From: Gryllotalpicola protaetiae
Lineage (GTDB): Bacteria; Actinomycetota; Actinomycetes; Actinomycetales; Microbacteriaceae
Assembly: GCF_003627055.1 (NCBI RefSeq)
Contig: NZ_CP032624.1
Span: 2,046,001-2,110,000, forward strand
Reading direction: 5' to 3'
DNA length: 64,000 bases
Numbering within the stretch: position 1 is the first letter of the stretch; each line of letters starts with the position of its first letter. The translations under genes were made by a program, and so were the position numbers. Below, one piece after another: positions 1-64,000 of the stretch. The notes beneath the pieces were generated by a model, which saw only the letters and a program-made list of their open reading frames with translations, made no database searches and was not told the origin of the DNA.

Positions 1-744
1 CGCGGCCTTCTCGAGGTCGCTGTCGGCGAAGACGACGTTTGCGCTCTTACCACCGAGCTCGAGGGTCACCTGCTTCACGTTCGCGGCGGCCTTGGCCATG
101 ATCGCGGTGCCCGTCGCGGTCGAGCCGGTGAAGGCGATCTTGCGCACGTCGGGATGCTCGACCAGTCGGTCGCCGACCACGCGGCCCTCGCCCGGCAGCA
201 CCTGGAAGAGCCCCTCAGGCAGGCCGGACTCGAGCGCGAGCTCGGCCAGCCTGAGGCTGGTGAGCGGTGTCCACTCCGCGGGCTTCAGCACGACGGCGTT
301 GCCGGCCGCGAGCGCGGGCGCGAAGCCCCACGACGCGATCGTCATGGGGAAGTTCCACGGCGTGATGACGCCGACGACGCCGATCGGCTCATGGAACGTC
401 ACATCGAGGCCGCCCGCCACCGGGATCTGGCGGCCGAACAGCCGCTCGGGCGCCGCCGAGTAGTACTCGAGCACGTCGCGCACGTGCCCGGCTTCCCACC
501 GCGCATTGCCGATCGGATGCCCCGAGTTGCGCACCTCGAGCGCAGCGAGCTCCTCGACCGCGCCGTCGACGGCATCGGCGAAGCGGCGCATCGCCTTCGC
601 CCGATCGAGCGGCGCGAGCCTCGCCCACGCGCGCTGCGCGACGACGGCGCGGGCCACCGCGGCATCCGTCTCTTCGACGGTCGTCGCAGGGATGGTGGAG
701 ATCACCGTTTCGTCGGACGGGTTGATCAGCGTCAGTTCGGTCAT
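1..744 (-). CDS. Aldehyde dehydrogenase (C-terminal part lies outside the window)
   Basis: NAD(P)-dependent oxidation of an aldehyde to its acid. About 248 N-terminal residues are present. Visible family signatures are ITPWNFP in the cofactor fold, VLKPAEWTPLT, IAFTGST and the catalytic-glutamate motif LELGGKSANVVF at the very edge; the catalytic cysteine would fall beyond the window. The ATG at 744 overlaps the stop of the amidotransferase gene by four bases (ATGA), so the two are translationally coupled. The context (gamma-glutamyl ligase and gamma-glutamyl hydrolase) suggests the substrate is the aldehyde made from a gamma-glutamylated amine. The exact substrate cannot be read from the sequence. 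Confidence 0.9.
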   Translation of the reverse strand, partial: MTELTLINPSDETVISTIPATTVEETDAAVARAVVAQRAWARLAPLDRAKAMRRFADAVDGAVEELAALEVRNSGHPIGNARWEAGHVRDVLEYYSAAPERLFGRQIPVAGGLDVTFHEPIGVVGVITPWNFPMTIASWGFAPALAAGNAVVLKPAEWTPLTSLRLAELALESGLPEGLFQVLPGEGRVVGDRLVEHPDVRKIAFTGSTATGTAIMAKAAANVKQVTLELGGKSANVVFADSDLEKAA

Positions 745-1550
745 GCGTCTTGTTTCATTCGCTCAGTGGCATATGCCTTCGCTGCCTCGACGAGGCCCGC
801 GAACAGCCGGCGGTCGTCGGTCTCCTCTTCCGGATGCCACTGCACCGCGACGCCGAACGGCACGCTCGGCAGCTCGACTGCCTCGACCACTCCGTCGTCG
901 CTGCGGGCGGTTACGACAAGTCCGTCGCCGACCTCGTCGATCGCTTGATGGTGATACATGCTGCCGACGGAATGTTCGCCGACGAGTCTGGCGATCGTGC
1001 TGCCCGGGGTGATCTCGACCTCCACCCGGTTGAACGCCCCGCCGCCGAGCTGATAGCGCGGCGATCCCACCACGTCGGGCAGATGCTGATGCAGGGTGCC
1101 CCCGCGCAGCACGTTGAGCACCTGGGCTCCTCGGCAGATCGCGAGGAACGGCACCTCGGTGGCGATCGCGGCGTCGAGGAGGGCGAGGTCCCACGTGTCG
1201 CGCATGGTCTGCGGGGCATCCGTCTTCTCATGCGCCGCTTGGCCGTAGCGCGCGGGGTCGACGTCGACGCCGCCCGCGATGATGAGCCCGTCGAGCCGCG
1301 AGAGCACCCTCGCGGCACAAGCCGGAGTCGTGGGCTGTGGCGGCAGCAGCACGGCGATGCCGCCGGCATCTGTCACACCGTCGAGATACGTCTTCGGCAG
1401 GAACGAGGCCGGCACATCCCAGACGCCGGTCTGCGCGCGCTGCAGGTAGGTGGTGATGCCGATGACCGGGGCACAGGCCCCCGGCTCATCCGGGCGCGAG
1501 CCCGGATTCGGGAACACCGCCGCCGGCACCTCAGAGTCGTTCGAAGCCAC
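741..1550 (-). CDS. Class-I glutamine amidotransferase, gamma-glutamyl-amine hydrolase type (PuuD-like)
   Basis: 269 residues, normal for the peptidase C26/PuuD family, which cleaves a gamma-glutamyl amide to free glutamate. The triad is visible: the nucleophile in ICRGAQVLNV (about residue 137) and the His-Glu pair in VQWHPEE (about 235). MYHHQAID is also typical. The start at 1550 lies 20 bases inside the upstream synthetase-like gene, and the end overlaps the aldehyde dehydrogenase start by four bases. One coupled operon of ligase, hydrolase and dehydrogenase is therefore likely. The role follows from the family and context; the substrate amine is inferred. Confidence 0.85.
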   Translation of the reverse strand: MASNDSEVPAAVFPNPGSRPDEPGACAPVIGITTYLQRAQTGVWDVPASFLPKTYLDGVTDAGGIAVLLPPQPTTPACAARVLSRLDGLIIAGGVDVDPARYGQAAHEKTDAPQTMRDTWDLALLDAAIATEVPFLAICRGAQVLNVLRGGTLHQHLPDVVGSPRYQLGGGAFNRVEVEITPGSTIARLVGEHSVGSMYHHQAIDEVGDGLVVTARSDDGVVEAVELPSVPFGVAVQWHPEEETDDRRLFAGLVEAAKAYATERMKQDA

Positions 1551-2904
1551 GCACCCGCTCCCAATCGGTCACTGCGGCCTCGAAGGCCGCGAGCTCCACG
1601 CGCGCATTGTTCAGGTAGTGCGCGACGACCTCGGGGCCGAAGGCGGCCCGGGCGATCTCGGAACCGGCGAACAGCGACGCCGCCTCGCGCAATGTCGAGG
1701 GAACCTGGGGCACATCGGCATCGTAGGCATTGCCCGCATACGGAGCCTCGAGCTCGAGCTCGTGCTCGATTCCGTAGAGCCCGCCCGCGATCATCGCGGC
1801 GACGGCGAGGTACTGGTTGACGTCGCCGCCTGGGGTGCGATTCTCGAAGCGCAGCGACTGCCCGTGCCCGACGACGCGCAGCGCGCAGGTGCGGTTGTCG
1901 AGTCCCCAGGCGACCGCGGTCGGCGCGAAGCTGCCGGGCTGGTAGCGCTTGTACGAGTTGATGTTCGGTGCGTAGAACAGCGTCAGCTCACGCAGCGTCG
2001 CGAGCTGGCCGGCCAGGAAGTGGCGGAACAGCTTCGAGTGGCCGAGGCCCGAGGCATCCGTCGAATCAGCGAAAACCGCAGACCCGTCGAGCCCGCGCAG
2101 CGAGAGGTGGATGTGGCAGCTGTTGCCCTCGCGCTCGTTGAACTTGGCCATGCAGGTGAGCGACTGGCCGTGAGCGGCGGCGATCTCCTTCGCGCCGTTC
2201 TTGTAGATCGAGTGGTTGTCGCACGTCTCGAGCGCCGTCTTGTAGCGGAACGCGATCTCCTGCTGGCCGAGGTTGCACTCGCCCTTGACGCCCTCGCAGT
2301 ACATGCCGGCGCCGTCCATCGCGACGCGGATGTCGTGCAGCAGCGGCTCCATCCGCGTCGACGCCGCGAGCGCGTAGTCGACGTTGTAGTCGGTCGCCGG
2401 CGTGAGCTCTCGGTAGCCCTTCTTCCACGCCTCGCGGTACGAGTCCTCGAAGACGATGAACTCGAGCTCGGTGCCGACGTATGCCTCGAACCCCAGCTCG
2501 CGCAGCCGGTCGAGCTGCCGCTGCAGGATCGCGCGCGGCGCCTGCACGACGGGCGCGCCGTCGAGCCATTCGAGGTCGGCGGTGACGAGCGCGGTCTTCA
2601 CGAGCCACGGCGCCGCGCGCAGCGTCGCGATGTCCGGCTTCATCACCATGTCGCCGTAGCCGCGCTGCCAGCTCGAGATCTCGTACCCCCCGACGGTGTT
2701 CATCTCGACGTCGACGGCGAGCAGGTAGTTGCAGCACTCGGCGCCGTGCTTCGCGTACTCCTCGAGGAACAGGCGCGCGGTCGTGCGCTTGCCGACGAGC
2801 CGGCCCTGCATGTCGGTGAAGGCGATGCTCACGGTGTCGATCACGCCGTCCGCGGCGAACGATGCGAGCTGCTCCAGGCTGAGGAATCCGCTCGGCTCTG
2901 TCAT
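1531..2904 (-). CDS. Glutamine-synthetase-family gamma-glutamyl-amine ligase (PuuA/GlnA4-like)
   Basis: 457 residues with the glutamine synthetase catalytic fold: YVGTELEFIVFE (metal-binding glutamates), GEcNLGQQEIAFRY, NSCHIHLSL, INSYKRYQPGSFAP and RFENRTPGGDVNQYLA. The family joins glutamate to ammonia or to an amine using ATP. Its neighbours (gamma-glutamyl hydrolase, aldehyde dehydrogenase, amine permease) fit an amine ligase better than a housekeeping GlnA, and the regulatory adenylylation-loop Tyr motif of GlnA was not recognised. I prefer the ATG at 2904 over the GTG at 2907 because GGAG lies seven bases upstream. Ethanolamine or a polyamine is the likely amine; the sequence alone does not decide. 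Confidence 0.82.
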   Translation of the reverse strand: MTEPSGFLSLEQLASFAADGVIDTVSIAFTDMQGRLVGKRTTARLFLEEYAKHGAECCNYLLAVDVEMNTVGGYEISSWQRGYGDMVMKPDIATLRAAPWLVKTALVTADLEWLDGAPVVQAPRAILQRQLDRLRELGFEAYVGTELEFIVFEDSYREAWKKGYRELTPATDYNVDYALAASTRMEPLLHDIRVAMDGAGMYCEGVKGECNLGQQEIAFRYKTALETCDNHSIYKNGAKEIAAAHGQSLTCMAKFNEREGNSCHIHLSLRGLDGSAVFADSTDASGLGHSKLFRHFLAGQLATLRELTLFYAPNINSYKRYQPGSFAPTAVAWGLDNRTCALRVVGHGQSLRFENRTPGGDVNQYLAVAAMIAGGLYGIEHELELEAPYAGNAYDADVPQVPSTLREAASLFAGSEIARAAFGPEVVAHYLNNARVELAAFEAAVTDWERVRGFERL

Positions 2905-2915
2905 CACACGACTCC

Positions 2916-2936
2916 AATGGTTGGTTGCCGACCATT
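2916..2936. promoter_or_regulatory. Palindromic operator candidate between ligase and permease genes
   Basis: An imperfect palindrome with arms AATGGTnGG and CCnACCATT around TTG. It sits 12 bases upstream of the ligase start and overlaps the region expected to hold its promoter (TGTAAT on the minus strand just beyond). The TGGT...ACCA core resembles GntR/FadR-type operators. No regulator gene is visible nearby, so the partner is unknown. Confidence 0.45.
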
Positions 2937-3074
2937 ACAGCACGACGGATGCCTGTGCTGTCCTGCTTTCTGTTTACACACCCGTTACAGCCAAAGGTAT
3001 GGCGTTCGTCCTTTCGCGTCGCTATGTTGTCGGCCAACCTTCCCTGCGTCACCCCTGTCCCGAAAGGACCGCGC

Positions 3075-4625
3075 ATGTCTTCGCCCGAAAAGGTGAGCAC
3101 CTCCGGCGTCAGTTACACGACCGTCGACAAGAGCTATTTCGAGAGGCGCACGCTGCGCCGCAGCGCGGGCGTCTGGGGCATCTGGGGCCTCGGGGTCGCC
3201 GCCGTCATCTCGGGGGACTTCAGCGGCTGGAACGGCGGCATCCCGACCGCCGGCTGGGGCGGCCTGCTCGTCGCCACCGTGTTCGTGGCCCTGATGTTCT
3301 TCGGCCTGTTCTACTCGATCGGCGAGATGAGCGCCGCGATGCCGCACACGGGTGGCGCCTACTCGTTCGCCCGCGCGTCGATGGGGCCGTGGGGTGGCTT
3401 CGTCACCGGCATGGCGGAGACGATCGAGTACGTCATGACGACCGCGGTGGTCGTGTTCTTCTCCGCGCAATACGCCGACAGCGCCCTCAAGCTGCTCACG
3501 GGAGCGACCCTGCCGCCGTGGCTGTGGTGGATCATCCTCTACGCGGTCTTCATCGGCCTCAACTCGCTCGGCGCCTCCGTCGGCTTCCGCTTCGCGATCA
3601 TCGTGTCGATCATCTCGATCGCGATCATCGTGTTCTTCGGCATCGTGGCGGTCGCGACGAGCTCGGTCGACTTCGGCTCGCTGCTGCACGCGCCGGCGAA
3701 GGGCGCGGACAGCGGATTCCTGCCGGGCGGCTTCACCGGCATCCTGGCCACCCTGCCGTTCGCGATCTGGTTCTACCTCGGCATCGAGGAGCTGCCGCTG
3801 GCGGCGGAGGAGTCGCACAACCCGACGAAGGACATCCCCCGCGGCGGCCTGTGGGCGCTCGTGACCCTGATGGTGACCGGCGCGATCGTGCTGTTCCTCA
3901 ACTCCGCCGTGCTCGGCGCCAAGGGCACCGGCGCTTCGCTGCAGCCGCTCCTCGACGGGTTCCAGAAGATGTTCGGCAGCAACGCCGACGGCATCGTCGG
4001 CATCCTCGCGATCTTCGCGCTCGTCGGTCTGCTCGCGTCGCTGCAGGGCATCATGTACGCCTACGGCCGCAACATGTACTCGCTGTCGCGCGCCGGGTAC
4101 TACCCGAAGTTCCTCTCGCTCACGGGCAAGAACCAGACGCCGTGGATCGCCCTCGTCGTCGGCGGCGCCATCGGATTCGTCTTCCTGTTCGTCGCGCAGT
4201 ACTCGGGCAACACGAACGCGGGCAACATCGTGCTGAACATCGCGGTGTGGGGCGCGGTCATCTCGTACCTGCTGCAGATGACCTCGTTCGTGCTGCTGCG
4301 CCGCAACCACCCCGGCGCGAAACGGCCGTACCGCAGCCCGTGGGGTTCGCCCGGGGCGATCTACGCGGGGCTCATCGCCCTGATCGCGTTCGTCTCGCTG
4401 CTGTTCGTGCCGGCGTACGAGCCCGCGGTGATCGCCATCGCGATCGTCTTCCTCATCGGCGTCGCCCTGTTCGCGCTCTTCGGCCGCAAGAAGCTGATCC
4501 TGTCGCCTGAAGAGGAGTACGCGCTGTCGGGCGGCGCCCACGGCGATCCCGCCACGGAGGACATCGCGGCGCTGCAGCACGAGGTCGTGCTCGAAGCGGA
4601 GCAGAGCGGCGCGAAAGGGGAGTAG
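3075..4625 (+). CDS. APC-family amino acid/amine permease, ethanolamine-permease-like
   Basis: 516 residues with about 12 hydrophobic segments, an inner-membrane APC transporter. The N-terminal stretch WGLGVAAVISGDFSGWN followed by MPHTGGAYSFAR and GPWGGFVTGMAE matches the ethanolamine permease branch better than general amino acid permeases. The ATG at 3075 has GAAAGG eight bases upstream; an in-frame extension to 2925 runs through the promoter region and was not used. The gene is divergent from the gamma-glutamyl ligase operon, which suggests it imports that operon's substrate. A TTTACA/TATGGC pair near 2972-2998 is a weak promoter candidate. Confidence 0.85.
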   Translation: MSSPEKVSTSGVSYTTVDKSYFERRTLRRSAGVWGIWGLGVAAVISGDFSGWNGGIPTAGWGGLLVATVFVALMFFGLFYSIGEMSAAMPHTGGAYSFARASMGPWGGFVTGMAETIEYVMTTAVVVFFSAQYADSALKLLTGATLPPWLWWIILYAVFIGLNSLGASVGFRFAIIVSIISIAIIVFFGIVAVATSSVDFGSLLHAPAKGADSGFLPGGFTGILATLPFAIWFYLGIEELPLAAEESHNPTKDIPRGGLWALVTLMVTGAIVLFLNSAVLGAKGTGASLQPLLDGFQKMFGSNADGIVGILAIFALVGLLASLQGIMYAYGRNMYSLSRAGYYPKFLSLTGKNQTPWIALVVGGAIGFVFLFVAQYSGNTNAGNIVLNIAVWGAVISYLLQMTSFVLLRRNHPGAKRPYRSPWGSPGAIYAGLIALIAFVSLLFVPAYEPAVIAIAIVFLIGVALFALFGRKKLILSPEEEYALSGGAHGDPATEDIAALQHEVVLEAEQSGAKGE

Positions 4626-4644
4626 GCGCGGCGAATCGGCTCTC

Positions 4645-4675
4645 GGGCGCACGTTTCTTGAGAGAACGTGCGCCC
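4645..4675 (+). terminator. Hairpin terminator after the permease
   Basis: Perfect 11-bp inverted repeat GGGCGCACGTT / AACGTGCGCCC with a nine-base loop, 20 bases after the permease stop. There is no clear T-run, so it may be a GC-rich actinobacterial terminator. Confidence 0.6.
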
Positions 4676-4706
4676 CAGCCGGTTTTCACCGCATAGCGTT
4701 GGCCGC

Positions 4707-5360
4707 ATGAACGACGAGCGCAACGCGGCGATCCGGGCGCGATTCGACGGGCGGGCGGATGCCTATGACGACAACACGATGCACCGCGAGCTCGCCGCGG
4801 CGGTCGCCGGGTTCGCCGACCTCGACGATGTCCGCACCGTGCTCGATGTCGCGACCGGCACCGGCCTCGTGGCGCGGGCGTTCGCCGCGCGCAACCCGGG
4901 GCTCGAGCTCGTGGGCGTCGACCTCTCGCCTGGCATGCTCGCCGTCGCGCGCCGCGAACTGCCGTCCGCCGTGTTCTTCGAGGGAGTGGCAGAAGAACTG
5001 CCGGTCGCGGATGCCTCAGCCGACCTCGTCACCTGTGTGACCGCGCTGCACATCTTCGCCGACCCGTTGCCCGTGTTCGAGGAGTTCGCGCGGGTGCTCG
5101 CCCCTGAGGGCGTGCTCGTGACGGCGACCTTCGCCGAGGTGCCGGCAGGCCACGGGCACGGCGACACGGGCACCCCGCCCGAGCAGCGCCCGCCTGGGGC
5201 GGTCGGCGCCCCCGGCTACGAACCGAACCACGCCGCATTCGCCACGCCAGAGGCGCTCGCCGCGGCGGCGGCCCCTGCGGGCTTCGTCGTCACCCGCTAC
5301 GAGTTCCGCGTCATCGAAGACGATCGGGTCCTCATCGCCGAGCTCGCCCCCGTCGACTGA
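4707..5360 (+). CDS. Class-I SAM-dependent methyltransferase
   Basis: 217 residues. Motif I is VLDVATGTGLVARAFA (about residues 43-58), followed by VGVDLSPGMLAVARRE and a motif-IV region VTCVTALHIFADP, as in UbiE/BioC-like methyltransferases. The start at 4707 is chosen over 4668 because the longer form would run through the upstream hairpin. TAGCGT seven bases before the ATG could be a -10 for a leaderless message. The C-terminal half contains a Pro/Gly-rich insert (about 150-175). The substrate is unknown. Convergent with menC, and not obviously part of the menaquinone set, which has its own menG. Confidence 0.8.
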   Translation: MNDERNAAIRARFDGRADAYDDNTMHRELAAAVAGFADLDDVRTVLDVATGTGLVARAFAARNPGLELVGVDLSPGMLAVARRELPSAVFFEGVAEELPVADASADLVTCVTALHIFADPLPVFEEFARVLAPEGVLVTATFAEVPAGHGHGDTGTPPEQRPPGAVGAPGYEPNHAAFATPEALAAAAAPAGFVVTRYEFRVIEDDRVLIAELAPVD

Positions 5361-5443
5361 CGTCGACATCGGCCGAAAGAAGGAGGACCCGCCGGGGCGA
5401 GGCCGTTTGCCGACGAAAGCTCCTGCGTCGGGCCGAAGGATCC

Positions 5444-6460
5444 TTACTCGGCGGCAGCGCGGGCCGCGGAAAGCAGGCCGTGGCAGCGCTCGATGCGCGC
5501 GAGCCACCACCGCCGCCGTTCGGGCGACGCGGCGTTCGAGGCGAGCAGCGACTCAGACGGCACGACGCGCCTGACCGGGATCGCGCCGTCGACGGGCAGC
5601 AACGGGGCATCCGTCACATCGCTCTCGAACAGCGCCGCGGTGCCGAGCCCGCAGTCGAATTCGAGCGATGGCAGCGCGGCGGCGAGCGCAGCCCCCATCG
5701 CGAGCCCGATCGACGTGTCGAGCGCGCTCGAGACCACGCACGGCAGGCCCGCCTCCGCCATGATCGACAGCGCCGTGGAAACCCCGCCGAGCGGCTGCGC
5801 CTTGATGACGAGCACGTCTGCGGCCCCGGCGCGCGCGACGGCGAGCGGGTCGGCCGCCTTGCGCACGCTCTCATCGGCGGCGATCAGGATGCCGAGGCGC
5901 GACACGCGCCGTCGCAGCTCCGCCAGCTCGGGCACGGTCGCGACGGGCTGCTCGACGTACTCGAGGTCGAACTGCTCGAGCGCGCGGATCGCGTGCTCGG
6001 CCTCGTCGACGTTCCAGAGCGCGTTGGCGTCGACGCGGATCCGCCCCTCAGACCCGAGGGCCTCGCGCACGGCGGCGACCCGAGCGACGTCGTCGGCGAG
6101 CGACTGGCCGGGGTCGGCGACCTTGACCTTCGCCGTGCGGGCGCCCGGGAAGCGGGCAAGCACGGCGGGAACGTCGGCGGCCGCGACGGCGGGCACCGTG
6201 GCGTTCACCGGAATCGACGGCCGAAGGGCCGCCGGCGCCTCGGCCCAGCCGTAGTCGAACGCGGCAGCCAGCCAGGCCGACGACTCCTCGTCGCCGTACT
6301 CGACGAACGGGCTGAACTCGGTCCACCCGTTCGGACCCTCGAAGACCGCGGCTTCGCGCACGGTGATGCCGCGGAAGCGCGTCACCATCGGCAAAGCGAC
6401 CACGTGCGCGGTCCTGAGCACATCGCCGAGCGGCGGAATCTCGTGCACCGAGGTCGTCAT
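5444..6460 (-). CDS. menC: o-Succinylbenzoate synthase
   Basis: 338 residues, enolase superfamily. It dehydrates SHCHC to o-succinylbenzoate in classical menaquinone synthesis. TAKVKV carries the first catalytic Lys; the metal ligands lie in IRVDANALW, YVEQPV and IAADESV, and the second Lys is in LVIKAQPLGG. The short form is typical of actinobacterial MenC. The ATG at 6460 overlaps the last base of the LCP stop (TGATG), so translation is coupled to that gene. Much longer in-frame upstream extensions exist but run through the LCP gene and are not real. Acts in the cytosol upstream of menE and menB, found just beyond LCP on the other strand. Confidence 0.92.
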   Translation of the reverse strand: MTTSVHEIPPLGDVLRTAHVVALPMVTRFRGITVREAAVFEGPNGWTEFSPFVEYGDEESSAWLAAAFDYGWAEAPAALRPSIPVNATVPAVAAADVPAVLARFPGARTAKVKVADPGQSLADDVARVAAVREALGSEGRIRVDANALWNVDEAEHAIRALEQFDLEYVEQPVATVPELAELRRRVSRLGILIAADESVRKAADPLAVARAGAADVLVIKAQPLGGVSTALSIMAEAGLPCVVSSALDTSIGLAMGAALAAALPSLEFDCGLGTAALFESDVTDAPLLPVDGAIPVRRVVPSESLLASNAASPERRRWWLARIERCHGLLSAARAAAE

Positions 6461-7977
6461 CAGTTGATGCAGCTCGTCTTGCTGTAGTTCGTGGTGGGCG
6501 CACTGGGTGACGGCGCCGACGAGGCAGAGCCGCCGGAGCCGCCGGACCCGGCCGACGGGGCCTGCGAGGAGGAGCCGCCTGAGGAATCCGCCGCGCCCTT
6601 GGGCATGAGCCCGTCCGTTCCGAGGATCACGGTCACATTCTTGTAGTCCGACGACTGCGCGAGCGCCGCCCCCGGCACGGCGGCCGACACGGCCTTGGCC
6701 TGAGCCTCGTCGCCCTTGGGGAAGTAGACGGTGGTCGTCTGCTGCGAGGCGGGCGCATCCGCCGGCTTGCCGGTCTGGAAGCCGAGCGACTTGAGGGTCG
6801 CAAGCGCCGTGCTCGACCCGCGCGCGGTGCCCGCCCCGTTCAGCACGTCGACGGTGACGGATGCCGGATCGGCCGCCTTCGTCGCCGCGACGCGCTGCGC
6901 CGCGGTCTTCCCGCCCGTCACGGTGGCCATGAAGTCCGGCAGCGCATCGTAGTTGATCAGCACGACCGACTGGCCGTCTTCCGTGCCATAGGGGTCTGCC
7001 ATGAGCGGGATCGTCGCCGACGTGATGCCACCGCTGCGCAGCCCCTTGAGCTGGGTCGCGAGCGAGACGAGGTTGAGCTTGTCGTCGGTCTCGAGCGACG
7101 AGCTGACCGCGCCGACGACGTTGTTGAGCTTCACGGGGTTCAGCAGGGTGCCGGCCGAGAGGATCTGCTGCGCCTCGACCGACAGGAAGTACTGCTGGCG
7201 GGCGGCGCGGTCGAGGTCGCCGTTGGGCAGCCCGTGCCGCTGGCGGACGAACTGCAGCGCCTGTCGTGCGTCGAGCTTCTGCACGCCGGCGGGGAAGTGC
7301 GCCCCGGAGTACGGGTCGTTCACCGGGTTGTTGAGGCACACCGTGACCGGCCCCAGCGAGTTCGCGATGTTGTAGAAGCTGAGCAGGCTGACCTTGACGT
7401 AGTGGTTCACCGTCAGCCCCGTGAGGTTCTGGATCGTGTCGATCAGCAGTTTCACCCCCGCTGCTTCTTTCTGCTGGTCGGTGCCGCTCGCGCCGGTCTT
7501 GCCGTACACGTAGGCCGCGTTGAGCTTGCCCTTGCCGTGGCCGGGGATCGAGACCCACGAGTCGCGCGGGAAGGAGATCAGTGTCGCCGACGACCCGTCG
7601 GCCGGCACGTGCAGCAGGATCATCGTGTCGGTGTTCGAGCTGCCGCCGTCGGCCGTGGTCGACAGCTCCTGGTACTGCTGGGCGGTCATGTTCGCCGGAC
7701 GCTCGTCGTTGCCGATCAGCAGGATGTTCTGCGCGACACCCGGCTTCGAGTCGCCCGAGACGACTCCGCTCACCTTGTTGACGCCGTTGACGAAGTGGAA
7801 GTAGGTGAAGCCGACGTAGCCGACACCGGCGACGAGCAGTACCGCGAGGCCGAATGCGAGCCACGAGATGGTGCGCCGCAGCCGCTTCTTTCTGCCGTCG
7901 GACCAGTGCCGGCGCTTGCGCTCCGGCTCGTACAGCGGCAGGTCGTCGTATCGGGTCACCGCCGCCAAGGAAACCAC
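6460..7977 (-). CDS. LytR-CpsA-Psr (LCP) family cell-wall glycopolymer ligase with C-terminal LytR_C domain
   Basis: 505 residues. A basic cytoplasmic tail (RRHWSDGRKKRLRR) precedes one membrane segment (about 36-58). The LCP catalytic domain includes NILLIGNDER, NTDTMILLHV and LISFPRDSWVSIPG, with conserved Asp/Arg residues, and FVRQRHGLPNGDLDRAARQQ. A LytR_C-like domain (about 370-460) and a Ser/Gly/Pro-rich tail follow. LCP proteins move lipid-linked polymers onto peptidoglycan outside the membrane. GTG at 7977 is used; a second GTG about six codons on is possible. Its stop overlaps the menC start. Confidence 0.9.
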   Translation of the reverse strand: MVSLAAVTRYDDLPLYEPERKRRHWSDGRKKRLRRTISWLAFGLAVLLVAGVGYVGFTYFHFVNGVNKVSGVVSGDSKPGVAQNILLIGNDERPANMTAQQYQELSTTADGGSSNTDTMILLHVPADGSSATLISFPRDSWVSIPGHGKGKLNAAYVYGKTGASGTDQQKEAAGVKLLIDTIQNLTGLTVNHYVKVSLLSFYNIANSLGPVTVCLNNPVNDPYSGAHFPAGVQKLDARQALQFVRQRHGLPNGDLDRAARQQYFLSVEAQQILSAGTLLNPVKLNNVVGAVSSSLETDDKLNLVSLATQLKGLRSGGITSATIPLMADPYGTEDGQSVVLINYDALPDFMATVTGGKTAAQRVAATKAADPASVTVDVLNGAGTARGSSTALATLKSLGFQTGKPADAPASQQTTTVYFPKGDEAQAKAVSAAVPGAALAQSSDYKNVTVILGTDGLMPKGAADSSGGSSSQAPSAGSGGSGGSASSAPSPSAPTTNYSKTSCIN

Positions 7978-8043
7978 GGCCCCCTGTGCGGGAGGTGCTC
8001 ACCACCCCGAAAAACAATGAATCTCCGCCTTAAGGTTGATTTC

Positions 8044-8964
8044 ATGACCGAGCGGGTGTCCGAGATCTTCGACGAGACGCAGTGGACGACGGTGCCCGGT
8101 TTCGAGGCGCTGACGGATGTCACGTACCACCTGTCGACAGGCGAGGGCGTGGCCGGCCAGGTCGCTCGCGTCGCGTTCAACCGTCCCGAGGTGCGCAACG
8201 CGTTCCGCCCGCACACGGTCGACGAGCTCTACGCCGCGCTCGAAGACGCGCGCACGAACCCGCGCGTCGGCGTCGTGCTGCTGACCGGCAACGGGCCGAG
8301 CCCGAAGGACGGCGGGTGGGCGTTCTGCTCCGGCGGCGACCAGCGCATCCGCGGACGCGACGGATATAAGTACTCGGACGCCGAGGCATCCGTGTCGAAC
8401 CCTGCCCGAGCCGGCCGCCTGCACATCTTGGAGGTGCAGCGGCTCATCCGCTTCATGCCCAAGGTCGTGATCGCGGTCGTTCCGGGCTGGGCGGCCGGCG
8501 GCGGCCACTCGCTGCATGCCGTTGCGGATCTGACGATCGCGAGCGCCGAGCACGGGCGGTTCAAGCAGACGGATGCCGACGTCGGCAGTTTCGACGCCGG
8601 CTACGGCTCTGCGTATTACGCGCGCCAGATCGGGCAGAAGCTCGCGCGCGAGGTCTTCTTCCTGGCGCAGGAGTACTCCGCCCAGCGCGCCTACGAGATG
8701 GGCGCGGTGAACGCGGTCGTGCCGCACGCCGAGATCGAGACGACGGCGCTCGAGTGGGCGCGCATCATCCTCGGGAAGTCGCCGACCGCGATCCGCATGC
8801 TGAAGTACGCGTTCAACGCCGTCGACGACGGGCTGGTCGGCCAGCAGCTGTTCGCGGGCGAGGCGACGCGCCTCGCCTACGGCACCGACGAGGCCGTCGA
8901 GGGCCGCGACGCCTTCCTCGAGAAGCGCGCCCCCGACTGGTCACCCTTCCCGTGGCAGTTCTGA
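8044..8964 (+). CDS. menB: 1,4-Dihydroxy-2-naphthoyl-CoA synthase
   Basis: 306 residues, crotonase fold. MenB closes the ring of o-succinylbenzoyl-CoA. Visible are VAFNRPEVRNAFRP, AFCSGGDQRIRGRDGY (oxyanion-hole segment plus the long MenB loop), VVPGWAAGGGHSLH and DADVGSFDAGYGS, the last carrying the MenB-specific Asp/Tyr residues. The ATG at 8044 has AAGG upstream; another ATG lies nine codons earlier at 8017 but has weaker spacing. Divergent from LCP, followed by menE after 82 bases. Confidence 0.93.
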   Translation: MTERVSEIFDETQWTTVPGFEALTDVTYHLSTGEGVAGQVARVAFNRPEVRNAFRPHTVDELYAALEDARTNPRVGVVLLTGNGPSPKDGGWAFCSGGDQRIRGRDGYKYSDAEASVSNPARAGRLHILEVQRLIRFMPKVVIAVVPGWAAGGGHSLHAVADLTIASAEHGRFKQTDADVGSFDAGYGSAYYARQIGQKLAREVFFLAQEYSAQRAYEMGAVNAVVPHAEIETTALEWARIILGKSPTAIRMLKYAFNAVDDGLVGQQLFAGEATRLAYGTDEAVEGRDAFLEKRAPDWSPFPWQF

Positions 8965-9046
8965 TGCGCCCGCTCATTGAGGGGTGCGCAATGGACGCCC
9001 GATCGCTTGTGCACGTGCATTTCGCACCCGTGAAGGCGACGTGCGC

Positions 9047-10240
9047 ATGAGCAGAGCACTGAGGCGGATGCCGGACTCGGATGTTCCGGCACTTCTGTCC
9101 GCTCTGCGCACTGCTCTCGACGGCTCTGGCGCCGCGGTCCTTCCCTTCGCGGCGCTGCCCCACCCGACCACCCCGGAGCGCGGCGAGGCCGCGCGTCTCG
9201 AAATGGTCGAGGACGACGTCGCCCTCGTCATCGAGACCTCGGGCTCCACCGGGACGCCGAAGCGCGTCGGCCTCTCTGCGGCGGCGCTGCTCGCGAGCGC
9301 ACGCGCGAGTGCCGAGTGGGTCTCTGTTCACGCGACGCGTGAGTCGACCACCGGGCTCGGCCAGTGGCTGCTCTGCCTTCCCGCGCACTACGTGGCGGGA
9401 ACGAATGTACTGGTGCGCTCGATCCATGCGGGCACCGAACCGGTGGTGATGCCTGAGGGGCACTTCGACGCCGAGAACTTCGTCGCGCACGCCGCCCGGC
9501 TGAGCGCCCCCGAGCGCTACGCCTCGATCGTGCCGGTGCAGCTCGCACGTCTCGTCGACGCGGCCGAGGACGACGCCGACACGGCCGACGCTCTGCGCCG
9601 CTTCGACGCGCTGCTCGTCGGCGGCCAGGCGCTGCGGCCCGAACTGCGGCAGCGCGCCGAAGCCCTCGGCATCCGCGTCGTGCGCACCTACGGATCGAGT
9701 GAGACGAGCGGGGGATGCGTGTACGCCGGCATGCCGATCGGCGCGACCCGCGCCCGGGTCAGCGGCGGCCAGCTCGAACTCAGCGGCCCGACCCTCGCCG
9801 GCGGCTACCTCGGCGACCCCGAGCGCACCGCCGCGGCCTTCACAACAGACGCAGACGGCACCCGCTGGTACCGCACGGGCGACCTCGGCGAAGTCTCCGA
9901 AGACGGCCGCGTCACCGTTCTCGGCCGCGCAGACAACGTCATCATCTCCGGCGGCGAGAAAGTGTTGCTCGACGCGGTCGAGCGGCACATCGCGTCCCTT
10001 CCGGGTCTGGCGGACGCCGTCGTGGTCGCCGTCGACGACGCGCAGTGGGGTCAGGTTCCGGTTGTGATCACGACCGCGGGCGAGGCGGAACTCGCCGGCA
10101 TCCGCTCGTCGACAGCAGCGGCCCTCGGCCGTGCCGCCGCGCCCGCGCGGCTGCAGGTCGTCGACGTCATTCCGCGCCTCGCCTCAGGGAAGCCCGACCG
10201 TCTCGCGCTCGCACGGCTGGCGTCGCCAACCCAGCCATAG
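9047..10240 (+). CDS. menE: o-Succinylbenzoate-CoA ligase
   Basis: 397 residues, ANL adenylate-forming family, short actinobacterial MenE form. The P-loop-like motif is IETSGSTGTPKRV; also present are TYGSSETSGG, WYRTGDLGEV, the hinge region VTVLGRADNVIISGGEKV, and the C-terminal catalytic Lys in LASGKPDRLAL. It activates o-succinylbenzoate with CoA for MenB. ATG at 9047 with GAAGG about 11 bases upstream is preferred to the GTG at 8984, which adds 21 low-complexity residues. Confidence 0.92.
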   Translation: MSRALRRMPDSDVPALLSALRTALDGSGAAVLPFAALPHPTTPERGEAARLEMVEDDVALVIETSGSTGTPKRVGLSAAALLASARASAEWVSVHATRESTTGLGQWLLCLPAHYVAGTNVLVRSIHAGTEPVVMPEGHFDAENFVAHAARLSAPERYASIVPVQLARLVDAAEDDADTADALRRFDALLVGGQALRPELRQRAEALGIRVVRTYGSSETSGGCVYAGMPIGATRARVSGGQLELSGPTLAGGYLGDPERTAAAFTTDADGTRWYRTGDLGEVSEDGRVTVLGRADNVIISGGEKVLLDAVERHIASLPGLADAVVVAVDDAQWGQVPVVITTAGEAELAGIRSSTAAALGRAAAPARLQVVDVIPRLASGKPDRLALARLASPTQP

Positions 10241-10241
10241 T

Positions 10242-10266
10242 GGTTCGGCTACTCGCTCGCCGAACC
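10242..10266. terminator. Hairpin terminator between convergent menE and oxidoreductase genes
   Basis: Perfect 8-bp inverted repeat GGTTCGGC / GCCGAACC with a nine-base loop, directly after the menE stop. It could serve both converging genes. Confidence 0.6.
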
Positions 10267-10311
10267 GCGCAGCGGCTCGCGGCGGGCGGGGACCGCCGCG
10301 ACGACAAATCA

Positions 10312-11277
10312 CTACGCCGCGGGCGGCGCGAGCAGCACGAGCTTGCCGTGCGGATGCCCGGACACGCTGCGTTCCACGGCATCGCGCCACCGGTCGAACG
10401 GGAACACCTCGGCGATCGGCAGGTGGAACTCGCCGCGCGCTGCGAGCTCGCCGAACTCGGCGAACACCTCGTCCGCCGGGGCGAGTGCGGCGGTCCGAAG
10501 CTCTCTGAGGTTGACGCGCGCGCCCAGCTCATCGGCGCCCGCATGGTTGCTGATCGTCATCACGCGCTGTGGGTCCCCTCCGGTCAGCGCGACGAAGTCG
10601 CCGAGGCTGCCCGAGTTGGCGCGTGATGCGTCGAGCACGAAGTCGACGCCTGCGCCGCCGGTGATGGCGCGCACGCGCTCGACGATGCCGTCGCCATAGG
10701 CGGTGACCTGAGCGCCGAAGGCCTCGAGGTCGCGGGTGAAGGCGGGACCCGCCGTGGCGATCACCTTCAGGCCGCGTCGCAGCGCGATCTGGACCATCGC
10801 GTAGCCGACCATTCCGCCTGCGCCGTTGACGAGCAGGGTCGTGCCCGGCTGCAGGTCGAGCACATCGAGGGTCCACGCCGTGGTGATCGCGACCATTGGC
10901 AGTGTGGCCGCCTGCACCGGGTCGAGCCCCGTGGGTACGGCCGCCCAATGGTTGAGAATCGCGAGCTCGGCGACGCCGGCGCTCGGCAGGCTGAGGTCGG
11001 CCGAGCCGAACACGACATCGCCGACGTGCGTCGCGGCGACCCCGTCGCCGATCGACTCGACAACGCCGGCCACGTCGTAGCCGACGCCACGCGGCAGCGG
11101 CCCGGGCAGGAATCCAGTGGTCAGCGCCCAGTCGGCGGGGTTCAGCCCCGTGGCGATGACGTGGACACGGATGCTGCCGGAAGGCGGATCGGCGACCTCG
11201 GCCTGCTCGTCGAGCAGGACGTCGAGGGGCTCGCCGTTCTCCTGGAAGCGAAGGACGCGGGACGGCTCAGTGGACAT
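10312..11277 (-). CDS. Zinc-independent quinone oxidoreductase-like MDR protein
   Basis: 321 residues, medium-chain dehydrogenase/reductase. It has a GroES-like N-terminal half (GLNPADWALTTGFLP, GYDVAGVVESIGDGV) and a Rossmann half with the nucleotide motif LLVNGAGGMVGYAMVQIAL. There is no structural-zinc cysteine cluster, as in quinone oxidoreductases that reduce enones or quinones with NADPH. RBS-like GGAG lies before the ATG at 11277. It diverges from a TetR gene across two operator copies, so it is the likely regulated target. Probably an electrophile or xenobiotic response gene inserted in the menaquinone region; the substrate is unknown. Confidence 0.85.
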   Translation of the reverse strand: MSTEPSRVLRFQENGEPLDVLLDEQAEVADPPSGSIRVHVIATGLNPADWALTTGFLPGPLPRGVGYDVAGVVESIGDGVAATHVGDVVFGSADLSLPSAGVAELAILNHWAAVPTGLDPVQAATLPMVAITTAWTLDVLDLQPGTTLLVNGAGGMVGYAMVQIALRRGLKVIATAGPAFTRDLEAFGAQVTAYGDGIVERVRAITGGAGVDFVLDASRANSGSLGDFVALTGGDPQRVMTISNHAGADELGARVNLRELRTAALAPADEVFAEFGELAARGEFHLPIAEVFPFDRWRDAVERSVSGHPHGKLVLLAPPAA

Positions 11278-11307
11278 TGCAGGGCTCCAACCAGATTGAA
11301 TCGTAGT

Positions 11308-11351
11308 GACAGTAACTGACAGTATCCATCCTTATTCCGACAGTGACTGAC
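11308..11351. promoter_or_regulatory. Two TetR operator copies in a divergent promoter
   Basis: GACAGTAACTGAC at 11308-11320 and GACAGTGACTGAC at 11339-11351, 31 bases (about three helical turns) apart. Each is built on the palindrome CAGT-N-ACTG. Candidate -10 boxes TACGAT lie at 11299-11304 (minus strand, for the oxidoreductase) and 11358-11363 (plus strand, for tetR), so each operator copy sits between the -35 and -10 of one gene. Confidence 0.7.
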
Positions 11352-11369
11352 GTCAAGTACGATGTGGGG

Positions 11370-11927
11370 ATGCCGAGAAGTGGAGCCGCCGCCCGCGCGC
11401 GGCTGCGCGCCGCTGCTCTGGAGCTGTACGAGCGGCGCGGCTATGACGCGACGACCACCGCCCAGATCGCCGAGCACGCCGGGGTTACCGAGCGGACCTA
11501 TTTCCGCCACTTCGCCGATAAGCGCGAGGTGCTGTTCGACGGCGAGGTGGAGCTGCGCGACACGATGACCGCCGCGATCGCGGTGGCGCCGCCCGACCGG
11601 GCGCCGCTTGACCTCGTTATGGACGCCTACATCGCAGCGATCCCGCTCTTCGTCGCCGGCCGCCCGGTCGCCGAGCGGCGTGCGCGGATTATGGCCGGCT
11701 CGAGCGCGCTACAGGAGCGCGCGAACACCAAGTCCGCGGCGATCGCGCAAGCGGTGATCGACGCGCTGGTCGGGCGCGGCGTGCCCGAGCCCACCGCGCG
11801 CCTAGCGGTGCGCGCCGGCGCCGCGGCGTTCGAGCACGCGAGCCGCGCGTGGGGCGGCACGTCTGCCGCCGAACTCGGGCGCCTCATCGCGCACGCCACG
11901 GAGGAACTCCGCGGGCTGAGCGCCTAA
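11370..11927 (+). CDS. TetR-family transcriptional regulator
   Basis: 185 residues. The N-terminal TetR helix-turn-helix (about residues 10-50) shows AALELYERRGYDATTTAQIAEHAGV followed by ERTYFRHFADK, split here for clarity. The C-terminal ligand domain is Ala-rich. I start at the ATG at 11370 because TACGAT ends exactly six bases upstream, a leaderless arrangement; the GTG at 11343 would lie inside the second operator. It very likely represses itself and the divergent oxidoreductase. Confidence 0.88.
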   Translation: MPRSGAAARARLRAAALELYERRGYDATTTAQIAEHAGVTERTYFRHFADKREVLFDGEVELRDTMTAAIAVAPPDRAPLDLVMDAYIAAIPLFVAGRPVAERRARIMAGSSALQERANTKSAAIAQAVIDALVGRGVPEPTARLAVRAGAAAFEHASRAWGGTSAAELGRLIAHATEELRGLSA

Positions 11928-11954
11928 TATTCGCGCTTCGCAGCTCTCGCGCGC

Positions 11955-11984
11955 GGGTGAAACGTCGTTTCGGCGGGTGAAACG
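11955..11984. repeat. Direct/inverted repeats upstream of menA
   Basis: GGGTGAAACG occurs at 11955-11964 and 11975-11984, exactly 20 bases apart. The first copy forms the palindrome GAAACG-T-CGTTTC (11959-11971). The location is between tetR and menA, about 80 bases before menA. An operator or a weak terminator are both possible. Confidence 0.4.
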
Positions 11985-12064
11985 ACGCCCGCGGAAGCGC
12001 TTTATCTCCCGCGCACGGGGCGCCGCGCCCGGGCAAAGCCGCCACCGATAAACTTCCGCTCGAT

Positions 12065-13003
12065 ATGAGTACGAAGGCCAAGAAGAACACCCGTCGCCCG
12101 GGCGGCAACCCGGCCAAGGTCGCGCCCGCCACCGCCGGCGACTGGGTGGGCGGCGCCCGCCTGCGCACCCTGCCCCTTGCGATCGCTCCGGTGCTCATCG
12201 GCACGGGCGCCGCGCAGACGGTCGCGAACCCGGGGGAGTGGCACTGGGTCCGCGCGCTCGCCGCGCTCGCCGTGGCGCTGCTGCTGCAGATCGGCGTGAA
12301 CTACTCGAACGACTACTCCGACGGGGTGCGGGGCACGGACGCCTACCGCGTCGGCCCCGGCCGGCTCACCGGCTCGGGCAAGGCCAAGCCGCGCACCGTG
12401 CTCATCGTCGCGCTCAGCTTCTTCGCCGCCGCCGCGGTCGTCGGCGTCATCACCGTGATCGACACGCGGCTGTGGTGGCTGCTCGCCGTCGGCGCTGCCG
12501 CGGTCGTCGCCGCGTGGTTCTACACCGGCGGCAAGCGGCCGTACGGCTACTACGGCCTCGGCGAGGTCTTCGTCTTCCTCTTCTTCGGCGTCGCCGCGAC
12601 CGCCGGCACGCAGTACGTGCAGGTGAAGACCGTGAGCCAGGAGGGCTGGCTCGGCTCCGTCGCCGCGGGCCTGCTCGCGTGCGCGGTGCTGATGGTCAAC
12701 AACCTGCGCGACATCGACTCCGACAAGCTCGCCCGCAAGCGCACCCTCGCCGTGCTCGTCGGCCGGCGCTGGTCGAAGATCATCTACTGCGTCTTCCTGT
12801 TCGCGCCGTTCGTCGTGCTCGCCATGTTCGCGCTCGTCTACCCGATCGCGTGGCTCGGCATGCTGGTGCTGCTGCTCGCGGCGCCCGCTGCGCTGATCGC
12901 GCTTACCGGTCGCACGGGGCGCGAACTGGTGCTCTCGCTGCAGCTCACGAGCTTCACCGCGCTGGCGTACGCGGTGGTGCTGTTCGTCGCCTTCGCCTTT
13001 TAG
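12065..13003 (+). CDS. menA: 1,4-Dihydroxy-2-naphthoate polyprenyltransferase
   Basis: 312 residues, UbiA superfamily membrane protein with about eight to nine hydrophobic segments. The two Asp-rich motifs are visible: NYSNDYSDGVRGTD (about 79-92), for Mg-diphosphate binding, and NNLRDIDSDKLARKRTLAV (about 214-232). It attaches the polyprenyl chain to dihydroxynaphthoate. The basic N-terminus (STKAKKNTRRPGG) is a normal actinobacterial extension. TAAACT lies ten bases before the ATG and no Shine-Dalgarno is evident. The polyprenyl donor is presumably made by the synthase at 17528. Confidence 0.93.
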   Translation: MSTKAKKNTRRPGGNPAKVAPATAGDWVGGARLRTLPLAIAPVLIGTGAAQTVANPGEWHWVRALAALAVALLLQIGVNYSNDYSDGVRGTDAYRVGPGRLTGSGKAKPRTVLIVALSFFAAAAVVGVITVIDTRLWWLLAVGAAAVVAAWFYTGGKRPYGYYGLGEVFVFLFFGVAATAGTQYVQVKTVSQEGWLGSVAAGLLACAVLMVNNLRDIDSDKLARKRTLAVLVGRRWSKIIYCVFLFAPFVVLAMFALVYPIAWLGMLVLLLAAPAALIALTGRTGRELVLSLQLTSFTALAYAVVLFVAFAF

Positions 13004-13006
13004 GGG

Positions 13007-13288
13007 TTACAGCTCGTCGCCGTCACGACGAGCGGATGCCTCGATCTCGGCATCCTCAGCGGCATCGTCGCCCTTCGCCACGGGCTTGGCTGCGCGTCGC
13101 TCGGCGAGCTCGGCCGCCATCGCGTCGCGCGGGCCCTTCAGGAAGATGTACGACAGGGCGAAGCCGGCGATGACCGACGCGACCGTCCAGACCAGCCAGT
13201 AGTGCGGTCCGAACGCGATGAGCAGGATCACCAGGGGCACCACGATGAACAGCAGTCGCAGGATCGTGTAGCGCAACCAGGCGGGCAT
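13007..13288 (-). CDS. DUF4229 small membrane protein
   Basis: 93 residues with two membrane segments (about 8-28 and 32-50) and a charged Ala/Asp/Glu-rich cytoplasmic tail. Start PAWLRYTILRLLFIVVPLV, matching DUF4229 proteins that are commonly encoded beside menaquinone genes in actinobacteria. The function is unknown. ATG at 13288 is used; a GTG three codons upstream is possible. Long upstream in-frame extensions run antisense to menD and are rejected. Convergent with menA, the stops only a few bases apart. Confidence 0.75.
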   Translation of the reverse strand: MPAWLRYTILRLLFIVVPLVILLIAFGPHYWLVWTVASVIAGFALSYIFLKGPRDAMAAELAERRAAKPVAKGDDAAEDAEIEASARRDGDEL

Positions 13289-13378
13289 CCGTCTCACAAC
13301 TGCAAGCCTAAAGTCACGGTTCTGTATGCTCGCCCAGCGCCCGGCCCTCCCGCGGCCGCCGGGGCTTAGCATGAGCAC

Positions 13379-13654
13379 ATGTTCCGCCTGTGGCTCGTCA
13401 TCGGGTTTCTCGCCGCAGTGTTCTACGTCTATTCGATCGTGAGCGTGTGCCTGGCCGACCGGCTCGGCGTGCGCGGCCTGCCGAAGGCCGCCTGGGTCGC
13501 CGTGGTCGTGATCTTCCCGATCATCGGCGCTGCGCTGTGGTTCTGGGTCGGGCGCGTCGACGGCCGGCGCGGCGGCCGAGTGATCGCACCCGACGACGAC
13601 GTCGAATTCCTCTCCAGCCTCAAGAAGAAGAACGACCACGGATCCGATGGGTGA
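13379..13654 (+). CDS. PLDc_N-domain small membrane protein
   Basis: 91 residues. Two membrane segments flank the family pattern: YSIVSVCLADRLGVRGLPK, then AAWVAVVVIFPIIGAALWF with W-V-G-R after it. This is the phospholipase-D-nuclease N-terminal (PLDc_N) module occurring alone, as often in actinobacteria; no catalytic HKD motif is present. TAGCAT lies exactly six bases before the ATG, so it may be leaderless. It overlaps the menD start by eight bases, so the two are probably co-transcribed. Confidence 0.8.
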   Translation: MFRLWLVIGFLAAVFYVYSIVSVCLADRLGVRGLPKAAWVAVVVIFPIIGAALWFWVGRVDGRRGGRVIAPDDDVEFLSSLKKKNDHGSDG

Positions 13655-15395
13655 CGGGCCGCACAGCGGCGTCTCGCAACCATCGCCCGCGACTTCCAAC
13701 CCGGCCACCGACTTCTCGATCGAACTTCTCACCGCCCTGGTGCGCCTCGGCGTGCGGCACGTCATCGTGTCCCCCGGGTCGCGCTCGCAGGCGCTCGCCC
13801 TCGTCGCCGCAGAGCTCGAGCGCATCGGCGCGATCGAGTTGCACGTCCGCATCGACGAGCGCGTCGGCGGATTCCTCGCGCTCGGCCTCGCCCTCGAGTC
13901 AGGCGCTCCGGCTGTCGTCGTGACGACGAGCGGCACCGCGATCGCAAACGTGCACCCCGCTGTGATGGAAGCGCACGAGGCTCGGGTGCCGATGATCGTG
14001 ATCACCGCCGATCGGCCGGTCGAGCTGCGCGGCATCCGCTCGAATCAGACGACGACGCAGCCGGGAGCGTTCGGCGCTGCGGCGCGCGTCTCGCTCGACG
14101 TCGATGCGAATGCCGGGGCGGACGCCTCGGCCCTCGCCGCCTCGCTGTGGGCCTCGGCCGCGCACGGCCCCGTCCATCTGAACCTCGCCCTGCGAGACCC
14201 TCTCTCGGCTCCGGTCCCCGACCTGTCGTCTCTCGACTTCAGCGCCCGGTCGTCGGAAAGTCTCGTTTCGGCCGGGGTCGCGGGTGACTTTGTGACGACC
14301 GAGCGGCTGGCACAGGGTCCGCGCACCGTCGTCATCGCAGGGGACAAGGCCGGCCCCGCCGCCGAAGAGCTCGCGCGCGCGGGCGGCTGGCCGCTCATCG
14401 CCGAGGTGTCGAGCGGCGCGAGGTTCGGGCCGAACCTGGTCGTCGCCTACCGCGAGCTGCTGAATGACGCCGACTTCGGCGGCGCCGTCGAGCGCGCGAT
14501 CGTCTTCGGCCATCCGACGCTGAGTCGCGAGATCCCGGCGCTGCTCACCAGGCCCGACGTCGAGGTCATCGTTGTCGACGACACCGACGTGCCGGAGTTC
14601 TTCGACCCGGGGCGCGGCGCCCGCCGGGTGAGCGAGGTCGAGCTGGAGGCATCCGTCGACCCGAACGAGCCCGACGTGCGCAACTGGACCGGCCGCTGGG
14701 TCTTCACCAGCCGCCGCCTCGTCGACCTCGCCGCGCAGCGGGGCGCCCCCGTCGAGAGCGGCGACATCAGCGACAGTGCGACCCGCGCCGCCTACCTGCG
14801 CGGCGAGCTCGCCGCGGTGCGCGAGTCCGTGACCCGGCGCATGCTCGCCGACGCGGTGTGGCGCTTCACCTGGCCGCGCGACCGACTGGTGCTGGGGGCG
14901 TCGCGACTGATCAGGGTGCTCGACGGCACCGTCGGCGGCAAGAAGATCACCGTGCACGCGAACCGCGGGCTCGGCGGCATCGACGGCACCGTCGCGACCG
15001 GCATCGGCGTCGCGCTCGCGGCGTCTGCGAAGGCTGAGGATCCGCGCATCGGCGTCTCGACACCGCCGGGCGTGACCCGCGTCCTCCTCGGCGACCTCAC
15101 CCTGCTGCACGACGTGGGCGCGCTGCTGCGCGCACCTGGCGAGCGGATTCCGCCCGTGCAGATCGTCGTCGGCAACGACCGCGGCGGCACGATCTTCGAG
15201 GGGCTCGAGGTCGCGGCATCCGCCGCACCGGATGCCTTCGAGCGCGTGCAGCTGACCCCGCGCGATGTCGACGTCGCGGCGCTCGCGCAGGCGTACGGCT
15301 GGCAGTACCGCCGGGCGGCCACGCGCGGCGAGCTCGACCAGGCGCTCTCGGCGGTCACACCGGAGCCGACGATCATCGAAGTGCCACTCGCCTGA
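13647..15395 (+). CDS. menD: SEPHCHC synthase (2-succinyl-5-enolpyruvyl-6-hydroxy-3-cyclohexene-1-carboxylate synthase)
   Basis: 582 residues, thiamine-diphosphate enzyme of the usual MenD length. N-terminal PYR domain: VSPGSRSQALALVAAE, HVRIDERVGGFLALGLA, TTSGTAIANVHPAVMEA, ITADRPVELRGI. C-terminal PP domain: ANRGLGGIDGTVATGIG, LGDLTLLHDVGALL and VVGNDRGGTIFEGL. It joins 2-oxoglutarate to isochorismate, the product of MenF encoded just downstream on the other strand. The start overlaps the preceding small gene. Confidence 0.95.
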   Translation: MGDGPHSGVSQPSPATSNPATDFSIELLTALVRLGVRHVIVSPGSRSQALALVAAELERIGAIELHVRIDERVGGFLALGLALESGAPAVVVTTSGTAIANVHPAVMEAHEARVPMIVITADRPVELRGIRSNQTTTQPGAFGAAARVSLDVDANAGADASALAASLWASAAHGPVHLNLALRDPLSAPVPDLSSLDFSARSSESLVSAGVAGDFVTTERLAQGPRTVVIAGDKAGPAAEELARAGGWPLIAEVSSGARFGPNLVVAYRELLNDADFGGAVERAIVFGHPTLSREIPALLTRPDVEVIVVDDTDVPEFFDPGRGARRVSEVELEASVDPNEPDVRNWTGRWVFTSRRLVDLAAQRGAPVESGDISDSATRAAYLRGELAAVRESVTRRMLADAVWRFTWPRDRLVLGASRLIRVLDGTVGGKKITVHANRGLGGIDGTVATGIGVALAASAKAEDPRIGVSTPPGVTRVLLGDLTLLHDVGALLRAPGERIPPVQIVVGNDRGGTIFEGLEVAASAAPDAFERVQLTPRDVDVAALAQAYGWQYRRAATRGELDQALSAVTPEPTIIEVPLA

Positions 15396-15449
15396 CGCGC
15401 CCCGGCCCCAAAATGTGATCCCTCGCGAGCACAGCTCGCGCGGCGGGCG

Positions 15450-16691
15450 CTACCCGAACGCTTCGACGATCGGGCGGAACTTCATCGTGGTCTCGGCGAC
15501 CTCGAGCACGGGGTCGCTGTCGGCGACGATGCCGCCGCCGGCGTACGCCGTGATGTCGCCGGACTCGTCGATCTGCGCGCTGCGCAAGGCGACGGCCCAC
15601 TCGCCGGACCCATCGGCGCCGATCCACCCGACCGGCCCCGCGTAGCGTCCGCGGTCGAACGGCTCGAGCTCGCCGATCACCGCAAGAGCGGCCGCCCGCG
15701 GCGTCCCGGCGACAGCCGCCGTCGGGTGCAGCGCCGCGACGAGGTCGAGCGCAGAGCTGCCATCGGCGAGCGGTCCCGCGACGTCGGTCGCGAGGTGCCA
15801 GAGGTTCGGCAGCTTGAGGGTGAACGGCTCACTGGTCTCGAGCGCGCCCGTGTGGGGCGCGAGCGATTCGAGCACGCTGTCGACGGCGAAGGCGTGCTCC
15901 GCCCGATCCTTGCGGCTCGAACGCAGCGCGGCGGCGGCCACCGCATCGGTGTCGGAGTTCGCCCCGCGGGCGGCGGTTCCTGCGAGCACCTGCGCGTCGA
16001 CGCGGCCCGCGGTCACGCGCACGAGCGTCTCCGGCGAGGCGCCGACGAAGCCGTCGACGGCGAAGGTCCAGCAGTCCGAGTAGCCGAGGGCGAGCTCGAC
16101 GAGAGCCCGGCGCACATCGGCTCCGGCAGGCAGGTGCGCGTGCAGCTCGCGCGAGAGCACGACCTTGCGCACGTCGCCCGCGGCGATGCGCGAGATGACG
16201 GACGCCACGGCATCGCCGTAGCCCGCCGCCGACAGCGCGCCCGACGCCATGGTCAGCCGGAACTCGGGGCCGAAGGGGGTCGGCTTCGGGGCGGCGACGG
16301 GTGAAGCATCCGTCGTGGAGATCGTGGTGACCCATGAGCGGCCCGCTCTGCGTCCCACGATGACGGACGGGACGATGAGAACGGATGCCTGCTCCGACTC
16401 GTCCGCGAAGGCGAAGGTGCCGAACGCGACCAGTCCCGAACCGGGCACCTGCAGCGGGTCGCTCACGGTCGCGGCAGCCGCCATCTGGCGCCACGCCGCT
16501 GCGGCATCCGTCACCCGTGTCGGCCCCGCGAACTCGAGCCGCACCGCCTCGCCGATTCCCGCGATCCCCTCGCCGCGGCGCTGCCACAGCAGCGGGTCGC
16601 GTGCGTCGAGGAACGGGATGAGCTGGCGCACGTCGTCGAGGGGGGTGGTCTCGACCGACAGCGCCTGCACGGTGGCGGCGGTTCGTGTCAC
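15450..16691 (-). CDS. menF: Isochorismate synthase
   Basis: 413 residues, chorismate-binding family. Motifs: VRKVVLSRELHAHLP, FVGASPETLVRV, LAGTAARGAN, SRKDRAEHAFAVDSV, LWHLATDVAGPL, ALHPTAAVAGTPR, GRYAGPVGWIGADGSGEW and AYAGGGIVADSDP. It converts chorismate to isochorismate, the entry to menaquinone (a siderophore role is possible for the family but the context says MenF). I use the GTG at 16691; TAAAGT lies eight bases upstream on the minus strand. A GTG ten codons further up (16721) would include that -10. Divergent from menG with a shared promoter region. Confidence 0.92.
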   Translation of the reverse strand: MTRTAATVQALSVETTPLDDVRQLIPFLDARDPLLWQRRGEGIAGIGEAVRLEFAGPTRVTDAAAAWRQMAAAATVSDPLQVPGSGLVAFGTFAFADESEQASVLIVPSVIVGRRAGRSWVTTISTTDASPVAAPKPTPFGPEFRLTMASGALSAAGYGDAVASVISRIAAGDVRKVVLSRELHAHLPAGADVRRALVELALGYSDCWTFAVDGFVGASPETLVRVTAGRVDAQVLAGTAARGANSDTDAVAAAALRSSRKDRAEHAFAVDSVLESLAPHTGALETSEPFTLKLPNLWHLATDVAGPLADGSSALDLVAALHPTAAVAGTPRAAALAVIGELEPFDRGRYAGPVGWIGADGSGEWAVALRSAQIDESGDITAYAGGGIVADSDPVLEVAETTMKFRPIVEAFG

Positions 16692-16790
16692 GAACTCAGA
16701 CTTTACGCTGAGCCCCGGCACGGTACCTGTTGGTCCGCCGGTCCCCGCCCGGCGGACACGGCGAACCGGCGTACACGCCGCCGGTTCGCC

Positions 16791-16803
16791 TAGGCTTGGA
16801 GCG
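16791..16803 (+). promoter_or_regulatory. Leaderless-type promoter of menG
   Basis: TAGGCT (16791-16796) is followed by exactly six bases and then the GTG start, so transcription would begin at or next to the start codon. The same layout occurs at 11358, 13367 and 21839. Confidence 0.55.
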
Positions 16804-17531
16804 TGAACAAGGCCGACCTCACGAAGCGACCTGCCGAGGTCGCCTCCATGTTCGACGAGGTCTCAGCGCACTACGACCGCATGAACACGGTCCTCTCGGC
16901 CGGCAACGACCACCTCTGGCGCATCGCCACGACCCGCGCGATCGATCCGCGGCCCGGCGAGCTCGTGCTCGACGTGGCGGCGGGCACCGGCACGAGCAGC
17001 GCGGCGATCGCCACCTTCGGCGCGCACGTCGTCGCCGCCGATTTCTCTGCGGGCATGATCGAGGTGGGCAAGGCCAGGCAGGCTGGCAATCCCCGCGTCG
17101 AATTCGTGCAGGCGGATGCCACGGACCTGCCGTTCGGCGACGACGAGTTCGACGCCGTGACCATCTCGTTCGGCCTGCGCAACATCGTTCAGCCGAAGAA
17201 GGCGCTCGCCGAGTTCTTCCGCGTGACGAAGCCGGGCGGCCGTGTCGTGATCTGCGAGTTCTCGACGCCGCCGCTCGCCGCCGTGCGCGCCGCGTACTAC
17301 GGCTACCTGCAGTTCGGCATGCCGATCGTCGCGCGCCTCGCCTCGTCGAACGCCGAGGCGTACGAGTACCTGATGGACTCGATCCGCGCCTGGCCGAGCC
17401 AGCCGACGCTCGCCGGGTGGCTGCGAGACGCCGGCTACGAGCGCGTCGCGTACCGCAACCTCACGGCCGGCATCGTCGCGCTGCACCGCGGGCACAAGCC
17501 CGGCCGCGCCATCGACGGGAAGACTTCGTGA
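16803..17531 (+). CDS. menG: Demethylmenaquinone methyltransferase
   Basis: 242 residues, UbiE/MenG family. SAM motif I LDVAAGTGTSSAAIA, then VVAADFSAGMIEVG, and the UbiE signatures FDAVTISFGLRNI and RVTKPGGRVVICEFS, as well as YLMDSIRAWPSQ. It methylates demethylmenaquinone in the last step of the pathway. GTG start with a leaderless-type promoter. It overlaps the next gene by four bases (GTGA), coupling it to the polyprenyl synthase. Confidence 0.94.
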   Translation: MNKADLTKRPAEVASMFDEVSAHYDRMNTVLSAGNDHLWRIATTRAIDPRPGELVLDVAAGTGTSSAAIATFGAHVVAADFSAGMIEVGKARQAGNPRVEFVQADATDLPFGDDEFDAVTISFGLRNIVQPKKALAEFFRVTKPGGRVVICEFSTPPLAAVRAAYYGYLQFGMPIVARLASSNAEAYEYLMDSIRAWPSQPTLAGWLRDAGYERVAYRNLTAGIVALHRGHKPGRAIDGKTS

Positions 17532-18568
17532 CGTCGTCCGTTCTCACGAGCCAGTTCGGGCTCACCGAGAAGCTGACCTCCTCCGCCGCTGAGCGCGCCC
17601 TCGTGAAGAAGCTCGACGCGGCGCTCGAGCGCGTCGAGGCCGGCCTCAAGAACGAGATGCGTTTCGCCGACCAGGTCGCCGACGTGACCGCCACCTACCT
17701 GCTCGACGCGGGCGGGAAGCGCGTGCGGCCCGTGCTGACGCTGCTCGCCGCCGAGCTCGGGGGCGGCGCGAACGACCAGGTGATCAAAGCGGCGCAGGTC
17801 GTCGAGATCACCCACCTCGCCTCGCTCTACCACGACGACGTGATGGACGATGCGCCGCTTCGCCGTGGTGTCCCGACCGCCCAGCTGGTGTGGGGCAACG
17901 CCGTCGCGGTGCTCACCGGCGACCTGCTGTTCGCCCGGGCGAGCCAGCTGATCGCCGACCTCGGCGAGCGGGCGATCCGTCTGCAGGCGGACACCTTCGA
18001 GCGGCTCTGCATGGGCCAGCTGCACGAGACCGTCGGCCCACAGCCCGGCGAGGACCCCGTCGCGCACTACCTCAAGGTGCTCGCCGACAAGACCGGCTCG
18101 CTGATCGCGGCCGCCGCCCAGTTCGGCGTCGTGTTCTCCGGCGCTCCCGCCGAGTACGAACCAGCCGTTCTTGAGTTCGGCGAGAAGATCGGCATCGCCT
18201 TCCAGCTCGTCGATGACGTCATCGACCTCTCCGCCGCAGACGCCGACACCGGCAAGCAGGCGGGCACCGACCTGCGCGCGGGCGTGGTCACGATGCCGCT
18301 GCTCAAGCTGAGGGCGAGCGCTGCGACGGATGCCTCCGCCACAGCCCTGCTCGCCTACCTCGAGTCCGACGTGATCGGCGCTCCAGAAGACGTCGACGTC
18401 AGTGAGGGCATCGAACGCCTGCGCGCGCACGCCGTCACCGCAGAGACCCTCGCCGATGCCCGCGACTGGGCCGCACAGGCCGTCGCCGCGCTCGCCCCCC
18501 TCCCCGACGGCACGGTGAAGAAGGCGCTCACGCGCTTCGCCGACTCCGTCGTCGACCGCAACAACTAG
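17528..18568 (+). CDS. Long-chain all-trans polyprenyl diphosphate synthase (menaquinone side chain)
   Basis: 346 residues. First Asp-rich motif LYHDDVMDDAPLRRG (about 101-115), second QLVDDVIDLSAADADTGKQ (about 227-245), and GGKRVRPVLTLLAAEL. These are class-I isoprenyl synthase features; length and position next to menG indicate a hepta- to nonaprenyl synthase. Start GTG at 17528 overlaps the menG stop; longer in-frame upstream sequence is the antiparallel frame of menG and is not used. Chain length cannot be read from the sequence. Confidence 0.92.
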   Translation: MTSSVLTSQFGLTEKLTSSAAERALVKKLDAALERVEAGLKNEMRFADQVADVTATYLLDAGGKRVRPVLTLLAAELGGGANDQVIKAAQVVEITHLASLYHDDVMDDAPLRRGVPTAQLVWGNAVAVLTGDLLFARASQLIADLGERAIRLQADTFERLCMGQLHETVGPQPGEDPVAHYLKVLADKTGSLIAAAAQFGVVFSGAPAEYEPAVLEFGEKIGIAFQLVDDVIDLSAADADTGKQAGTDLRAGVVTMPLLKLRASAATDASATALLAYLESDVIGAPEDVDVSEGIERLRAHAVTAETLADARDWAAQAVAALAPLPDGTVKKALTRFADSVVDRNN

Positions 18569-18582
18569 GAGCAATCGAAAGC

Positions 18583-19941
18583 ATGACCAAGCTGCGCCTT
18601 GCCATCGTCGGCGCCGGCCCTGCCGGCATCTACGCGGCGGACATCCTGCTGAAAGCGGAGCGCAGCTTCGACGTCTCGATCGACCTGTTCGACCACCTGC
18701 CCGCGCCGTACGGCCTGGTGCGCTACGGCGTCGCCCCCGACCACCCCCGCATCAAGGGCATCATCACGGCGCTGCGCGACGTGCTCGACCGCGGCGACAT
18801 CCGCATCTTCGGGAACGTGCGCTTCGGCACCGACCTCACCCTCGACGACCTGAAGCAGCACTACAACGCCGTCATCTTCGCGACCGGCGCGGTGCACGAC
18901 GCAGACCTGCGCATCCCCGGCATCGAGGCGGCGGGCTCGTACGGCGCGGCCGAGTTCGTCAGCTGGTTCGACGGTCACCCCGACTACCCGCGCGAGTGGC
19001 CGCTCGAGGCCGAGTCGGTCGCGGTGGTCGGCAACGGCAACGTCGCCCTCGACGTCGCGCGCATGCTCGCGAAGCACGCGGACGATCTGCTGCCCACCGA
19101 GATCCCCGCGAACGTCTACGACGGTCTCAAGGCATCCCCCGTCACCGACGTGCATGTCTTCGGCCGACGCGGCCCGACGTCCGTGAAGTTCACGCCGCTC
19201 GAGCTGCGCGAGCTCGGCGAGCTGCGCGACGTCGACATGGTCGTCTATGACGAGGACTTCGACTACGACGACCACGCCCGCGAGTCCGTCGCCGGCAACA
19301 AGCAGATCATGGTCATCGACCGCGTGCTGCAGTCCTGGCGGGCGCGCGAGGTCGGTCAGGCATCCCGCCGGCTGCACCTGCATTTCTACGCGAAGCCGGT
19401 CGAGGTGCTGACGGATGCCTCGGGCCGGGTCTCCGCCCTCAAGTACGAGCGCACCCGCCCGGATGGTCAGGGCGGCGTCGTCGGCACCGGCGAGTTCCGT
19501 GAGACTCCGGTGCAGGCGCTGTACCGCGCGGTCGGCTACTTCGGCTCGCCGCTGCCCGGGGTGCCGTTCGACGAGAAGCACGGTGTGATCCCGAACCATG
19601 AGGGCCAGGTCATCAACCCCGACAACAACGAGCAGGTATACGGCGTCTATGCGACGGGGTGGATCAAGCGCGGCCCGGTCGGCCTGATCGGGCACACCAA
19701 GTCGGACGCCATGGAGACGATCGAGCACGTCATCAACGACGTGGGGAACTGGTGGACGCCGGCGTCGCCCTCGGAGGCCTCGGTCGTCGAACTGCTCGAG
19801 TCGCGCGGTATCCGCTACACGACGCTCGACGGCTGGCATGCGCTCGATGAGCACGAGATCGCCCTCGGCGAGCCCGAGGGCCGCGCGCGCATCAAGGTCG
19901 TCGACCGCGACGAGATGGTTGCGGTCAGTCGCCGCGAGTAG
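18583..19941 (+). CDS. fprA: Ferredoxin-NADP reductase, FprA (adrenodoxin-reductase) type
   Basis: 452 residues. FAD motif IVGAGPAGIYAADILL at the N-terminus, PAPYGLVRYGVAPDHPRIKG, the NADP motif VAVVGNGNVALDVARML, and VYATGWIKRGPVGLIGHTK near the C-terminus. This family passes electrons between NADPH and ferredoxin in the cytosol. An ATG follows GGAGCAATCGAAAGC, 14 bases after the preceding gene, so it probably belongs to the menG-polyprenyl synthase operon. Its link to menaquinone is only positional. Confidence 0.93.
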   Translation: MTKLRLAIVGAGPAGIYAADILLKAERSFDVSIDLFDHLPAPYGLVRYGVAPDHPRIKGIITALRDVLDRGDIRIFGNVRFGTDLTLDDLKQHYNAVIFATGAVHDADLRIPGIEAAGSYGAAEFVSWFDGHPDYPREWPLEAESVAVVGNGNVALDVARMLAKHADDLLPTEIPANVYDGLKASPVTDVHVFGRRGPTSVKFTPLELRELGELRDVDMVVYDEDFDYDDHARESVAGNKQIMVIDRVLQSWRAREVGQASRRLHLHFYAKPVEVLTDASGRVSALKYERTRPDGQGGVVGTGEFRETPVQALYRAVGYFGSPLPGVPFDEKHGVIPNHEGQVINPDNNEQVYGVYATGWIKRGPVGLIGHTKSDAMETIEHVINDVGNWWTPASPSEASVVELLESRGIRYTTLDGWHALDEHEIALGEPEGRARIKVVDRDEMVAVSRRE

Positions 19942-19946
19942 CGACC

Positions 19947-19989
19947 CGATCGCTGAGGAGCACGCGAAGCGAGCGTCTCGAAACGATCG
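19947..19989. repeat. Palindromic intergenic element between convergent genes
   Basis: CGATCG at both ends encloses GCTGAGGAGCACGCGAAGCG and AGCGTCTCGAAA. Elements of this wording (TTTCGAGACGCTCGCTTCG...) are, to my recollection, common between genes of Microbacteriaceae and relatives. It sits between converging fprA and yajQ, where it may terminate both transcripts. Confidence 0.5.
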
Positions 19990-19991
19990 AC

Positions 19992-20480
19992 CTATCGGAA
20001 GTTCACGAACTGCAGGTCGACTTCGAGGTCCTTGCCCTTGAGCAGCGCGATGGTCGCCTGCAGGTCATCGCGGCTCTTCGACGAGACGCGCAGCTCGTCG
20101 CCCTGGATCTGGCTCTTGATCGACTTGGGCGCCTCGTCGCGGATGATCTTCGAGATCTTCTTCGCGGCGTCCTGCTCGATGCCGTTCTTGAGCTTCGCCT
20201 CGATGCGGAATTCCTTGCCGGACGGGAACGGCTTGCCGGCATCCAGTGACTTCAAAGAGATCCCGCGCTTGATCAGCTTCGACTGCAGCACGTCGAGCAC
20301 CGCGCCGACGCGCTCCTCGGAGCTGGCCTTCAGCAGCAGGTCATCGCCCGACCAGTCGACCGAGGCGCCGACACCCTTGAAGTCGTAGCGCTGCTCGATC
20401 TCCTTCTTGGCCTGGTTGACCGCGTTGTCGGCCTCCATCTTGTCGACCTTGCTGACGATGTCGAAGGAAGAATCTGCCAT
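19992..20480 (-). CDS. YajQ-family nucleotide-binding protein
   Basis: 162 residues, the full length of the family. The N-terminus begins [20 protein letters not shown] and continues with QRYDFKG, and the C-terminus is [21 protein letters not shown]. YajQ proteins have two ferredoxin-like folds; some bind cyclic di-GMP or nucleic acids in other bacteria, but the role here is unknown. ATG at 20480 preferred over an ORF start four codons upstream because the conserved N-terminus begins there. Convergent with fprA. Confidence 0.92.
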
Positions 20481-20581
20481 GGGCCCCAGCATAGGCCGCT
20501 CGATTTCGTGAGAAACGGCGGCCCAGGTAACATTGGCAGGCGCCTTCGATCGGGTGAATACACGCGGTCGGAAGCGTCAAC

Positions 20582-20663
20582 GGCGAGTTACCCAAGCGGC
20601 CAAAGGGATCTGACTGTAAATCAGCCGGCTTAGCCTTCGGGGGTTCGAATCCCTCACTCGCCA
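20582..20663 (+). tRNA. tRNA-Tyr (GTA)
   Basis: 82 nt with a seven-pair acceptor (GGCGAGT / ACTCGCC), anticodon loop CTGTAAA giving GTA, a long variable arm typical of bacterial tRNA-Tyr, and GGTTCGAAT in the T arm. No encoded CCA (followed by CCC). Confidence 0.95.
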
Positions 20664-20665
20664 CC

Positions 20666-20721
20666 CGAGAAAACCCCGGTCAGGTGCCCTTTTCATGGGG
20701 CTTGCCTGCCGGGGTTTCTCG
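20666..20721 (+). terminator. Terminator after tRNA-Tyr
   Basis: Strong stem CGAGAAAACCCCGG / CCGGGGTTTCTCG (one bulge) three bases after the tRNA, with a long loop. Confidence 0.65.
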
Positions 20722-20750
20722 TTGCCGGTTGGGGCTGCGATGCTGTCCGC

Positions 20751-21020
20751 ATGGCAACGATCCGTTACGGGCAGCACATCTTCCAGGCGACCGACCAGCA
20801 CGCGGGTGCCATCCGGAATCTCGTCAGCGCGATCCTGCGCAAGGGCGAGACCGAGTGGTATCCGTTCGAGATCACGCGGCCCGACGAGAAGAAGGTTGCC
20901 ATCGACCTTCTCATCACGCCGGGCGTGCCGATCATCGTCGAGTCTGACGACTTCGCAGACATCGAAGCGATGCAGGCGCGGCTCGCCGCCAAGTACCTTT
21001 CTGACGACGAGCCGGCCTGA
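20751..21020 (+). CDS. Small conserved-looking protein of unknown function
   Basis: 89 residues, beginning MATIRYGQHIFQATDQHAGA, with balanced hydrophobic/charged composition, no membrane segment and no recognised motif. The sequence EWYPFEITRPDEKKVAIDLL and PGVPIIVESDDFADI read like a compact alpha/beta domain. Codon use matches the host. It follows the tRNA-Tyr terminator and converges with a DUF805 gene. I do not recognise a family. Confidence 0.65.
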   Translation: MATIRYGQHIFQATDQHAGAIRNLVSAILRKGETEWYPFEITRPDEKKVAIDLLITPGVPIIVESDDFADIEAMQARLAAKYLSDDEPA

Positions 21021-21030
21021 CGCCCGCGCG

Positions 21031-21540
21031 TCAGCGATCGAAGCGCGCACCTTCGGGCCGCGGGCCCTGGATCACGAAGACCAACAGGATGATCCAGCCG
21101 ATGATCGGCAGGAACACCCAGAAGACGTTCCAGCCGCTGTGGTTGGCGTCGTGCAGGCGGCGCCAGAGCAGTGCGAGGCTCGGCACGAGAATCGCGAGGC
21201 TCCAGACGTAGCTGATCACGTCGAATGTCGTGCCCGTGGCGCCGTCGATTCGGCCGAGGCTGCTCAGCACACCGTTGATGATGATCGTGACCAGGTACCA
21301 CCACCAGTACTCGGCGCGGCTCGCGCGGCCCGAGAACACGGCGTACTTCGTGAAGAAGCGGCGGACGGCCGCGGGCAGCGGCGCACCGTAGTACGGCTGG
21401 TTGAGCGGCGGCTCGCCGGCGCCAGGCGCCCCATAACCGGGCGTCGAGCCGTAACCGGGCGGCGGCGGGGGCGGCGCGATCGGGGGGACGGGCGGCTGCG
21501 GCGGCGTCGGCGGCACAGGCGGCGGTGGGACGTCGGACAT
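21031..21540 (-). CDS. DUF805 membrane protein
   Basis: 169 residues. A Pro/Gly/Tyr-rich N-terminus (about 1-55) is followed by the DUF805 pattern KYAVFSGRASRAEYWWWYL, several membrane segments (about 80-155), LLWRRLHDANHSGWN and FVIQGPRPEGARFDR. DUF805 is an inner-membrane family of unknown function. The start ATG at 21540 is followed upstream by GGAGGTCCCTAGATGT-type sequence (GGAGG on the minus strand), supporting it. Confidence 0.88.
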   Translation of the reverse strand: MSDVPPPPVPPTPPQPPVPPIAPPPPPPGYGSTPGYGAPGAGEPPLNQPYYGAPLPAAVRRFFTKYAVFSGRASRAEYWWWYLVTIIINGVLSSLGRIDGATGTTFDVISYVWSLAILVPSLALLWRRLHDANHSGWNVFWVFLPIIGWIILLVFVIQGPRPEGARFDR

Positions 21541-21850
21541 CTAGGGACCTCCATCGGCGACCCCCGCTGATCGGGGGATTCGGCGCCAGATTAGGGGTAC
21601 AGGCGCCGCGCGCAGCAGCGGCGCGCGAGCGTGTTCCGCGGAATGCGACACACGGCGTGACAAAGAACGGCGGGCCCGAGTGAGTCGCACATCTCACCGG
21701 GCCCGCCCGCTATGGAGGAACATCGGTCACGCACACCGACATCGACCTCTACGTTGGTCCGCGCGTCTGGCAGGGGCTTTGCCCCCGCCTATGAATCGGG
21801 TGTTAAGCGGATTCCTGACCAGCCGCCCCGCGCGGCCATAGGCTCGAGTC
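21541..21850. other. Divergent intergenic region with an unassigned hairpin
   Basis: About 310 bases between divergent DUF805 and phosphatase genes. It contains a strong hairpin at 21669-21707 (GGCGGGCCCG-A-GTGAG / CTCAC-CGGGCCCGCC, eight-base loop) that is not at the end of any gene I can call. TAGGCT at 21839-21844 lies six bases before the GTG of the next gene. No other gene is seen. Confidence 0.6.
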
Positions 21851-22666
21851 GTGACGAACGCGAATGACGAGCTGCTCGAGATCGCCCGTTCCACCGCCGT
21901 CGCCGCGGCCGACCTCGTGCGCGCGAAGCGCACGGCCGGTGTCGCGGTCGCGGCCCTCAAATCCTCGCCGGTCGACGTGGTCACCGAGGCCGACCGCGAG
22001 TCAGAGGACCTGATCCGCTCCCTGCTCGCCGACGCGCGACCGGGCGACGGATTCCTCGGCGAGGAGTCCGGGGCCGGTGACGCCTCCACCACCGGTGTCA
22101 CCTGGGTCGTCGACCCGATCGACGGCACGGTCAACTACCTCTACGACATCCCCGCCTACGCGGTGTCGATCGCCGCGGTCGAAGGCGGCAGCGACCCGGC
22201 GGAGTGGACGGCGCTCGCCGGCGTCGTCGTGAACCCCGTGCTCGGCGAGGTCTACGCCGCGACGCGCGGCGGTGGGGCGTTCCTGGGCAGGCAGCGACTG
22301 CAGGTGCAGCAGGGGAAGCAGCTCGCGACGTCGCTTGTGGCCACAGGGTTCAGCTACACGGCCGAGCGCCGTGAGCGGCAGGCATCCGCCCTCACCCGTC
22401 TCATCCCGCTGATCCGCGACATCCGCCGCGCCGGCTCGGCCGCACTCGACCTGTGCTCGGTCGCTGCGGGCAGGGTCGACGCGTACTACGAGCGCGGCCT
22501 GAACCCGTGGGACCACGCGGCAGGCGCCCTGATCGCCGCCGAGGCGGGCGCGCAGGTCGGCGGTCTGCACGGCGCCCCCGCCGGGTCGCTGTTCACGCTC
22601 GCGGCAGAGCCCGGCCTTTTCGCGCAGCTCGCGCCGCTGCTCGACGAGTTCGGCGCGGCGTTCTAG
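21851..22666 (+). CDS. Inositol-monophosphatase-family phosphatase
   Basis: 271 residues. Metal-site motifs: DVVTEADRESEDLI, GFLGEESG, VVDPIDGTVNYLYDIP and GLNPWDHAAGALIAAEAG, in the right order and spacing for an IMPase-fold sugar phosphatase. The substrate may be inositol-1-phosphate or histidinol phosphate; these families look alike at this level. GTG start with TAGGCT six bases upstream, so probably leaderless. The D-aminoacylase gene starts eight bases after its stop. Confidence 0.9.
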   Translation: MTNANDELLEIARSTAVAAADLVRAKRTAGVAVAALKSSPVDVVTEADRESEDLIRSLLADARPGDGFLGEESGAGDASTTGVTWVVDPIDGTVNYLYDIPAYAVSIAAVEGGSDPAEWTALAGVVVNPVLGEVYAATRGGGAFLGRQRLQVQQGKQLATSLVATGFSYTAERRERQASALTRLIPLIRDIRRAGSAALDLCSVAAGRVDAYYERGLNPWDHAAGALIAAEAGAQVGGLHGAPAGSLFTLAAEPGLFAQLAPLLDEFGAAF

Positions 22667-22673
22667 ACCGCTG

Positions 22674-24254
22674 GTGCCGGCCTTCGACCTGATCCTTTCC
22701 GGTGGCCGCGTCGTCGACGGCAGCGGTGCAGAGCCGCTGCGCGCCGATGTCGGCATCGGCGCCGACCGCATCACCGCGGTCGGCGACCTCGCGGGCGCCG
22801 ATGCGGCGGAGCGACTCGACGTCACAGGCCTGCTCGTCTTCCCGGGCTTCATCGATGTGCACGCCCACGTCGACGCCGTGCTCCCCGAGCCGCGCGTGCA
22901 GCAGGCGCTGCTGCGCCAGGGCGTCACCTCGGTGATCATCGGGCAGGACGGCATCTCGTTCGCGCCGACCGGCACACGCGGGCTGCGTCACGCCGAGCGC
23001 TACTTCGCGGCCGTCAACGGACGCGTCGGCGGGGAAGGCTACGGAGTCGCCGAGCGGTTGCGGTCGCTCGCCGGCGGCAGCGCCGTCAACGTCGGGCAGC
23101 TCGTCCCGGCCGGAACCGTGCGCGCCGACGTGATCGGGCTGGATGACCGGCCCGCGACGCCCGCCGAGCTGGCGCGGATGGTCGGGGTGGTCGAGCAGGC
23201 GCTCGCCGAGGGCGCGCTCGGCCTGTCGACCGGGCTCGACTACGTGCCTGGCGGCTTCGCCGGCATCGACGAGCTGGTCGCGCTCGCGGACCCGGTGGGG
23301 GCGGCGGCCGGCGCGCTCGTCAGCCACCTGCGCGGCTACGCGAGCGAGCGAATAGCGGATGCCATCGGGGAGCTCGCTCTGATCGCAGAGCGCTCCGGTG
23401 CGAATGGCCATATCTCGCACCTCACCGCCCGGTTCGCGCTCGTCGAGCCGCTGCTCGACGCGGCAGCCGAGCGCGGCACGGTGCTCAGCTTCGACAGCTA
23501 CCCGTACCTGCGCGGCGCGACGATCCTCGCGATGATCGCGCTGCCGCCCGAGCTGCAGGCGGGCGGACCCGGCGCGACGGTCGCGCGGCTCGGTCAGGCA
23601 TCCGTTCGCCATGAACTGCGCATGCGCTGGTTCCCCGCCAATCCGCGGCTCTTTACCGTGCGACTCGCGTACATCGCGAGCCATGACTTCGCCTGGGCGG
23701 AGGGGATGCCGCTCACCGAGGCGGCCCGAGCGCACGGCGCCGACCTGGCCGACTTCGTCTGCGAGCTGCTCGTCGCGAGCGACCTCGCCGTCGGCTGCGT
23801 CGTCGACAACGGCGCCGACCGCGACGAGTGCGACGTGCGAGCCCTGCTGCGGCGTCCGGAGCAATTGGCGTCCTCTGACGCGATCTATCTCGGCTCTCAC
23901 CCGCACCCACGTGGCTGGGGGGCCTTCGCACGCCTGCTCGGTCGCCACGTGCGCGAGCTCGGCGACTGGACGTGGGGCGAAGCGGCCTGGCACCTCGCCG
24001 GACACGCGGCCCAGCGATTCGGGTTGGCCGATCGCGGCAGCGTGACCCAGGGGACGATGGCCGACCTCGCCGTGGTCGACCCGGCGGTTGTGGCCGACGT
24101 CGCCGACTACGGTGCGCCGGTACGCCCGGCGGTCGGCGTGCCGCACGTGCTCGTCGCCGGCCGGTTCGCGCTGCGCGACGGAGAGGTCACCGCCGAGCGG
24201 CCGGGTCGGCCGCTGCTGCGCGGGTTCGCGCGCATCGTGAAGGAGGGCGGATGA
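22674..24254 (+). CDS. N-acyl-D-amino-acid deacylase-like amidohydrolase
   Basis: 526 residues, amidohydrolase superfamily. FPGFIDVHAHVD gives the HxH metal motif, GLSTGLDYVPGG and SHLRGYASE match D-aminoacylases, HISHL carries a further His, and the C-terminal composite domain ends GTMADLAVVDPAVV. Such enzymes release D-amino acids from N-acyl or dipeptide forms. GTG at 22674; the stop overlaps the next gene by four bases (ATGA). Operon context (D-serine dehydratase-like, RidA) supports D-amino-acid scavenging. The D-specificity is inferred. Confidence 0.8.
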   Translation: MPAFDLILSGGRVVDGSGAEPLRADVGIGADRITAVGDLAGADAAERLDVTGLLVFPGFIDVHAHVDAVLPEPRVQQALLRQGVTSVIIGQDGISFAPTGTRGLRHAERYFAAVNGRVGGEGYGVAERLRSLAGGSAVNVGQLVPAGTVRADVIGLDDRPATPAELARMVGVVEQALAEGALGLSTGLDYVPGGFAGIDELVALADPVGAAAGALVSHLRGYASERIADAIGELALIAERSGANGHISHLTARFALVEPLLDAAAERGTVLSFDSYPYLRGATILAMIALPPELQAGGPGATVARLGQASVRHELRMRWFPANPRLFTVRLAYIASHDFAWAEGMPLTEAARAHGADLADFVCELLVASDLAVGCVVDNGADRDECDVRALLRRPEQLASSDAIYLGSHPHPRGWGAFARLLGRHVRELGDWTWGEAAWHLAGHAAQRFGLADRGSVTQGTMADLAVVDPAVVADVADYGAPVRPAVGVPHVLVAGRFALRDGEVTAERPGRPLLRGFARIVKEGG

Positions 24255-25561
24255 CACCTGCAGCCGATCGCGAGGCGCTCGGGGCCGCGCTCGCCGCGTG
24301 GGCCGAGGCGCCCGTCGACCCCGTCGACAAGGGCTTCGGGGGTGTGCCGCCAGGCGCGATCGCGCGCGAGCTCGTCGGCCTGCCGCTCGCGGACGGCGCG
24401 TTCACGCTGCCGTTGCTGGTCGTGCGCGAGAGCGCGCTCGAGCACAACGTCGCCGTGATGGCCGCGTATCTCGCGGATCGCGGCGCGCTGTTCGCCCCGC
24501 ACGGCAAGACGACGATGAGCCCCGAGATCGTCGCGCGCCAGCTCGAGGCCGGCGCCTGGGCGATCACGGCGGCCGACGTGCGGCAGGCAGAGGTCTTCTA
24601 CCGCGCCGGTGCGCGCCGTGTGCTGATCGCGAACGAGGTGGCGGATGCCGCCGCCGTCGGCCGCCTCGCGACGCTGCTCGCCGCTGACCCGGCGCTCACG
24701 GTCTACTGCTGTATCGACTCTGCCCGGGGCGTGGCGCTGCTCGACGCCGGGCTGCGCGCGGCGGGGCTCGAGACGCCGCGGCTGCGCGTGCTCGTCGAGC
24801 TCGGGCCGGTGGGCGGTCGGGCGGGCGTGCGCACCCGCGAGCAGGGCATCGCCGTGGCGCGCGCGGCGGCCGCGACGGGCACGCTCGCCGTCGCCGGCGC
24901 CACGTGCTTCGAGGGCGTGCTCGGCGGCGGGGCGGACGACGCGACCCTCGACTCCGTCCGTGCCTTCCTCGCCGAGGTGCGCGGACTGGGCGAGGCGATC
25001 GCGGCGCAGGGGCTGCTGGCGCAGGCATCCGACGACGGTGTCGCGCTCGTGCTGAGCGCGGGCGGCAGCCACTACTTCGATCTCGTGATCGACGCGTTCG
25101 CGGCGTGCGCCGTGCCGGGCACGGCGACCGTCGTGCGCAGCGGCAGCTACGTCGTGCACGACCATGGCGTCTACCTCGAGAGCAGCCCAGCCGTGCGCGG
25201 CGCGGCGCTGCCGGAGTTCCGGCCGGCTCTCGAGGTGCACGCTCGGGTGCTCTCGCGTCCGGAGCCCGGCCTGGCGTTGCTCGGGGCAGGTCGGCGCGAC
25301 GTCTCGTTCGACGAGGGCCTTCCCGTCGTGCTGCGCGCCGAGCGCCATGGCGGCGATGCCGTCGCCGTGCCGGGCGTTCGCGTGACGGCGCTCAATGACC
25401 AGCATGCGTTCCTCGCGCTGCCGGAGGGCAGCGGGCTGCAGCCGGGCGACCGCATGGTGCTCGGCATCTCACACCCGTGCACGACCTTCGACAAGTGGTG
25501 CCTGGCCGCGCTGGCGGACGATGCCGGCGTCGTGCGCGGGGTCATCCACACTCAGTTCTGA
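24251..25561 (+). CDS. D-serine dehydratase/D-threonine aldolase-like PLP enzyme (DSD1 fold)
   Basis: 436 residues. Alanine-racemase-type barrel with the PLP lysine in LFAPHGKTTMSPEI (about residue 85). The C-terminal ISHPCTTFDKW carries the His-x-Cys zinc pair (HPC) used by eukaryotic-type D-serine dehydratases and D-threonine aldolases. DSD1 enzymes turn D-serine into pyruvate and ammonia through 2-aminoacrylate. ATG at 24251 preceded by GGAGGGCGG, coupled to the upstream gene. The RidA gene downstream, which quenches aminoacrylate, strengthens the dehydratase reading over aldolase. Confidence 0.82.
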   Translation: MTPAADREALGAALAAWAEAPVDPVDKGFGGVPPGAIARELVGLPLADGAFTLPLLVVRESALEHNVAVMAAYLADRGALFAPHGKTTMSPEIVARQLEAGAWAITAADVRQAEVFYRAGARRVLIANEVADAAAVGRLATLLAADPALTVYCCIDSARGVALLDAGLRAAGLETPRLRVLVELGPVGGRAGVRTREQGIAVARAAAATGTLAVAGATCFEGVLGGGADDATLDSVRAFLAEVRGLGEAIAAQGLLAQASDDGVALVLSAGGSHYFDLVIDAFAACAVPGTATVVRSGSYVVHDHGVYLESSPAVRGAALPEFRPALEVHARVLSRPEPGLALLGAGRRDVSFDEGLPVVLRAERHGGDAVAVPGVRVTALNDQHAFLALPEGSGLQPGDRMVLGISHPCTTFDKWCLAALADDAGVVRGVIHTQF

Positions 25562-25584
25562 ATCGTCCAGTAAAGGAGAACGTC

Positions 25585-25959
25585 ATGAAGCAGGCCCACA
25601 TCAGCCCCGATCTTCCGACCCCGGCCGGCCCGTACTCGCAGGTCGTCGACACCGGCACGCTTGTGTTCACAGCGGGATTCGGCCCGCAGGACCCGGCGTC
25701 CGGCGCGGTGCCCGACGGAGTCGAGGCGCAGACCGAGGCGGTGCTGCGCAACGTCGAACGCGCCCTGGCTGTGGTTGGGCTGACGCTCGCCGATGTCGTC
25801 AAGGCGACCGTGCACCTGCAGCATCTCGACGCCGATTTCGCCGGGTTCAATGCGGCGTACCAGCGTGTGATGCCGGCGCCGTACCCTGTGCGCACCACCG
25901 TCGGCAGCGACCTCGCGAGCATCCTGGTCGAGATCGACGTCGTCGCGGCCCGCCCCTGA
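25585..25959 (+). CDS. RidA-family enamine/imine deaminase
   Basis: 124 residues, the usual RidA length. GPYSQVVDTGTLVFTAGFGP, NVERALAVVG, DVVKATVHLQ, and the arginine in YPVRTTVGSDLA (binding of the substrate carboxylate). It hydrolyses reactive 2-aminoacrylate-type intermediates. AAAGGAG lies eight bases before the ATG. It is the third gene of the D-amino-acid operon, where it would protect the cell from the dehydratase intermediate. Confidence 0.9.
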   Translation: MKQAHISPDLPTPAGPYSQVVDTGTLVFTAGFGPQDPASGAVPDGVEAQTEAVLRNVERALAVVGLTLADVVKATVHLQHLDADFAGFNAAYQRVMPAPYPVRTTVGSDLASILVEIDVVAARP

Positions 25960-26071
25960 CCGGGGGTTGCGTCTTCCCAGGATCATCACGGTAGGGTAAC
26001 GAAATCGGTTTTCGCTCGTCCCGGCGAACGGACACCGCTCCCGAGCCCCTGCGACAGAAGTCGATACCCCT

Positions 26072-26887
26072 GTGCACGAGACCGCCCACCAGCCGCTGAC
26101 GCGGCGCGCCCTGCGTGAGCAGGAACGCGTCCGCGTGCCCCGGCGTCGGCGCGCGCTCGGGCACGCGGCGCCCAAGCCCGCGCTCGCCGCGACGCCGCGC
26201 GTCGCCCAGCTGAAGCGGAAGTCGCGCAGGCCGCTCACGGTCGCCGCATTCGTCTTCGCCATCGGCCTCGCGATCACGAGCGTCGTGCCGATGCTGGCCC
26301 TCGGCCAGAGCGCGACCGCTGCGGCGGCCTCGGCGGCCGGCGTGCAGGCGCCCGGGCAGGTCCAGGCGTGGAAGGCGTCCCTCGCGGACACCGCGCCCCA
26401 GGCATCCCGCGACGGGTACTCGGCCGCGACGAAGCCGGGCACCTTCATCGCGGGCGGCAGCATCAGGTGGCCGTTCCCGTTCAAGTCGCCGATCTCCTAC
26501 GGCTTCGGCCCGCGGGTCGCCCCGATGGAAGGCGCATCGACCTTCCACAAGGGCGTGGACTTCGACCCGGGCGCCGGCGTCCCCATTCAGATCATCGCGG
26601 CCGGCAAGGTGACGCAGGTCGTCTCGAACCCGAGCGACTCGCTCGGTGTGCACGTCGTGGTCGACAACGGCGTGATCGACGGCCACCACATCGAGAGCTG
26701 GTACTGCGAGATGGCGCCCGGCTCGATCAAGGTCAGCAACGGCCAGGTCGTCTCGGCGGGCGACATCGTCGGCAACGTCGGGATCTCGGGAATCTCGACG
26801 GGCGCGCACCTGCACTTCGAACTGCACGTCGACGGCACTGCGGTTGACCCGCTGCCGTGGCTGACCGCGCACGCGGGCCAGCCGTAA
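26072..26887 (+). CDS. M23-family peptidoglycan endopeptidase-like protein
   Basis: 271 residues. An arginine-rich cytoplasmic tail (about 1-55) precedes one membrane segment (about 58-80). An extracellular M23/LytM domain spans about 135-265: YGFGPRVAP, FHKGVDFDPGAG (first zinc His/Asp), and HLHFELHVDG (HxH). All metal ligands are present, so it may be active against cell-wall cross-bridges; some actinobacterial homologues are regulators. GTG start. The 110-base leader shows no recognised riboswitch. Confidence 0.85.
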   Translation: MHETAHQPLTRRALREQERVRVPRRRRALGHAAPKPALAATPRVAQLKRKSRRPLTVAAFVFAIGLAITSVVPMLALGQSATAAAASAAGVQAPGQVQAWKASLADTAPQASRDGYSAATKPGTFIAGGSIRWPFPFKSPISYGFGPRVAPMEGASTFHKGVDFDPGAGVPIQIIAAGKVTQVVSNPSDSLGVHVVVDNGVIDGHHIESWYCEMAPGSIKVSNGQVVSAGDIVGNVGISGISTGAHLHFELHVDGTAVDPLPWLTAHAGQP

Positions 26888-27022
26888 GCAGCAGAGTTCA
26901 CCTCTGAGTCACGGCCCGGCCTTACGCCCGTAACGGGGCACAAGGTACGGTCGAATCTTGGCCGCGGGCCAGGGGCGCTGCACCGACATTCCAGCGCCGC
27001 CGCCACGGTCTTGGGGTACGTC

Positions 27023-27970
27023 GTGCGATTGAAGAACTGGGGAACGCTGCGTTCGCCGGTCGCCTATCTCTTCGTGCTGCCGGCGCTGCTGATCTTCCTT
27101 GTGTTCTCGATCGGGCCGACGGTCTACACCTTCGCGCTCTCGCTGTTCAAGTGGAACAAGTTCAACCCGGCGCTGTCGAAGTTCATCGGGCTCGAGAACT
27201 ACCAGACCCTGTTCACCGGCCAGGGCACGCCCAGCTTCTGGTCGACGCTCGGCGTCTCGTTCTACTTCGTCGCCGGCATGGTGATCGGCGGCACGGCCAT
27301 CGGTCTCGCGCTGGCGCTGCTGCTCGCGCGGGGCGGTCGCGCCCTGGCATCCGCCCGCACTATGGTCTTCCTGCCGCACGTGACGCCGATCGTCGCCACG
27401 TCGCTGGTGTGGGTGTGGATCTTCAACCCGCAGTTCGGCCTCGCCAACCTGGTCGTGCACGCGACGGGTCACAAGAACATCGACTGGCTGGGCGACTCGA
27501 ACTGGGCGATGCCCGCCGTGCTCATCTACTCGCTGTGGCACGAGTTGGGGTTCGTGACCATCGTGTTCCTCGGAGGCCTCACCACGATCTCGACCGAGCT
27601 CTCCGAGGCCGCCAAGCTCGACGGCGCCAACGGCTGGCAGGAGTTCTGGCACGTCACCTTCCCGCAGCTCCGACCGGTCGTGACGCTCGTGCTGCTCATC
27701 GAGTCGGTCGGCAGCCTGCAGGCCTTCACGCAGTTCTTCGTGCTGACCCGCGGCGGCCCCGGCTACACGACCTCGACGCTCGGCTTCCAGCTCTACCAAC
27801 AGGCGTTCGTGTTCTCGAACACCGGCTATGCGGCCGCGCTCGCGGTCGTGCTCTTCCTCGTCACCGCCGCGCTCAGCATTCTGCAGCTCCGGCTGCAGGG
27901 CGGCGACGGCGCCCCATCACGCTCCCACTCCCGACCTGCCACACGACCCTTGCGAAAGGCCAACCCATGA
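27023..27970 (+). CDS. ABC sugar-type importer permease 1 (MalF/UgpA-like)
   Basis: 315 residues with six membrane segments. The EAA loop, EAAKLDGANGWQEFWHVTFP, contacts the ATPase. GTG at 27023 has GGGGT seven bases upstream; a TTG four codons earlier lacks this. It overlaps the solute-binding protein gene by four bases (ATGA). A small palindrome CCCGT-A-ACGGG at 26937-26947 lies in its leader. Belongs to the carbohydrate-uptake-1 group. The substrate is unknown; a convergent GH13 gene suggests an alpha-glucoside. Confidence 0.9.
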   Translation: MRLKNWGTLRSPVAYLFVLPALLIFLVFSIGPTVYTFALSLFKWNKFNPALSKFIGLENYQTLFTGQGTPSFWSTLGVSFYFVAGMVIGGTAIGLALALLLARGGRALASARTMVFLPHVTPIVATSLVWVWIFNPQFGLANLVVHATGHKNIDWLGDSNWAMPAVLIYSLWHELGFVTIVFLGGLTTISTELSEAAKLDGANGWQEFWHVTFPQLRPVVTLVLLIESVGSLQAFTQFFVLTRGGPGYTTSTLGFQLYQQAFVFSNTGYAAALAVVLFLVTAALSILQLRLQGGDGAPSRSHSRPATRPLRKANP

Positions 27971-29295
27971 AGCGCACCACCATCACCGCTGTCCTCGCGG
28001 GCGCGGCGATCGCCGCCCTCGCCCTGACCGGCTGCTCGTCGGGCAGCTCCTCGACCTCGAAAGCCGACGCGTCGAAGGGGGTGCCGACGCTCGACCCGAG
28101 CAAGAAGGTGACGATCACCTTCGCCGAGGCCATGGCCTCGGGCGCCCTCAAGACCGAGCTCGCGAAGGTCACGCAGGAGTTCGAGACGAAGAACCCGAAC
28201 ATCACCGTCGAGCTGCAGGCGCAGCCCGACTACGGCACCCTGAAGACCAAGGTCGACGCGGCCGTCACCGCTGGCGCGCCGCCGACCATTGCGCAGGTGT
28301 ACGGCGACTGGGCTGCGGCCTATGCGCAGTCTCAGGTGCTCGAGCCGCTCACTGACTACGCCGCCGCCGACCCGTCGGCCACCGACGGCCTGTACAAGGG
28401 CATCAAGGACAGCCTCTACATCGACAAGACGCTGTACATGTGGCCGTTCAACGCGAGCGCCCTGGTCACCTTCTACAACCCGGACATCCTCAAGGCCGCC
28501 GGCCAGGACGTGCCGAAGACGTGGGACGACTTCGCGACGGTCGCGAAGGCCGTGTCGAAGGACGGCGTCGTCGCGCTGCCGATCGACCCCGGCTCATCCT
28601 CGGGCCCCGCCGGCGGCACGACGATCTTCGAGCTCATGGCGCAGGCGAACGGCACTCCCGTGTTCAAGGACGACGGCACTCCGCAGTTCGACTCGCCCGA
28701 CGTCGTGAAGGCGCTGCAGACCCTCGTCGACCTCAAGAAGGCCGGGGCCGTCCAGACCGGCACGAACTACCCGGGCGAGACCGCGCTCGGCGCTCAGAAG
28801 GGCGTGTTCGACATCTCGACGTCGACGAGCTTCTACTACGACCAGCAGGCGGTCGGCGGCAAGTTCCAGCTGGCGGTCGCGCCGGTGCCGAGCGCCGCAG
28901 ACGGCACGCGCGTCAACCAGATCAACGGCACTAACATCGCCCTCTTGAACAAGGCGAGCGATGACCAGAAGGCAGCCGCGTGGAAGTACATGCAGTTCCT
29001 CACAGAGGCTGAGACGCAGAGCGAGTGGGCCCAGGCCACCGGTTACCTGCCGGTGAACCCGAAGACCCTCGAGCTTGCCGACATGAAGGACTACATCGCG
29101 AAGAACCCCTATGTCACCTTCGCCAGCAAGGACCTCGCCAGCTCGTCGGCGACCCCGCCGTACGCCTGGGTCGAGGAGGCCTCTGGCGACTTGGCCGCCG
29201 CCCTGCAGTCGGCGCTCGCCGGCAACGCGGCCCCCGAGGCGGCCCTGAAGGACGCGCAGGACAAGGCCGAGAAGGCCATGGCGGCGGACAAGTAG
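27967..29295 (+). CDS. ABC importer extracellular solute-binding lipoprotein
   Basis: 442 residues. Lipoprotein signal: KRT start, hydrophobic core and lipobox ALTGC (Cys about 23), then a Ser-rich linker. Mature part resembles family-1 solute-binding proteins (MalE/UgpB): PDYGTLKTKVDAAVTAGAPP, MWPFNASALVTFYNPDILK, AAWKYMQFLT and TGYLPVNP. It would be anchored outside the membrane to feed the two permeases flanking it. The ligand cannot be told from the sequence. Confidence 0.92.
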   Translation: MKRTTITAVLAGAAIAALALTGCSSGSSSTSKADASKGVPTLDPSKKVTITFAEAMASGALKTELAKVTQEFETKNPNITVELQAQPDYGTLKTKVDAAVTAGAPPTIAQVYGDWAAAYAQSQVLEPLTDYAAADPSATDGLYKGIKDSLYIDKTLYMWPFNASALVTFYNPDILKAAGQDVPKTWDDFATVAKAVSKDGVVALPIDPGSSSGPAGGTTIFELMAQANGTPVFKDDGTPQFDSPDVVKALQTLVDLKKAGAVQTGTNYPGETALGAQKGVFDISTSTSFYYDQQAVGGKFQLAVAPVPSAADGTRVNQINGTNIALLNKASDDQKAAAWKYMQFLTEAETQSEWAQATGYLPVNPKTLELADMKDYIAKNPYVTFASKDLASSSATPPYAWVEEASGDLAAALQSALAGNAAPEAALKDAQDKAEKAMAADK

Positions 29296-29311
29296 GAACA
29301 GGCATCCGTCT

Positions 29312-30142
29312 ATGAGAAGAAGGCGAACCCGGCGGGGCCGCACGATCGTGGCCATCGTCGCCGTCGTCGTCGGGCTGGCGTTCCTCGCACCGCTGCTGTG
29401 GGTGCTGATCACCAGCCTGTCGAGCCGCGGCGACGTCTACCGCTTCCCGCCGGCGCTGTGGCCCGACTGGCAGTGGGGCAACTACGCCCGCGCCTGGTCG
29501 GCGGCGCCGTGGGTGAGGTACTTCCTCAACACGGTGTTCATCGGGGCGTGCACGGTCGCCCTGGTGCTCGTGACGTCTGTCCTCGCCGGGTTCGCCTTCG
29601 CCCGCATGCGCTTCCTCGGGCGCACGCCGCTGTTCCTGCTCGTGCTCGCGGTGATGATGGTGCCGCAGACGGTGCTCATCATCCCCAACTATGTGATCGC
29701 GTCTCGGTTGCACCTGCTCGACACCTACTGGATCCAGATCCTTCCGTTCGGGGCGTCGGTGTTCGGCATCTTCCTGCTGCGGCAGTTCTTCCTGTCGATC
29801 CCGCAGGAGATCTTCGACGCCGCGCAGCTCGACGGCGCCGGCCCGGTGCGCATGGCGTTCCAGATCGCCGGACCGCTCGCGCGCCCGTCACTGATCCTCG
29901 TAGGGCTCAACACCTTCATGGGGGCCTGGAACTCGTTCGTGTGGCCCTACATCATGACCACCAAGGACTCGATCCGTCCGATCGAGGTCGGGCTGAACGC
30001 GTTCTACGGCGTGAACGGCACCGACTGGACGACGCTCTCTGCCGCCGTCGTCTTCACGACGATCCCGATCGTCGTTCTCTTCCTGTTCCTGCAGAAATAC
30101 TTCGTGACCGGCCTTTACTCGACCTCAGGAGCTGTTCGTTGA
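29312..30142 (+). CDS. ABC sugar-type importer permease 2 (MalG/UgpE-like)
   Basis: 276 residues, six membrane segments, beginning with a very basic tail (RRRRTRRGR). The EAA-like loop is DAAQLDGAGPVRMAFQIAGP, with FMGAWNSFVWP later. ATG 16 bases after the binding-protein gene. Its stop overlaps the TTG of the next gene. There is no ATP-binding subunit in the window; such importers in actinobacteria usually share one (MsiK-type) encoded elsewhere. Confidence 0.92.
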   Translation: MRRRRTRRGRTIVAIVAVVVGLAFLAPLLWVLITSLSSRGDVYRFPPALWPDWQWGNYARAWSAAPWVRYFLNTVFIGACTVALVLVTSVLAGFAFARMRFLGRTPLFLLVLAVMMVPQTVLIIPNYVIASRLHLLDTYWIQILPFGASVFGIFLLRQFFLSIPQEIFDAAQLDGAGPVRMAFQIAGPLARPSLILVGLNTFMGAWNSFVWPYIMTTKDSIRPIEVGLNAFYGVNGTDWTTLSAAVVFTTIPIVVLFLFLQKYFVTGLYSTSGAVR

Positions 30143-31482
30143 CGACCATTGAATTCTTCGGCGGCCTCGGTGTCATCGGCTCGTCGAAGATCGTGATCGC
30201 GCACGGCGACGCACGAGTGCAGCTCGACATGGGCCTCGACATTCCGAACGGCGAGGATCTGATGGCCGCGCCGGTCGGCCTCGGCTCACGGCCGGGCCGT
30301 GAGCTCGCCGACCTGTTGCGCATCGGCGCGGCGCCGCGTGTGCCCGGACTGTACGACCCGCGCTGGCTCCCTTCTGACGTTGCAAGCGATGAGCTGACGA
30401 CGGATGCCGCAGGCGAGCACGCCCTGTTCATCAGCCACGGCCACCTCGACCACATGGGACTGGCGGGGTTTGTGCGGCCGGCCGTACCCGTCTACGCCAC
30501 CCCGCAGACCATCGCGCTGCTTCGGGCGCTGCAGCTGAGCGGCGAGCCCGTGCTCGGCGCCGAGCCCGATTGGCTGCCGATCGAGCCGGGTGCGCCCGTG
30601 ACGGTGGGCGACCTCACGGTCGAGGCCCTTCCCGTCGATCACGACGTGGTCGGCGCGTGCGGATTCCTGGTCACGACCCCCGACGGCCGCATCGCCTTCA
30701 CCGGCGACCTGCGCTTCCACGGTGAGGAGGCGCGGCTGAGCCGCGACTTCATCGCGGCCGTCGCGGGCGTCGACGTGCTCATCACCGAGGGGACGACGCT
30801 CTCGTGGGAGCCACTGCCCGCGCCCGTCGCCGAATCCGACGCGGTCGCGCGCTTCCACGCGACGCTCGACGAGGCGCGGGGCCTCGTGCTCGTGGCGCTG
30901 TACCCCCGGAACACGTTGCGCGCGGGGGCCTTCGTCGAAGCCGCGCGCGCGGCCGGTCGCAGGCTGGTGTGGCCCGGCCGCATCGCCGCGTTGTTCGCGC
31001 GGCTCGGATGGGAAGACGTCGTCACGTGGGACGCGAGTCGCCCGCAGGCATCCGATCATCGTGAAGCGATCGCGCGCGCCGAGGGCGACGGACTCCGGTT
31101 CTCGACCGTCTCGATCGACGCGGTGCGCGCCGATCCCGGCCGCTTCGTCGTCATGCCCGACCCCCACGACCTGCCGAGCCTGCTCGACCTGCCGCTCGGG
31201 CCGGGCGATGTGCTGCTGCACTCGAACGGGCAGCCGCTCGGCGACTTCGACACGTGGTGGCGGCCGTTCATTGCCTGGCTCGGGCAGCTCGGGGTCGAGC
31301 TGCGCTCAGCCGGCTCCGGCGGGCATGCGAGCGCCGACGACCTGCACGCCATGGTCGAGCAGATCGCGCCGCGCGTCGTCTTCCCGATCCACACCTTCAG
31401 CCCGCGGCGCCTGCAGGTGCCGGCCGGCACGCGCCGCGTGATCGCGGAATATGGGGTGAAGTACCGCCTCGCGGAGCTCTGA
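30139..31482 (+). CDS. RNase-J-like metallo-beta-lactamase/beta-CASP hydrolase
   Basis: 447 residues. The MBL metal motif is ISHGHLDHMG (HxHxDH), then IAFTGDLRFHG and the beta-CASP-type LITEGTTLSWE. The C-terminal GGHASADDLHAMVEQIAPR and VFPIHTFSP match the RNase J family end. It lacks the long C-terminal domain of true RNase J (about 550-560 residues). TTG start at 30139 within TTGA, with AGGAG eight bases upstream, so it is translationally coupled to the transporter. The role beside a sugar importer is unclear. Confidence 0.82.
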   Translation: MTTIEFFGGLGVIGSSKIVIAHGDARVQLDMGLDIPNGEDLMAAPVGLGSRPGRELADLLRIGAAPRVPGLYDPRWLPSDVASDELTTDAAGEHALFISHGHLDHMGLAGFVRPAVPVYATPQTIALLRALQLSGEPVLGAEPDWLPIEPGAPVTVGDLTVEALPVDHDVVGACGFLVTTPDGRIAFTGDLRFHGEEARLSRDFIAAVAGVDVLITEGTTLSWEPLPAPVAESDAVARFHATLDEARGLVLVALYPRNTLRAGAFVEAARAAGRRLVWPGRIAALFARLGWEDVVTWDASRPQASDHREAIARAEGDGLRFSTVSIDAVRADPGRFVVMPDPHDLPSLLDLPLGPGDVLLHSNGQPLGDFDTWWRPFIAWLGQLGVELRSAGSGGHASADDLHAMVEQIAPRVVFPIHTFSPRRLQVPAGTRRVIAEYGVKYRLAEL

Positions 31483-31496
31483 GCTGGAACGCCTAC

Positions 31497-31578
31497 GCAC
31501 AAGAGCGGCAATCGGGGCTCCCGTCCGGCGGTTCCGGTACGAAGCGCGGCGTAGCACGATGTGTTGCCGCTTTTGTGC
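31497..31578. repeat. Long inverted-repeat element between convergent genes
   Basis: GCACAAGAGCGGCAA (31497-31511) and TTGCCGCTTTTGTGC (31564-31578) pair at 14 of 15 positions around a 52-base interior. The T-rich arm suggests bidirectional termination between the RNase-J-like gene and the GH13 gene. The shape also fits a small terminal-inverted-repeat element. Confidence 0.5.
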
Positions 31579-31586
31579 AAGCGGTC

Positions 31587-33248
31587 CTACTCCGAGACCA
31601 TCCAGACGGTGGTGTCCGGCGGCAGGTTGCGGCCGACGGGCGCGCTTGCGGCGATCACGCGACCGTCGGGCAGGTAGAGGTCCCAGCCGCCGAGGTTCGT
31701 GAGCACCGTGACGTCGCCGTTGCGGAGCGCCACGACGTCCTCGCCGAAGCCGTCGAGGAACTCGACCGAGCCTTCCCCGAGGGCGTGCTCGCGGCGCACG
31801 GCGAGCAACTCGCGGTACATGGCGAGAGTCGAGCCCGGGTCGGATTCCTGCTCGTCACGCGCCAGCTCGGCCCACTCCGGCGGCTGGGGCAGCCAGGACG
31901 CGCCGGTCGGGCTGAAGCCGTAGGCGGGGGCCGCCGACTCCCAGGGGATCGGCACGCGGCATCCGTCCCGCCCATATTTCTCGCCGCCCGTGCGGAACCA
32001 GGTCGGGTCTTGGCGGGCGTCGTCGGGCAGGTCGGCGACCTCGGGAAGGCCGAGCTCCTCGCCCTGGTAGAGGTAGGCGGAACCGGGCAGGGCGAGCATC
32101 AGGGCTGTGGCTGCACGCCCGCGGCGCAGGGCGAAGTGCCGCTCGGGCAGGTTCGGCAGGTCGCGCGGGCCGATGCCTGCGCCCTGGGCGCTCTCGAATG
32201 TGAGCGCGAGCCGGGTCGCGTGGCGCAGCACGTCGTGGTTCGACAGCACCCAGGTCGACGGAGCGCCGACCGACGCGAACGCCTCGAGGGATTCCTGAAT
32301 CACCTCGCGCTGCGCCTCGGCCTGCCACTCGGTGAGCAGATAGCTGAAGTTGAACGTCTGCTGCATCTCGTCGGGGCGGACCCACTTGGCGAGCTTCGAC
32401 AGCGGCTCGACCCATGCCTCGCCGCACAGTGCGCGGTCGCCGTCGTACTCGGCGAGCACCGCGTGCCATTCGCGGAAGATCTCGTGCACGCCCTCCTGGC
32501 CCCAGTAGGGCGCGGGCTCGGGCTCGTCCTCTTTGTCCTCCGCGCCGGTGTGGCCGCCCATCGAGGCCTGGTGCTTCGGCGGGTCGTAGTCGGGCAGGCC
32601 GTCGGCCTTGATCAGGCCGTGCGCGACGTCGACACGGAAGCCGTCGACCCCGCGATCCAGCCAGAAGCGCAGGATGTCGCGGAACGCTTCTCTGACAACG
32701 GGCGAGCGCCAGTTGAGGTCCGGCTGGCTCACGTCGAAGAGGTGGAGGTACCACTGGCCGGGCGTGCCGTCGGCCTCGGTCACGCGGGTCCAGGCGCCGC
32801 CGCCGAACACGGACTCCCAATTGTTCGGCGGCTCGCTGCCGCCGTCACCCTTGCCGTCGCGGAACATGTAGCGATCGCGCTCTGGAGAGCCGGGGGCCGC
32901 CTTGAGCGCAGCCTGGAACCACTCGTGATCGCTCGAGGTGTGATTGGGAACCAGGTCGACGATGACCTTGAGGGTGAGCGCCTTGGCGCGCGCGACGAGC
33001 GCGTCGAAGTCGTCGAGCGTCCCGAACAGCGGGGCCACCCCGACGTAGTCGGCGACGTCGTAGCCGGCGTCGTGCTGCGGAGACGGCTGGAACGGCGACA
33101 GCCACACCGCGTCGGCACCCAGGTCGGCGATCGCTTCGAGCCGGCTCGTGATGCCGGGGAGGTCGCCGATGCCGTCGCCGTTGGAGTCCGCGAACGACCG
33201 CGGGTACACCTGGTAGATCACTGCGCTGCGCCACCACTCTGAAGCCAT
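31587..33248 (-). CDS. GH13 alpha-glucosidase-type glycoside hydrolase
   Basis: 553 residues, cytosolic oligo-1,6-glucosidase/alpha-glucosidase type. Conserved regions: DLVPNHTS (I), GFRVDVAHGL with the Asp nucleophile (II), CGEAWVE with the acid Glu (III) and LSNHDV (IV); also VIYQVYPRSFADSNGDGIGDL at the start, given here in part. ATG at 33248; TAGCGT lies seven bases upstream on the minus strand, so it may be leaderless, and an extension to 33314 is rejected. It would hydrolyse alpha-glucosides possibly imported by the converging ABC system. Confidence 0.92.
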   Translation of the reverse strand: MASEWWRSAVIYQVYPRSFADSNGDGIGDLPGITSRLEAIADLGADAVWLSPFQPSPQHDAGYDVADYVGVAPLFGTLDDFDALVARAKALTLKVIVDLVPNHTSSDHEWFQAALKAAPGSPERDRYMFRDGKGDGGSEPPNNWESVFGGGAWTRVTEADGTPGQWYLHLFDVSQPDLNWRSPVVREAFRDILRFWLDRGVDGFRVDVAHGLIKADGLPDYDPPKHQASMGGHTGAEDKEDEPEPAPYWGQEGVHEIFREWHAVLAEYDGDRALCGEAWVEPLSKLAKWVRPDEMQQTFNFSYLLTEWQAEAQREVIQESLEAFASVGAPSTWVLSNHDVLRHATRLALTFESAQGAGIGPRDLPNLPERHFALRRGRAATALMLALPGSAYLYQGEELGLPEVADLPDDARQDPTWFRTGGEKYGRDGCRVPIPWESAAPAYGFSPTGASWLPQPPEWAELARDEQESDPGSTLAMYRELLAVRREHALGEGSVEFLDGFGEDVVALRNGDVTVLTNLGGWDLYLPDGRVIAASAPVGRNLPPDTTVWMVSE

Positions 33249-33410
33249 GTCTTTCACGCTATCGGGGAGGGCGGCGGAAGCCGAGGGCTTGCGATGCGCG
33301 TCCGGTTCACGCATCCGCTCATGCCCGTCTCGATTTCAAGGAGGCAAGTCGCCTCTGGTATGCTCGTGCAGGTTGCCAGCGGCTCTGTTGATGCGGAAAA
33401 CCTGGCGAAC

Positions 33411-33482
<72 letters not shown>

Positions 33483-33495
33483 CTGTTCTTCTCTT

Positions 33496-33569
33496 GGCTG
33501 AGTAGCTCAGTTGGTGAGAGCGCACGACTCATAATCGTGAGGTCGCGGGTTCGAGTCCCGCCTCAGCTA
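33496..33569 (+). tRNA. tRNA-Met (CAT), elongator type
   Basis: 74 nt plus an encoded CCA (33570-33572). Acceptor GGCTGAG / CTCAGCT (one G-U pair), anticodon stem CACGA/TCGTG with loop CTCATAA giving CAT, T arm GGTTCGAGTCC. The acceptor has no C1-A72 mismatch, so it is not an initiator. A CAT anticodon could also be tRNA-Ile2; the elongator is the likelier call. Its 3-prime end is the probable insertion site of the element to its right. Confidence 0.93.
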
Positions 33570-33572
33570 CCA
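33545..33572 (+). other. Candidate left attachment site (attL) of the conjugative element
   Basis: The 3-prime part of tRNA-Met (T arm to CCA) is a typical target of tyrosine recombinases, and an integrase gene points toward it from 1.3 kb away. No second copy of this sequence is found in the window, so the core is inferred only. Confidence 0.5.
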
Positions 33573-33573
33573 A

Positions 33574-33606
33574 GACCCCCGGAATCCTGCGGTTCCGGGG
33601 GTTTCG
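33574..33606 (+). terminator. Rho-independent terminator after the tRNAs
   Basis: ACCCCCGGAA / TTCCGGGGGT with an eight-base loop followed by TTCGTTT, just after the encoded CCA. Confidence 0.75.
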
Positions 33607-33688
33607 TTTGCTTGGCAGCGAGGCCGACCCCGCATAAACCCCGCACTTTCGTTTTGGCGACGGGAAGCGAGCGTCGCAGGCTGCGACC

Positions 33689-34471
33689 TCAGGACGAAGC
33701 TTGCTCGTCTTCGAAATCGTCAATCAGCCTGGCAAGAGCGCGCGGCGGAATGATCGTGGAGAAGACAATCTGGCCGAGGTCCGGTTTGATACCGAGGACC
33801 TCCCCAGGCTCGGGCAGCCAATCCTCCGCGTTGACGTCGGGCACAGAGTGGAGAATCACGGCCACCATGTTCGGGTCGTAGTAGCCCTCGGCGCAGATCG
33901 CGAGGTAGCTGTCGCCCTCGATTCGGCGAACTTGGGCGCCGATAGTGTAGCCCGGGACGCCGGCCGTCCAGAGTTTGCCGTCGAGCGCTGAACGGGCGAT
34001 CACTTCTCGCACTACTTGATGGATCGACTCGATACTGAGCGTTGCCAGTTCGGCCTTCCAGCGGCGGTAGTCGAAGTCCGTAGGGAGCAGATGCTCGGTG
34101 CTGACCTTGCCGGTTCCCTTGCCCTGCCTTGCGGCTTCTTCAGTAATGCGCCCATAGAAGTCCTGGCTCGGGGTGTCGGCCTTGCGATGTCCAGCCGCTG
34201 CGAGCCACCAACCGTCAGACGGAACCGCTTCATCGGTCACGGAGGGGAGTTCGCCCACGACGCCTCGCTCGTCACCGGTCTTCACCTTGAACCAAGTCCG
34301 GTCGTCCAACGCGAGAACCCGCTCGGCACCGCCAGCTTCAACTTCGTCAGGAACCTGTTGTGCTTTGCGTACGAGGGGCTCGTCGATGGATCCAAGTTCT
34401 ACTGTCAGCGGCGGCATCGGAACGTTGAGATCAGCGAGCGCCCGCCGGGTCGGGCGCACTGGGGCAGACAT
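33689..34471 (-). CDS. Protein of unknown function at the left edge of the element
   Basis: 260 residues, no membrane segment or signal peptide. I recognise no family. Visible stretches are TWFKVKTGDERGVVGEL and DGWWLAAAGHRKADTPSQDF; the C-terminal half (about 160-245) reads like an alpha/beta domain. It is the last gene before the tRNA attachment site and is co-directional with the integrase. The ATG lies five bases after a strong hairpin that would contain its Shine-Dalgarno-like GGTAGGG. Codon use is less GC-biased than the flanking chromosome. A toxin, regulator or cargo role is possible; there is no evidence to choose. Confidence 0.6.
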   Translation of the reverse strand: MSAPVRPTRRALADLNVPMPPLTVELGSIDEPLVRKAQQVPDEVEAGGAERVLALDDRTWFKVKTGDERGVVGELPSVTDEAVPSDGWWLAAAGHRKADTPSQDFYGRITEEAARQGKGTGKVSTEHLLPTDFDYRRWKAELATLSIESIHQVVREVIARSALDGKLWTAGVPGYTIGAQVRRIEGDSYLAICAEGYYDPNMVAVILHSVPDVNAEDWLPEPGEVLGIKPDLGQIVFSTIIPPRALARLIDDFEDEQASS

Positions 34472-34476
34472 ACAAA

Positions 34477-34516
34477 GGACCCTACCTGCGAGCTGTGATG
34501 CTCGTGGGTAGGGCCC
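34477..34516 (-). promoter_or_regulatory. Hairpin: terminator or ribosome-site lock
   Basis: GGACCCTACC / GGTAGGGCCC (nine of ten paired) continued by CGAGC / GCTCG, loop of six. On the minus strand it ends in TCCTTTGT directly before the ATG of the 260-aa gene. It can be read as the terminator of the upstream ribbon-helix-helix gene, or as a structure that hides the next gene's ribosome site. Confidence 0.55.
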
Positions 34517-34528
34517 CTACTGTCGGCG

Positions 34529-34789
34529 CTACTTCGCGAAGCCCCCGAGCTCGTCGAGCTCTTCGGCGCTCATGCCAGTGACAAGCGCGACGGCGCTCTG
34601 AGTCGAGCCGTCAAGCTTGAGCAAGGCATCGCGAACGCCGGCTTCGATGTCTGCACGATGGTTCTCGATGTACTCGCGCACAGCAGCGTCGACAAAGTCC
34701 TTCTTCGACTGCTGCAGAAAGTGAGCAGCGTGCGAGATGCGCGAATCGGTTTCGGCGTCGACTTTGATCGGTGCAGTGATGGTTGTCAT
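34529..34789 (-). CDS. Small ribbon-helix-helix-like DNA-binding protein
   Basis: 86 residues. The N-terminus TTITAPIKVDAETDSRI followed by HAAHFLQQSKKDFVDAAVREYIENH fits a ribbon-helix-helix fold with the beta strand at the start, as in antitoxins and small repressors. The ATG at 34789 is supported by GAGGGA upstream; the longer ORF to 34897 runs through the operator. A repeat GGTACCAAAGTACC just upstream is a likely self-operator. No recognisable toxin adjoins it; the 260-aa gene downstream is the only candidate partner. Confidence 0.65.
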   Translation of the reverse strand: MTTITAPIKVDAETDSRISHAAHFLQQSKKDFVDAAVREYIENHRADIEAGVRDALLKLDGSTQSAVALVTGMSAEELDELGGFAK

Positions 34790-34807
34790 GATGTCTTCCC
34801 TCGGATC

Positions 34808-34821
34808 GGTACCAAAGTACC
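34808..34821. promoter_or_regulatory. Operator candidate of the ribbon-helix-helix gene
   Basis: GGTAC-CAAA-GTACC, a perfect five-base inverted repeat that on the other strand also reads as a direct repeat of TTGGTAC. It lies 19 bases before the start codon. Confidence 0.45.
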
Positions 34822-34893
34822 AATAGATGCTGGTAACCCAATCAGAGATCGATCCATTCCGCAATCTCCGAAGGTCCGCGAAGGAGGAAAGTG

Positions 34894-36033
34894 TCACGCG
34901 GACCTGACGACGTTGTCGAGCGCTGCGGCGGCGCGAATTCCGCCGGTGTTCTTGGCCATGTAAACGTCCTGCGTGAGCGATGGGTTTGCGTGACCGAGGT
35001 ATTCGGCGATCTCGCGCGCGGTCATGCCGGCCTGGTCGAGCGCGGTTGCGACGGTCTTGCGGAAACTGTGGCTCGTGACCCCGGGGAAGCCGAGCCGAGT
35101 GAGTTCTTGCGACCAGCTGCGAGTGGAGTTCCGCGGATCGCGGATGTGCCCGCGGATGGTCGGGAAGACGAGGTCGTGTGTGTTGGCGACCCTGAACCTT
35201 TCCTCCCTTTGACGCAGCAGCTCCACGAGCGTCTGCGGGATGGCGATCGTGCGGGCGCCGGCGGCGGTCTTCGGGTGGTCTTGCAGAAGTACGCCCTTGC
35301 CATGGGCGCGGACGACGTTCGCGTTGACCGTCAGCAAGCCGCGATCGAGATCAACCGACGACCATCGCACCGCGAGTGCTTCCCCAAGTCGGCATCCGGT
35401 GCTCGCGAGGAAAAGGATCACATCGGCTTGATCGAGCTCGCGGAGGCGCTCGTCGTGCGTAACCGCCGAGAGAAGTTCCGCCAGTTGATCGAGCGGCACC
35501 GCGGTCGCTCCGCCGCGCTTCCGTGTGATCCGGTCCACCTCGCGAATGGGATTGACGCGAACGAGGTCGGAACGTGCGGCGAGCCCCATCATCCCCGAGA
35601 GCACCGCACGGCAGGCTTTCGCGGCCCCGGGGCCGTTGTTGGCGCTAACGCCGGCGATGAAGCGCCCCAGTCGGTCGGTGCTGGCTTCGGAGACGGCGAG
35701 CGAGCCGATGCCAGGTCGAATCAGGTGCTCGATGGTCTGTCTGTAGGTGTCAACGGTGCGAGGGGCACGGTCCGCCTTGGTTGCCAAGAACGCGTCAGCG
35801 AGCACTGACAAAGTAGTCTCACGCTTCAGCGGGGCGGTCGGAGCCGACTCGACGACGGCGAGGGCTCGCTGAAGTGCGTTCCGGGCCTTCGCCCTGCTGG
35901 GTCCGAACCGCTCGATCTGCCGCAGGACGCCATCGTCGAAGCGGTAGCGCGTTCTGGCGCGCCATTTGGCGCCGTCCAGCTGCTGGACGCGGATCGCGCC
36001 GTAACTGCCAATCGGGGTTCGCGGTCGTACCAC
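34894..36033 (-). CDS. int: Tyrosine-recombinase integrase
   Basis: 379 residues. An AP2-like/arm-binding N-terminus is followed by a SAM-like core-binding domain (about 65-165). The catalytic domain shows Arg in ASTGCRLGEALAVRW (about 214), His-x-x-Arg in SHSFRKTVATAL (about 321), EYLGHANPS, and the Tyr nucleophile in TQDVYMA (about 354). All catalytic residues are present, so it should be active. GTG start. It reads toward the tRNA-Met end, which it probably uses as attB. The repressor gene lies six bases upstream on the same strand. Confidence 0.93.
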   Translation of the reverse strand: MVRPRTPIGSYGAIRVQQLDGAKWRARTRYRFDDGVLRQIERFGPSRAKARNALQRALAVVESAPTAPLKRETTLSVLADAFLATKADRAPRTVDTYRQTIEHLIRPGIGSLAVSEASTDRLGRFIAGVSANNGPGAAKACRAVLSGMMGLAARSDLVRVNPIREVDRITRKRGGATAVPLDQLAELLSAVTHDERLRELDQADVILFLASTGCRLGEALAVRWSSVDLDRGLLTVNANVVRAHGKGVLLQDHPKTAAGARTIAIPQTLVELLRQREERFRVANTHDLVFPTIRGHIRDPRNSTRSWSQELTRLGFPGVTSHSFRKTVATALDQAGMTAREIAEYLGHANPSLTQDVYMAKNTGGIRAAAALDNVVRSA

Positions 36034-36039
36034 TTTGAC

Positions 36040-36663
36040 CTACTGGCTTGGCTCGGGCTGATCGGGGGCCGTGATCAGCGGCGTCTCGTCGACGGAAACG
36101 ACTCCCGCGCTGGACAGCAACCCGGCCAAGCGAGCCGCTTCCCCCGTAAGCGCCTCGATCCGCTTGTCGATCGCTGGCAGGCCGGCGACGAGGTCGGCGT
36201 CACCAGCACCGGTGGAGACATCCTTGATGATCTGGAGCCGCTCAAGCTCGCGCCGCAGGACTCCAAGCTCGCGTAATGAGCCGAGGAGTTCGATATCGGC
36301 TCGTTCCGCGGCAAGCCTCGGGCGATAGTAGCCAGCCGGTGACGACGAGAACCATGAGTCGAACTCGGCGCTCGTCATGCCGTTGAAGTCTGCACTCAGA
36401 TTTGGAAGGTCTAGCAGCGCCTCCGGCCTGGCAACCGGCGCAAGAAGCAGGCTGGGCGGCACGTCAAGCGCTCGCGCGATGTTCAGCAATTGGCTGACGC
36501 TGATATCTGCTTTTCTGCCCGACTCGATGTTCTCGAGGACGGCGGGGGAGACGTTTCCGTCAGGGACCGCCTCGGCAAGCTCGCGCGTCGTGCGAAATCC
36601 GCGCTCGCGTCGCGCGAGCTTGATGCGAGTCCCGATGCCGTCAGCGCCGCGAAAATCTGTCAT
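36040..36663 (-). CDS. XRE-family repressor of the element
   Basis: 207 residues. An N-terminal helix-turn-helix (about 10-70) contains GTRIKLARRERGF, TTRELAEAVPDG, SPAVLENIESGRK and SVSQLLNIARALDVPPS. The C-terminal part (about 100-180) is charged and probably coiled coil. The start codon lies inside a perfect CTGTCA-TTT-TGACAG palindrome, one of several similar sites, which suggests tight self-repression. Divergent from the excisionase-like gene, the layout of a lysogeny-type switch. Likely co-transcribed with the integrase. Confidence 0.87.
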   Translation of the reverse strand: MTDFRGADGIGTRIKLARRERGFRTTRELAEAVPDGNVSPAVLENIESGRKADISVSQLLNIARALDVPPSLLLAPVARPEALLDLPNLSADFNGMTSAEFDSWFSSSPAGYYRPRLAAERADIELLGSLRELGVLRRELERLQIIKDVSTGAGDADLVAGLPAIDKRIEALTGEAARLAGLLSSAGVVSVDETPLITAPDQPEPSQ

Positions 36664-36699
36664 TTTGACAGCGTAACGCCGAATCTGTTGTCAAAACAG
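36657..36699. promoter_or_regulatory. Repressor operators between XRE and excisionase-like genes
   Basis: CTGTCATTTTGACAG at 36657-36671 (perfect six-base arms) and CTGTTGTCAAAACAG at 36685-36699 (five-base arms), 28 bases centre to centre. A weaker relative, ATTGTCATTCCAACAG, follows near 36713, and half-site AATCTGTC near 36741. Confidence 0.65.
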
Positions 36700-36765
36700 A
36701 GAAACCACTCTATTGTCATTCCAACAGCTCCGATACTCAGAATCTGTCGAATGGGGGAGTGGGGC

Positions 36766-36963
36766 ATGTCTAGTGAATTCATTCAGCCCGCCGAGGCGGC
36801 GGAGATTATGGGCCTGACGGTCGGTGCGCTGGCGCGACTGCGCTCCGATGACAGAGGCCCGCGCTTCTACAAGCCGACCGCCCGCACGGTTCTCTACAAG
36901 CGAGAGGAAGTGATCGCATGGCTCGAAGCGACAGTGCACGCGATGTCCGGGATCACGGCGTAG
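36766..36963 (+). CDS. Excisionase-like MerR-type helix-turn-helix protein
   Basis: 65 residues. FIQPAEAAEIMGLTVGALARL is a winged-helix/HTH_17 recognition region, followed by GPRFYKPTARTVLYKREEVI and AWLE, the standard pattern of excisionase and AlpA-like proteins. ATG at 36766 has GGGGGAG upstream; an ATG five codons earlier is possible. First gene of the rightward transcript controlled by the XRE repressor. It could be the recombination directionality factor, or an activator of the transfer genes. Confidence 0.75.
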   Translation: MSSEFIQPAEAAEIMGLTVGALARLRSDDRGPRFYKPTARTVLYKREEVIAWLEATVHAMSGITA

Positions 36964-37389
36964 CTCCGGCTTCGAGCGATCGGGACTCGCTCGCTGAACC
37001 ATATTTTGTCCCGCTCGATCCGATGGAAGAGCTCGGCCGTGACTGCTGCGAATAAACAGCGTGCCGACACAGGCGTGGCATCCATCGTCTACCCCCAACC
37101 GGGGGCTACTTTCCGAACCATGAGGAGGCAGGTTCTCGCCCTCTTTGCAACGCCGCTCCACTGCCGGACCGAGCCAGGGCGGCGGTGAGTCGACGTGGCT
37201 GAGACTCCGCTGGCACAAGGTCGCAGTCACCTCCTCACCCCAATCCACCGACGCCCCGCGTCATCTCTAGGGGCGGCCATCTCCCCATGCGCACCCGTGT
37301 CGCGGGGCGTCGGCGCTCGACCGGCTCGCGAGCCCCAGGCCGAGCCTCCAGAACGAACCGTCCGCGTCGCTCAGGAAGGTCGTGATGGC
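36964..37389. other. Intergenic region before the transfer operon
   Basis: About 425 bases without a convincing gene. It holds a short hairpin CCCCC-AACC-GGGGG (37092-37105) followed by CTACTTT, possibly a terminator of the excisionase transcript. An in-frame extension of the next gene to 37195 reads like non-coding sequence. Confidence 0.5.
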
Positions 37390-38133
37390 GTGGCTGTCGA
37401 AGTGAACGTCGGTGCGACCCCCGAGGCGCAGCTTAACGCTCTGCTCCGCGAGGTCGACAACATGCTCCCGTTCGTCCGGAGCCGCCTGCGTGGCCGGCCG
37501 AACGACATCGACCCAGTGCTGCAGCACGTGCGCGAAGTGGTCTGGCACCGGTACAGCAGCTATGACGAGCGACTGGGAACGCCGAACGCGTTCGTGTTCG
37601 GCATCACCCGGAACGTCCTGCGCAGCACCCTGGGCCGCCGGGCCCGAGTCTCGGAAGAAGTGCCCGAGGACATCGAGAGCGAGGCGACACCCGACCCGCT
37701 CACCGCTCTGATCCGCCGTTTCGACGCACACCGGTGGATGTCGCTCGTGGCCGGCTTCGTCGGTGAAGACGACTGGACGCTGTTCGCCGAGCTCGCGCTC
37801 TCCGACGGTGCAGCAGACGAAATCCTTGCCGGCCACAGCCTGACCTCGCGCGCGCTGCGCACTGTCCGCGACCGGGTGAGTTTGACCGCCTACACGGTGA
37901 GGGCCGCACTGGCCGCAGCAGACTCGGGTGACCCGATCACCGGACCGGTGATCCTGCACTGCCTGCCCGACCGCGGAGGCTTGCGCGAGGTCGCGGTATT
38001 GATGGGCACCGATGCCAACACGATCGCGGCCACGCTCCATATCCACCCTGGCGCGGCTCGGGCCCGGATCGCCAACGCCAAGCGGCTGCTCACCATCGCC
38101 TACGCGGTGCTCAACCAGGAGTTGGCCGCATGA
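37390..38133 (+). CDS. Sigma-factor-like regulatory protein heading the transfer operon
   Basis: 247 residues. The middle resembles sigma region 2 (VWHRYSSYDERLGTPNAFVFG then ITRNVLRSTLGRRARV), and the C-terminus resembles region 4 with a helix-turn-helix (GLREVAVLMGTDANTIAATL, ARARIANAKRLL). A longer spacer than in ECF factors separates them. GTG at 37390 has AGGAAGG ten bases upstream and is preferred over 37195. The stop overlaps the next gene by four bases (ATGA). It may direct RNA polymerase to transfer promoters; that is inference. Confidence 0.6.
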   Translation: MAVEVNVGATPEAQLNALLREVDNMLPFVRSRLRGRPNDIDPVLQHVREVVWHRYSSYDERLGTPNAFVFGITRNVLRSTLGRRARVSEEVPEDIESEATPDPLTALIRRFDAHRWMSLVAGFVGEDDWTLFAELALSDGAADEILAGHSLTSRALRTVRDRVSLTAYTVRAALAAADSGDPITGPVILHCLPDRGGLREVAVLMGTDANTIAATLHIHPGAARARIANAKRLLTIAYAVLNQELAA

Positions 38134-39239
38134 GCCCCGTCGCCGCCGCGCTGGTGGTCCAGGCAGCGCGCCGCCCGAAGACGATAAGGAACCTGCTCAT
38201 CGCAGCCTCTGTCGCGCTGCTGATCGTCCCCGCCGCGCTCGTTGCGCTGCCAGTATCGATGGTGCTCGCGATGGGCAACGGCGGCGGCTCCTCGGCATCT
38301 CTTGGCACCTGCGTCGGCGACGCTCCCGACCTGAAGGCGGCAGGCAGCGTCGACGGCTACGGCCAAGCGCAGCTGAAGATTGCCGCCACGATCATCTCGG
38401 TCGGCCAGCAGTTGAACGTGCCGACGCAGGCCCAGGCGATCGCCCTCATGGTGGCGATGGGCGAGTCCGGGTTGCGGAACCTCGATCACGGCGACGCCGT
38501 CGACAACACGACGATCGGCGTCTTCCAACAGGGTGCAGGGTACGGCTCGCGAGAGCAGCGCTTGGACCCGGCGCAGGCGGCGCGCGCTTTCTATGAACGA
38601 ATGCTTGGCGTGCCCGACTGGCAGACGACAGAGCCGACCCTCGTCGCTCACGCCGTTCAGCTCAACGAGGATCCCGACCATTACGCGCCATATCTCGCGC
38701 CGGCAGAGGCCGTGCTGGCGGCCCTCACCGGCTCAGCCTCCGCCTCATGTCAGATCCCAGCCGACGCGAAAGCTGCCGCGGTCCTCCTCGTCGCGGCAGT
38801 CAACGACGGCAAGCTCAACTTCCTCGACCAGCGCTACGAGCAACAGGTCATCGACATGGCGAACGGCACCGCGGCGCCCGACTGCGTCATCGACGCGCAC
38901 GTGCTGCAGCTGATCGTCGTCGCGGTGCAGTCCTTTCAGCAGGTCGGGGTAAGCGACCTCAATCGCCGATGCACCGGCGAGACGCCCGGCGCCGGCACCG
39001 CCTCCGCCCACTGGAAAGGCAAGGCAGTCGACTTCTATGCGCTCAACCATCGCGACCTGACTGGTGCGAACGACCTGTCGATCCAGCTGATCCATGCCCT
39101 GGACCCGTACGCGACCCACGGCTCGGAGCTCGGCCAGAGCACCTGCCGTCTCGACGCCGGCGACGAGGTCACGGGCCTCATCAACTTCACCGGCGACTTC
39201 CCTGACACGTGCAATCACTTGCACGTCCAAGTCTCCTGA
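38130..39239 (+). CDS. Membrane-anchored cell-wall hydrolase-like transfer protein (VirB1-like role)
   Basis: 369 residues. One N-terminal membrane segment (about 22-46), then an extracellular part: GQAQLKIAATIISVGQQL, ALMVAMGESGLRNLDHGD and IGVFQQGAGYGSREQRLDP resemble the transglycosylase-like proteins of Gram-positive conjugation systems, with the Glu of GESGL as candidate catalytic residue. A second domain (about 240-369) ends DTCNHLHVQVS. It would open peptidoglycan for the transfer channel. Coupled to the sigma-like gene by ATGA. Confidence 0.7.
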   Translation: MSPVAAALVVQAARRPKTIRNLLIAASVALLIVPAALVALPVSMVLAMGNGGGSSASLGTCVGDAPDLKAAGSVDGYGQAQLKIAATIISVGQQLNVPTQAQAIALMVAMGESGLRNLDHGDAVDNTTIGVFQQGAGYGSREQRLDPAQAARAFYERMLGVPDWQTTEPTLVAHAVQLNEDPDHYAPYLAPAEAVLAALTGSASASCQIPADAKAAAVLLVAAVNDGKLNFLDQRYEQQVIDMANGTAAPDCVIDAHVLQLIVVAVQSFQQVGVSDLNRRCTGETPGAGTASAHWKGKAVDFYALNHRDLTGANDLSIQLIHALDPYATHGSELGQSTCRLDAGDEVTGLINFTGDFPDTCNHLHVQVS

Positions 39240-39324
39240 CAAATGAATTTCCGAAATGCGCGCCAAACGAGCCGTTCCTGTGCAACGTGCAAGTGAAGGT
39301 GCGCGCGCGAAAGAGGTGAACCTC

Positions 39325-39984
39325 ATGATCAAGAAACTGATCGCCCTCGCCGCGCTCGCCCCATCCCTGGCGCTCGCAGGGTGCGTCGCATCCGCGCACG
39401 CTCAGGAGCAGGCACCCAGGCACCTCGTCACGATTGCCCCGATCAGTCCGTCGCCGTCACCTGACGTCGCGTCCCCGGCAGCGACCGGGATCGTCGACAC
39501 CGTTCTCGTCGACGTCTATCCGGGCAAGACCTTCAAGTCCAAGCACGGCTGCGGCTGCACCGTGCCCGGCTCGAAGCAGGAGATGTTCCCCGCCGGGACT
39601 CCGGCGATACTCGTCAAGATCACGCTGACCGGCGAGTGGAAGCCTTCGCAGGGCGACCAGACCACACAGGCGGTGACCGGCCTCAGCCTCGGCGACACTA
39701 AGTTCGACGGGCGCCCCGAACGTGCCGTGCTCGACATCGCCGACGGCCCGCGCGCGGCCGCCACCGCGGGGCTGCCGTGGCTTCCCGCCGGCCTCTTCGC
39801 CGGGCATCACGACTGGACGATTCCGAACGAGCAGGGCCGCTCGTTCGCCGCGGTGTGGTACCTGCCGCCGGGTGTCGACCGGCTCCTGCTCACGGTGGAC
39901 ATCCCCTCGGAGGGGATGCCCAACGACCTGATCGTGCCGCTGCCGGCGGACGCAGTCCGGGCCTCCAACCCGGGTGGGGAATAG
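39325..39984 (+). CDS. Transfer-operon lipoprotein of unknown function
   Basis: 219 residues. Signal peptide IKKLIALAALAPSLALAGC with a lipobox (LALAGC, Cys about 19), so exported and lipid-anchored. The mature part starts with a Pro/Ser linker and then a beta-rich domain with no recognised family; HGCGCTVPGS is a distinctive Cys pair. ATG at 39325 has AAGAGG about nine bases upstream. It lies between the hydrolase-like and pilin-like genes, so a channel assembly or surface role is likely. Confidence 0.7.
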   Translation: MIKKLIALAALAPSLALAGCVASAHAQEQAPRHLVTIAPISPSPSPDVASPAATGIVDTVLVDVYPGKTFKSKHGCGCTVPGSKQEMFPAGTPAILVKITLTGEWKPSQGDQTTQAVTGLSLGDTKFDGRPERAVLDIADGPRAAATAGLPWLPAGLFAGHHDWTIPNEQGRSFAAVWYLPPGVDRLLLTVDIPSEGMPNDLIVPLPADAVRASNPGGE

Positions 39985-40001
39985 AAGGGGATGTACGAAT
40001 C

Positions 40002-40325
40002 ATGAATGCGCTGAACGAAGCCGTGGTCTCCGCGCACGCCCGCATGGCGAGCGTCCTTTCCGTCTCGAACCCGACCCCCGACTTCTCGGGTCCCGGCGTC
40101 GGAGCCCTGCAAACGGTCGCGAACGTCGTCTTCGCGATCGTGCTCACGCTCGCCGTGATCGGCGGCCTGATCGCCGCGGGCTGCATCGTCATCGGCCATG
40201 TCTCGAGCAACGGACACGTGCAGAAGGCGGGCATCGTCGGCCTCATCAGCTGCATCGCCGGAGTCGCTGTCGCCGGCGGCATCGCAGGCCTCATCAACTG
40301 GGGCCAGTCGCTCAACGTGGGCTGA
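40002..40325 (+). CDS. VirB2/TrbC-like small membrane protein (pilin candidate)
   Basis: 107 residues. An N-terminal segment of about 35 residues precedes two hydrophobic helices (about 37-65 and 75-98) with a short loop (SSNGHVQKAG). Size, two-helix topology and position before a VirB6-like gene match conjugative pilins of the VirB2/TrbC group. ATG at 40002, with GAAGGGG about 14 bases upstream. Longer upstream ORF sequence belongs to the previous gene's shadow. The next gene starts two bases after the stop. Confidence 0.65.
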   Translation: MNALNEAVVSAHARMASVLSVSNPTPDFSGPGVGALQTVANVVFAIVLTLAVIGGLIAAGCIVIGHVSSNGHVQKAGIVGLISCIAGVAVAGGIAGLINWGQSLNVG

Positions 40326-40327
40326 TC

Positions 40328-41362
40328 ATGCTGCTCACCGCTATCAGCGACCCGTGGTCACCGGACTACGACTGCAACTTCGCCGAGGTCGGATGCCAGG
40401 CGAACCAGACCGTCGCCGGGTTCATGGCCTCCACCATCCGCAACCTCGGCGACTTCATCGCCACGATGGTCTCCTCGGCGTTCAACACGACCATCGACCC
40501 AGCCAGCTGGGGCGTCGCCCACTCCCAGTTCCTGTTCTGGGTGGGGGTGACCGCGCCGGTCATATTGATCATCGCGCTTGTTCAGATCGGCATCGCGATG
40601 ATCCTGCAGGACTGGCACCGCATCGGCCGTGCCGCGGGCGGCGCCGCGCTTGCCATCCCGTTCGCCGCGATCTGTGTGTGGGCGATGCAGCAGTTCTCGA
40701 CCATCACGGATGACGTCACGAGCACCCTCACCAGTAGCGTGCAGGGCGGCAGCCTCGCCGACGGCCTGCTGCGAGTCGTCGGCATCGTCAACGTCCAAGG
40801 CGATGTCGCGGGCGCCGTGATGGCGGACTCGCAGTTCAGCAAAGACAGCGTGATCTACACGCTCGCGTCGCAAGGCGCTTCCTCGCAGAACGCGATCGGC
40901 GAATACGTGATGGCGCTGCTGCTCGTCGGCGTCATGATGATCGCCTCCCTCTTCCTCTTCATCGCTATGGCGATCCGAGAATTCGGGCTGCTCGCACTCG
41001 CTGCGATGGCACCGATCGGTCTGATGATGATCGGCCAGCCCAAGCTCACCGCGTGGGCGAGCAAGTGGATGAGCGTCACGACCGGCCTGCTCATCGCCAA
41101 ACCGCTCGCCGCCGGCATCGTTCTTCTCGCCGTCGAGCTCACCAAATCCAGCGCCAGCGTCGCCGTCATCCTCGTCGCCTCCGGCGCCGTGGTCGCAGCA
41201 TCGTTCTCGCCTCTCTGGGCGACCCGCCTCGTCTCGTTCGCGGGAACCGAGGTCGGCACCGCCCTGCACCGCCGCCCCTCCGTGCGCGACCAGATCTCGC
41301 GCGCCGGAACCGCGGCTGCCCCCGCCCGCACGGCCGTGCGCCTCGTCACACTCGGGAAGTGA
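40328..41362 (+). CDS. VirB6/TrbL-like polytopic transfer channel protein
   Basis: 344 residues with about six membrane segments in the centre and C-terminal half (for example PVILIIALVQIGIAMIL, YVMALLLVGVMMIASLF, LLALAAMAPIGLMMIG, VAVILVASGAVVAASF). This topology and MAIREFGLLALAAMAPIG recall TrbL/VirB6 inner-membrane channel proteins. An extracellular N-terminal region with two Cys (DCNFAEVGC) comes first. The C-terminal tail is basic and cytoplasmic. Confidence 0.72.
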   Translation: MLLTAISDPWSPDYDCNFAEVGCQANQTVAGFMASTIRNLGDFIATMVSSAFNTTIDPASWGVAHSQFLFWVGVTAPVILIIALVQIGIAMILQDWHRIGRAAGGAALAIPFAAICVWAMQQFSTITDDVTSTLTSSVQGGSLADGLLRVVGIVNVQGDVAGAVMADSQFSKDSVIYTLASQGASSQNAIGEYVMALLLVGVMMIASLFLFIAMAIREFGLLALAAMAPIGLMMIGQPKLTAWASKWMSVTTGLLIAKPLAAGIVLLAVELTKSSASVAVILVASGAVVAASFSPLWATRLVSFAGTEVGTALHRRPSVRDQISRAGTAAAPARTAVRLVTLGK

Positions 41363-41365
41363 GTC

Positions 41366-42910
41366 ATGACCACCTTCGCCGCAGACCAGATCCTCTCCGA
41401 AGAAGGCGCACCCCGCGTGCGCTTCGCCGCCCGCGAGCGCCGTGGCGCATTGCTCGGGCTGTCCTTCCTGCAGCTGATGGTGATCGGCGCCGCCGTCGCC
41501 ATCCTGCTGATCACCCTGTTCGTCGACGTCAACGCGATCTGGGTCCTGCTGCCCATCTGCACAGTGATCTGCTTCTTCGCCGTCGCCACCTACCGCCGCG
41601 AGGCGCTGCTCATCATCGCAGTGCAGGCAGTCAGGTATGGGCTGCGCTCCACCGCCGGCCAAACCAAGTTCCGCCGTGACGTGTGGATGCGCGTCACGGT
41701 CGCCTCGCTGAATATCGGCCACGCCGCCCAGGCGGCCGCCGCGCCGATCGTCACCTCGCGCTTCTTGCTGCCGGGCGCGCTCGGCGACGTGCAGATCGTG
41801 CAGATCCCGGGGGCCGGCGCGTTCATCTACAACGCGCGCGGCAGGCTGGCATCCGTCACCGTCCGCGTCGGGTCGCGCGCATGGGCGTTGCGCGACAAGG
41901 GCACGCAAGAGGGCGCATATGACGGATTCGTCGAGTGGCTGAGCTCGCTCGAGAATCTGCCTGGGCTGCGCGAGACGTCGATCCGAATCCGCGTCGATCG
42001 CGCCGCCTCGAACGAGCTGCGCGACTACCTGGTCGATCGCGAGTACGAGCATCAACCCCAGGTGAGCCCTGAGCTGCGCCACGAGTACTGGACGCTCACG
42101 CAGGCCGCCTCGAAGAGTTCGATGGGGTTCAGCAACTTCGTCACGCTCACCTTCGACACGGGCATCCTCAACTCCGCGATCCGCGATGCCGGGCGCGGCC
42201 TGACTGGTCTTGCCGCCGTACTCAAAGAGCGCGTCGCCGGCATCGAGACCGCGATGGAGCACGCCCGCCTCACCCCGGCCGGGTGGCTCGACTCCGACGA
42301 ACTCGATGAGCTTCTAGCCGTCGCCTCCGACCCGATCGCCGCAGCCGGCCGCCGCACCGGCAGCCCGAATCAGGCCGACCTCACGCCTCAGTCGCCGCCG
42401 CCCGTGATGGCAATCGACGAGACCTGGGACGCACTGCGCGTCGACGAGTCCTGGCACCAGACGCTGTGGGTCGCCGAGTGGCCGCGCACCGATGTGCGCA
42501 CCGGATTCCTCGAGCCGCTGCTCTACGCCGGCGACGCCACGCGCGTCATCACCTTGCAGGTGCGCCCGATCGCCACACACACGGCGCTCGCGCAACTGAA
42601 CCGGGCGCAGTCCGACATGGAGACCGCCGCGACGATCAGGCTGAAGCTGCAATCGCGCATCCCGCTCACCCACATCCGCGAAGAAGAGAACCTCGCCATC
42701 CGCGAGCATGACCTCGTCGACGGGTTCGGCGACGTGCAGTTCCGCGGCTTCATCACCCTGTCCGCCGAGTCGCGCGACGCGCTCGCCAAGGCCCGCACCG
42801 ACATCGAGCAGGCCTCGCACCCGGCGCGGCTCATGCTCGCCACACTCTCCGGTCAGCAGGCGGCGGGGTTCGTCACCTCGGCGCTGCCGGTTCCGCTCGA
42901 AGGGGAATGA
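41366..42910 (+). CDS. SCO6880/PrgI-like transfer membrane protein
   Basis: 514 residues. Two membrane helices near the N-terminus (about 30-48 and 53-70) are followed by a long soluble part with TAGQTKFRRDVWMR, LPGALGDVQIVQIPG and VWVAEWPRTDVRTGFLEPLL written in fragments here. This matches the SCO6880 family of actinobacterial conjugative elements, thought to combine a VirB3-like anchor with the N-terminal domain of VirB4. The following gene supplies the ATPase half. The stop is one base before the next ATG. Confidence 0.78.
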   Translation: MTTFAADQILSEEGAPRVRFAARERRGALLGLSFLQLMVIGAAVAILLITLFVDVNAIWVLLPICTVICFFAVATYRREALLIIAVQAVRYGLRSTAGQTKFRRDVWMRVTVASLNIGHAAQAAAAPIVTSRFLLPGALGDVQIVQIPGAGAFIYNARGRLASVTVRVGSRAWALRDKGTQEGAYDGFVEWLSSLENLPGLRETSIRIRVDRAASNELRDYLVDREYEHQPQVSPELRHEYWTLTQAASKSSMGFSNFVTLTFDTGILNSAIRDAGRGLTGLAAVLKERVAGIETAMEHARLTPAGWLDSDELDELLAVASDPIAAAGRRTGSPNQADLTPQSPPPVMAIDETWDALRVDESWHQTLWVAEWPRTDVRTGFLEPLLYAGDATRVITLQVRPIATHTALAQLNRAQSDMETAATIRLKLQSRIPLTHIREEENLAIREHDLVDGFGDVQFRGFITLSAESRDALAKARTDIEQASHPARLMLATLSGQQAAGFVTSALPVPLEGE

Positions 42911-42911
42911 G

Positions 42912-44360
42912 ATGAAGCAGACAGGCGTCATCGGCCGCGTTCCGGCCGATCAGAGCAGACGGATGCCTAAGCACGGCGCCGGGTCGACGAGCGAGTCTGA
43001 CGGCTCGAGCTGGAAGCTGCAGGCGCCAGAACTACCACCCTCGAAGATGCCCGCCTGGGGGTGGAAGCACCAGCACAACCTCCGCGCCCCGCTGCGGGTC
43101 ACCCCGCCCGCACACCGCACCTCATCAAAGGTCCTCGGCGGTGCATACCCGTTCCTCGCCGAGACCGGCGACATTCTCACAGGGGCCTACATCGGCGAGA
43201 ACCAGCTGTCGCGCGCCCCGTTCTGCTTCGACCCGTGGGACGCGTACTCGGCCGAGGCCGTGCGCTCGCACTCGGTCGCGATCATCGGGGTGAAGGGCAC
43301 GGGCAAGTCGATGCTCGCGAAGTCCTGGTCGTCGCGGCTCGCGCGCCTCGGCCGCAAGATCGCGGTGCCTCACGACCCGAACGGCGAGTGGGTGAAGGTG
43401 GCCGAGTACGTCGGCGGCACCTCTATCAGCGTGGGACCTGGCAAGGCCGCGCGCATCAACCTGCTCGACGAGGGCCCACGCGACCCGTCGTTCTCGAACG
43501 AGGACTGGAACCAGAACGTCCTGCAGTACCGACGCGCGACCGTGAAGACGATCATCCGCCGACTGCGCGAGGGCGGGAACTTCGAACCCGTCGAGCACAC
43601 CGCGCTCGACATCGCGCTCGATGCGCTGCGCGACAACTCAGTCGTGACGATCACCCAGGTGTACGCCCGTCTCGCCGACCCCGACGCCAAGCTCCCGGCT
43701 GAAGTCACAGAGGCCGGCCGCCGGCTCGCCCACACCCTGCGCCGCATGGTCTCCGGCGACCTCACGGGGTTCTTCGACGGCCCGTCAACAGTCGCCTTCG
43801 ACACATCCGCCCCGATGATGGTCGTCGACACCTCTGCCCTGAAGGGCGTATCGCCCGAAGCGCAGGCACTCGCCCGCCTCGCCACCGCGAACTGGATCCG
43901 CCGCGCGAGCCGCGGCGCGAACCGCGAGGCGCGCGTCATCGTGCATGAGGAAGCCGCCGTCGAACTGCTCAACGACGTCACCGGCGGCGACGGCTTGGCC
44001 GACCGCGTCGAGGACGAGAAGGTGGCCCGCCACCTCGGCACGAGCAACTGGTACCTGCTGCACCGCGTCGCCGACCTCGACGCGCTCGGCGACCGCAATA
44101 GCGCCTTGCACTCGCGCGCTCTCGGCCTGCTCGCCGACTGCGAGACGCGCATCTCTTATGCGCAGCACACGGGCGAGATCCCCAGATCCCGCGAGATTCT
44201 GGGCTGGAACGACACCCAGGCCGACCTCGTCCGCAAGCTCCACAAGGGCGAGGGCCTGTGGCAGATCGGGCAGGACCGCGTCGCCAAGGTGCGCAACATC
44301 TGCACCGACCACGAGCTCGGCGTCTTCCGCACCGACGCGCTCGGCGGCGCACGGCACTGA
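42912..44360 (+). CDS. VirB4/TraE-like ATPase of the transfer apparatus
   Basis: 482 residues. Walker A IIGVKGTGKSMLAKS (about 124-138); a Walker B-like region at REARVIVHEEAAVELL (about 336-351), with Glu-Glu after the strand, as in VirB4 motor domains. The N-terminal 100 residues are basic and Pro-rich. It would power the channel together with the SCO6880-like protein encoded just before it; the two look like a split VirB4. ATG at 42912 follows AGGGGAATGAG. Confidence 0.82.
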   Translation: MKQTGVIGRVPADQSRRMPKHGAGSTSESDGSSWKLQAPELPPSKMPAWGWKHQHNLRAPLRVTPPAHRTSSKVLGGAYPFLAETGDILTGAYIGENQLSRAPFCFDPWDAYSAEAVRSHSVAIIGVKGTGKSMLAKSWSSRLARLGRKIAVPHDPNGEWVKVAEYVGGTSISVGPGKAARINLLDEGPRDPSFSNEDWNQNVLQYRRATVKTIIRRLREGGNFEPVEHTALDIALDALRDNSVVTITQVYARLADPDAKLPAEVTEAGRRLAHTLRRMVSGDLTGFFDGPSTVAFDTSAPMMVVDTSALKGVSPEAQALARLATANWIRRASRGANREARVIVHEEAAVELLNDVTGGDGLADRVEDEKVARHLGTSNWYLLHRVADLDALGDRNSALHSRALGLLADCETRISYAQHTGEIPRSREILGWNDTQADLVRKLHKGEGLWQIGQDRVAKVRNICTDHELGVFRTDALGGARH

Positions 44361-44369
44361 GGTCCCGCT

Positions 44370-46175
44370 ATGAACAGCAAGCAGTCATCCGGGTGGGCGA
44401 CGATCGTCGTCTACGGCATCTTCGCGGTCGTCGTCGCAGGCGGCCTCGCAACGCTGATCGGAGCGGCGGCCATCCGCGTCATCTGCGGCACGGGTGGCCG
44501 CCCGGCCAGCATCTTCGCCGGCCTGCAGCTCGCAATCAGCGGCGACGCGGGCGGATACGAAGGCGCGAACGGATGCCACGTGCCGGTCACGCCGGTCAGG
44601 GGTCTCGACCTCCTCGCGCTCGTGATCATCATCGCGGCCGCCGGCGCCGCAGCGGCTTGGTGGTTCCGCTTCCGACAGTCCGATCGGCACTTCATCCACG
44701 AACTGCGCCTCCGCGACGGGCTCGCCAAAGGCGGCGAGATCCGGCGGCACGCGTCGGCCCGCACCGCGCTGCGCCGGGCGAAGACACTTCGCCCGTCGCT
44801 CGAGAACCCGACGCCGGCATCCGTCGGCTGGAAAGTCGGCCGCGCGCACGGGCACGACGTCTACGTCTCGATCGAAGACTCCGTGGTCGTCGAAGGAGCC
44901 CCGCGCTCGGGCAAGGGCTACCGGTTCATCATCAACGCGATCCTCGACTGGGACGGGCCGCTGATCACCACCTCGACCCGCAACGACAACCTCTCGGCCA
45001 CGATGCGCGCCCGCGCGCGCATGGGCGAGGTGACGGTCTTCGACCCGCAAGAACTGTCGGGCGTCCGCTCGTCCCTTCGGATCTCGCCGGTGACCGGGTG
45101 CGAAGACCCGCTCGTGGCCGATCAACGCGGCCACGCGATCGTGGCGGGCACCGCACTCGGGGGCTCCAAGACGAACCAGGAGTGGGCGCACGTCGCGTCC
45201 TCTGTGCTCTCCCGACTGCTGCACGCCGCCGCCGTCTCGGGCCGTGGCGCCGACGCGCTCGCCCGCTGGGGCTCAAACCCGCGCCTCGCGCTCGAGGCCG
45301 TCAGCGTCCTGTCGAGCCAGGGCGCACCCGGGTGGGCCGAGGACCTCGACGCGATCATCAACGGCGACGAGAAGCTCCTCGCCTCCTCGTGGTTCGGCGT
45401 CTCGGGCGCCGTCCGGCCGCTGGCGATCCCGGCGATCCGCAGAGCCATGACCCCGGGCCACGGCGAGCACTTCGACGCCGACCAATTCCTTACGGCACCC
45501 AACAGCCTCTACCTCGTCGGCACGGGAGCGGGCGCCGGCTCGGTCGGTGGCTTCCTCGGCGCGGTGCTCGATGACGTAGTCGAGACCGCGCGCCGCAAGG
45601 CGCTTGCCTCACCGGGCTCACGCCTCGATCTGCCGCTCGCGCTGATCCTCGATGAGATTGCCAACATGTTCTCCTGGCCGGCGCTGCCACGCATCATGGC
45701 CGACGGCGGCGGCCAGGGGATCTCCACCGTGGTTGTTCTGCAGGCCCTCTCGCAGGCCGAGACCGCGTGGTCGAAGGCCGAAGCCGACACCATCTGGTCC
45801 GCCGCTACCGCGAAGCTCCTGCTCGGTGGCGCCAGCGATGTCGACCACCTCCGCGATGTGGCATCACTTCTCGGCGCGCGCCGCGTCCGCGATACCGCCC
45901 ACTCGTACAACTCCTCCGGCTCGTCGACGAACGTGCGCAACGAGAAGGTCCCAGTGATGACGGTGGATGAGATCAGACGGATGCCGGAAACCGTCGGCCT
46001 CCTCGCGTACCGCACGCGCCGCGGCATCGTGCTCGACCTGCGCGGCTGGACCGACCGACGCGACGCCGCCGACATCTCCTCCTCCAAGAAGGCGACCGAA
46101 CTCGAGCAGCAGGCCGTGTTCGCCGAGCAATACCGCGCGGCGGTCGACCGCAGGCGCACGGCGGAGCGCGGCTGA
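44370..46175 (+). CDS. TraG/VirD4-type coupling ATPase
   Basis: 601 residues. Two N-terminal membrane helices (about 10-30 and 78-98) anchor the motor. Walker A is VVEGAPRSGKGYRF (about 174-187) and Walker B LALILDEIANMFSWPALP (about 423-440); VVVLQALSQAETAWSK and ATAKLLLGGASDVDHL follow, all typical of type IV coupling proteins. It brings the relaxase-DNA complex to the channel. It overlaps the HNH gene by one base (TGATG). Confidence 0.92.
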   Translation: MNSKQSSGWATIVVYGIFAVVVAGGLATLIGAAAIRVICGTGGRPASIFAGLQLAISGDAGGYEGANGCHVPVTPVRGLDLLALVIIIAAAGAAAAWWFRFRQSDRHFIHELRLRDGLAKGGEIRRHASARTALRRAKTLRPSLENPTPASVGWKVGRAHGHDVYVSIEDSVVVEGAPRSGKGYRFIINAILDWDGPLITTSTRNDNLSATMRARARMGEVTVFDPQELSGVRSSLRISPVTGCEDPLVADQRGHAIVAGTALGGSKTNQEWAHVASSVLSRLLHAAAVSGRGADALARWGSNPRLALEAVSVLSSQGAPGWAEDLDAIINGDEKLLASSWFGVSGAVRPLAIPAIRRAMTPGHGEHFDADQFLTAPNSLYLVGTGAGAGSVGGFLGAVLDDVVETARRKALASPGSRLDLPLALILDEIANMFSWPALPRIMADGGGQGISTVVVLQALSQAETAWSKAEADTIWSAATAKLLLGGASDVDHLRDVASLLGARRVRDTAHSYNSSGSSTNVRNEKVPVMTVDEIRRMPETVGLLAYRTRRGIVLDLRGWTDRRDAADISSSKKATELEQQAVFAEQYRAAVDRRRTAERG

Positions 46176-46576
46176 TGTCGAACCGACGGCGTCCCGCGTG
46201 GGACAACCAGTACCGCATCCGTTATCTACGCTCACCCGCCTGGTTCTCGCGACGCGACCACTGGTTCATCGAAGAGCGACGCCGCGCCGGCGCACTGCGC
46301 TGCGCGCTCTGCCTCGGGCCTGGCACGACTCGCACGCTCGAGCTGCACCACCTCGACTACCACGGCGTCACCCAGACCCCGGTCGGCTGGCGGGCCCACG
46401 AGCGACACAAGGACCTCATGGCACTGCACCCGCGGTGCCACGAGGCCGTTCACCAGCTCATCGACCGCGACCGCGCGCTGTCGGGCCTGGTCTCCCGCCG
46501 CGCGGCATCAGCCCAGGCGATCGCCCGACTACGGACGAAGATCGCGCGCTTCGTCGAGTCTGCGTGGTCGGCATGA
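46175..46576 (+). CDS. HNH-type zinc-binding small protein
   Basis: 133 residues. CALC (about 45-48) and a later H-x3-C (ALHPRCHEAVH) with LELHHLDYHG between them form a His-Me/HNH-like zinc site. A basic N-terminus suggests nucleic-acid binding. HNH proteins of this size are often nicking or homing-type nucleases, but activity is not certain here. Coupled on both sides in the transfer operon (1-base and 4-base overlaps), so it is part of the operon rather than a later insertion. Confidence 0.7.
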   Translation: MSNRRRPAWDNQYRIRYLRSPAWFSRRDHWFIEERRRAGALRCALCLGPGTTRTLELHHLDYHGVTQTPVGWRAHERHKDLMALHPRCHEAVHQLIDRDRALSGLVSRRAASAQAIARLRTKIARFVESAWSA

Positions 46577-47055
46577 GCGACGGCGACTCGATCGACCCTG
46601 CAAACTGGGACGAGCTCATTCAGTCGCTGCCGCCGGGGTGGGAGGACGCCGCCAGCAGGCGAGAGCCGGGGATGCTGGGCATCACCGTCGTCAACTGGCG
46701 CACGCTCGAGGACGAGAAGGCCCCCGAGGTCTGGACCGACCTCGGCGAGTGGGTTGCGTGGTTCATTCGCCGTTACCGCCTGCCGGCGCGGAAGATCCCG
46801 ACCTGCTGGTACCGGCACGGGTCGCTCGTCGAAGAGCTTTCAGCGCTCCACACCGCATGGCTCGTCTCCTTCGACAGCCTCGACGCCGGCTACGGCCCCA
46901 TCGGGTTCCACGAGCGCCTCGCCATTGCCCTACCCCGGCTGGCCAGCTGGTACAGCGGCGAATGCCACGACGGCCACGTCGAACTCCCGTACGCCAGCGA
47001 AAGCGCCCCGCCGCAGGAGTGGGCCGACTGGATCGCGGTGTCGCACGCGGGATGA
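46573..47055 (+). CDS. DUF4913-family protein
   Basis: 160 residues. WVAWFIRRYRLPARKIPTCW followed by YRHGSLVEELSALHTAW matches DUF4913, a family found in actinobacterial conjugative elements and plasmids. There is no membrane segment or catalytic motif. Start ATG overlaps the HNH stop by four bases. The function is unknown; its constant place beside coupling-protein and SSB genes suggests a DNA-processing or transfer accessory role. Confidence 0.75.
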   Translation: MSDGDSIDPANWDELIQSLPPGWEDAASRREPGMLGITVVNWRTLEDEKAPEVWTDLGEWVAWFIRRYRLPARKIPTCWYRHGSLVEELSALHTAWLVSFDSLDAGYGPIGFHERLAIALPRLASWYSGECHDGHVELPYASESAPPQEWADWIAVSHAG

Positions 47056-47155
47056 CCCGATGCGCGCCATCTGCGCGCCGCGGTCGCGTCGGCTGCGCAA
47101 CGTGTAGGTAGAGGGGTTCGGTTCCTCGGGCCTCCAAACTAGAAGGGAAAGACCG

Positions 47156-47596
47156 ATGAGCACACGCGTACCCATCACCATCGAGGGCAATCTCGTCGCC
47201 GATCCGACGTTCGCAGAGTCCACGAACGGCACCAAGCTCGCCAAGTTCACCGTGGCGGTCACCGACCGCAAGCTCGAGGACGGGAAGTGGGTCGACGGCG
47301 AGACCCAGTTCCACCGCGTCACGGCATTCGGGCGCCTGGCCGAGAACGTCCGGGCGAGCCTCACAAAGGGCGACAGCGTCCTCGTCAGCGGCAACCTCGA
47401 GTTCCGCCACTGGGTCGACGAGCACACCGGCGAGGCTCGCTCGTCGACCGAAGTGGTCGCTGACGCCGTGGGTCCGTCGCTGCGCTACAACCGCGTCGAG
47501 GTCGCCCGCCGGCCCAGCATCGACGGCGCTGCGCCGGCGGGACCCGTGCTCCAGCCGCCGCCGTCGCCCGGCGCATCCGCCTCGGTGGCGCAGTAG
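47156..47596 (+). CDS. ssb: Element-encoded single-stranded DNA-binding protein
   Basis: 146 residues with one OB fold: ITIEGNLVADPTF, KLAKFTVAVTDRK, FHRVTAFGRLAENV and GDSVLVSGNLEFRHW. The tail is Pro/Ala/Ser-rich and lacks the acidic DDDIPF-like tip of chromosomal SSB. It would coat the transferred strand. AGAAGGGAAAG precedes the ATG after a 100-base gap. Confidence 0.92.
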   Translation: MSTRVPITIEGNLVADPTFAESTNGTKLAKFTVAVTDRKLEDGKWVDGETQFHRVTAFGRLAENVRASLTKGDSVLVSGNLEFRHWVDEHTGEARSSTEVVADAVGPSLRYNRVEVARRPSIDGAAPAGPVLQPPPSPGASASVAQ

Positions 47597-47617
47597 ATGG
47601 GATAGAGGAAGCCGATC

Positions 47618-48004
47618 ATGACCGAAGAGGACGGGCCGCGTGGCATCGTCACTGACGCAGACACGGCGTACGAGGCGATCCGCGCGATCAACCACGCCAC
47701 GATCTGGAGCGGTGGCATCCCAGCTCCAACGATCTACAGCGTGCTCGGCAACCTCAAAACTGCAATCGGATTCGGCACCGAACAGGCCCTCGGCCAACTG
47801 GCCGACCGCCTCGTCGACTCCTTGGACGAATACGACGTCATCGAGGACAGCGGAGGAAACCCCGCCGAGAGCGTCGCAGCTGCCGTCGATCACCTGCGCG
47901 CCGCTGCTGCCCTTGCTGGGCAGATCGGCAATCACGTGTCCGCTGCGCAGAACGCAATCGCGGGTCAAGGACATCGCGGCCGGATTGACGCCGGCAGGAG
48001 TTAG
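47618..48004 (+). CDS. Small protein of unknown function in the transfer operon
   Basis: 128 residues, mostly helical by composition: AYEAIRAINHATIWSGGIPA then YSVLGNLKTAIGFGTEQALG and AVDHLRAAAALAGQIGN. No membrane segment. I do not recognise a named domain, though short proteins with AIRAINHAT recur in actinobacterial conjugative elements as far as I recall. It is the last gene of the rightward operon and starts 21 bases after ssb. Confidence 0.65.
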   Translation: MTEEDGPRGIVTDADTAYEAIRAINHATIWSGGIPAPTIYSVLGNLKTAIGFGTEQALGQLADRLVDSLDEYDVIEDSGGNPAESVAAAVDHLRAAAALAGQIGNHVSAAQNAIAGQGHRGRIDAGRS

Positions 48005-48466
48005 CTCGATTCGGCTGATCTACTGACGCCGAGACCTTGTGGCGTACCGCGCACACTCCTAATCTGAACGGGCCGCTGGGACCTCCAAAATCGCCTGTCG
48101 GACACGACCGCGCATCAAAGCCGATCCCCCTTGATGCGACTCGGGGCCCCAGCCCCGCTCGTCGTCGTGCAATTGCTGGACATTCCACGGTAATCGCCCA
48201 CCGGAAAGTGCTCTGAGGTTGTGCATGGCACCAATGACTGCACCAGGATCCGTCTTCACTATCATCCCGACACGCTGGCTGCTCATTCCGGGGCTTCGGT
48301 GACCCGCGTCCCAAGCTGAATCGCCCAGGGGCGACCTCGTGTAAGCAACGGCGCTTGGCGGCCACCTCCGCGGATCGCGATTTACCTGTGCCGCTCTTCG
48401 ACTTGGGCGGCGAGGCTAGAGATCGCTGGACGATGCGCGCGGCGGCGCACGGACGCATAGACGACA
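48005..48466. other. Boundary region between transfer operon and defence-like cargo
   Basis: About 460 bases, more A/T-rich than the transfer operon. The only possible gene is a 75-residue minus-strand ORF at 48059-48286 (contains GRLPWNVQQLHDDERGWG) downstream of the STAND gene. It has no clear ribosome site and no recognised family. Confidence 0.4.
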
Positions 48467-50779
48467 TCACAAGAGGTCAAAGTGGGCGAAAAGCACATCG
48501 ATGCGGGCAGCGTCCGACTGCTCCGTACGGGTCATCGGGTGCGGCGGGATGTAGGTGTCCTCGATGTCTGGCCGACGGAGGATCTCATCGTGCGCCTCCG
48601 CCCAGAGTGAACCCGAGCAGTCGACCCCGAGATCCTCGGCGAGCGTCTCCAACTCGGCGAAGACGTCCTCGTCCAGAATCTCATCTGGCACCATTAGCTT
48701 GTAGTTCACCCACGTTTCGAACAGCGCAGCGATCGTTTCCCGCGGTGTCGTGATGAGTCCTGGCTCGTCCTCAAGGCAGTCGCCGATGGAGCGCCAGTCG
48801 TCTGCTGAATCGGCCGCGTAGACAAGCGCATCGGCGGCAGCGGCGATCTCACGGTCACGCTCGGGGACTTCGGCCAAGAGTTCGAGAGCCACTTCCATGT
48901 CGCCGACCGTTCCGCTCTGCCACCGCTTTACGGCCGCCTGCCACATCTGCTTCAACCACGTGTCGTAGGTCGGATTCGGAGTACTGAGTTCCCGGCCGAC
49001 CATGACGGCGAACTGAACTCGCACCTCCGGGCTGATGCGCCAGAAGTGGACTGCGCGTCGGTTCGGCCGGAAGCGCTCACCATCGGCTGGGTGAATCGAG
49101 AAGCAGCGCACGATGGCCGCGCACAGCGCGGATTCGAGTGCTACGCGTTGCGCCGGCTCCGCGGCGAGCATGACCGCCGCGCGAAGCCAGTCGAGCTGTT
49201 CGAAGTATGTTGTCTCGTTAATCAAGAGCAACGCGTCGCGAGGGTTCTGGCGCAGCCACGAGGCAGCGAAGTCCGCCACGGATGGGTTGATCAATGAGAC
49301 GGACACCGCCGGGGCGTACTCGTCCTTGTGGGATTCGAGGAACGCATCATCGAGAACTCGCAGCGCAGAATGCAGCGCTCCGTGTGCCAGTTCTCGACCT
49401 CGGCTCGTCGCTAGACGCTGCAGCGCGGGCTCGAGTTCGGACGGGTGCACGGAGTAAGGAAAGGAGCTGACGAGGAGGACGATGTCCCGGCAGTCGGCGT
49501 CAAGTTCGTGTTCGAACGCGTGAGCCCAGATCCTGTCCGGGTGGTCAAGCAGCTCTATTGCCCGGTCCAGAGTCGTCTCTTGTTCAGCGGACTCCTCTGT
49601 CGCGCGGGCGATGTGCTCGATGAGGCGTGGGGTGTAGTTGGGGTGATCGACGATGCGAAGGTACGCGGAGTCGGCGACAAGAGACGTCAACTCCCCTCGT
49701 GCGCGCAAAGGCGAGAACCAGAGGTGGTTGTAGAGGATTTGTGCTCGTTCGTAGCGCGTATAAGCGCTGAGTTCGAGCAGCAGCGTGTGAATCGGGACTT
49801 CCGCGGCGTCGAGTGCCTCATACCAGGAGAGGGCCTGGTTCAGGATGTGCTCGCGAGTCGTAAGGATGAACAACGAGTTCGCCGAGGCGCGGCAGGAGCG
49901 CATGAAGGAGGCCAGGCGCCTGTCTTCGTTTTTCGTCAGGCGCGAGTGAAGGAAGTTGGAGCCGAGGAAGTCGTCGTAGACGAAGATCTGCTTGCGCGTC
50001 GTGTCGAGGACCTCGAATCCCTCACTCACGTCGGAGGACAGTTCCACGGGCTCGTAGCCGGCGGCGACGGCGTCGGCCACAAGCATTCGCGCGAGCGTGG
50101 TCTTTCCGATTCCCGGCGGCCCGGAGATAACGAGGACGCGTTCTGTGTTCAGACGGTCGTGGGCCGTGTTGAAGGCGCCGGTGTCTACGAGGAGCGGCAG
50201 GTCTCGTCGAATGTCCTCCAGCAGCGCCCGGCTGCGCTGCCACGTTCCGGAGTGGATGACTTGTTCCAACTGCGCCCGACTGCTGAGCCAGAGCTTGAGA
50301 TGCGCGCGCTCCACCTCGGGGTGCTGATTCAGCAGGAGCTCCAGGTCGTCTTCCCCGAGAATCTGGTCGTCGCGCGCGATCCACGGGGAGAGAGTGGCAC
50401 GCAAGGTGTGCTTGTTGCCGGCGGTGAGGCGGCGCGACGTCACCAATCTGTAGCTATCCGGACTAGGGAGTAGCCGCGCGACCTTGGCCGCCTCGGATCT
50501 CGCGGCGGCGTTCAGCTGCGGAAACGTGCTGTCTGCCATCTGCTTGCACTGGACAATGTGGAGACGCTCATCCGCGTCCAATCGGCGGAGATCGACACCG
50601 AGGTCAGGGCCGCGGGCGAAGACCTCATACTGATGGCCCGACTCGGCGCGCAGAAGATCGGCAACCAGCAGCTCGAAGTCGTGATCAGAAAGATTGCGAT
50701 AGTTTCTCAAGACTGTCCCCGCCGCCGAAGTACCGATACAGGCACGATCCTTCCGCACCAGTTCACTCGCGCTCGGCAT
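48467..50779 (-). CDS. Mrr-type nuclease fused to STAND NTPase (predicted anti-phage defence)
   Basis: 770 residues. N-terminal PD-(D/E)xK restriction-endonuclease domain (about 25-120): LSDHDFELLVADLL, GPDLGVDL with Asp 63, and VQCKQ with Lys 79, as in Mrr. A central P-loop NTPase of the STAND class follows: Walker A ISGPPGIGKTTLARML (about 216) and Walker B QIFVYDDFLGS (about 265), then LTTREHIL (sensor) and a winged-helix-like part. The helical C-terminal third (about 400-770) would sense the trigger. This is the nuclease-nSTAND3 layout predicted in defence. ATG at 50779 immediately follows an in-frame TAG; a TTG about 23 codons on is an alternative. Low-GC cargo. Confidence 0.85.
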   Translation of the reverse strand: MPSASELVRKDRACIGTSAAGTVLRNYRNLSDHDFELLVADLLRAESGHQYEVFARGPDLGVDLRRLDADERLHIVQCKQMADSTFPQLNAAARSEAAKVARLLPSPDSYRLVTSRRLTAGNKHTLRATLSPWIARDDQILGEDDLELLLNQHPEVERAHLKLWLSSRAQLEQVIHSGTWQRSRALLEDIRRDLPLLVDTGAFNTAHDRLNTERVLVISGPPGIGKTTLARMLVADAVAAGYEPVELSSDVSEGFEVLDTTRKQIFVYDDFLGSNFLHSRLTKNEDRRLASFMRSCRASANSLFILTTREHILNQALSWYEALDAAEVPIHTLLLELSAYTRYERAQILYNHLWFSPLRARGELTSLVADSAYLRIVDHPNYTPRLIEHIARATEESAEQETTLDRAIELLDHPDRIWAHAFEHELDADCRDIVLLVSSFPYSVHPSELEPALQRLATSRGRELAHGALHSALRVLDDAFLESHKDEYAPAVSVSLINPSVADFAASWLRQNPRDALLLINETTYFEQLDWLRAAVMLAAEPAQRVALESALCAAIVRCFSIHPADGERFRPNRRAVHFWRISPEVRVQFAVMVGRELSTPNPTYDTWLKQMWQAAVKRWQSGTVGDMEVALELLAEVPERDREIAAAADALVYAADSADDWRSIGDCLEDEPGLITTPRETIAALFETWVNYKLMVPDEILDEDVFAELETLAEDLGVDCSGSLWAEAHDEILRRPDIEDTYIPPHPMTRTEQSDAARIDVLFAHFDLL

Positions 50780-51058
50780 CTACACGTTGGAGACCGGGGC
50801 AACCCCTGCGAACGAGCATCCCCAGTGCTGGCCGCGAGGATCCACGTGTACGCATGGTGCTCCGCCTGCATGCCGCCATCGTGCATTTCGCCCAGGACTG
50901 GTTCCCCGCTGGTGCGCGCCAGGACCGAGGCTGCCGACTGCGCATGTGCTGACCACTCCCGTGCCCGGCGCCTCATATCGACTCGATGTCGGTAGGTCAC
51001 GGAAGGCTATCGACTGCGGCGCTCGACTGCCGCACCCGCCCGAACCCGAGGAGCACGC

Positions 51059-51340
51059 ATGAGTATCGAAATCACGCACGTCCGCTATGGCAGCACGGTT
51101 AAGACGCACGAGACGATCGTCCGCTACAAGTGGAAAGGCATCGAAGACGGAAAGGTCGGCGAGAACGACAAGCTATCGCTTGTCACCTGGATCGATTCCG
51201 AGGGCGGAAAGGCCTTCGTCGGTTCCGGCGCGAACCGCGTCCAGGTGGGTGTCGTCCACCCGACTGTCGGGCAGGCGTATCTGCGCACCCACGCCGACGG
51301 CAAGTGGACGAACAACCTCTTGGATCTGCCGACGTTCTGA
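51059..51340 (+). CDS. DUF3892-family small protein
   Basis: 93 residues. Opening IEITHVRYGSTVKTHETIV and closing YLRTHADGKWTNNLLDLPTF are the two conserved ends of DUF3892. One beta-rich domain, function unknown. GAGGAGCACGC before the ATG is a good ribosome site. It is divergent from the Mrr-STAND gene, 279 bases away, and may be regulated with it. Confidence 0.8.
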   Translation: MSIEITHVRYGSTVKTHETIVRYKWKGIEDGKVGENDKLSLVTWIDSEGGKAFVGSGANRVQVGVVHPTVGQAYLRTHADGKWTNNLLDLPTF

Positions 51341-51576
51341 CAACTCGGCGGCGGCCCGGAAGGCGCCATCTTCTGGGCCGCGGCTGCCTCACTTTCTAGC
51401 CGCCGAACCGCCGCGCGATGAGGCGCGGCTGAACGGCGTCCTCCTCCGTGTGCTCAGGCGGAGTCTCCGCCGGAGGCTGCCGGAGCGCACTATCCGCGCA
51501 TAAGCGCGATGCTCACTGCCGAACTAAGCTGTCGGTCCGCGGCGCTCACCAGGGCAGTGCCGCACATAAAGACGGC

Positions 51577-51915
51577 ATGGTGAAATTGCTGAATTGCGAG
51601 CAGGTGCGTTGTCTTCGCGCCCGCGCATCGGCGGCGAACTCGTCCAGTACCTGCGCGGGTCAGCGGGGAGCATCCGACCCCGTGTTTGCAGAGTGGGAGG
51701 AGCAGGCGCGGTGCGTCGTCGCTTTCACCGAGGAGCACAGAGCGTCGCCGACACGCACGCCATCGGATCGGCAGACATTCGCTCTCGGCGAATGGCTGAA
51801 GAAGCAGCGCGTGAGGGCGCGCGAAGGGACTCTGGTGCCGGAACGCCGCCATTGGTTGAACGAGAACCTACCAGGGTGGGAAGGCGCGACATACGACGAC
51901 CGTTTTCGGGGCTGA
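51577..51915 (+). CDS. Helicase-associated (HA) domain fragment
   Basis: 112 residues from the ATG at 51577. The C-terminal 70 match one helicase-associated repeat: FAEWEEQARCVVAFTEEH, then FALGEWLKKQRVRAREGTL and ERRHWLNENLPGW. This module normally occurs several times behind a helicase or in HA-only proteins; here only one is left, with a Cys/Arg/Ser-rich unstructured lead, so it looks like a remnant. The true start is uncertain. A perfect palindrome GGCGGAG-T-CTCCGCC lies upstream at 51457-51471. Confidence 0.45.
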   Translation: MVKLLNCEQVRCLRARASAANSSSTCAGQRGASDPVFAEWEEQARCVVAFTEEHRASPTRTPSDRQTFALGEWLKKQRVRAREGTLVPERRHWLNENLPGWEGATYDDRFRG

Positions 51916-52021
51916 TTGCCTCGTTGCTGCGTGAAACCGGGGAGTGGCCCACTTCCCGCGCGTGAGCCCCACAGCACCGAATCATCTACCCAGGAATTTG
52001 GCGTCAGGAGGGGCATCCCAT

Positions 52022-53320
52022 ATGGGCATATGGGGAATGGTCGACAGCGAGGCCACCCGTCAGCCGTATTGTTTCGACGTGAGCTTTACAGCACTGCATC
52101 GCGCACTGGGGCTGCCCCCTGGGCCGCTAACCAATGACGTCCTTGATGCCGCCGTATCGGCCCAGGTCGTTGAAACTCACGACCTGGACTGGAAGTCCGA
52201 ACTCCCGCCCGTCAGCGGGATCTCGCAGACGGACGTGCCCAAGGACGTGGCAGCCATGGCCAACAGCGGCGGCGGCGTGATCATCTACGGGGTTCGCGAG
52301 AGTCAGAAAGCGGCGACTGAACGCATCGACGCCGGCGAGTTCACCGAAATCCATGAGCGGGCGTATCGGAGCGCAGCAGTGACTGCGATCTCCCCACCGA
52401 TCTTCGGGCTCGAGATCCACCGCCTCGGCGAAGACCCACACGCGGTCGCTGTCGTTGTTCCGCCCAGCATCGACGGTCCTCATCTGATCTACAAGAACGA
52501 TCTCTTCGGAGCTCCGATCCGCAACGACGCCGACACCGCTTGGATGAAGGAGCGACAGATCGAGGCCATGTATCGGGCGCGCTTCGACGAGAGACTGCAC
52601 GTCACCCAGGCCACTGACTCGCTATACGCCGAAGCGGCTGGCTATCACGACACCAGTGCGCACGCGCTATTCGTTGCCGTCGCCACCCCGCGCATCCCCA
52701 ACGTTTCCCACCGCCTGTCACGCGACGACGCACGGCGGATCTATCGCGACGCCCAGAAGATCGCCCTCACCTACTCGCGCAACGTCGGAGTACATCCGCT
52801 CGAAAAGATCGAGATTCTCAACCCGCGTACCGGCTTGCGGAGGTGGGTCGCAGACACCGCTCCGACCGGAGAAGCCAACTGGCAGGAAGCACGAGCAAGC
52901 GTCCACCACGACGGATCGGTGAGCCTCGTCGCCGCAGTCGGCGGTCACCGCAAGACCGCAACCGAATACTTTGGCGGGCACGAGGTCGAAGCGCGGGGCA
53001 TCGAATGCGCGGTCGCGGACTTCTCGGCTCTCGTGCGTGCCGCCTCATCGGTATCGGACCTCAGCGAGTACGACGTGCGGGTCGGGATCGAATGGTCAGG
53101 CATTGGCGACCTCCGGTTCCTCGAGAATGACGCACAGGGAAACGCCTTTGATAGCACGGCGAGAGCGCTCCGCATCTTTTCGCCCGTGCGCACGACTCTG
53201 ATCGCCTCGGAATCAGCTCGCGACTTTCACGGGCAGGTTTACCAGCTCGCTGAAGATTGCGTGAATCAAGCCGGCATCTCCCACCTGCATGTCCTTGACC
53301 CTGTCCCGGAAGAGGAGTGA
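52022..53320 (+). CDS. Schlafen/AlbA_2-domain protein, defence-associated candidate
   Basis: 432 residues. The AlbA_2 (divergent AAA-4/Schlafen core) region spans about 45-190: VETHDLDWKSELPP with the acidic-x-Lys motif, KDVAAMANSGGGVIIYGVRE, and HLIYKNDLFGAPIRNDADTAWM. The C-terminal 240 residues are not recognised. AGGAGGGG nine bases before the ATG at 52022 fixes the start; upstream in-frame sequence is ignored. Schlafen-type domains can be nucleic-acid-binding or RNA-cleaving. Tail-to-tail with another protein of this type at 53579. Function is inferred from the domain and location only. Confidence 0.75.
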   Translation: MGIWGMVDSEATRQPYCFDVSFTALHRALGLPPGPLTNDVLDAAVSAQVVETHDLDWKSELPPVSGISQTDVPKDVAAMANSGGGVIIYGVRESQKAATERIDAGEFTEIHERAYRSAAVTAISPPIFGLEIHRLGEDPHAVAVVVPPSIDGPHLIYKNDLFGAPIRNDADTAWMKERQIEAMYRARFDERLHVTQATDSLYAEAAGYHDTSAHALFVAVATPRIPNVSHRLSRDDARRIYRDAQKIALTYSRNVGVHPLEKIEILNPRTGLRRWVADTAPTGEANWQEARASVHHDGSVSLVAAVGGHRKTATEYFGGHEVEARGIECAVADFSALVRAASSVSDLSEYDVRVGIEWSGIGDLRFLENDAQGNAFDSTARALRIFSPVRTTLIASESARDFHGQVYQLAEDCVNQAGISHLHVLDPVPEEE

Positions 53321-53578
53321 TCTGACGCGTGGCGGCCCATTGGATCGCAGCACCGCGGACTCCGTGAACCGGCCCGCGGATGTTCGTCAGTCGCTGAACG
53401 CTTCAGCGCTGGGCACCTTCGGGAAGTTCTCACCCGCAACTCGCGACCTCGCCATTACCGAGCGCCGCGCGTAACCACGATAGACAGGCAGAGCACCCTC
53501 AGCCGCAGTCAACTTGTGCCTGCCTTCCGACACCGCCGCCCCGTTGTACAGCAGAGACAGGGCCCATCGGTCGGCTGA

Positions 53579-54868
53579 CTAGTCGACAAGCAAATCGCGC
53601 AGAGGCTCGACCCAATCGAAGAAGACACCCGGAACTTCAACCTCGCCTTCGAGGACATCATCGATGTCCCCCGCCGTCAGCCGCCATCGCGCCGTGACGT
53701 GTTCCGGGAGGGCTCCATCACCGATAATCGCGAGTACGACCTCGTCGTCCTCGCTCTGATAGTCCTCATCTGGCCGAAGTACCGCCATCGACATCGACAG
53801 CTTCGCCGGGCGCTCATTCACGATCCGAGGAACCCCGTCCATATCACGTGCGATCCGGGCGACATTGGCAGCTATTGACAGGCTCGCCAAGTCGTAGCTG
53901 TCGGTACCCCACTTGCGCGGCCGATCAGGAAACACCTCGGTCGACGCATCGTCGCGGTCGAGCCATTCCAGCGCGCGGATCTCCCCATCGAATGCAATAT
54001 CGACGCGCACATCGCGCAGGAAGACCTTGGAGTTGGTGACCCGCAGGCGAATCCCGGCGCCGAGGGATGCTGCCATGCCGGCGATACCCGCGAAGGGATC
54101 CGCAGAAGCCCGCTCGCGCCAACGCGCCACCTGCCCTTCGAACTCTTCCTTCGTCCGACGCTCCAGAGAACCGACCGTGCTCAGGATGCCACCGAAAGGC
54201 GACGAAGCCGGGGCAGAGATCCGGGCCAGATACTCATCCGCCTGCCGGCCGATCCACTCGGAGAGCAACCCGCTATCCGCTCGGATGACATTGACTGGAC
54301 CCATCAGTTCGACACGCACCTCGGGAATCCGTGTCTTCACTGCGGTACGCGCGAGCATCGCCTGAAGCTCCGCCCCGGTCGCCTTGTGCGTCTCGCCATC
54401 ACCACGCAGGTAGACGTCACCGTTGACCAGTCCCTCGCCGTCGGCGAGGCAGGGCCAAATGCGACCCGTCGGCGGCTCGACGACGATCACAACAACATCC
54501 CGGCTCTCATCGACAGGAATGCGTTCGAAGTCCCACTCCGGGCCGTCAGCGCCAGTGAACTTCTGGACCTCCCTCGCCAGGTCCTTCGCCTCGAAGCCGG
54601 GAATGCCGGTGGTGGCTCCCTTTGAGACGCCCAGCAGCATCAGCGCGCAACCACCGAAACGCTTCGCAGCTCGCGCCGGATCGCGGTTGGCTGCCCCAAG
54701 CACCCACTTCGCGACCTTGTGTCGATCCTTTTTCACGTTCAGATCAACATCGGACTTCAGCTCGAGGAAATACCTCTCAACGCGGTCGTCCGAGGCAGTC
54801 GCCCACTCGACAAAGCGCGCCCACCCCATTTCGCCGGTCGGGAGCCGGGTCAAGTCAACGTTGGTCAC
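53579..54868 (-). CDS. Second AlbA_2/Schlafen-like protein
   Basis: 429 residues. N-terminal region with RYFLELKSDVDL (about 33-44), KVAKWVLGAANRD, then RFGGCALMLLGVSKG resembles the AlbA_2 core (E-x-K, then a helix with N, then GG-hydrophobic strand-G). DVYLRGDGETHKATGAEL continues the domain. The rest (about 190-429) is unassigned and shares no obvious sequence with the neighbour. GTG start at 54868. Convergent with the 52022 gene across 258 bases that hold no clear gene. Confidence 0.65.
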   Translation of the reverse strand: MTNVDLTRLPTGEMGWARFVEWATASDDRVERYFLELKSDVDLNVKKDRHKVAKWVLGAANRDPARAAKRFGGCALMLLGVSKGATTGIPGFEAKDLAREVQKFTGADGPEWDFERIPVDESRDVVVIVVEPPTGRIWPCLADGEGLVNGDVYLRGDGETHKATGAELQAMLARTAVKTRIPEVRVELMGPVNVIRADSGLLSEWIGRQADEYLARISAPASSPFGGILSTVGSLERRTKEEFEGQVARWRERASADPFAGIAGMAASLGAGIRLRVTNSKVFLRDVRVDIAFDGEIRALEWLDRDDASTEVFPDRPRKWGTDSYDLASLSIAANVARIARDMDGVPRIVNERPAKLSMSMAVLRPDEDYQSEDDEVVLAIIGDGALPEHVTARWRLTAGDIDDVLEGEVEVPGVFFDWVEPLRDLLVD

Positions 54869-55223
54869 TCTCGCGATTCAACCACCACGCAGCCGCCCGG
54901 AAGCGCGACTCCGACGCCGGGGACGCTCGGCCGCAAGCGGACACCCCGAGCTCGATCTGCTGCTCTCGTATACCGAAGCACCGTTCACCGCGAACTTCGC
55001 CACCAGAACCGTGCCGGCCGCATGCCGACGCCGACGCACCAAAAAACTGTGCGAACCTGTTGTCCTGGTACGGACGACCGTCTCTTCCTTGGCCCACGAA
55101 TCTCCCAGCGCTCGACGGGCCATGCGAGTAACACGTCTCCAGCCGGTAGAGCCAATCTCATCGATTCTCTTCCGAGCGGCGCCAAGAATGCGACATCGGG
55201 TTGGGTGTGCCGTGATCAGAGTC
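54869..55223. other. Gap with no clear gene
   Basis: About 355 bases between the AlbA_2-like gene start and the decayed endonuclease. Open frames here are Arg/Ser/Cys-rich and read as non-coding. It may hold the promoter of the minus-strand gene and the lost 5-prime part of the pseudogene. Confidence 0.5.
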
Positions 55224-55681
55224 ATGCGTACCGTGCAAACTTGGCTTGTGGATCTCGAGCCCTTCCGGCCAGCGCCATGCGGCGCATTTGACGAAGGCGC
55301 AGCTGACATCTGTCGAGAGTGGATGGTCTAGCTCGGCGCCGCTGACGTCGTCCAAGCGACGGGTAACGCGCCGCTGTGATGCGACCTGTACGGCGACGGC
55401 TACGTCGCACGGGTCGACAACCGTCGCGGGAACACCGACGTCGACCTCGTCGAACGTGCCGCATTGGCTGCGGCCGCTGACGGCCGCACGCCCCTTTTTT
55501 CTTCATGCGTGGAGGGATCCGTCCAATAGCCCAGCAGCGCGCCGACCAGCTCGGCGTCGCGCTCTTTCGGTGCGGCTCCCACGACGGCACTCTCGACGGC
55601 GCCAACGCGCTCGGACGGGAACTTCGCGCGACCGGGTTGGCGCCTGGTCCCGGCATCGGTCGCGCGTCTATCGAAGGCTGA
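55224..55681 (+). pseudogene. Decayed Mrr-like restriction endonuclease gene
   Basis: A coding-like frame from ATG 55224 (MRTVQTWLVDLEPF...) is broken by in-frame TAG at 55329-55331 and TGA at 55377-55379. It then shifts frame at a run of six T (55495-55500) and continues to TGA at 55679-55681. Read through, it gives AADICREWMV, LGAADVVQATG, CDLYGDGYVARVDNRRGNTD and VDLVERAALAAAADGRTPL, then GGIRPIAQQRADQLGVALFR. This pattern of catalytic strand, helix and final lfft-GG-A-AD-gVALF strand is that of Mrr-type PD-(D/E)xK enzymes. It converges on the relaxase gene, overlapping its end by 14 bases. Confidence 0.6.
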
Positions 55682-58406
55682 GGCCGCCATTACCTCTTGT
55701 CGGAAGAACGGTCGGCTCGCTTCCCTGATGCGCCCTCGCCGCACGGCTGAGCTCGTTCTGCGCCGCCGCACGCGATTTATCCATCGTCTCCTCGATGACT
55801 TGTCGCTGCATCATCTCAGCGAGCTGCGCGCGGGCAGACGCCCCGCTCGGCGCCACTAGGACGACTGTGTTGTCGCGCTTGCCTCGGGTGAGTCCGACGT
55901 ATAGGCCGGCTGCATCGACGCCAGGACCTACGAGGGACCGGTCCGTCGTCTCGCCCTGGATGCCGTGCGCCGTGGTCGCGTAGCCGAGGTGAAGGTGGGC
56001 CGCCGCGTAGTCGTGTGTGATCTTGCGCGGTTCGAGTGAGTCCGAGGTGGACGCCAGTGTCACGTGGTCGCGACTGATTGCCTTGACCACCCAGTTCTGG
56101 CGGTTCTGAACATCGGACGTGCGGTCGTTGCGACGGGTCTGGACCACGTCGCCAATGAAGATGGCCTGCCCGCCCTGGCCGGCCGTCGAATGCTCGGCGC
56201 GAAGCTCGCCCGTCTCGAGACGGCGCATCTGAATCGCTTCGCTGATGACTTGCGCTTCGCTGTGCGTCGCGGCGACCAGAGCGAGGCTCTCGCCGCGGCG
56301 GCGACTTTCGAACCAGGCATCCGTCATCGCTTGCTGCGCTTCAACGTCGTTGTTGGCCAGCTTCACGTGCCCGGTTGTGACGAGCTCCTTCGCGACCGCC
56401 GCGGCTTCGTCGGCGCCGCGCGGGTCGCGCAGCCGCATGGTGAGATCCGCCCACGTGGGGTCGCTGTAGCGGTGGATCGTCGACAGCTCGACCTGGTTGG
56501 CCGCGCGGCTCCAGAAGAGCGCCATCGCTCCGGAGTGCCCGACGGGCAGCGCCTGAAGTTCGTCGCCGACGACGGCAACTCCGGCACCGGTTTGCTCGAG
56601 GACGTCGACGAGAGCGGATGCCGCCTCGAGATCGAGCATTCCGGCTTCATCGACGACGATGCGGTCGGTCGGGCGAATCGCGATCGTCGGGCCGCCGTAG
56701 ACCGCGCCCGACTGCGGGTCGGTGTCGCCGGGCTGCAGGCGCGTCCACTTGGTCGCACCTGCCTCATCGGCCGCCCAGCGCCACCCGTAGTCGTGCAGCA
56801 GCTGGTGCAGCGACGACGAGGCGCTGCCAGTCTCGCGCCCGGCGACCGCGGCGGCCTTCTTCGTCGGCGCCACGATGATCGTATTGCGCCCCTGGCGGCG
56901 CAGCGCAGCGATCGCCACCTTGAGCATCGTCGTCTTGCCGGTGCCCGCCGGCCCGGAGATCGCGACGCTCCGCGCCGTGCCCGCGATCGCTGACGCGGCG
57001 TCGGCTTGGTTCAGGTCGAGGGCGCGAGCGGGGTCGAGCACGCCGGCGATCAGCCGGATTGATTCGAGGTTGAGCGGGATGCCCGGAGTCGACAGCGCCT
57101 CGACGCGGCGCGCGAGCGTCGCCTTGAGGACCGCAGTGTTGGTCCCCATGAGTCGCTTGACGTGGGCGGGAATGTCGGGCTCGCTCAGCAGGGTGACGGT
57201 GTGCGTCTTCACCGCGCTCCTGACGACCGCGCTGAGCAGCGCGTCGAGCTCGACCCGGTCGGCGACGGTGCCGGATGCCGCCACCGCACGGATGGCGCCA
57301 GCGCGGACATCCATGATGCTGAAGCGTCCGCCTGTGCCCGTCGAGCGAGCGTCGGCGTCGACGATCGCCTTCGCGGCAAGCAGGTCGAGATCGAGGTCGG
57401 CGATAGCCAGCTGACGGATGCCGGCAGCAGGCCGCGCCTTGTTGAGCCCACGGTCTGCTTCGGTGAGTTCGCGGCGGATGCGGGCGGCCCATTCGTCTTC
57501 GTCGAGCCGGCCCGGCTTGTCGGGGCGGCGAGCGGCCCAAGCCCACCGGTCGATCTGGTCGAGCACGGTTCGTGATGGCTCTTGCCCGGGGTGGCGCTCT
57601 TTCCACCAACGGGTTCGCTCGGCCTTGTTCGCTTCGATCTGCGCGGCGCGCTTCGAGAGCGGACGCACAAGGTGCGCCAGCTGCTCGATCTCGCCGTCAT
57701 CGTTGAGTGTGAAGCCTTTGGCGGCGAGGGCCGTGAGCCAGGCGGGGTCGGTGCGGGCGGCGAGGTCGCCTTCGGCGTTGATGACGTTCTGGAAGCGCAG
57801 CGCCACTCGAGTGTCGAGGTTGGACCACCTGCCGTCTTCGCCCTGGACTTTGACGTTGAGCCACAGGTGGCGGTGCTTATGCGGGTCGAGCGACCGTGAG
57901 CGCTCGTGCTTGAGCTCGACGACTTCGATGCGTGCGAGGTCTTCGCGGATTGCGCCGGCGTGACCGCGCCGGGAGTTGAGTTCGACCTGCCACAGCTTGA
58001 TGATCCGGTCGCGGAGGCGGTCTTGCAGATCCTCGTAGGCGGCGGCGAGTTCCCGGTCGAGCATCGCGGCGATGGAGAACGACTTCGGCGCGTTGATCGT
58101 GGCGTCGAGGATCAGGTCGGCTGTTGGCGATTCAAAGCGCGTGCCTCGCGGTTCTCCTGTCAACGGGTCGTTCCCGTCGATCCAATCGAGCAGCTGCGGG
58201 CGGGTGAGAAGATCGTCACGGATCGTGCCGTGCTCGACGACGTACCGGGTCATCACGGCATCGGCATAGTCCGCTGCGGCGAGCACGCCTTCAGCTGTGC
58301 GCGCAGTCAGGGTGGAGTCGCACACGCCCCCGAAGGCATAGGCGATCGCCTGCCTCACGCCTTGGGCGTGCTCGCCGCGTTTCCATCTGGCTATTCCGCC
58401 TCTCAC
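55668..58406 (-). CDS. traA: MobF-family conjugative relaxase-helicase (TraA-like)
   Basis: 912 residues. An N-terminal relaxase starts with RGGIARW; tyrosines lie near DYADAVMTRYVVEHG and the metal triad in DPHKHRHLWLNV (HxHxH, about 172-176). A helicase of superfamily 1 follows: Walker A AISGPAGTGKTTMLK (about 482-496), IVVDEAGMLDLEAA (about 587), VVGDELQALPVG, and ATTAHGIQGETTDRSL with YVGLTRGKRD. It nicks at oriT and unwinds the transferred strand. GTG at 58406 is chosen because RGG is the usual MobF N-terminus; GTG five codons upstream is possible. Confidence 0.92.
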   Translation of the reverse strand: MRGGIARWKRGEHAQGVRQAIAYAFGGVCDSTLTARTAEGVLAAADYADAVMTRYVVEHGTIRDDLLTRPQLLDWIDGNDPLTGEPRGTRFESPTADLILDATINAPKSFSIAAMLDRELAAAYEDLQDRLRDRIIKLWQVELNSRRGHAGAIREDLARIEVVELKHERSRSLDPHKHRHLWLNVKVQGEDGRWSNLDTRVALRFQNVINAEGDLAARTDPAWLTALAAKGFTLNDDGEIEQLAHLVRPLSKRAAQIEANKAERTRWWKERHPGQEPSRTVLDQIDRWAWAARRPDKPGRLDEDEWAARIRRELTEADRGLNKARPAAGIRQLAIADLDLDLLAAKAIVDADARSTGTGGRFSIMDVRAGAIRAVAASGTVADRVELDALLSAVVRSAVKTHTVTLLSEPDIPAHVKRLMGTNTAVLKATLARRVEALSTPGIPLNLESIRLIAGVLDPARALDLNQADAASAIAGTARSVAISGPAGTGKTTMLKVAIAALRRQGRNTIIVAPTKKAAAVAGRETGSASSSLHQLLHDYGWRWAADEAGATKWTRLQPGDTDPQSGAVYGGPTIAIRPTDRIVVDEAGMLDLEAASALVDVLEQTGAGVAVVGDELQALPVGHSGAMALFWSRAANQVELSTIHRYSDPTWADLTMRLRDPRGADEAAAVAKELVTTGHVKLANNDVEAQQAMTDAWFESRRRGESLALVAATHSEAQVISEAIQMRRLETGELRAEHSTAGQGGQAIFIGDVVQTRRNDRTSDVQNRQNWVVKAISRDHVTLASTSDSLEPRKITHDYAAAHLHLGYATTAHGIQGETTDRSLVGPGVDAAGLYVGLTRGKRDNTVVLVAPSGASARAQLAEMMQRQVIEETMDKSRAAAQNELSRAARAHQGSEPTVLPTRGNGGLSLR

Positions 58407-58791
58407 ACTTATTACTTGCACCAGTCGATGCGGTTCCGGCGCGCAAACGGCGCGCACTTCCACCCCGTGGTGCCTGCGTGCATTGTGCTGATCGCAGGTG
58501 GCAATGCCACGTCGTGGATTGACACAGCGATCCCGCGCTTGCCGCATGCAGGGTTGACCTGGGTCCTGCCTGATTTAGGCATTGACTTCGTCGCTCGCGT
58601 AAGCATCCACCGGCGACGCGATCCGCGCCCCGGCGAGGGCGCCACCGCGACCTCGATCGCCCGCAATGACGTTGGTGCGTGCGAGACTGCGCGCGTGATG
58701 AATCGTCAGATTCAGTATCGGTCGGAGCGCCCTCGCGGCGCGGGTATGTGTAAAGGTGCAATCGTGAGCGCTCGGGAAGCAGTTCGAATCG
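58407..58791. other. Region upstream of the relaxase gene, candidate oriT
   Basis: 385 bases between divergent relaxase and TPR-PIN genes. It contains a perfect inverted repeat GTGGCA-A-TGCCAC at 58498-58510 and GC-rich repeats GGCGCGCAAACGGCGCGC near 58438-58455. MobF elements often carry oriT beside the relaxase gene. No gene is seen. No nic consensus was recognised. Confidence 0.4.
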
Positions 58792-61700
58792 ATGTCAGAC
58801 CCATTTAGCGGAGCCATGATGGACACGCTGCTTGGCAAGCTCTTGGAGCTAGTTGGTCGGCTGCTCCGCAAACTCTCGTTCACCTGGAGAGTCGCGCACC
58901 AGGTACAAGTGACCGCGGCCGAAGATGGATACGCAGTGTCGGCAACGGCGCTGCGAGCTGTCTTGCGCGAGCGAGCGGTAAGGGCGGCGGTCAAGCGGCG
59001 GAAACCAGGCGACATCGTCCGGGCCAAGCACCGTTTGGCAACCGTGAGAGCTATCCACGCGGATGGCTCTCGGCTCTCGAGCGACAAGCTTTTCGAACTG
59101 AGCCGCACGGCGTATCTGGGTGCATCTGAACAAGCTGAGCGAGACCTCGGCATTCGAGACGAGATGACGAGCGGTTTCGCCGCGCTCACTCTGGATGGCG
59201 GGGCGCGCGAGCCGTTGTGGCAAGCCAACTTGGCCAGAATCTCACCGCCTCTCGCAGCGGACCTTTCGGTGCTACGCCGCGTCCTCGGCGATCCGGTCGA
59301 CAAGCTTCTCCACCTGCTTGTCAACTCCCCGAATCGAAGCGAGCAACTATCCGCATGGACTGCTGCCCGACCCGAGTGGTTACCATTCGAGGGATCTCTG
59401 CTCGGATGGCTTGGCGAACTGTCAGTGGAGATCGGCGCAGCGGCTGCGGCGCGGCACTGGTTTCAGGCCGCGGTCTCGGCTGGTGCGGCGCCGACAGAAT
59501 ATTGGCGCGCGCGACTCCTGTTGGTCGAGTCCTCCAAGACCGACCAGGAGAAGCTCGCCTCGGTCGCCGATATTGTGACGCATCCACTTTTGGCGGCGCT
59601 CACGACCGGCCGACTCGAAGACCGAATTGAATACCTGCGAGAATGGGACACAAGATCTCAGATGCAGGCGAGCCTGCGGGCAGCCTTGATCGTCGATTGC
59701 TTGGCGGATCTGCGCAACTTCGATGAGGCGATCCATTACGGCACCACGGCGTATCGCGAGGAATCCTTCGGTGGCGCGGGTATCAATGCCGTTGAGGCAT
59801 ACATCCGCCGTAGCGGATACCATCACGGATCGCATGCGCCGGACCTAACTTCGGCACTGTCTCTCGCCCTCGAGATTCGGAATGCGCGCCGACGCTGGGG
59901 ACTCACAGCTGGCACTGCTGTCGCGAAGGCTGTGAAGGCCGCGGTAATGCTGGCCGACATCGAGCTGGCCTTTTCCCTCGCGCGACCGCCCGAGGCGACT
60001 CCGGAGGAGGCTATGCATCCGGACGTTCGACGCGAAGCGATTGTAGCGATGGGTCTGCTCGGGAACGTACCCGGTGCGAAGGACCTGGTCGACGAGAGCA
60101 CGCCTGAGTGGATTCGCCTACAAGTTGCGTCGTTCGAGGCAGAAGCATTGAACGACCAGGACGGTGCTAATGAACTGCTCGCCCGTGCGATAGACGCTGT
60201 AGACGACTGGAGCCAGAAGGCTCAGCTTGCCTTCCGTTTGGCGTCACGGGGCGTCGTGCATCCCTTTATCGACGAGCTTCGCGCTGACAACCCTGAAACC
60301 GCTGAAGAGCTTGAGATTGCCGCGGGGCTCTATGCGGGAACGCCAGGGGCCGAAGCGCGGGCCAAAGCACGCGCCATCGAAAGACCTACGATCGCCTTCT
60401 CGCTCATCACCTTCTTTGAAAAGTCAGGCCGACGGCGGGACGTCATATTTGTTGCCGAACAAGCGGCTGCGGCATGGGTGGATCCGGAACTGTGGCTGAA
60501 GGCTGCTCATACACACTTACTTGAGCGCGAGAGTCGCTTGGCCATCGACCGTGCAACTAAGGCACTCGATGCGGGAGGCGCGTCGTGGGGTAACAGGGCC
60601 GGCGCTTATCGAGTCCAGGTGGAGGCGGCAAGCTCGATAGGAGACTGGACTACCGCGCTTGCCAGCGCGCAAATGCTCCTTCGCCTAGATCCGTCATCTA
60701 CCTCGGCACAGTGGGCGGTGGTGCGGATCAGACGCAATTCCGGCGACGTTGACCAGGCCTATCTCGACTGGAAGGTCGGAAAGCCGGGCCCGAGGCCCCG
60801 GATCCCGGACGAGGCGATGACGTGGCTTGAGATGTTTCGCCTCCACGGCAGCGAAATGGCGACGCTCCGCGAGTTCTTCGAGGTCGCGAACGGCTTCGCT
60901 GAGAACTCTGACGTGCGCAACATGGCACTCGGCGCGTTACTGTCTGCTCCGATCACGGAGCCCGTGGAGGAGCTGAACTTCAATGCGTTGCTACAGCGGT
61001 TTGAGCGCGACTATCCGGGGCAGAGTCCGGTACGCGCGCTAACTATCGAAGAGGGTGCGGACGCCACCGCGATCATTGCGGCCCTCGACGAGGCCGTCGG
61101 TACGCGCGAGAAGACTCTCAAACCTCTCGACGAAGGCATCACAAAAGGTACTCTCCCCATCGGCTTTGCGGCCCGCCCGGCCGGCAAACACGTAGCGGAG
61201 CTTCTCAATATTCGACATAAGTCCCCCCGATACGCCGGTTCTTTGAGGCCTGACGATGAGTTTCAAGCCATCGCTTTGGCGCTAAGTCTCGGCGCCGTCG
61301 TGGACGTGACAGCACTCTTCACGCTGGCACTGCTCCGGGAGGCTAACGCCGATTTGCTTATTGCGAAGTTGCCTGAGTTGACTACCGCCTCGGAACAGAT
61401 GCTCGACGCTGTGGCGGCACGGGAGGCATTCAACCGCGCCCCAGGGGGCACCTTCTTCTCGAGTACGGCGGATCGTGCCGCGACCTTTGCTCTAGCTGAC
61501 CCAATCGAGCATGACCAGCAACGGAGGACGGCCGTCCGCCTCGTCAGCCTCTTCCTGCGATCCAGCCGGCAGTCCGGTTGGCCTTACGTCACTAGTTTCG
61601 CCGAGCATATTGGTGGCGGCGCGGACGGGATATGGCTGGCATCCCTGGATCTCGCCGTAAAGACTGACCGCCCACTGTGGTGCGACGACGCCGCGACTCG

Positions 61701-62328
61701 TGCGGTTGCTCGCGAAATGGGCGCCGACACATTTGGGACGCCGGCGCTCGTTGAGTACCTGCGCCGCGATGGCACCATTCCGTCCGGGGAGGCCAATCAG
61801 CTTGATGCTGAACTGATCCATAACTGGACGATCGGCGTCGCGTATCGAAATGCCGTCATTGACGAGGTAAGTCAGATCGATCAGATGGCGCCCGAGGGTC
61901 TCGCAGCATGGATTCTCCACGGCGGCCCGGACAATGCGCTTGAGAAAGTTGACTTCGTCGTGCACGCGATGGGCGCAGTCGTCGCGCTACCGGATCAGCT
62001 CGCAGGCTGGACCGCAATCGCCTTTAAATACCTCGCGGATGTGGCTGGAAGCCCATCGGCCGTGCTCGACAATCACACCAACCTGCTGCATCGCCTTCTG
62101 CTCCAGCCCTGGCTGGGGCCATCTTCCCTTGTCTTCGTCGTCGATGCGGGGCATCGCGAAGCGGGGGCTTTATGGGGTGAGGCATTTGAACGGGGATTTC
62201 GGCTGATGTTTTCCCAGATCGCCCAACAGATCGGACACGAATCTGCAGCGAATTACGCGCTCGGCCTGGTTGCGCAACTTGAGCCTCGTGACCGCCAGTT
62301 GGCGCTTGCCGTCATTCTCAGTCCCTAG
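58792..62328 (+). CDS. Very large TPR-rich protein with C-terminal PIN-like nuclease region
   Basis: 1178 residues. About 30 N-terminal residues are amphipathic and basic. Residues about 170-760 form helical TPR-like repeats (for example HWFQAAVSAGAAPTEYW, FDEAIHYGTTAY, DWTTALASAQMLLRLDP). A segment KGTLPIGFAARPAGKHVAEL (about 783) leads to a PIN-like region (about 810-1000): Asp in GAVVDVTALF (about 838), then DRPLWCDDAATRAVAREMG (about 960) and TFGTPALVEYL. TPR-PIN proteins are predicted RNA-cutting toxins of conflict systems. No P-loop is seen. ATG at 58792 has a weak ribosome site; 58816 is possible. More A/T-rich than the relaxase gene. Confidence 0.75.
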   Translation: MSDPFSGAMMDTLLGKLLELVGRLLRKLSFTWRVAHQVQVTAAEDGYAVSATALRAVLRERAVRAAVKRRKPGDIVRAKHRLATVRAIHADGSRLSSDKLFELSRTAYLGASEQAERDLGIRDEMTSGFAALTLDGGAREPLWQANLARISPPLAADLSVLRRVLGDPVDKLLHLLVNSPNRSEQLSAWTAARPEWLPFEGSLLGWLGELSVEIGAAAAARHWFQAAVSAGAAPTEYWRARLLLVESSKTDQEKLASVADIVTHPLLAALTTGRLEDRIEYLREWDTRSQMQASLRAALIVDCLADLRNFDEAIHYGTTAYREESFGGAGINAVEAYIRRSGYHHGSHAPDLTSALSLALEIRNARRRWGLTAGTAVAKAVKAAVMLADIELAFSLARPPEATPEEAMHPDVRREAIVAMGLLGNVPGAKDLVDESTPEWIRLQVASFEAEALNDQDGANELLARAIDAVDDWSQKAQLAFRLASRGVVHPFIDELRADNPETAEELEIAAGLYAGTPGAEARAKARAIERPTIAFSLITFFEKSGRRRDVIFVAEQAAAAWVDPELWLKAAHTHLLERESRLAIDRATKALDAGGASWGNRAGAYRVQVEAASSIGDWTTALASAQMLLRLDPSSTSAQWAVVRIRRNSGDVDQAYLDWKVGKPGPRPRIPDEAMTWLEMFRLHGSEMATLREFFEVANGFAENSDVRNMALGALLSAPITEPVEELNFNALLQRFERDYPGQSPVRALTIEEGADATAIIAALDEAVGTREKTLKPLDEGITKGTLPIGFAARPAGKHVAELLNIRHKSPRYAGSLRPDDEFQAIALALSLGAVVDVTALFTLALLREANADLLIAKLPELTTASEQMLDAVAAREAFNRAPGGTFFSSTADRAATFALADPIEHDQQRRTAVRLVSLFLRSSRQSGWPYVTSFAEHIGGGADGIWLASLDLAVKTDRPLWCDDAATRAVAREMGADTFGTPALVEYLRRDGTIPSGEANQLDAELIHNWTIGVAYRNAVIDEVSQIDQMAPEGLAAWILHGGPDNALEKVDFVVHAMGAVVALPDQLAGWTAIAFKYLADVAGSPSAVLDNHTNLLHRLLLQPWLGPSSLVFVVDAGHREAGALWGEAFERGFRLMFSQIAQQIGHESAANYALGLVAQLEPRDRQLALAVILSP

Positions 62329-62736
62329 ATAACTTCCGCATTGGAAGCCTGTCGTGATTGCGGCGGGCTTCAAGCGCTCAATGCTCAAGTCCGGCGATCA
62401 CCGCGTCGAGGTTCTTGTGGCACAGACGAAGGTCGCCGACGCTATCGAGCGGGCGATACGTGCAACAGCACCCTTCTCGGATGCTATTGGAGGGTGACGG
62501 CGACGTTCGTAGTCCACCTCATGGCGGCGCCCAATTGGGAGGTGGGAAATGCGGCGTCAGCAATGTCCTGCAGGTCGACTTGACCGTACCCACTCTGCCG
62601 CCCGAAGTGGCGTCTTGTGCGGTAGCGGCCGGTCGGGGAGTCTCACCGGAGGAAGCCGACGACGGGGTCCGTGCGCGGGGCGCAACCGAGAGTGAAGCAG
62701 GTCGCGTCAATGCGGATCTATGAGAGGGGGACTACG
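62329..62736. other. Intergenic region, possible gene remnant
   Basis: About 408 bases. A 47-codon plus-strand frame from GTG 62354 to TGA 62497 (reading HRVEVLVAQTKVADAIERA) has coding-like composition but no start signal or family; it may be a fragment. Nothing else is supported. Confidence 0.35.
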
Positions 62737-63054
62737 TTGTCCGACCGGTACACGCAGCAGCAGTACTACTGCTACCCGCCGACTGTCATTGTGCAGACGC
62801 GTCCGAAGGGCCGCTCGATCTCCGGCTTCGTGCTCGGGTTCGTGTCGTTCGGGTTCGGCTGGACGCTCATCGTCCCGGTGGTCGGCCTGATCCTGTCGGG
62901 ACTTGGTCTCCAGCGAGAACCGTCAGGGAAGACGTTCGCCATTTGGGGTCTCGTTCTGAACGGACTCGCGGTGTTGGGATGGCTGATCGGCGTCATACTG
63001 ATCGTTGCCACATTTCAAGCGGCGCACGCCATCAGCTCGAGCTACGGGTACTGA
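62737..63054 (+). CDS. DUF4190-like small membrane protein
   Basis: 105 residues. A Tyr/Gln-rich cytoplasmic start (DRYTQQQYYCYPP) is followed by two membrane helices (about 31-55 and 66-92) around the charged loop LQREPSGKTFAIWG, the layout of DUF4190. A TTG start at 62737 is chosen because GAGAGGGGG lies six bases upstream; an ATG at 62710 lacks a ribosome site. Function unknown. It may be element cargo or flanking chromosome. Confidence 0.7.
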   Translation: MSDRYTQQQYYCYPPTVIVQTRPKGRSISGFVLGFVSFGFGWTLIVPVVGLILSGLGLQREPSGKTFAIWGLVLNGLAVLGWLIGVILIVATFQAAHAISSSYGY

Positions 63055-63081
63055 GCGGTCCCGTATGCGGCCTGGCGATGC

Positions 63082-63837
63082 CTATCGGTCGACCACTTTG
63101 TTCGCGTCCGGGTCGACGCCGACCGCCATCCCGCTGACGGTGTCGCGCACGGTGAACGTGTAGGAGCCCGGCGTGACGCCGTACTCGACCGACATGTACG
63201 GCGCGATCTTGGCGTATGTCGCACCGGGCGACACGACGGTGCCGTCAGGCTCGACGCTGAGCACGGAGGGAAGCATCCCGTGCGCCTTGTCGTATTGCAG
63301 AACCGCGCCGAACTCGATCGCGACGTGCACAAGGTTCGCGTGAAGCTGGTTCGTCGGGTCGACGTCGGCACCGTCGAACGGAGCGACGACCCTAGCCGCG
63401 GGCGCGGGATTGACTGGACTCGGCGGTAGCGCGACAGGTATCGCTGGTGCGGATGCTGCGTTTGCGGTCTGCAGGTTCGGCATGGTCGGCACGTGACCGG
63501 GCAGATAGAAGGCGGCAAGCGACCAGAGGCACAGGATTGTGCCGACGACGCCGAGAGTGCCGCCCACGGCCGATAGGAAGAGCCCACCGCCCGCGTGCCG
63601 GTACCGCACGGCGAGGGCGACAGCGGAGATGCCAGCGGTGGTGATGACCCACCCGGTGTAGCCCGGCCTGGAAACCGCGAGCAGAGGAAGCGCTGTCGCG
63701 ATCAGTCCGAGCAGCACAGAGACGAGGCCATTCAGCGGTCGCGGCCTGACTCGGGTCAGGGTGTACACCGGACGGCTCGTGCGCGCCGGACTCTCGTCCC
63801 AGTAGCCAGCTGGCGACCAGTCTCTCGGACCGCTCAC
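63082..63837 (-). CDS. Membrane protein of unknown function
   Basis: 251 residues. A cytoplasmic N-terminus with SPAGYWDESPAR is followed by three or four membrane helices (about 38-125), a Pro/Ala linker (about 130-150) and an extracellular domain (about 155-251) with VTPGSYTFTVRDTVSGM near the end. I recognise no family for that domain. Convergent with the DUF4190-like gene. The GC level and codon use are close to the host, so it could lie outside the element. Confidence 0.65.
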   Translation of the reverse strand: MSGPRDWSPAGYWDESPARTSRPVYTLTRVRPRPLNGLVSVLLGLIATALPLLAVSRPGYTGWVITTAGISAVALAVRYRHAGGGLFLSAVGGTLGVVGTILCLWSLAAFYLPGHVPTMPNLQTANAASAPAIPVALPPSPVNPAPAARVVAPFDGADVDPTNQLHANLVHVAIEFGAVLQYDKAHGMLPSVLSVEPDGTVVSPGATYAKIAPYMSVEYGVTPGSYTFTVRDTVSGMAVGVDPDANKVVDR

Positions 63838-64000
63838 GTCTAGTTCCCCCTCAGATCAGCCATCCACTGTCTACGGGCTGCGTCAGGAACGAGGCGACCC
63901 CCAGTGAAGGAGGCATCCGCCGCGTCACAGCCTGCACATGGCGCGTCAGCGAATCACCTCGATGGCGGCGACCCCCTGACGCCGTGCGCGCGTTCTGCGC

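What the first reader, a model, noticed from the sequence alone, without database searches (positions are those of the whole stretch)
48467..50779. Mrr-STAND protein as predicted anti-phage effector on the element
D63 and Q-x-K79 of an Mrr-type nuclease, Walker A/B of a STAND NTPase and a helical sensor are all present in one 770-aa chain. Related nuclease-STAND proteins (Avs) detect phage proteins and cut DNA. This shorter nSTAND3-type form is, to my knowledge, poorly characterised.
Basis: partly seen in the sequence, partly recalled or inferred. Interest (0 to 1): 0.62.

Follow-up and report, generated by a model that had tools for sequence, protein, structure and literature searches.

The report
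Compact nuclease-STAND immune sensor on ICE
This gene most likely encodes a one-protein bacterial immune sensor, a DNA-cutting domain wired to a molecular switch and a fast-changing detector, carried by a mobile element; the family is already in a catalogue of candidate defence genes but seems untested.

Summary
Window 48467-50779 (-) encodes an Mrr-type PD-(D/E)xK nuclease (D63, Q77-x-K79), an nSTAND3 NTPase (Walker A 220-228, D269/D270, R309) and a helical C-terminal domain. The start is probably TTG at 50710 (747 aa). The family is not unnamed: it is PADLOC candidate PDC-S73 (5e-128; all 41 relatives aligned in A2 match too), found across many phyla. The catalytic residues are identical in all 42 intact proteins aligned. 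The C-terminal domain keeps its size but diverges beyond detection between most clades, as expected of a sensor. Avs4 is the first solved match for the whole model (Foldseek) and, tied with AF1548, for the nuclease alone (VIA-align); no Avs-named PADLOC model matches. Relatives sit beside defence genes: 129 PADLOC families in 122 flanking proteins against 4 in 122 controls. Here it sits on a ~58 kb element in a tRNA-Met gene, in a slot between ssb and relaxase that holds other defence candidates in two of three sister elements. Most likely an Avs-like sensor cutting DNA on detecting an invader. Ordinary in kind, uncharacterised in detail.

The parts
48467..50779 (-).
   Evidence: PADLOC PDC-S73 5.3e-128
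48467..50710 (-). probable true coding region from TTG codon 24 (747 aa)
   Evidence: annotated starts of 8 of 10 plasmid relatives at query residues 22-24; residues 1-21 pLDDT below 50; GGGGA 5 nt upstream of the TTG; inference
50270..50710 (-). nuclease domain, residues 24-170; PD-(D/E)xK, Mrr clade; E36, D41, D59, D63, Q77, K79 invariant in A2
   Evidence: Mrr_cat 1.5e-5; residues 24-178 folded alone, pLDDT 92.9; Avs4 residues 3-185 Z 10.9 over 143 residues
49715..50188 (-). nSTAND3 NTPase core, residues 198-355; Walker A 220-228, Walker B 264-271, conserved R309
   Evidence: PF20720 2.4e-50; conservation
49220..49714 (-). STAND arm / winged-helix-like region, residues 356-520, with conserved H379, P384-R385, N498-P499-S500
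   Evidence: linked between all six clades compared; 'winged helix' is inferred from STAND architecture
48470..49219 (-). C-terminal helical domain, residues 521-770: presumed sensor, hypervariable, near-constant length
   Evidence: secondary structure; mean pairwise identity 0.13 and length 234-294
48473..48529 (-). C-terminal tip helix, residues 751-769, with the recurrent acidic + [LIMV][FY]..[LIMFY] pattern, behind a low-confidence linker (739-751)
   Evidence: pattern in 27 of 42 proteins of A2 and 19 of 33 others against 6-9% background; model
33530..33570 (+). left attachment repeat of the host element (3' half of tRNA-Met, 41 bp); the right copy lies at G000:C1:2137886-2137926, outside the window
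34894..36033 (-). tyrosine integrase of the element
   Evidence: PF00589 3.4e-20
44370..46175 (+). VirD4/TraG-type coupling protein (element backbone)
   Evidence: PF12696 8.8e-29; kept in three sister elements
47156..47596 (+). single-strand DNA-binding protein: left edge of the cargo slot
   Evidence: PF00436 1.6e-27
55668..58547 (-). TrwC/MobF-type relaxase: right edge of the cargo slot
   Evidence: PF08751 1.6e-29; 36 of 299 family genomes, own included, have a match at E<=1e-100

Best explanation
A single-gene, Avs-like innate immune sensor. At rest the STAND NTPase holds the protein inactive. When the C-terminal helical domain binds an invader molecule (most likely a phage protein), the NTPase loads or exchanges nucleotide and the protein oligomerises. 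That brings the N-terminal Mrr-type nuclease domains together, and they cut DNA with Mg2+ at the D63/Q77-x-K79 site, destroying phage and probably host DNA and stopping the infection. The element carries the gene as defence cargo. Shown: domain anatomy, invariant active-site and switch residues in intact relatives, Avs4 heading the Foldseek list for the whole model, hypervariable C-terminus, defence-gene neighbourhoods of relatives, position in a slot that varies between sister elements. Inferred: trigger, resting state, oligomerisation, DNA cleavage, phage protection.
For: Nuclease and NTPase residues identical in 42 of 42 proteins of A2. Foldseek against the PDB ranks Avs4 bound to phage portal first (8dgf_B, 1.9e-8); SAMD9, EfAvs5, the NRC4 resistosome, an AVAST5 filament, NOD2 and Apaf-1 fill the rest of its top eight rows. 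The nuclease folded alone is headed in VIA-align by Avs4 residues 3-185 (Z 10.9, rmsd 4.1, 143 aligned), tied with AF1548 (10.1), then Cdn1, MspJI, Card1. Mean pairwise identity is 0.13 in the C-terminal domain against 0.40 (nuclease) and 0.37 (NTPase). PADLOC at 1e-25: 129 families in 122 flanking proteins of 16 relatives against 4 in 122 control proteins from the same contigs. Two of three syntenic sister elements carry other defence candidates in the same slot. In Avs5, another nSTAND3 protein, Walker A, Walker B and a conserved arginine are reported as needed for immunity, the arginine change having a partial effect (PMC12931631, passages).
Against: No PADLOC model named Avs is among the 12 matches at E<=1 (the naming is recalled). 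The whole-chain TM-score is low (0.32 against Avs4, rmsd 16), so the agreement lies in domains and their order. For the nuclease alone Foldseek puts EcoO109I first and Avs4 fourth (E 7.1e-3). The C-terminal domain is about 250 aa and no TPR family is among the 25 of 32 Pfam rows shown. VIA-align of the whole model lists AAA+ ATPases and plant NLRs together and no Avs entry in its 50 rows. One relative left out of A2, L059 on a short low-coverage contig, does not keep the nuclease motif, and six others have broken frames. No activity has been measured. The PADLOC counts are of families, many of them variants of one another, not of proteins, and only 25 of the 129 were shown.
Confidence: 0.75

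Rival explanations
1. It acts mainly against other mobile DNA (incoming plasmids or rival integrative elements), not phage: the sensor detects a conjugation or replication protein or foreign DNA, and the nuclease removes the competitor.
For: Carried on a conjugative-type element between ssb and relaxase. 47 of 72,556 plasmid records hold relatives, 28 of them predicted conjugative. Two of the fetched plasmid copies lie within 4 kb of repABC.
Against: On genome contigs, relatives have neighbours that match Mokosh, SIR2 Argonaute-partner and AriA-like models. Carriage by mobile elements is normal for phage defence genes (recalled).
Confidence: 0.12
2. It is a modification-dependent (type IV) restriction enzyme: the C-terminus reads modified DNA and the NTPase is a motor, as in McrBC-type enzymes.
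For: Mrr_cat domain; MspJI (Z 8.6) and LlaBIII (Z 8.2) are among the fold matches of the nuclease; database annotators call many relatives 'restriction endonuclease'.
Against: The NTPase is of STAND type by Pfam and by Foldseek's top rows. No DNA-reading domain is among the 25 of 32 Pfam rows shown at E<=1. A hypervariable C-terminus is unusual for a base reader (inference).
Confidence: 0.07
3. It is a partner of a prokaryotic Argonaute, as the nuclease domain is shared with Argonaute-associated proteins.
For: PADLOC Argonaute-associated model PDLC02400 matches residues 26-181 at 1.6e-31, and 42 of 42 proteins of A2 match it at 1e-5. One relative (L057) has a SIR2 Argonaute-associated gene next door.
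Against: No Argonaute family was found among the 18 window proteins scanned with Pfam, which are not all of the window's genes. The most-hit pAgo model matched 2 of 122 flanking proteins at 1e-25, one of them the SIR2 protein itself.
Confidence: 0.03

Closest known systems
PADLOC phage defence candidate PDC-S73 (PDLC05079)
   Same: Sequence family of this protein: 5.3e-128 over residues 26-518; the query and all 41 relatives of A2 match.
   Different: The match stops at model position 496 of 752: the C-terminal domain of this protein falls outside it. A catalogue entry; no paper in the library names it.
Avs4 (AVAST type 4; PDB 8dgf)
   Same: First solved match of the whole model in Foldseek and head of the VIA-align list for the nuclease, tied with AF1548; same order of nuclease, STAND NTPase, helical C-terminus (that Avs4's nuclease is Mrr-type is recalled; portal binding is the entry's title).
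   Different: Avs4's chain has 1534 residues, twice as many, with a far larger sensor; 12% identity; no PADLOC model named Avs matches this protein at E<=1.
Avs5 (SIR2-nSTAND3; PMC12931631, PDB 9jap, 9nc9)
   Same: Same Pfam NTPase family, nSTAND3 (PF20720); variable helical C-terminus; a conserved arginine that may correspond to R309 here (the correspondence is inferred).
   Different: Effector is a SIR2 NADase, not a nuclease.
Mrr-type type IV restriction enzymes, MspJI, LlaBIII nuclease domain
   Same: PD-(D/E)xK nuclease of the Mrr kind.
   Different: No modified-base reading domain among the Pfam rows shown; a STAND switch instead.

Membership tests
PADLOC PDC-S73 | Match to model PDLC05079 | tested here: met
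   5.3e-128, residues 26-518 to model 5-496 of 752; genome search 8.2e-128
nSTAND3 NTPase (PF20720) | Pfam match above gathering score over the full model | tested here: met
   170.7 bits against cut-off 27.2, model 2-155 of 155
Mrr-type PD-(D/E)xK nuclease (PF04471) | Pfam match above gathering score | tested here: met
   25.5 bits against cut-off 21, covering only model 2-59 of 115; 41 of 42 proteins of A2 match at 0.001
Mrr-type PD-(D/E)xK nuclease (PF04471) | Conserved D and Q-x-K catalytic residues | tested here: met
   D63, Q77, K79 identical in 42 of 42 proteins of A2; catalysis itself not tested
Avs (AVAST) | N-terminal effector, central STAND NTPase, C-terminal helical domain | tested here: met
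Avs (AVAST) | Match to a catalogued Avs sequence model | tested here: not met
   12 PADLOC families at E<=1, none named Avs
Avs (AVAST) | C-terminal sensor much longer than 300 aa, as in Avs4 (sensor size recalled) | tested here: not met
   region from residue 521 on is 234-294 aa in the 42 proteins of A2
Avs (AVAST) | TPR-type repeats in the sensor | tested here: inconclusive
   no TPR family among the 25 of 32 Pfam rows shown; the domain is helical and too diverged to exclude them
Avs (AVAST) | Activated by phage terminase, portal or another phage protein | not testable with these tools
   needs infection or trigger assay
Type IV restriction (Mrr/McrBC) | Domain that reads modified DNA | tested here: inconclusive
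   none among the 25 of 32 Pfam rows shown; the diverged C-terminus could hide one
Argonaute-associated protein | Argonaute gene next door | tested here: not met
   none among the 18 window proteins scanned with Pfam, which include the main neighbours

The most novel reading that the evidence does not exclude
A compact, one-gene immune receptor family with a fixed-size (~250 aa) sensor that evolves so fast that it loses detectable similarity between most clades, yet often keeps a short acidic-[LIM]F..L tip at its very end, possibly a latch or docking point for the switch. Its trigger would differ from those of Avs1-Avs5, and conjugative elements would carry it in an exchangeable defence slot between ssb and relaxase.
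Probability: 0.4. Interest if true: 0.6.

Novelty: new member of a known kind. Interest (0 to 1): 0.42.

Why it matters
The characterised nuclease-STAND sensor closest to it, Avs4, is twice as long. A half-size form found from actinobacteria to an archaeon would be easier to express, solve and screen for triggers. Its conserved body with a hypervariable, constant-length C-terminal domain gives a natural set for asking how one immune receptor learns new targets, and the ssb-relaxase slot gives a place to look for further defence genes in actinobacterial elements.

Tried and rejected
Search of 396 genomes of the order with the protein gave only the own genome, but two candidates per genome were scored, so absence is not proven there or.

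PDB sequence searches gave P-loop ATPases in the rows shown, or one designed binder at E 0.11: no close relative with a solved structure was found by sequence. VIA-align of the whole model lists no Avs entry in its 50 rows; one domain fills that list, so the absence says little. No NCBIfam model reached its cut-off among the 25 of 34 rows shown.

SSB-tail mimicry: 4 of 42 proteins of A2 (L031, L041, L058, L060) end in PF, three of them in DDLPF, like the tip of SSB proteins (recalled). 0 of 33 further proteins do, so I dropped it as a family feature. The window protein does not end that way. Further relatives of L060 were sought in 149 genomes (5 with a match), in plasmids and in viral contigs (none).

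Rows dropped before counts: A2 holds the query, 39 of the 53 genome loci and 2 of the 13 viral loci. Left out are six loci whose best open frame covers under 0.9 of the match (L028, L052, L063, L070, L072, L073), and L033, L044, L046, L059, L061, L064, L067, L071 for an open end, near-identity to another row, a doubtful start or odd length. L059 does not keep the nuclease motif where the others have it. In the viral set L076 had a doubtful start, and L077-L086 match only stretches of 43-147 residues around the P-loop. L036 was cut by one codon and L005 at an internal Met. The record MT836015, labelled phage, encodes a protein whose start and end match the Pseudomonas plasmid relative L005; I do not count it as phage carriage.

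Promoter and terminator scan found none. The neighbouring AlbA_2 protein and a neighbour of the relative in L118 share nothing. The VirD4 protein has many distant plasmid relatives, none at 60% identity or more. Paper search for Avs4, portal or Mrr returned unrelated papers.

Full report
WHAT IS THERE. The minus-strand ORF at 48467-50779 is intact and has one match in its genome, itself. Pfam finds Mrr_cat at residues 28-83 (1.5e-5, above the cut-off) and nSTAND3 at 198-355 (2.4e-50). Eight of ten plasmid relatives have annotated starts at query residues 22-24 (one starts later, one earlier), residues 1-21 have pLDDT under 50, and a GGGGA stands 5 nt before a TTG at codon 24, so the protein probably starts at 50710 and has 747 residues.

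RELATIVES. PADLOC model PDC-S73 matches residues 26-518 at 5.3e-128. 47 of 72,556 plasmid records hold a relative, none of them matched over 80% of the query. Of the 42 proteins in A2 (query and 41 relatives), 42 match PDC-S73, 42 nSTAND3 and 41 Mrr_cat. The gene is patchy: PDC-S73 is found in 3 of 396 genomes of the phylum and 3 of 398 of the family, own genome included each time (two candidates scored per genome).

CONSERVATION. E36, D41, G57, D59, G61, D63, Q77, K79, G220, G223, G225, K226, D269, D270, R309, H379, P384 and R385 are identical in 42 of 42 proteins of A2, which holds intact proteins only; L059, left out, lacks the nuclease motif. Mean pairwise identity is 0.40 in the nuclease, 0.37 in the NTPase, 0.26 in residues 356-520 and 0.13 in the C-terminal domain. 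Against L108, the nearest relative that I found, the values are 0.60, 0.58, 0.43 and 0.26. Profile comparison between six clades gives probability 99.87 or more for the nuclease in 15 of 15 pairs and 98.7 or more for residues 356-520 in 15 of 15, but 90 or more for the C-terminal domain in only 2 of 15. A first run with two more actinobacterial members also gave 2 of 15, with the act1/mix match then spanning 245 columns instead of 91 and act1/alpha at 37%. The groups hold 3-8 sequences, so weak links can be missed. The length stays at 234-294 residues. Fast change at fixed size fits a sensor of one fold under pressure to change targets better than exchange of unrelated domains; this last step is inference.

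STRUCTURE. The AlphaFold2 model has mean pLDDT 84.4 and pTM 0.72. Foldseek's first match in the PDB is Avs4 bound to phage portal (8dgf_B, 1.9e-8); SAMD9, EfAvs5, the NRC4 resistosome (twice), an AVAST5 filament, NOD2 and Apaf-1 complete the first eight rows. TM-scores are low (0.32 for Avs4), so the match is in the domains. The nuclease folded alone (pLDDT 92.9) is headed in VIA-align by Avs4 residues 3-185 (Z 10.9, rmsd 4.1, 143 aligned), tied with AF1548 (10.1, 113 aligned), followed by Cdn1, MspJI and Card1; in Foldseek EcoO109I ranks first and Avs4 fourth. Whole-model VIA-align lists proteasomal and other AAA+ ATPases and plant NLRs at Z 12.9-14.5, with no Avs entry in the 50 rows.

NEIGHBOURHOODS. 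For 16 relatives I took the nearest flanking ORFs (up to four each side, simple ORF caller) and as many ORFs from a control stretch of the same contig at least 27 kb away: 122 against 122 proteins, 41,670 against 48,135 residues. At E<=1e-25 PADLOC matched 129 families in the flanks (25 shown), including MkoC, pAgo and SIR2-partner models, AriA, GajA/GajB, JetA/JetC, PbeA and PD-T7-5, and 4 families in the controls: C3a214 (GlgB) in two proteins, 2OG, DEDDh and mad3 in one each. Families overlap, so these are not counts of proteins. Of ten large flanking proteins that I picked, 6 matched at 1e-20 and 4 did not. A Pfam scan of the same 122 flanks also shows ordinary metabolic genes, so the loci are mixed.

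THE ELEMENT. The 3' half of a tRNA-Met gene (33530-33570) is repeated exactly, 41 bp, about 58.4 kb to the right. Inside are a tyrosine integrase, a VirD4-type coupling protein, ssb and a TrwC-type relaxase. 36 of 299 family genomes, own included, have a relaxase match at E<=1e-100. I fetched surroundings of 8. In 3 of 8 (L124, L125, L128) the order VirD4 - 133-aa protein (HNH below Pfam's cut-off) - ssb - relaxase is kept at 67-82% identity; in the other 5 only the relaxase was recognised in the stretch taken, with a distant integrase match in two. None of the 8 stretches (19.5 kb each) holds a match to the Mrr-STAND, AlbA_2 or PIN-TPR genes. Between ssb and relaxase, L125 has PDC-S32 (AbiJ_NTD4) and PDC-M09A, L128 has the kinase/TPR pair PDC-M71A/B and a ThiF protein, and L124 has a DUF4062 protein without PADLOC match. 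So the gene sits in a slot whose content differs between elements and holds catalogued defence candidates in 2 of these 3 sisters.

THE TIP. The last 24 residues carry an acidic residue followed by [LIMV][FY]..[LIMFY] in 27 of 42 proteins of A2 (where I noticed it; 26 of the 41 relatives and the query) and in 19 of 33 others not used to find it, against 9.4% and 6.5% of same-length stretches of the same domains. The 33 include near-copies (L005 and L013, for example) and frame-broken proteins, so they are not independent. In the model the tip is a helix behind a low-confidence linker. A recurrent tip on a hypervariable domain suggests a latch or docking site; untested.

MECHANISM. The most likely account is an Avs-like sensor: trigger binding by the C-terminus, NTP-driven oligomerisation, nuclease activation, DNA cleavage. 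In Avs5, an nSTAND3 protein with a SIR2 effector, Walker A, Walker B and a conserved arginine are reported as needed for immunity (the arginine change partly) and the C-terminal repeats for activation (PMC12931631, passages); the same paper says that the nuclease effectors of Avs1-Avs4 cleave phage and host genomes. PMC13141931 (passages) reports an Avs2 that makes cells refuse a plasmid bearing a phage portal gene. By analogy the same kind of action is expected here. By sequence it belongs to none of the Avs-named PADLOC models.

LITERATURE. Searches for nSTAND3 with Mrr (0 papers), PDC-S73, Avs4 with Mrr and STAND, nSTAND3 (two papers: Avs5 and an unrelated virus paper), STAND with Mrr, anti-phage and NTPase (three) and AVAST with Mrr (two) found no paper on this family. 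I saw passages of PMC10286901, PMC3710099 and PMC13141931, PMC7159879 (which names Mrr-like nucleases among effectors of other NTP-dependent conflict systems) and PMC8195603; of the 31 papers I opened only these last two and PMC3710099. [quoted passage not shown] The statement that this family is untested rests on those open-access searches only.

VERDICT. Real, well formed and probably functional; a further member of a catalogued candidate family, and in architecture a compact relative of Avs4. Interest moderate.

Noticed in passing
window 58792-62328 (+): 1178-aa protein with the PIN domain of the 'TPR-GreAB-C-PIN system' (PF20698, 1.6e-21, residues 836-975), just beyond the relaxase. PMC8195603 (passages) describes such proteins as a counter-invader system: a second putative conflict gene on the element.
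   Followed up: partly
window 51944-53320 (+): 458-aa protein with a Schlafen AlbA_2 domain (PF04326, 1.7e-7) in the same cargo slot as the Mrr-STAND gene.
   Followed up: partly
window 33530-33570 and genome C1:2137886-2137926: 41-bp direct repeat of the tRNA-Met 3' half marks a ~58.4 kb integrative element.
   Followed up: yes
L124, L125, L128: Sister elements keep VirD4, a 133-aa protein, ssb and relaxase but carry different genes between ssb and relaxase, including PDC-S32, PDC-M09A and PDC-M71A/B.
   Followed up: partly
last 24 residues of the protein (window 48470-48541) and of relatives: Acidic + [LIM]F..L tip recurs in an otherwise hardly alignable domain (27 of 42; 19 of 33).
   Followed up: partly
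L041, L058, L060, L031 (C-termini): Four of 42 proteins end in PF, three in DDLPF, resembling the tip of SSB proteins (recalled); not seen in 33 others.
   Followed up: partly
L004:950-5485: In a Prosthecochloris plasmid the relative lies next to annotated diversity-generating retroelement genes (Avd, reverse transcriptase, formylglycine-generating-enzyme-type proteins).
   Followed up: no
L017:11739-13115: A 7-cyano-7-deazaguanine synthase gene lies near a relative on an Agrobacterium plasmid, as in some defence operons (recalled).
   Followed up: no
L013 (MT836015, labelled Bacteriophage sp.): Relative with the same start and end as that of a Pseudomonas plasmid (L005); the record may be plasmid and not phage.
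   Followed up: partly
L028, L052, L063, L070, L072, L073; L007, L011; L107: Relatives with broken or split reading frames, as expected if the gene is costly to keep, or sequencing error.
   Followed up: no
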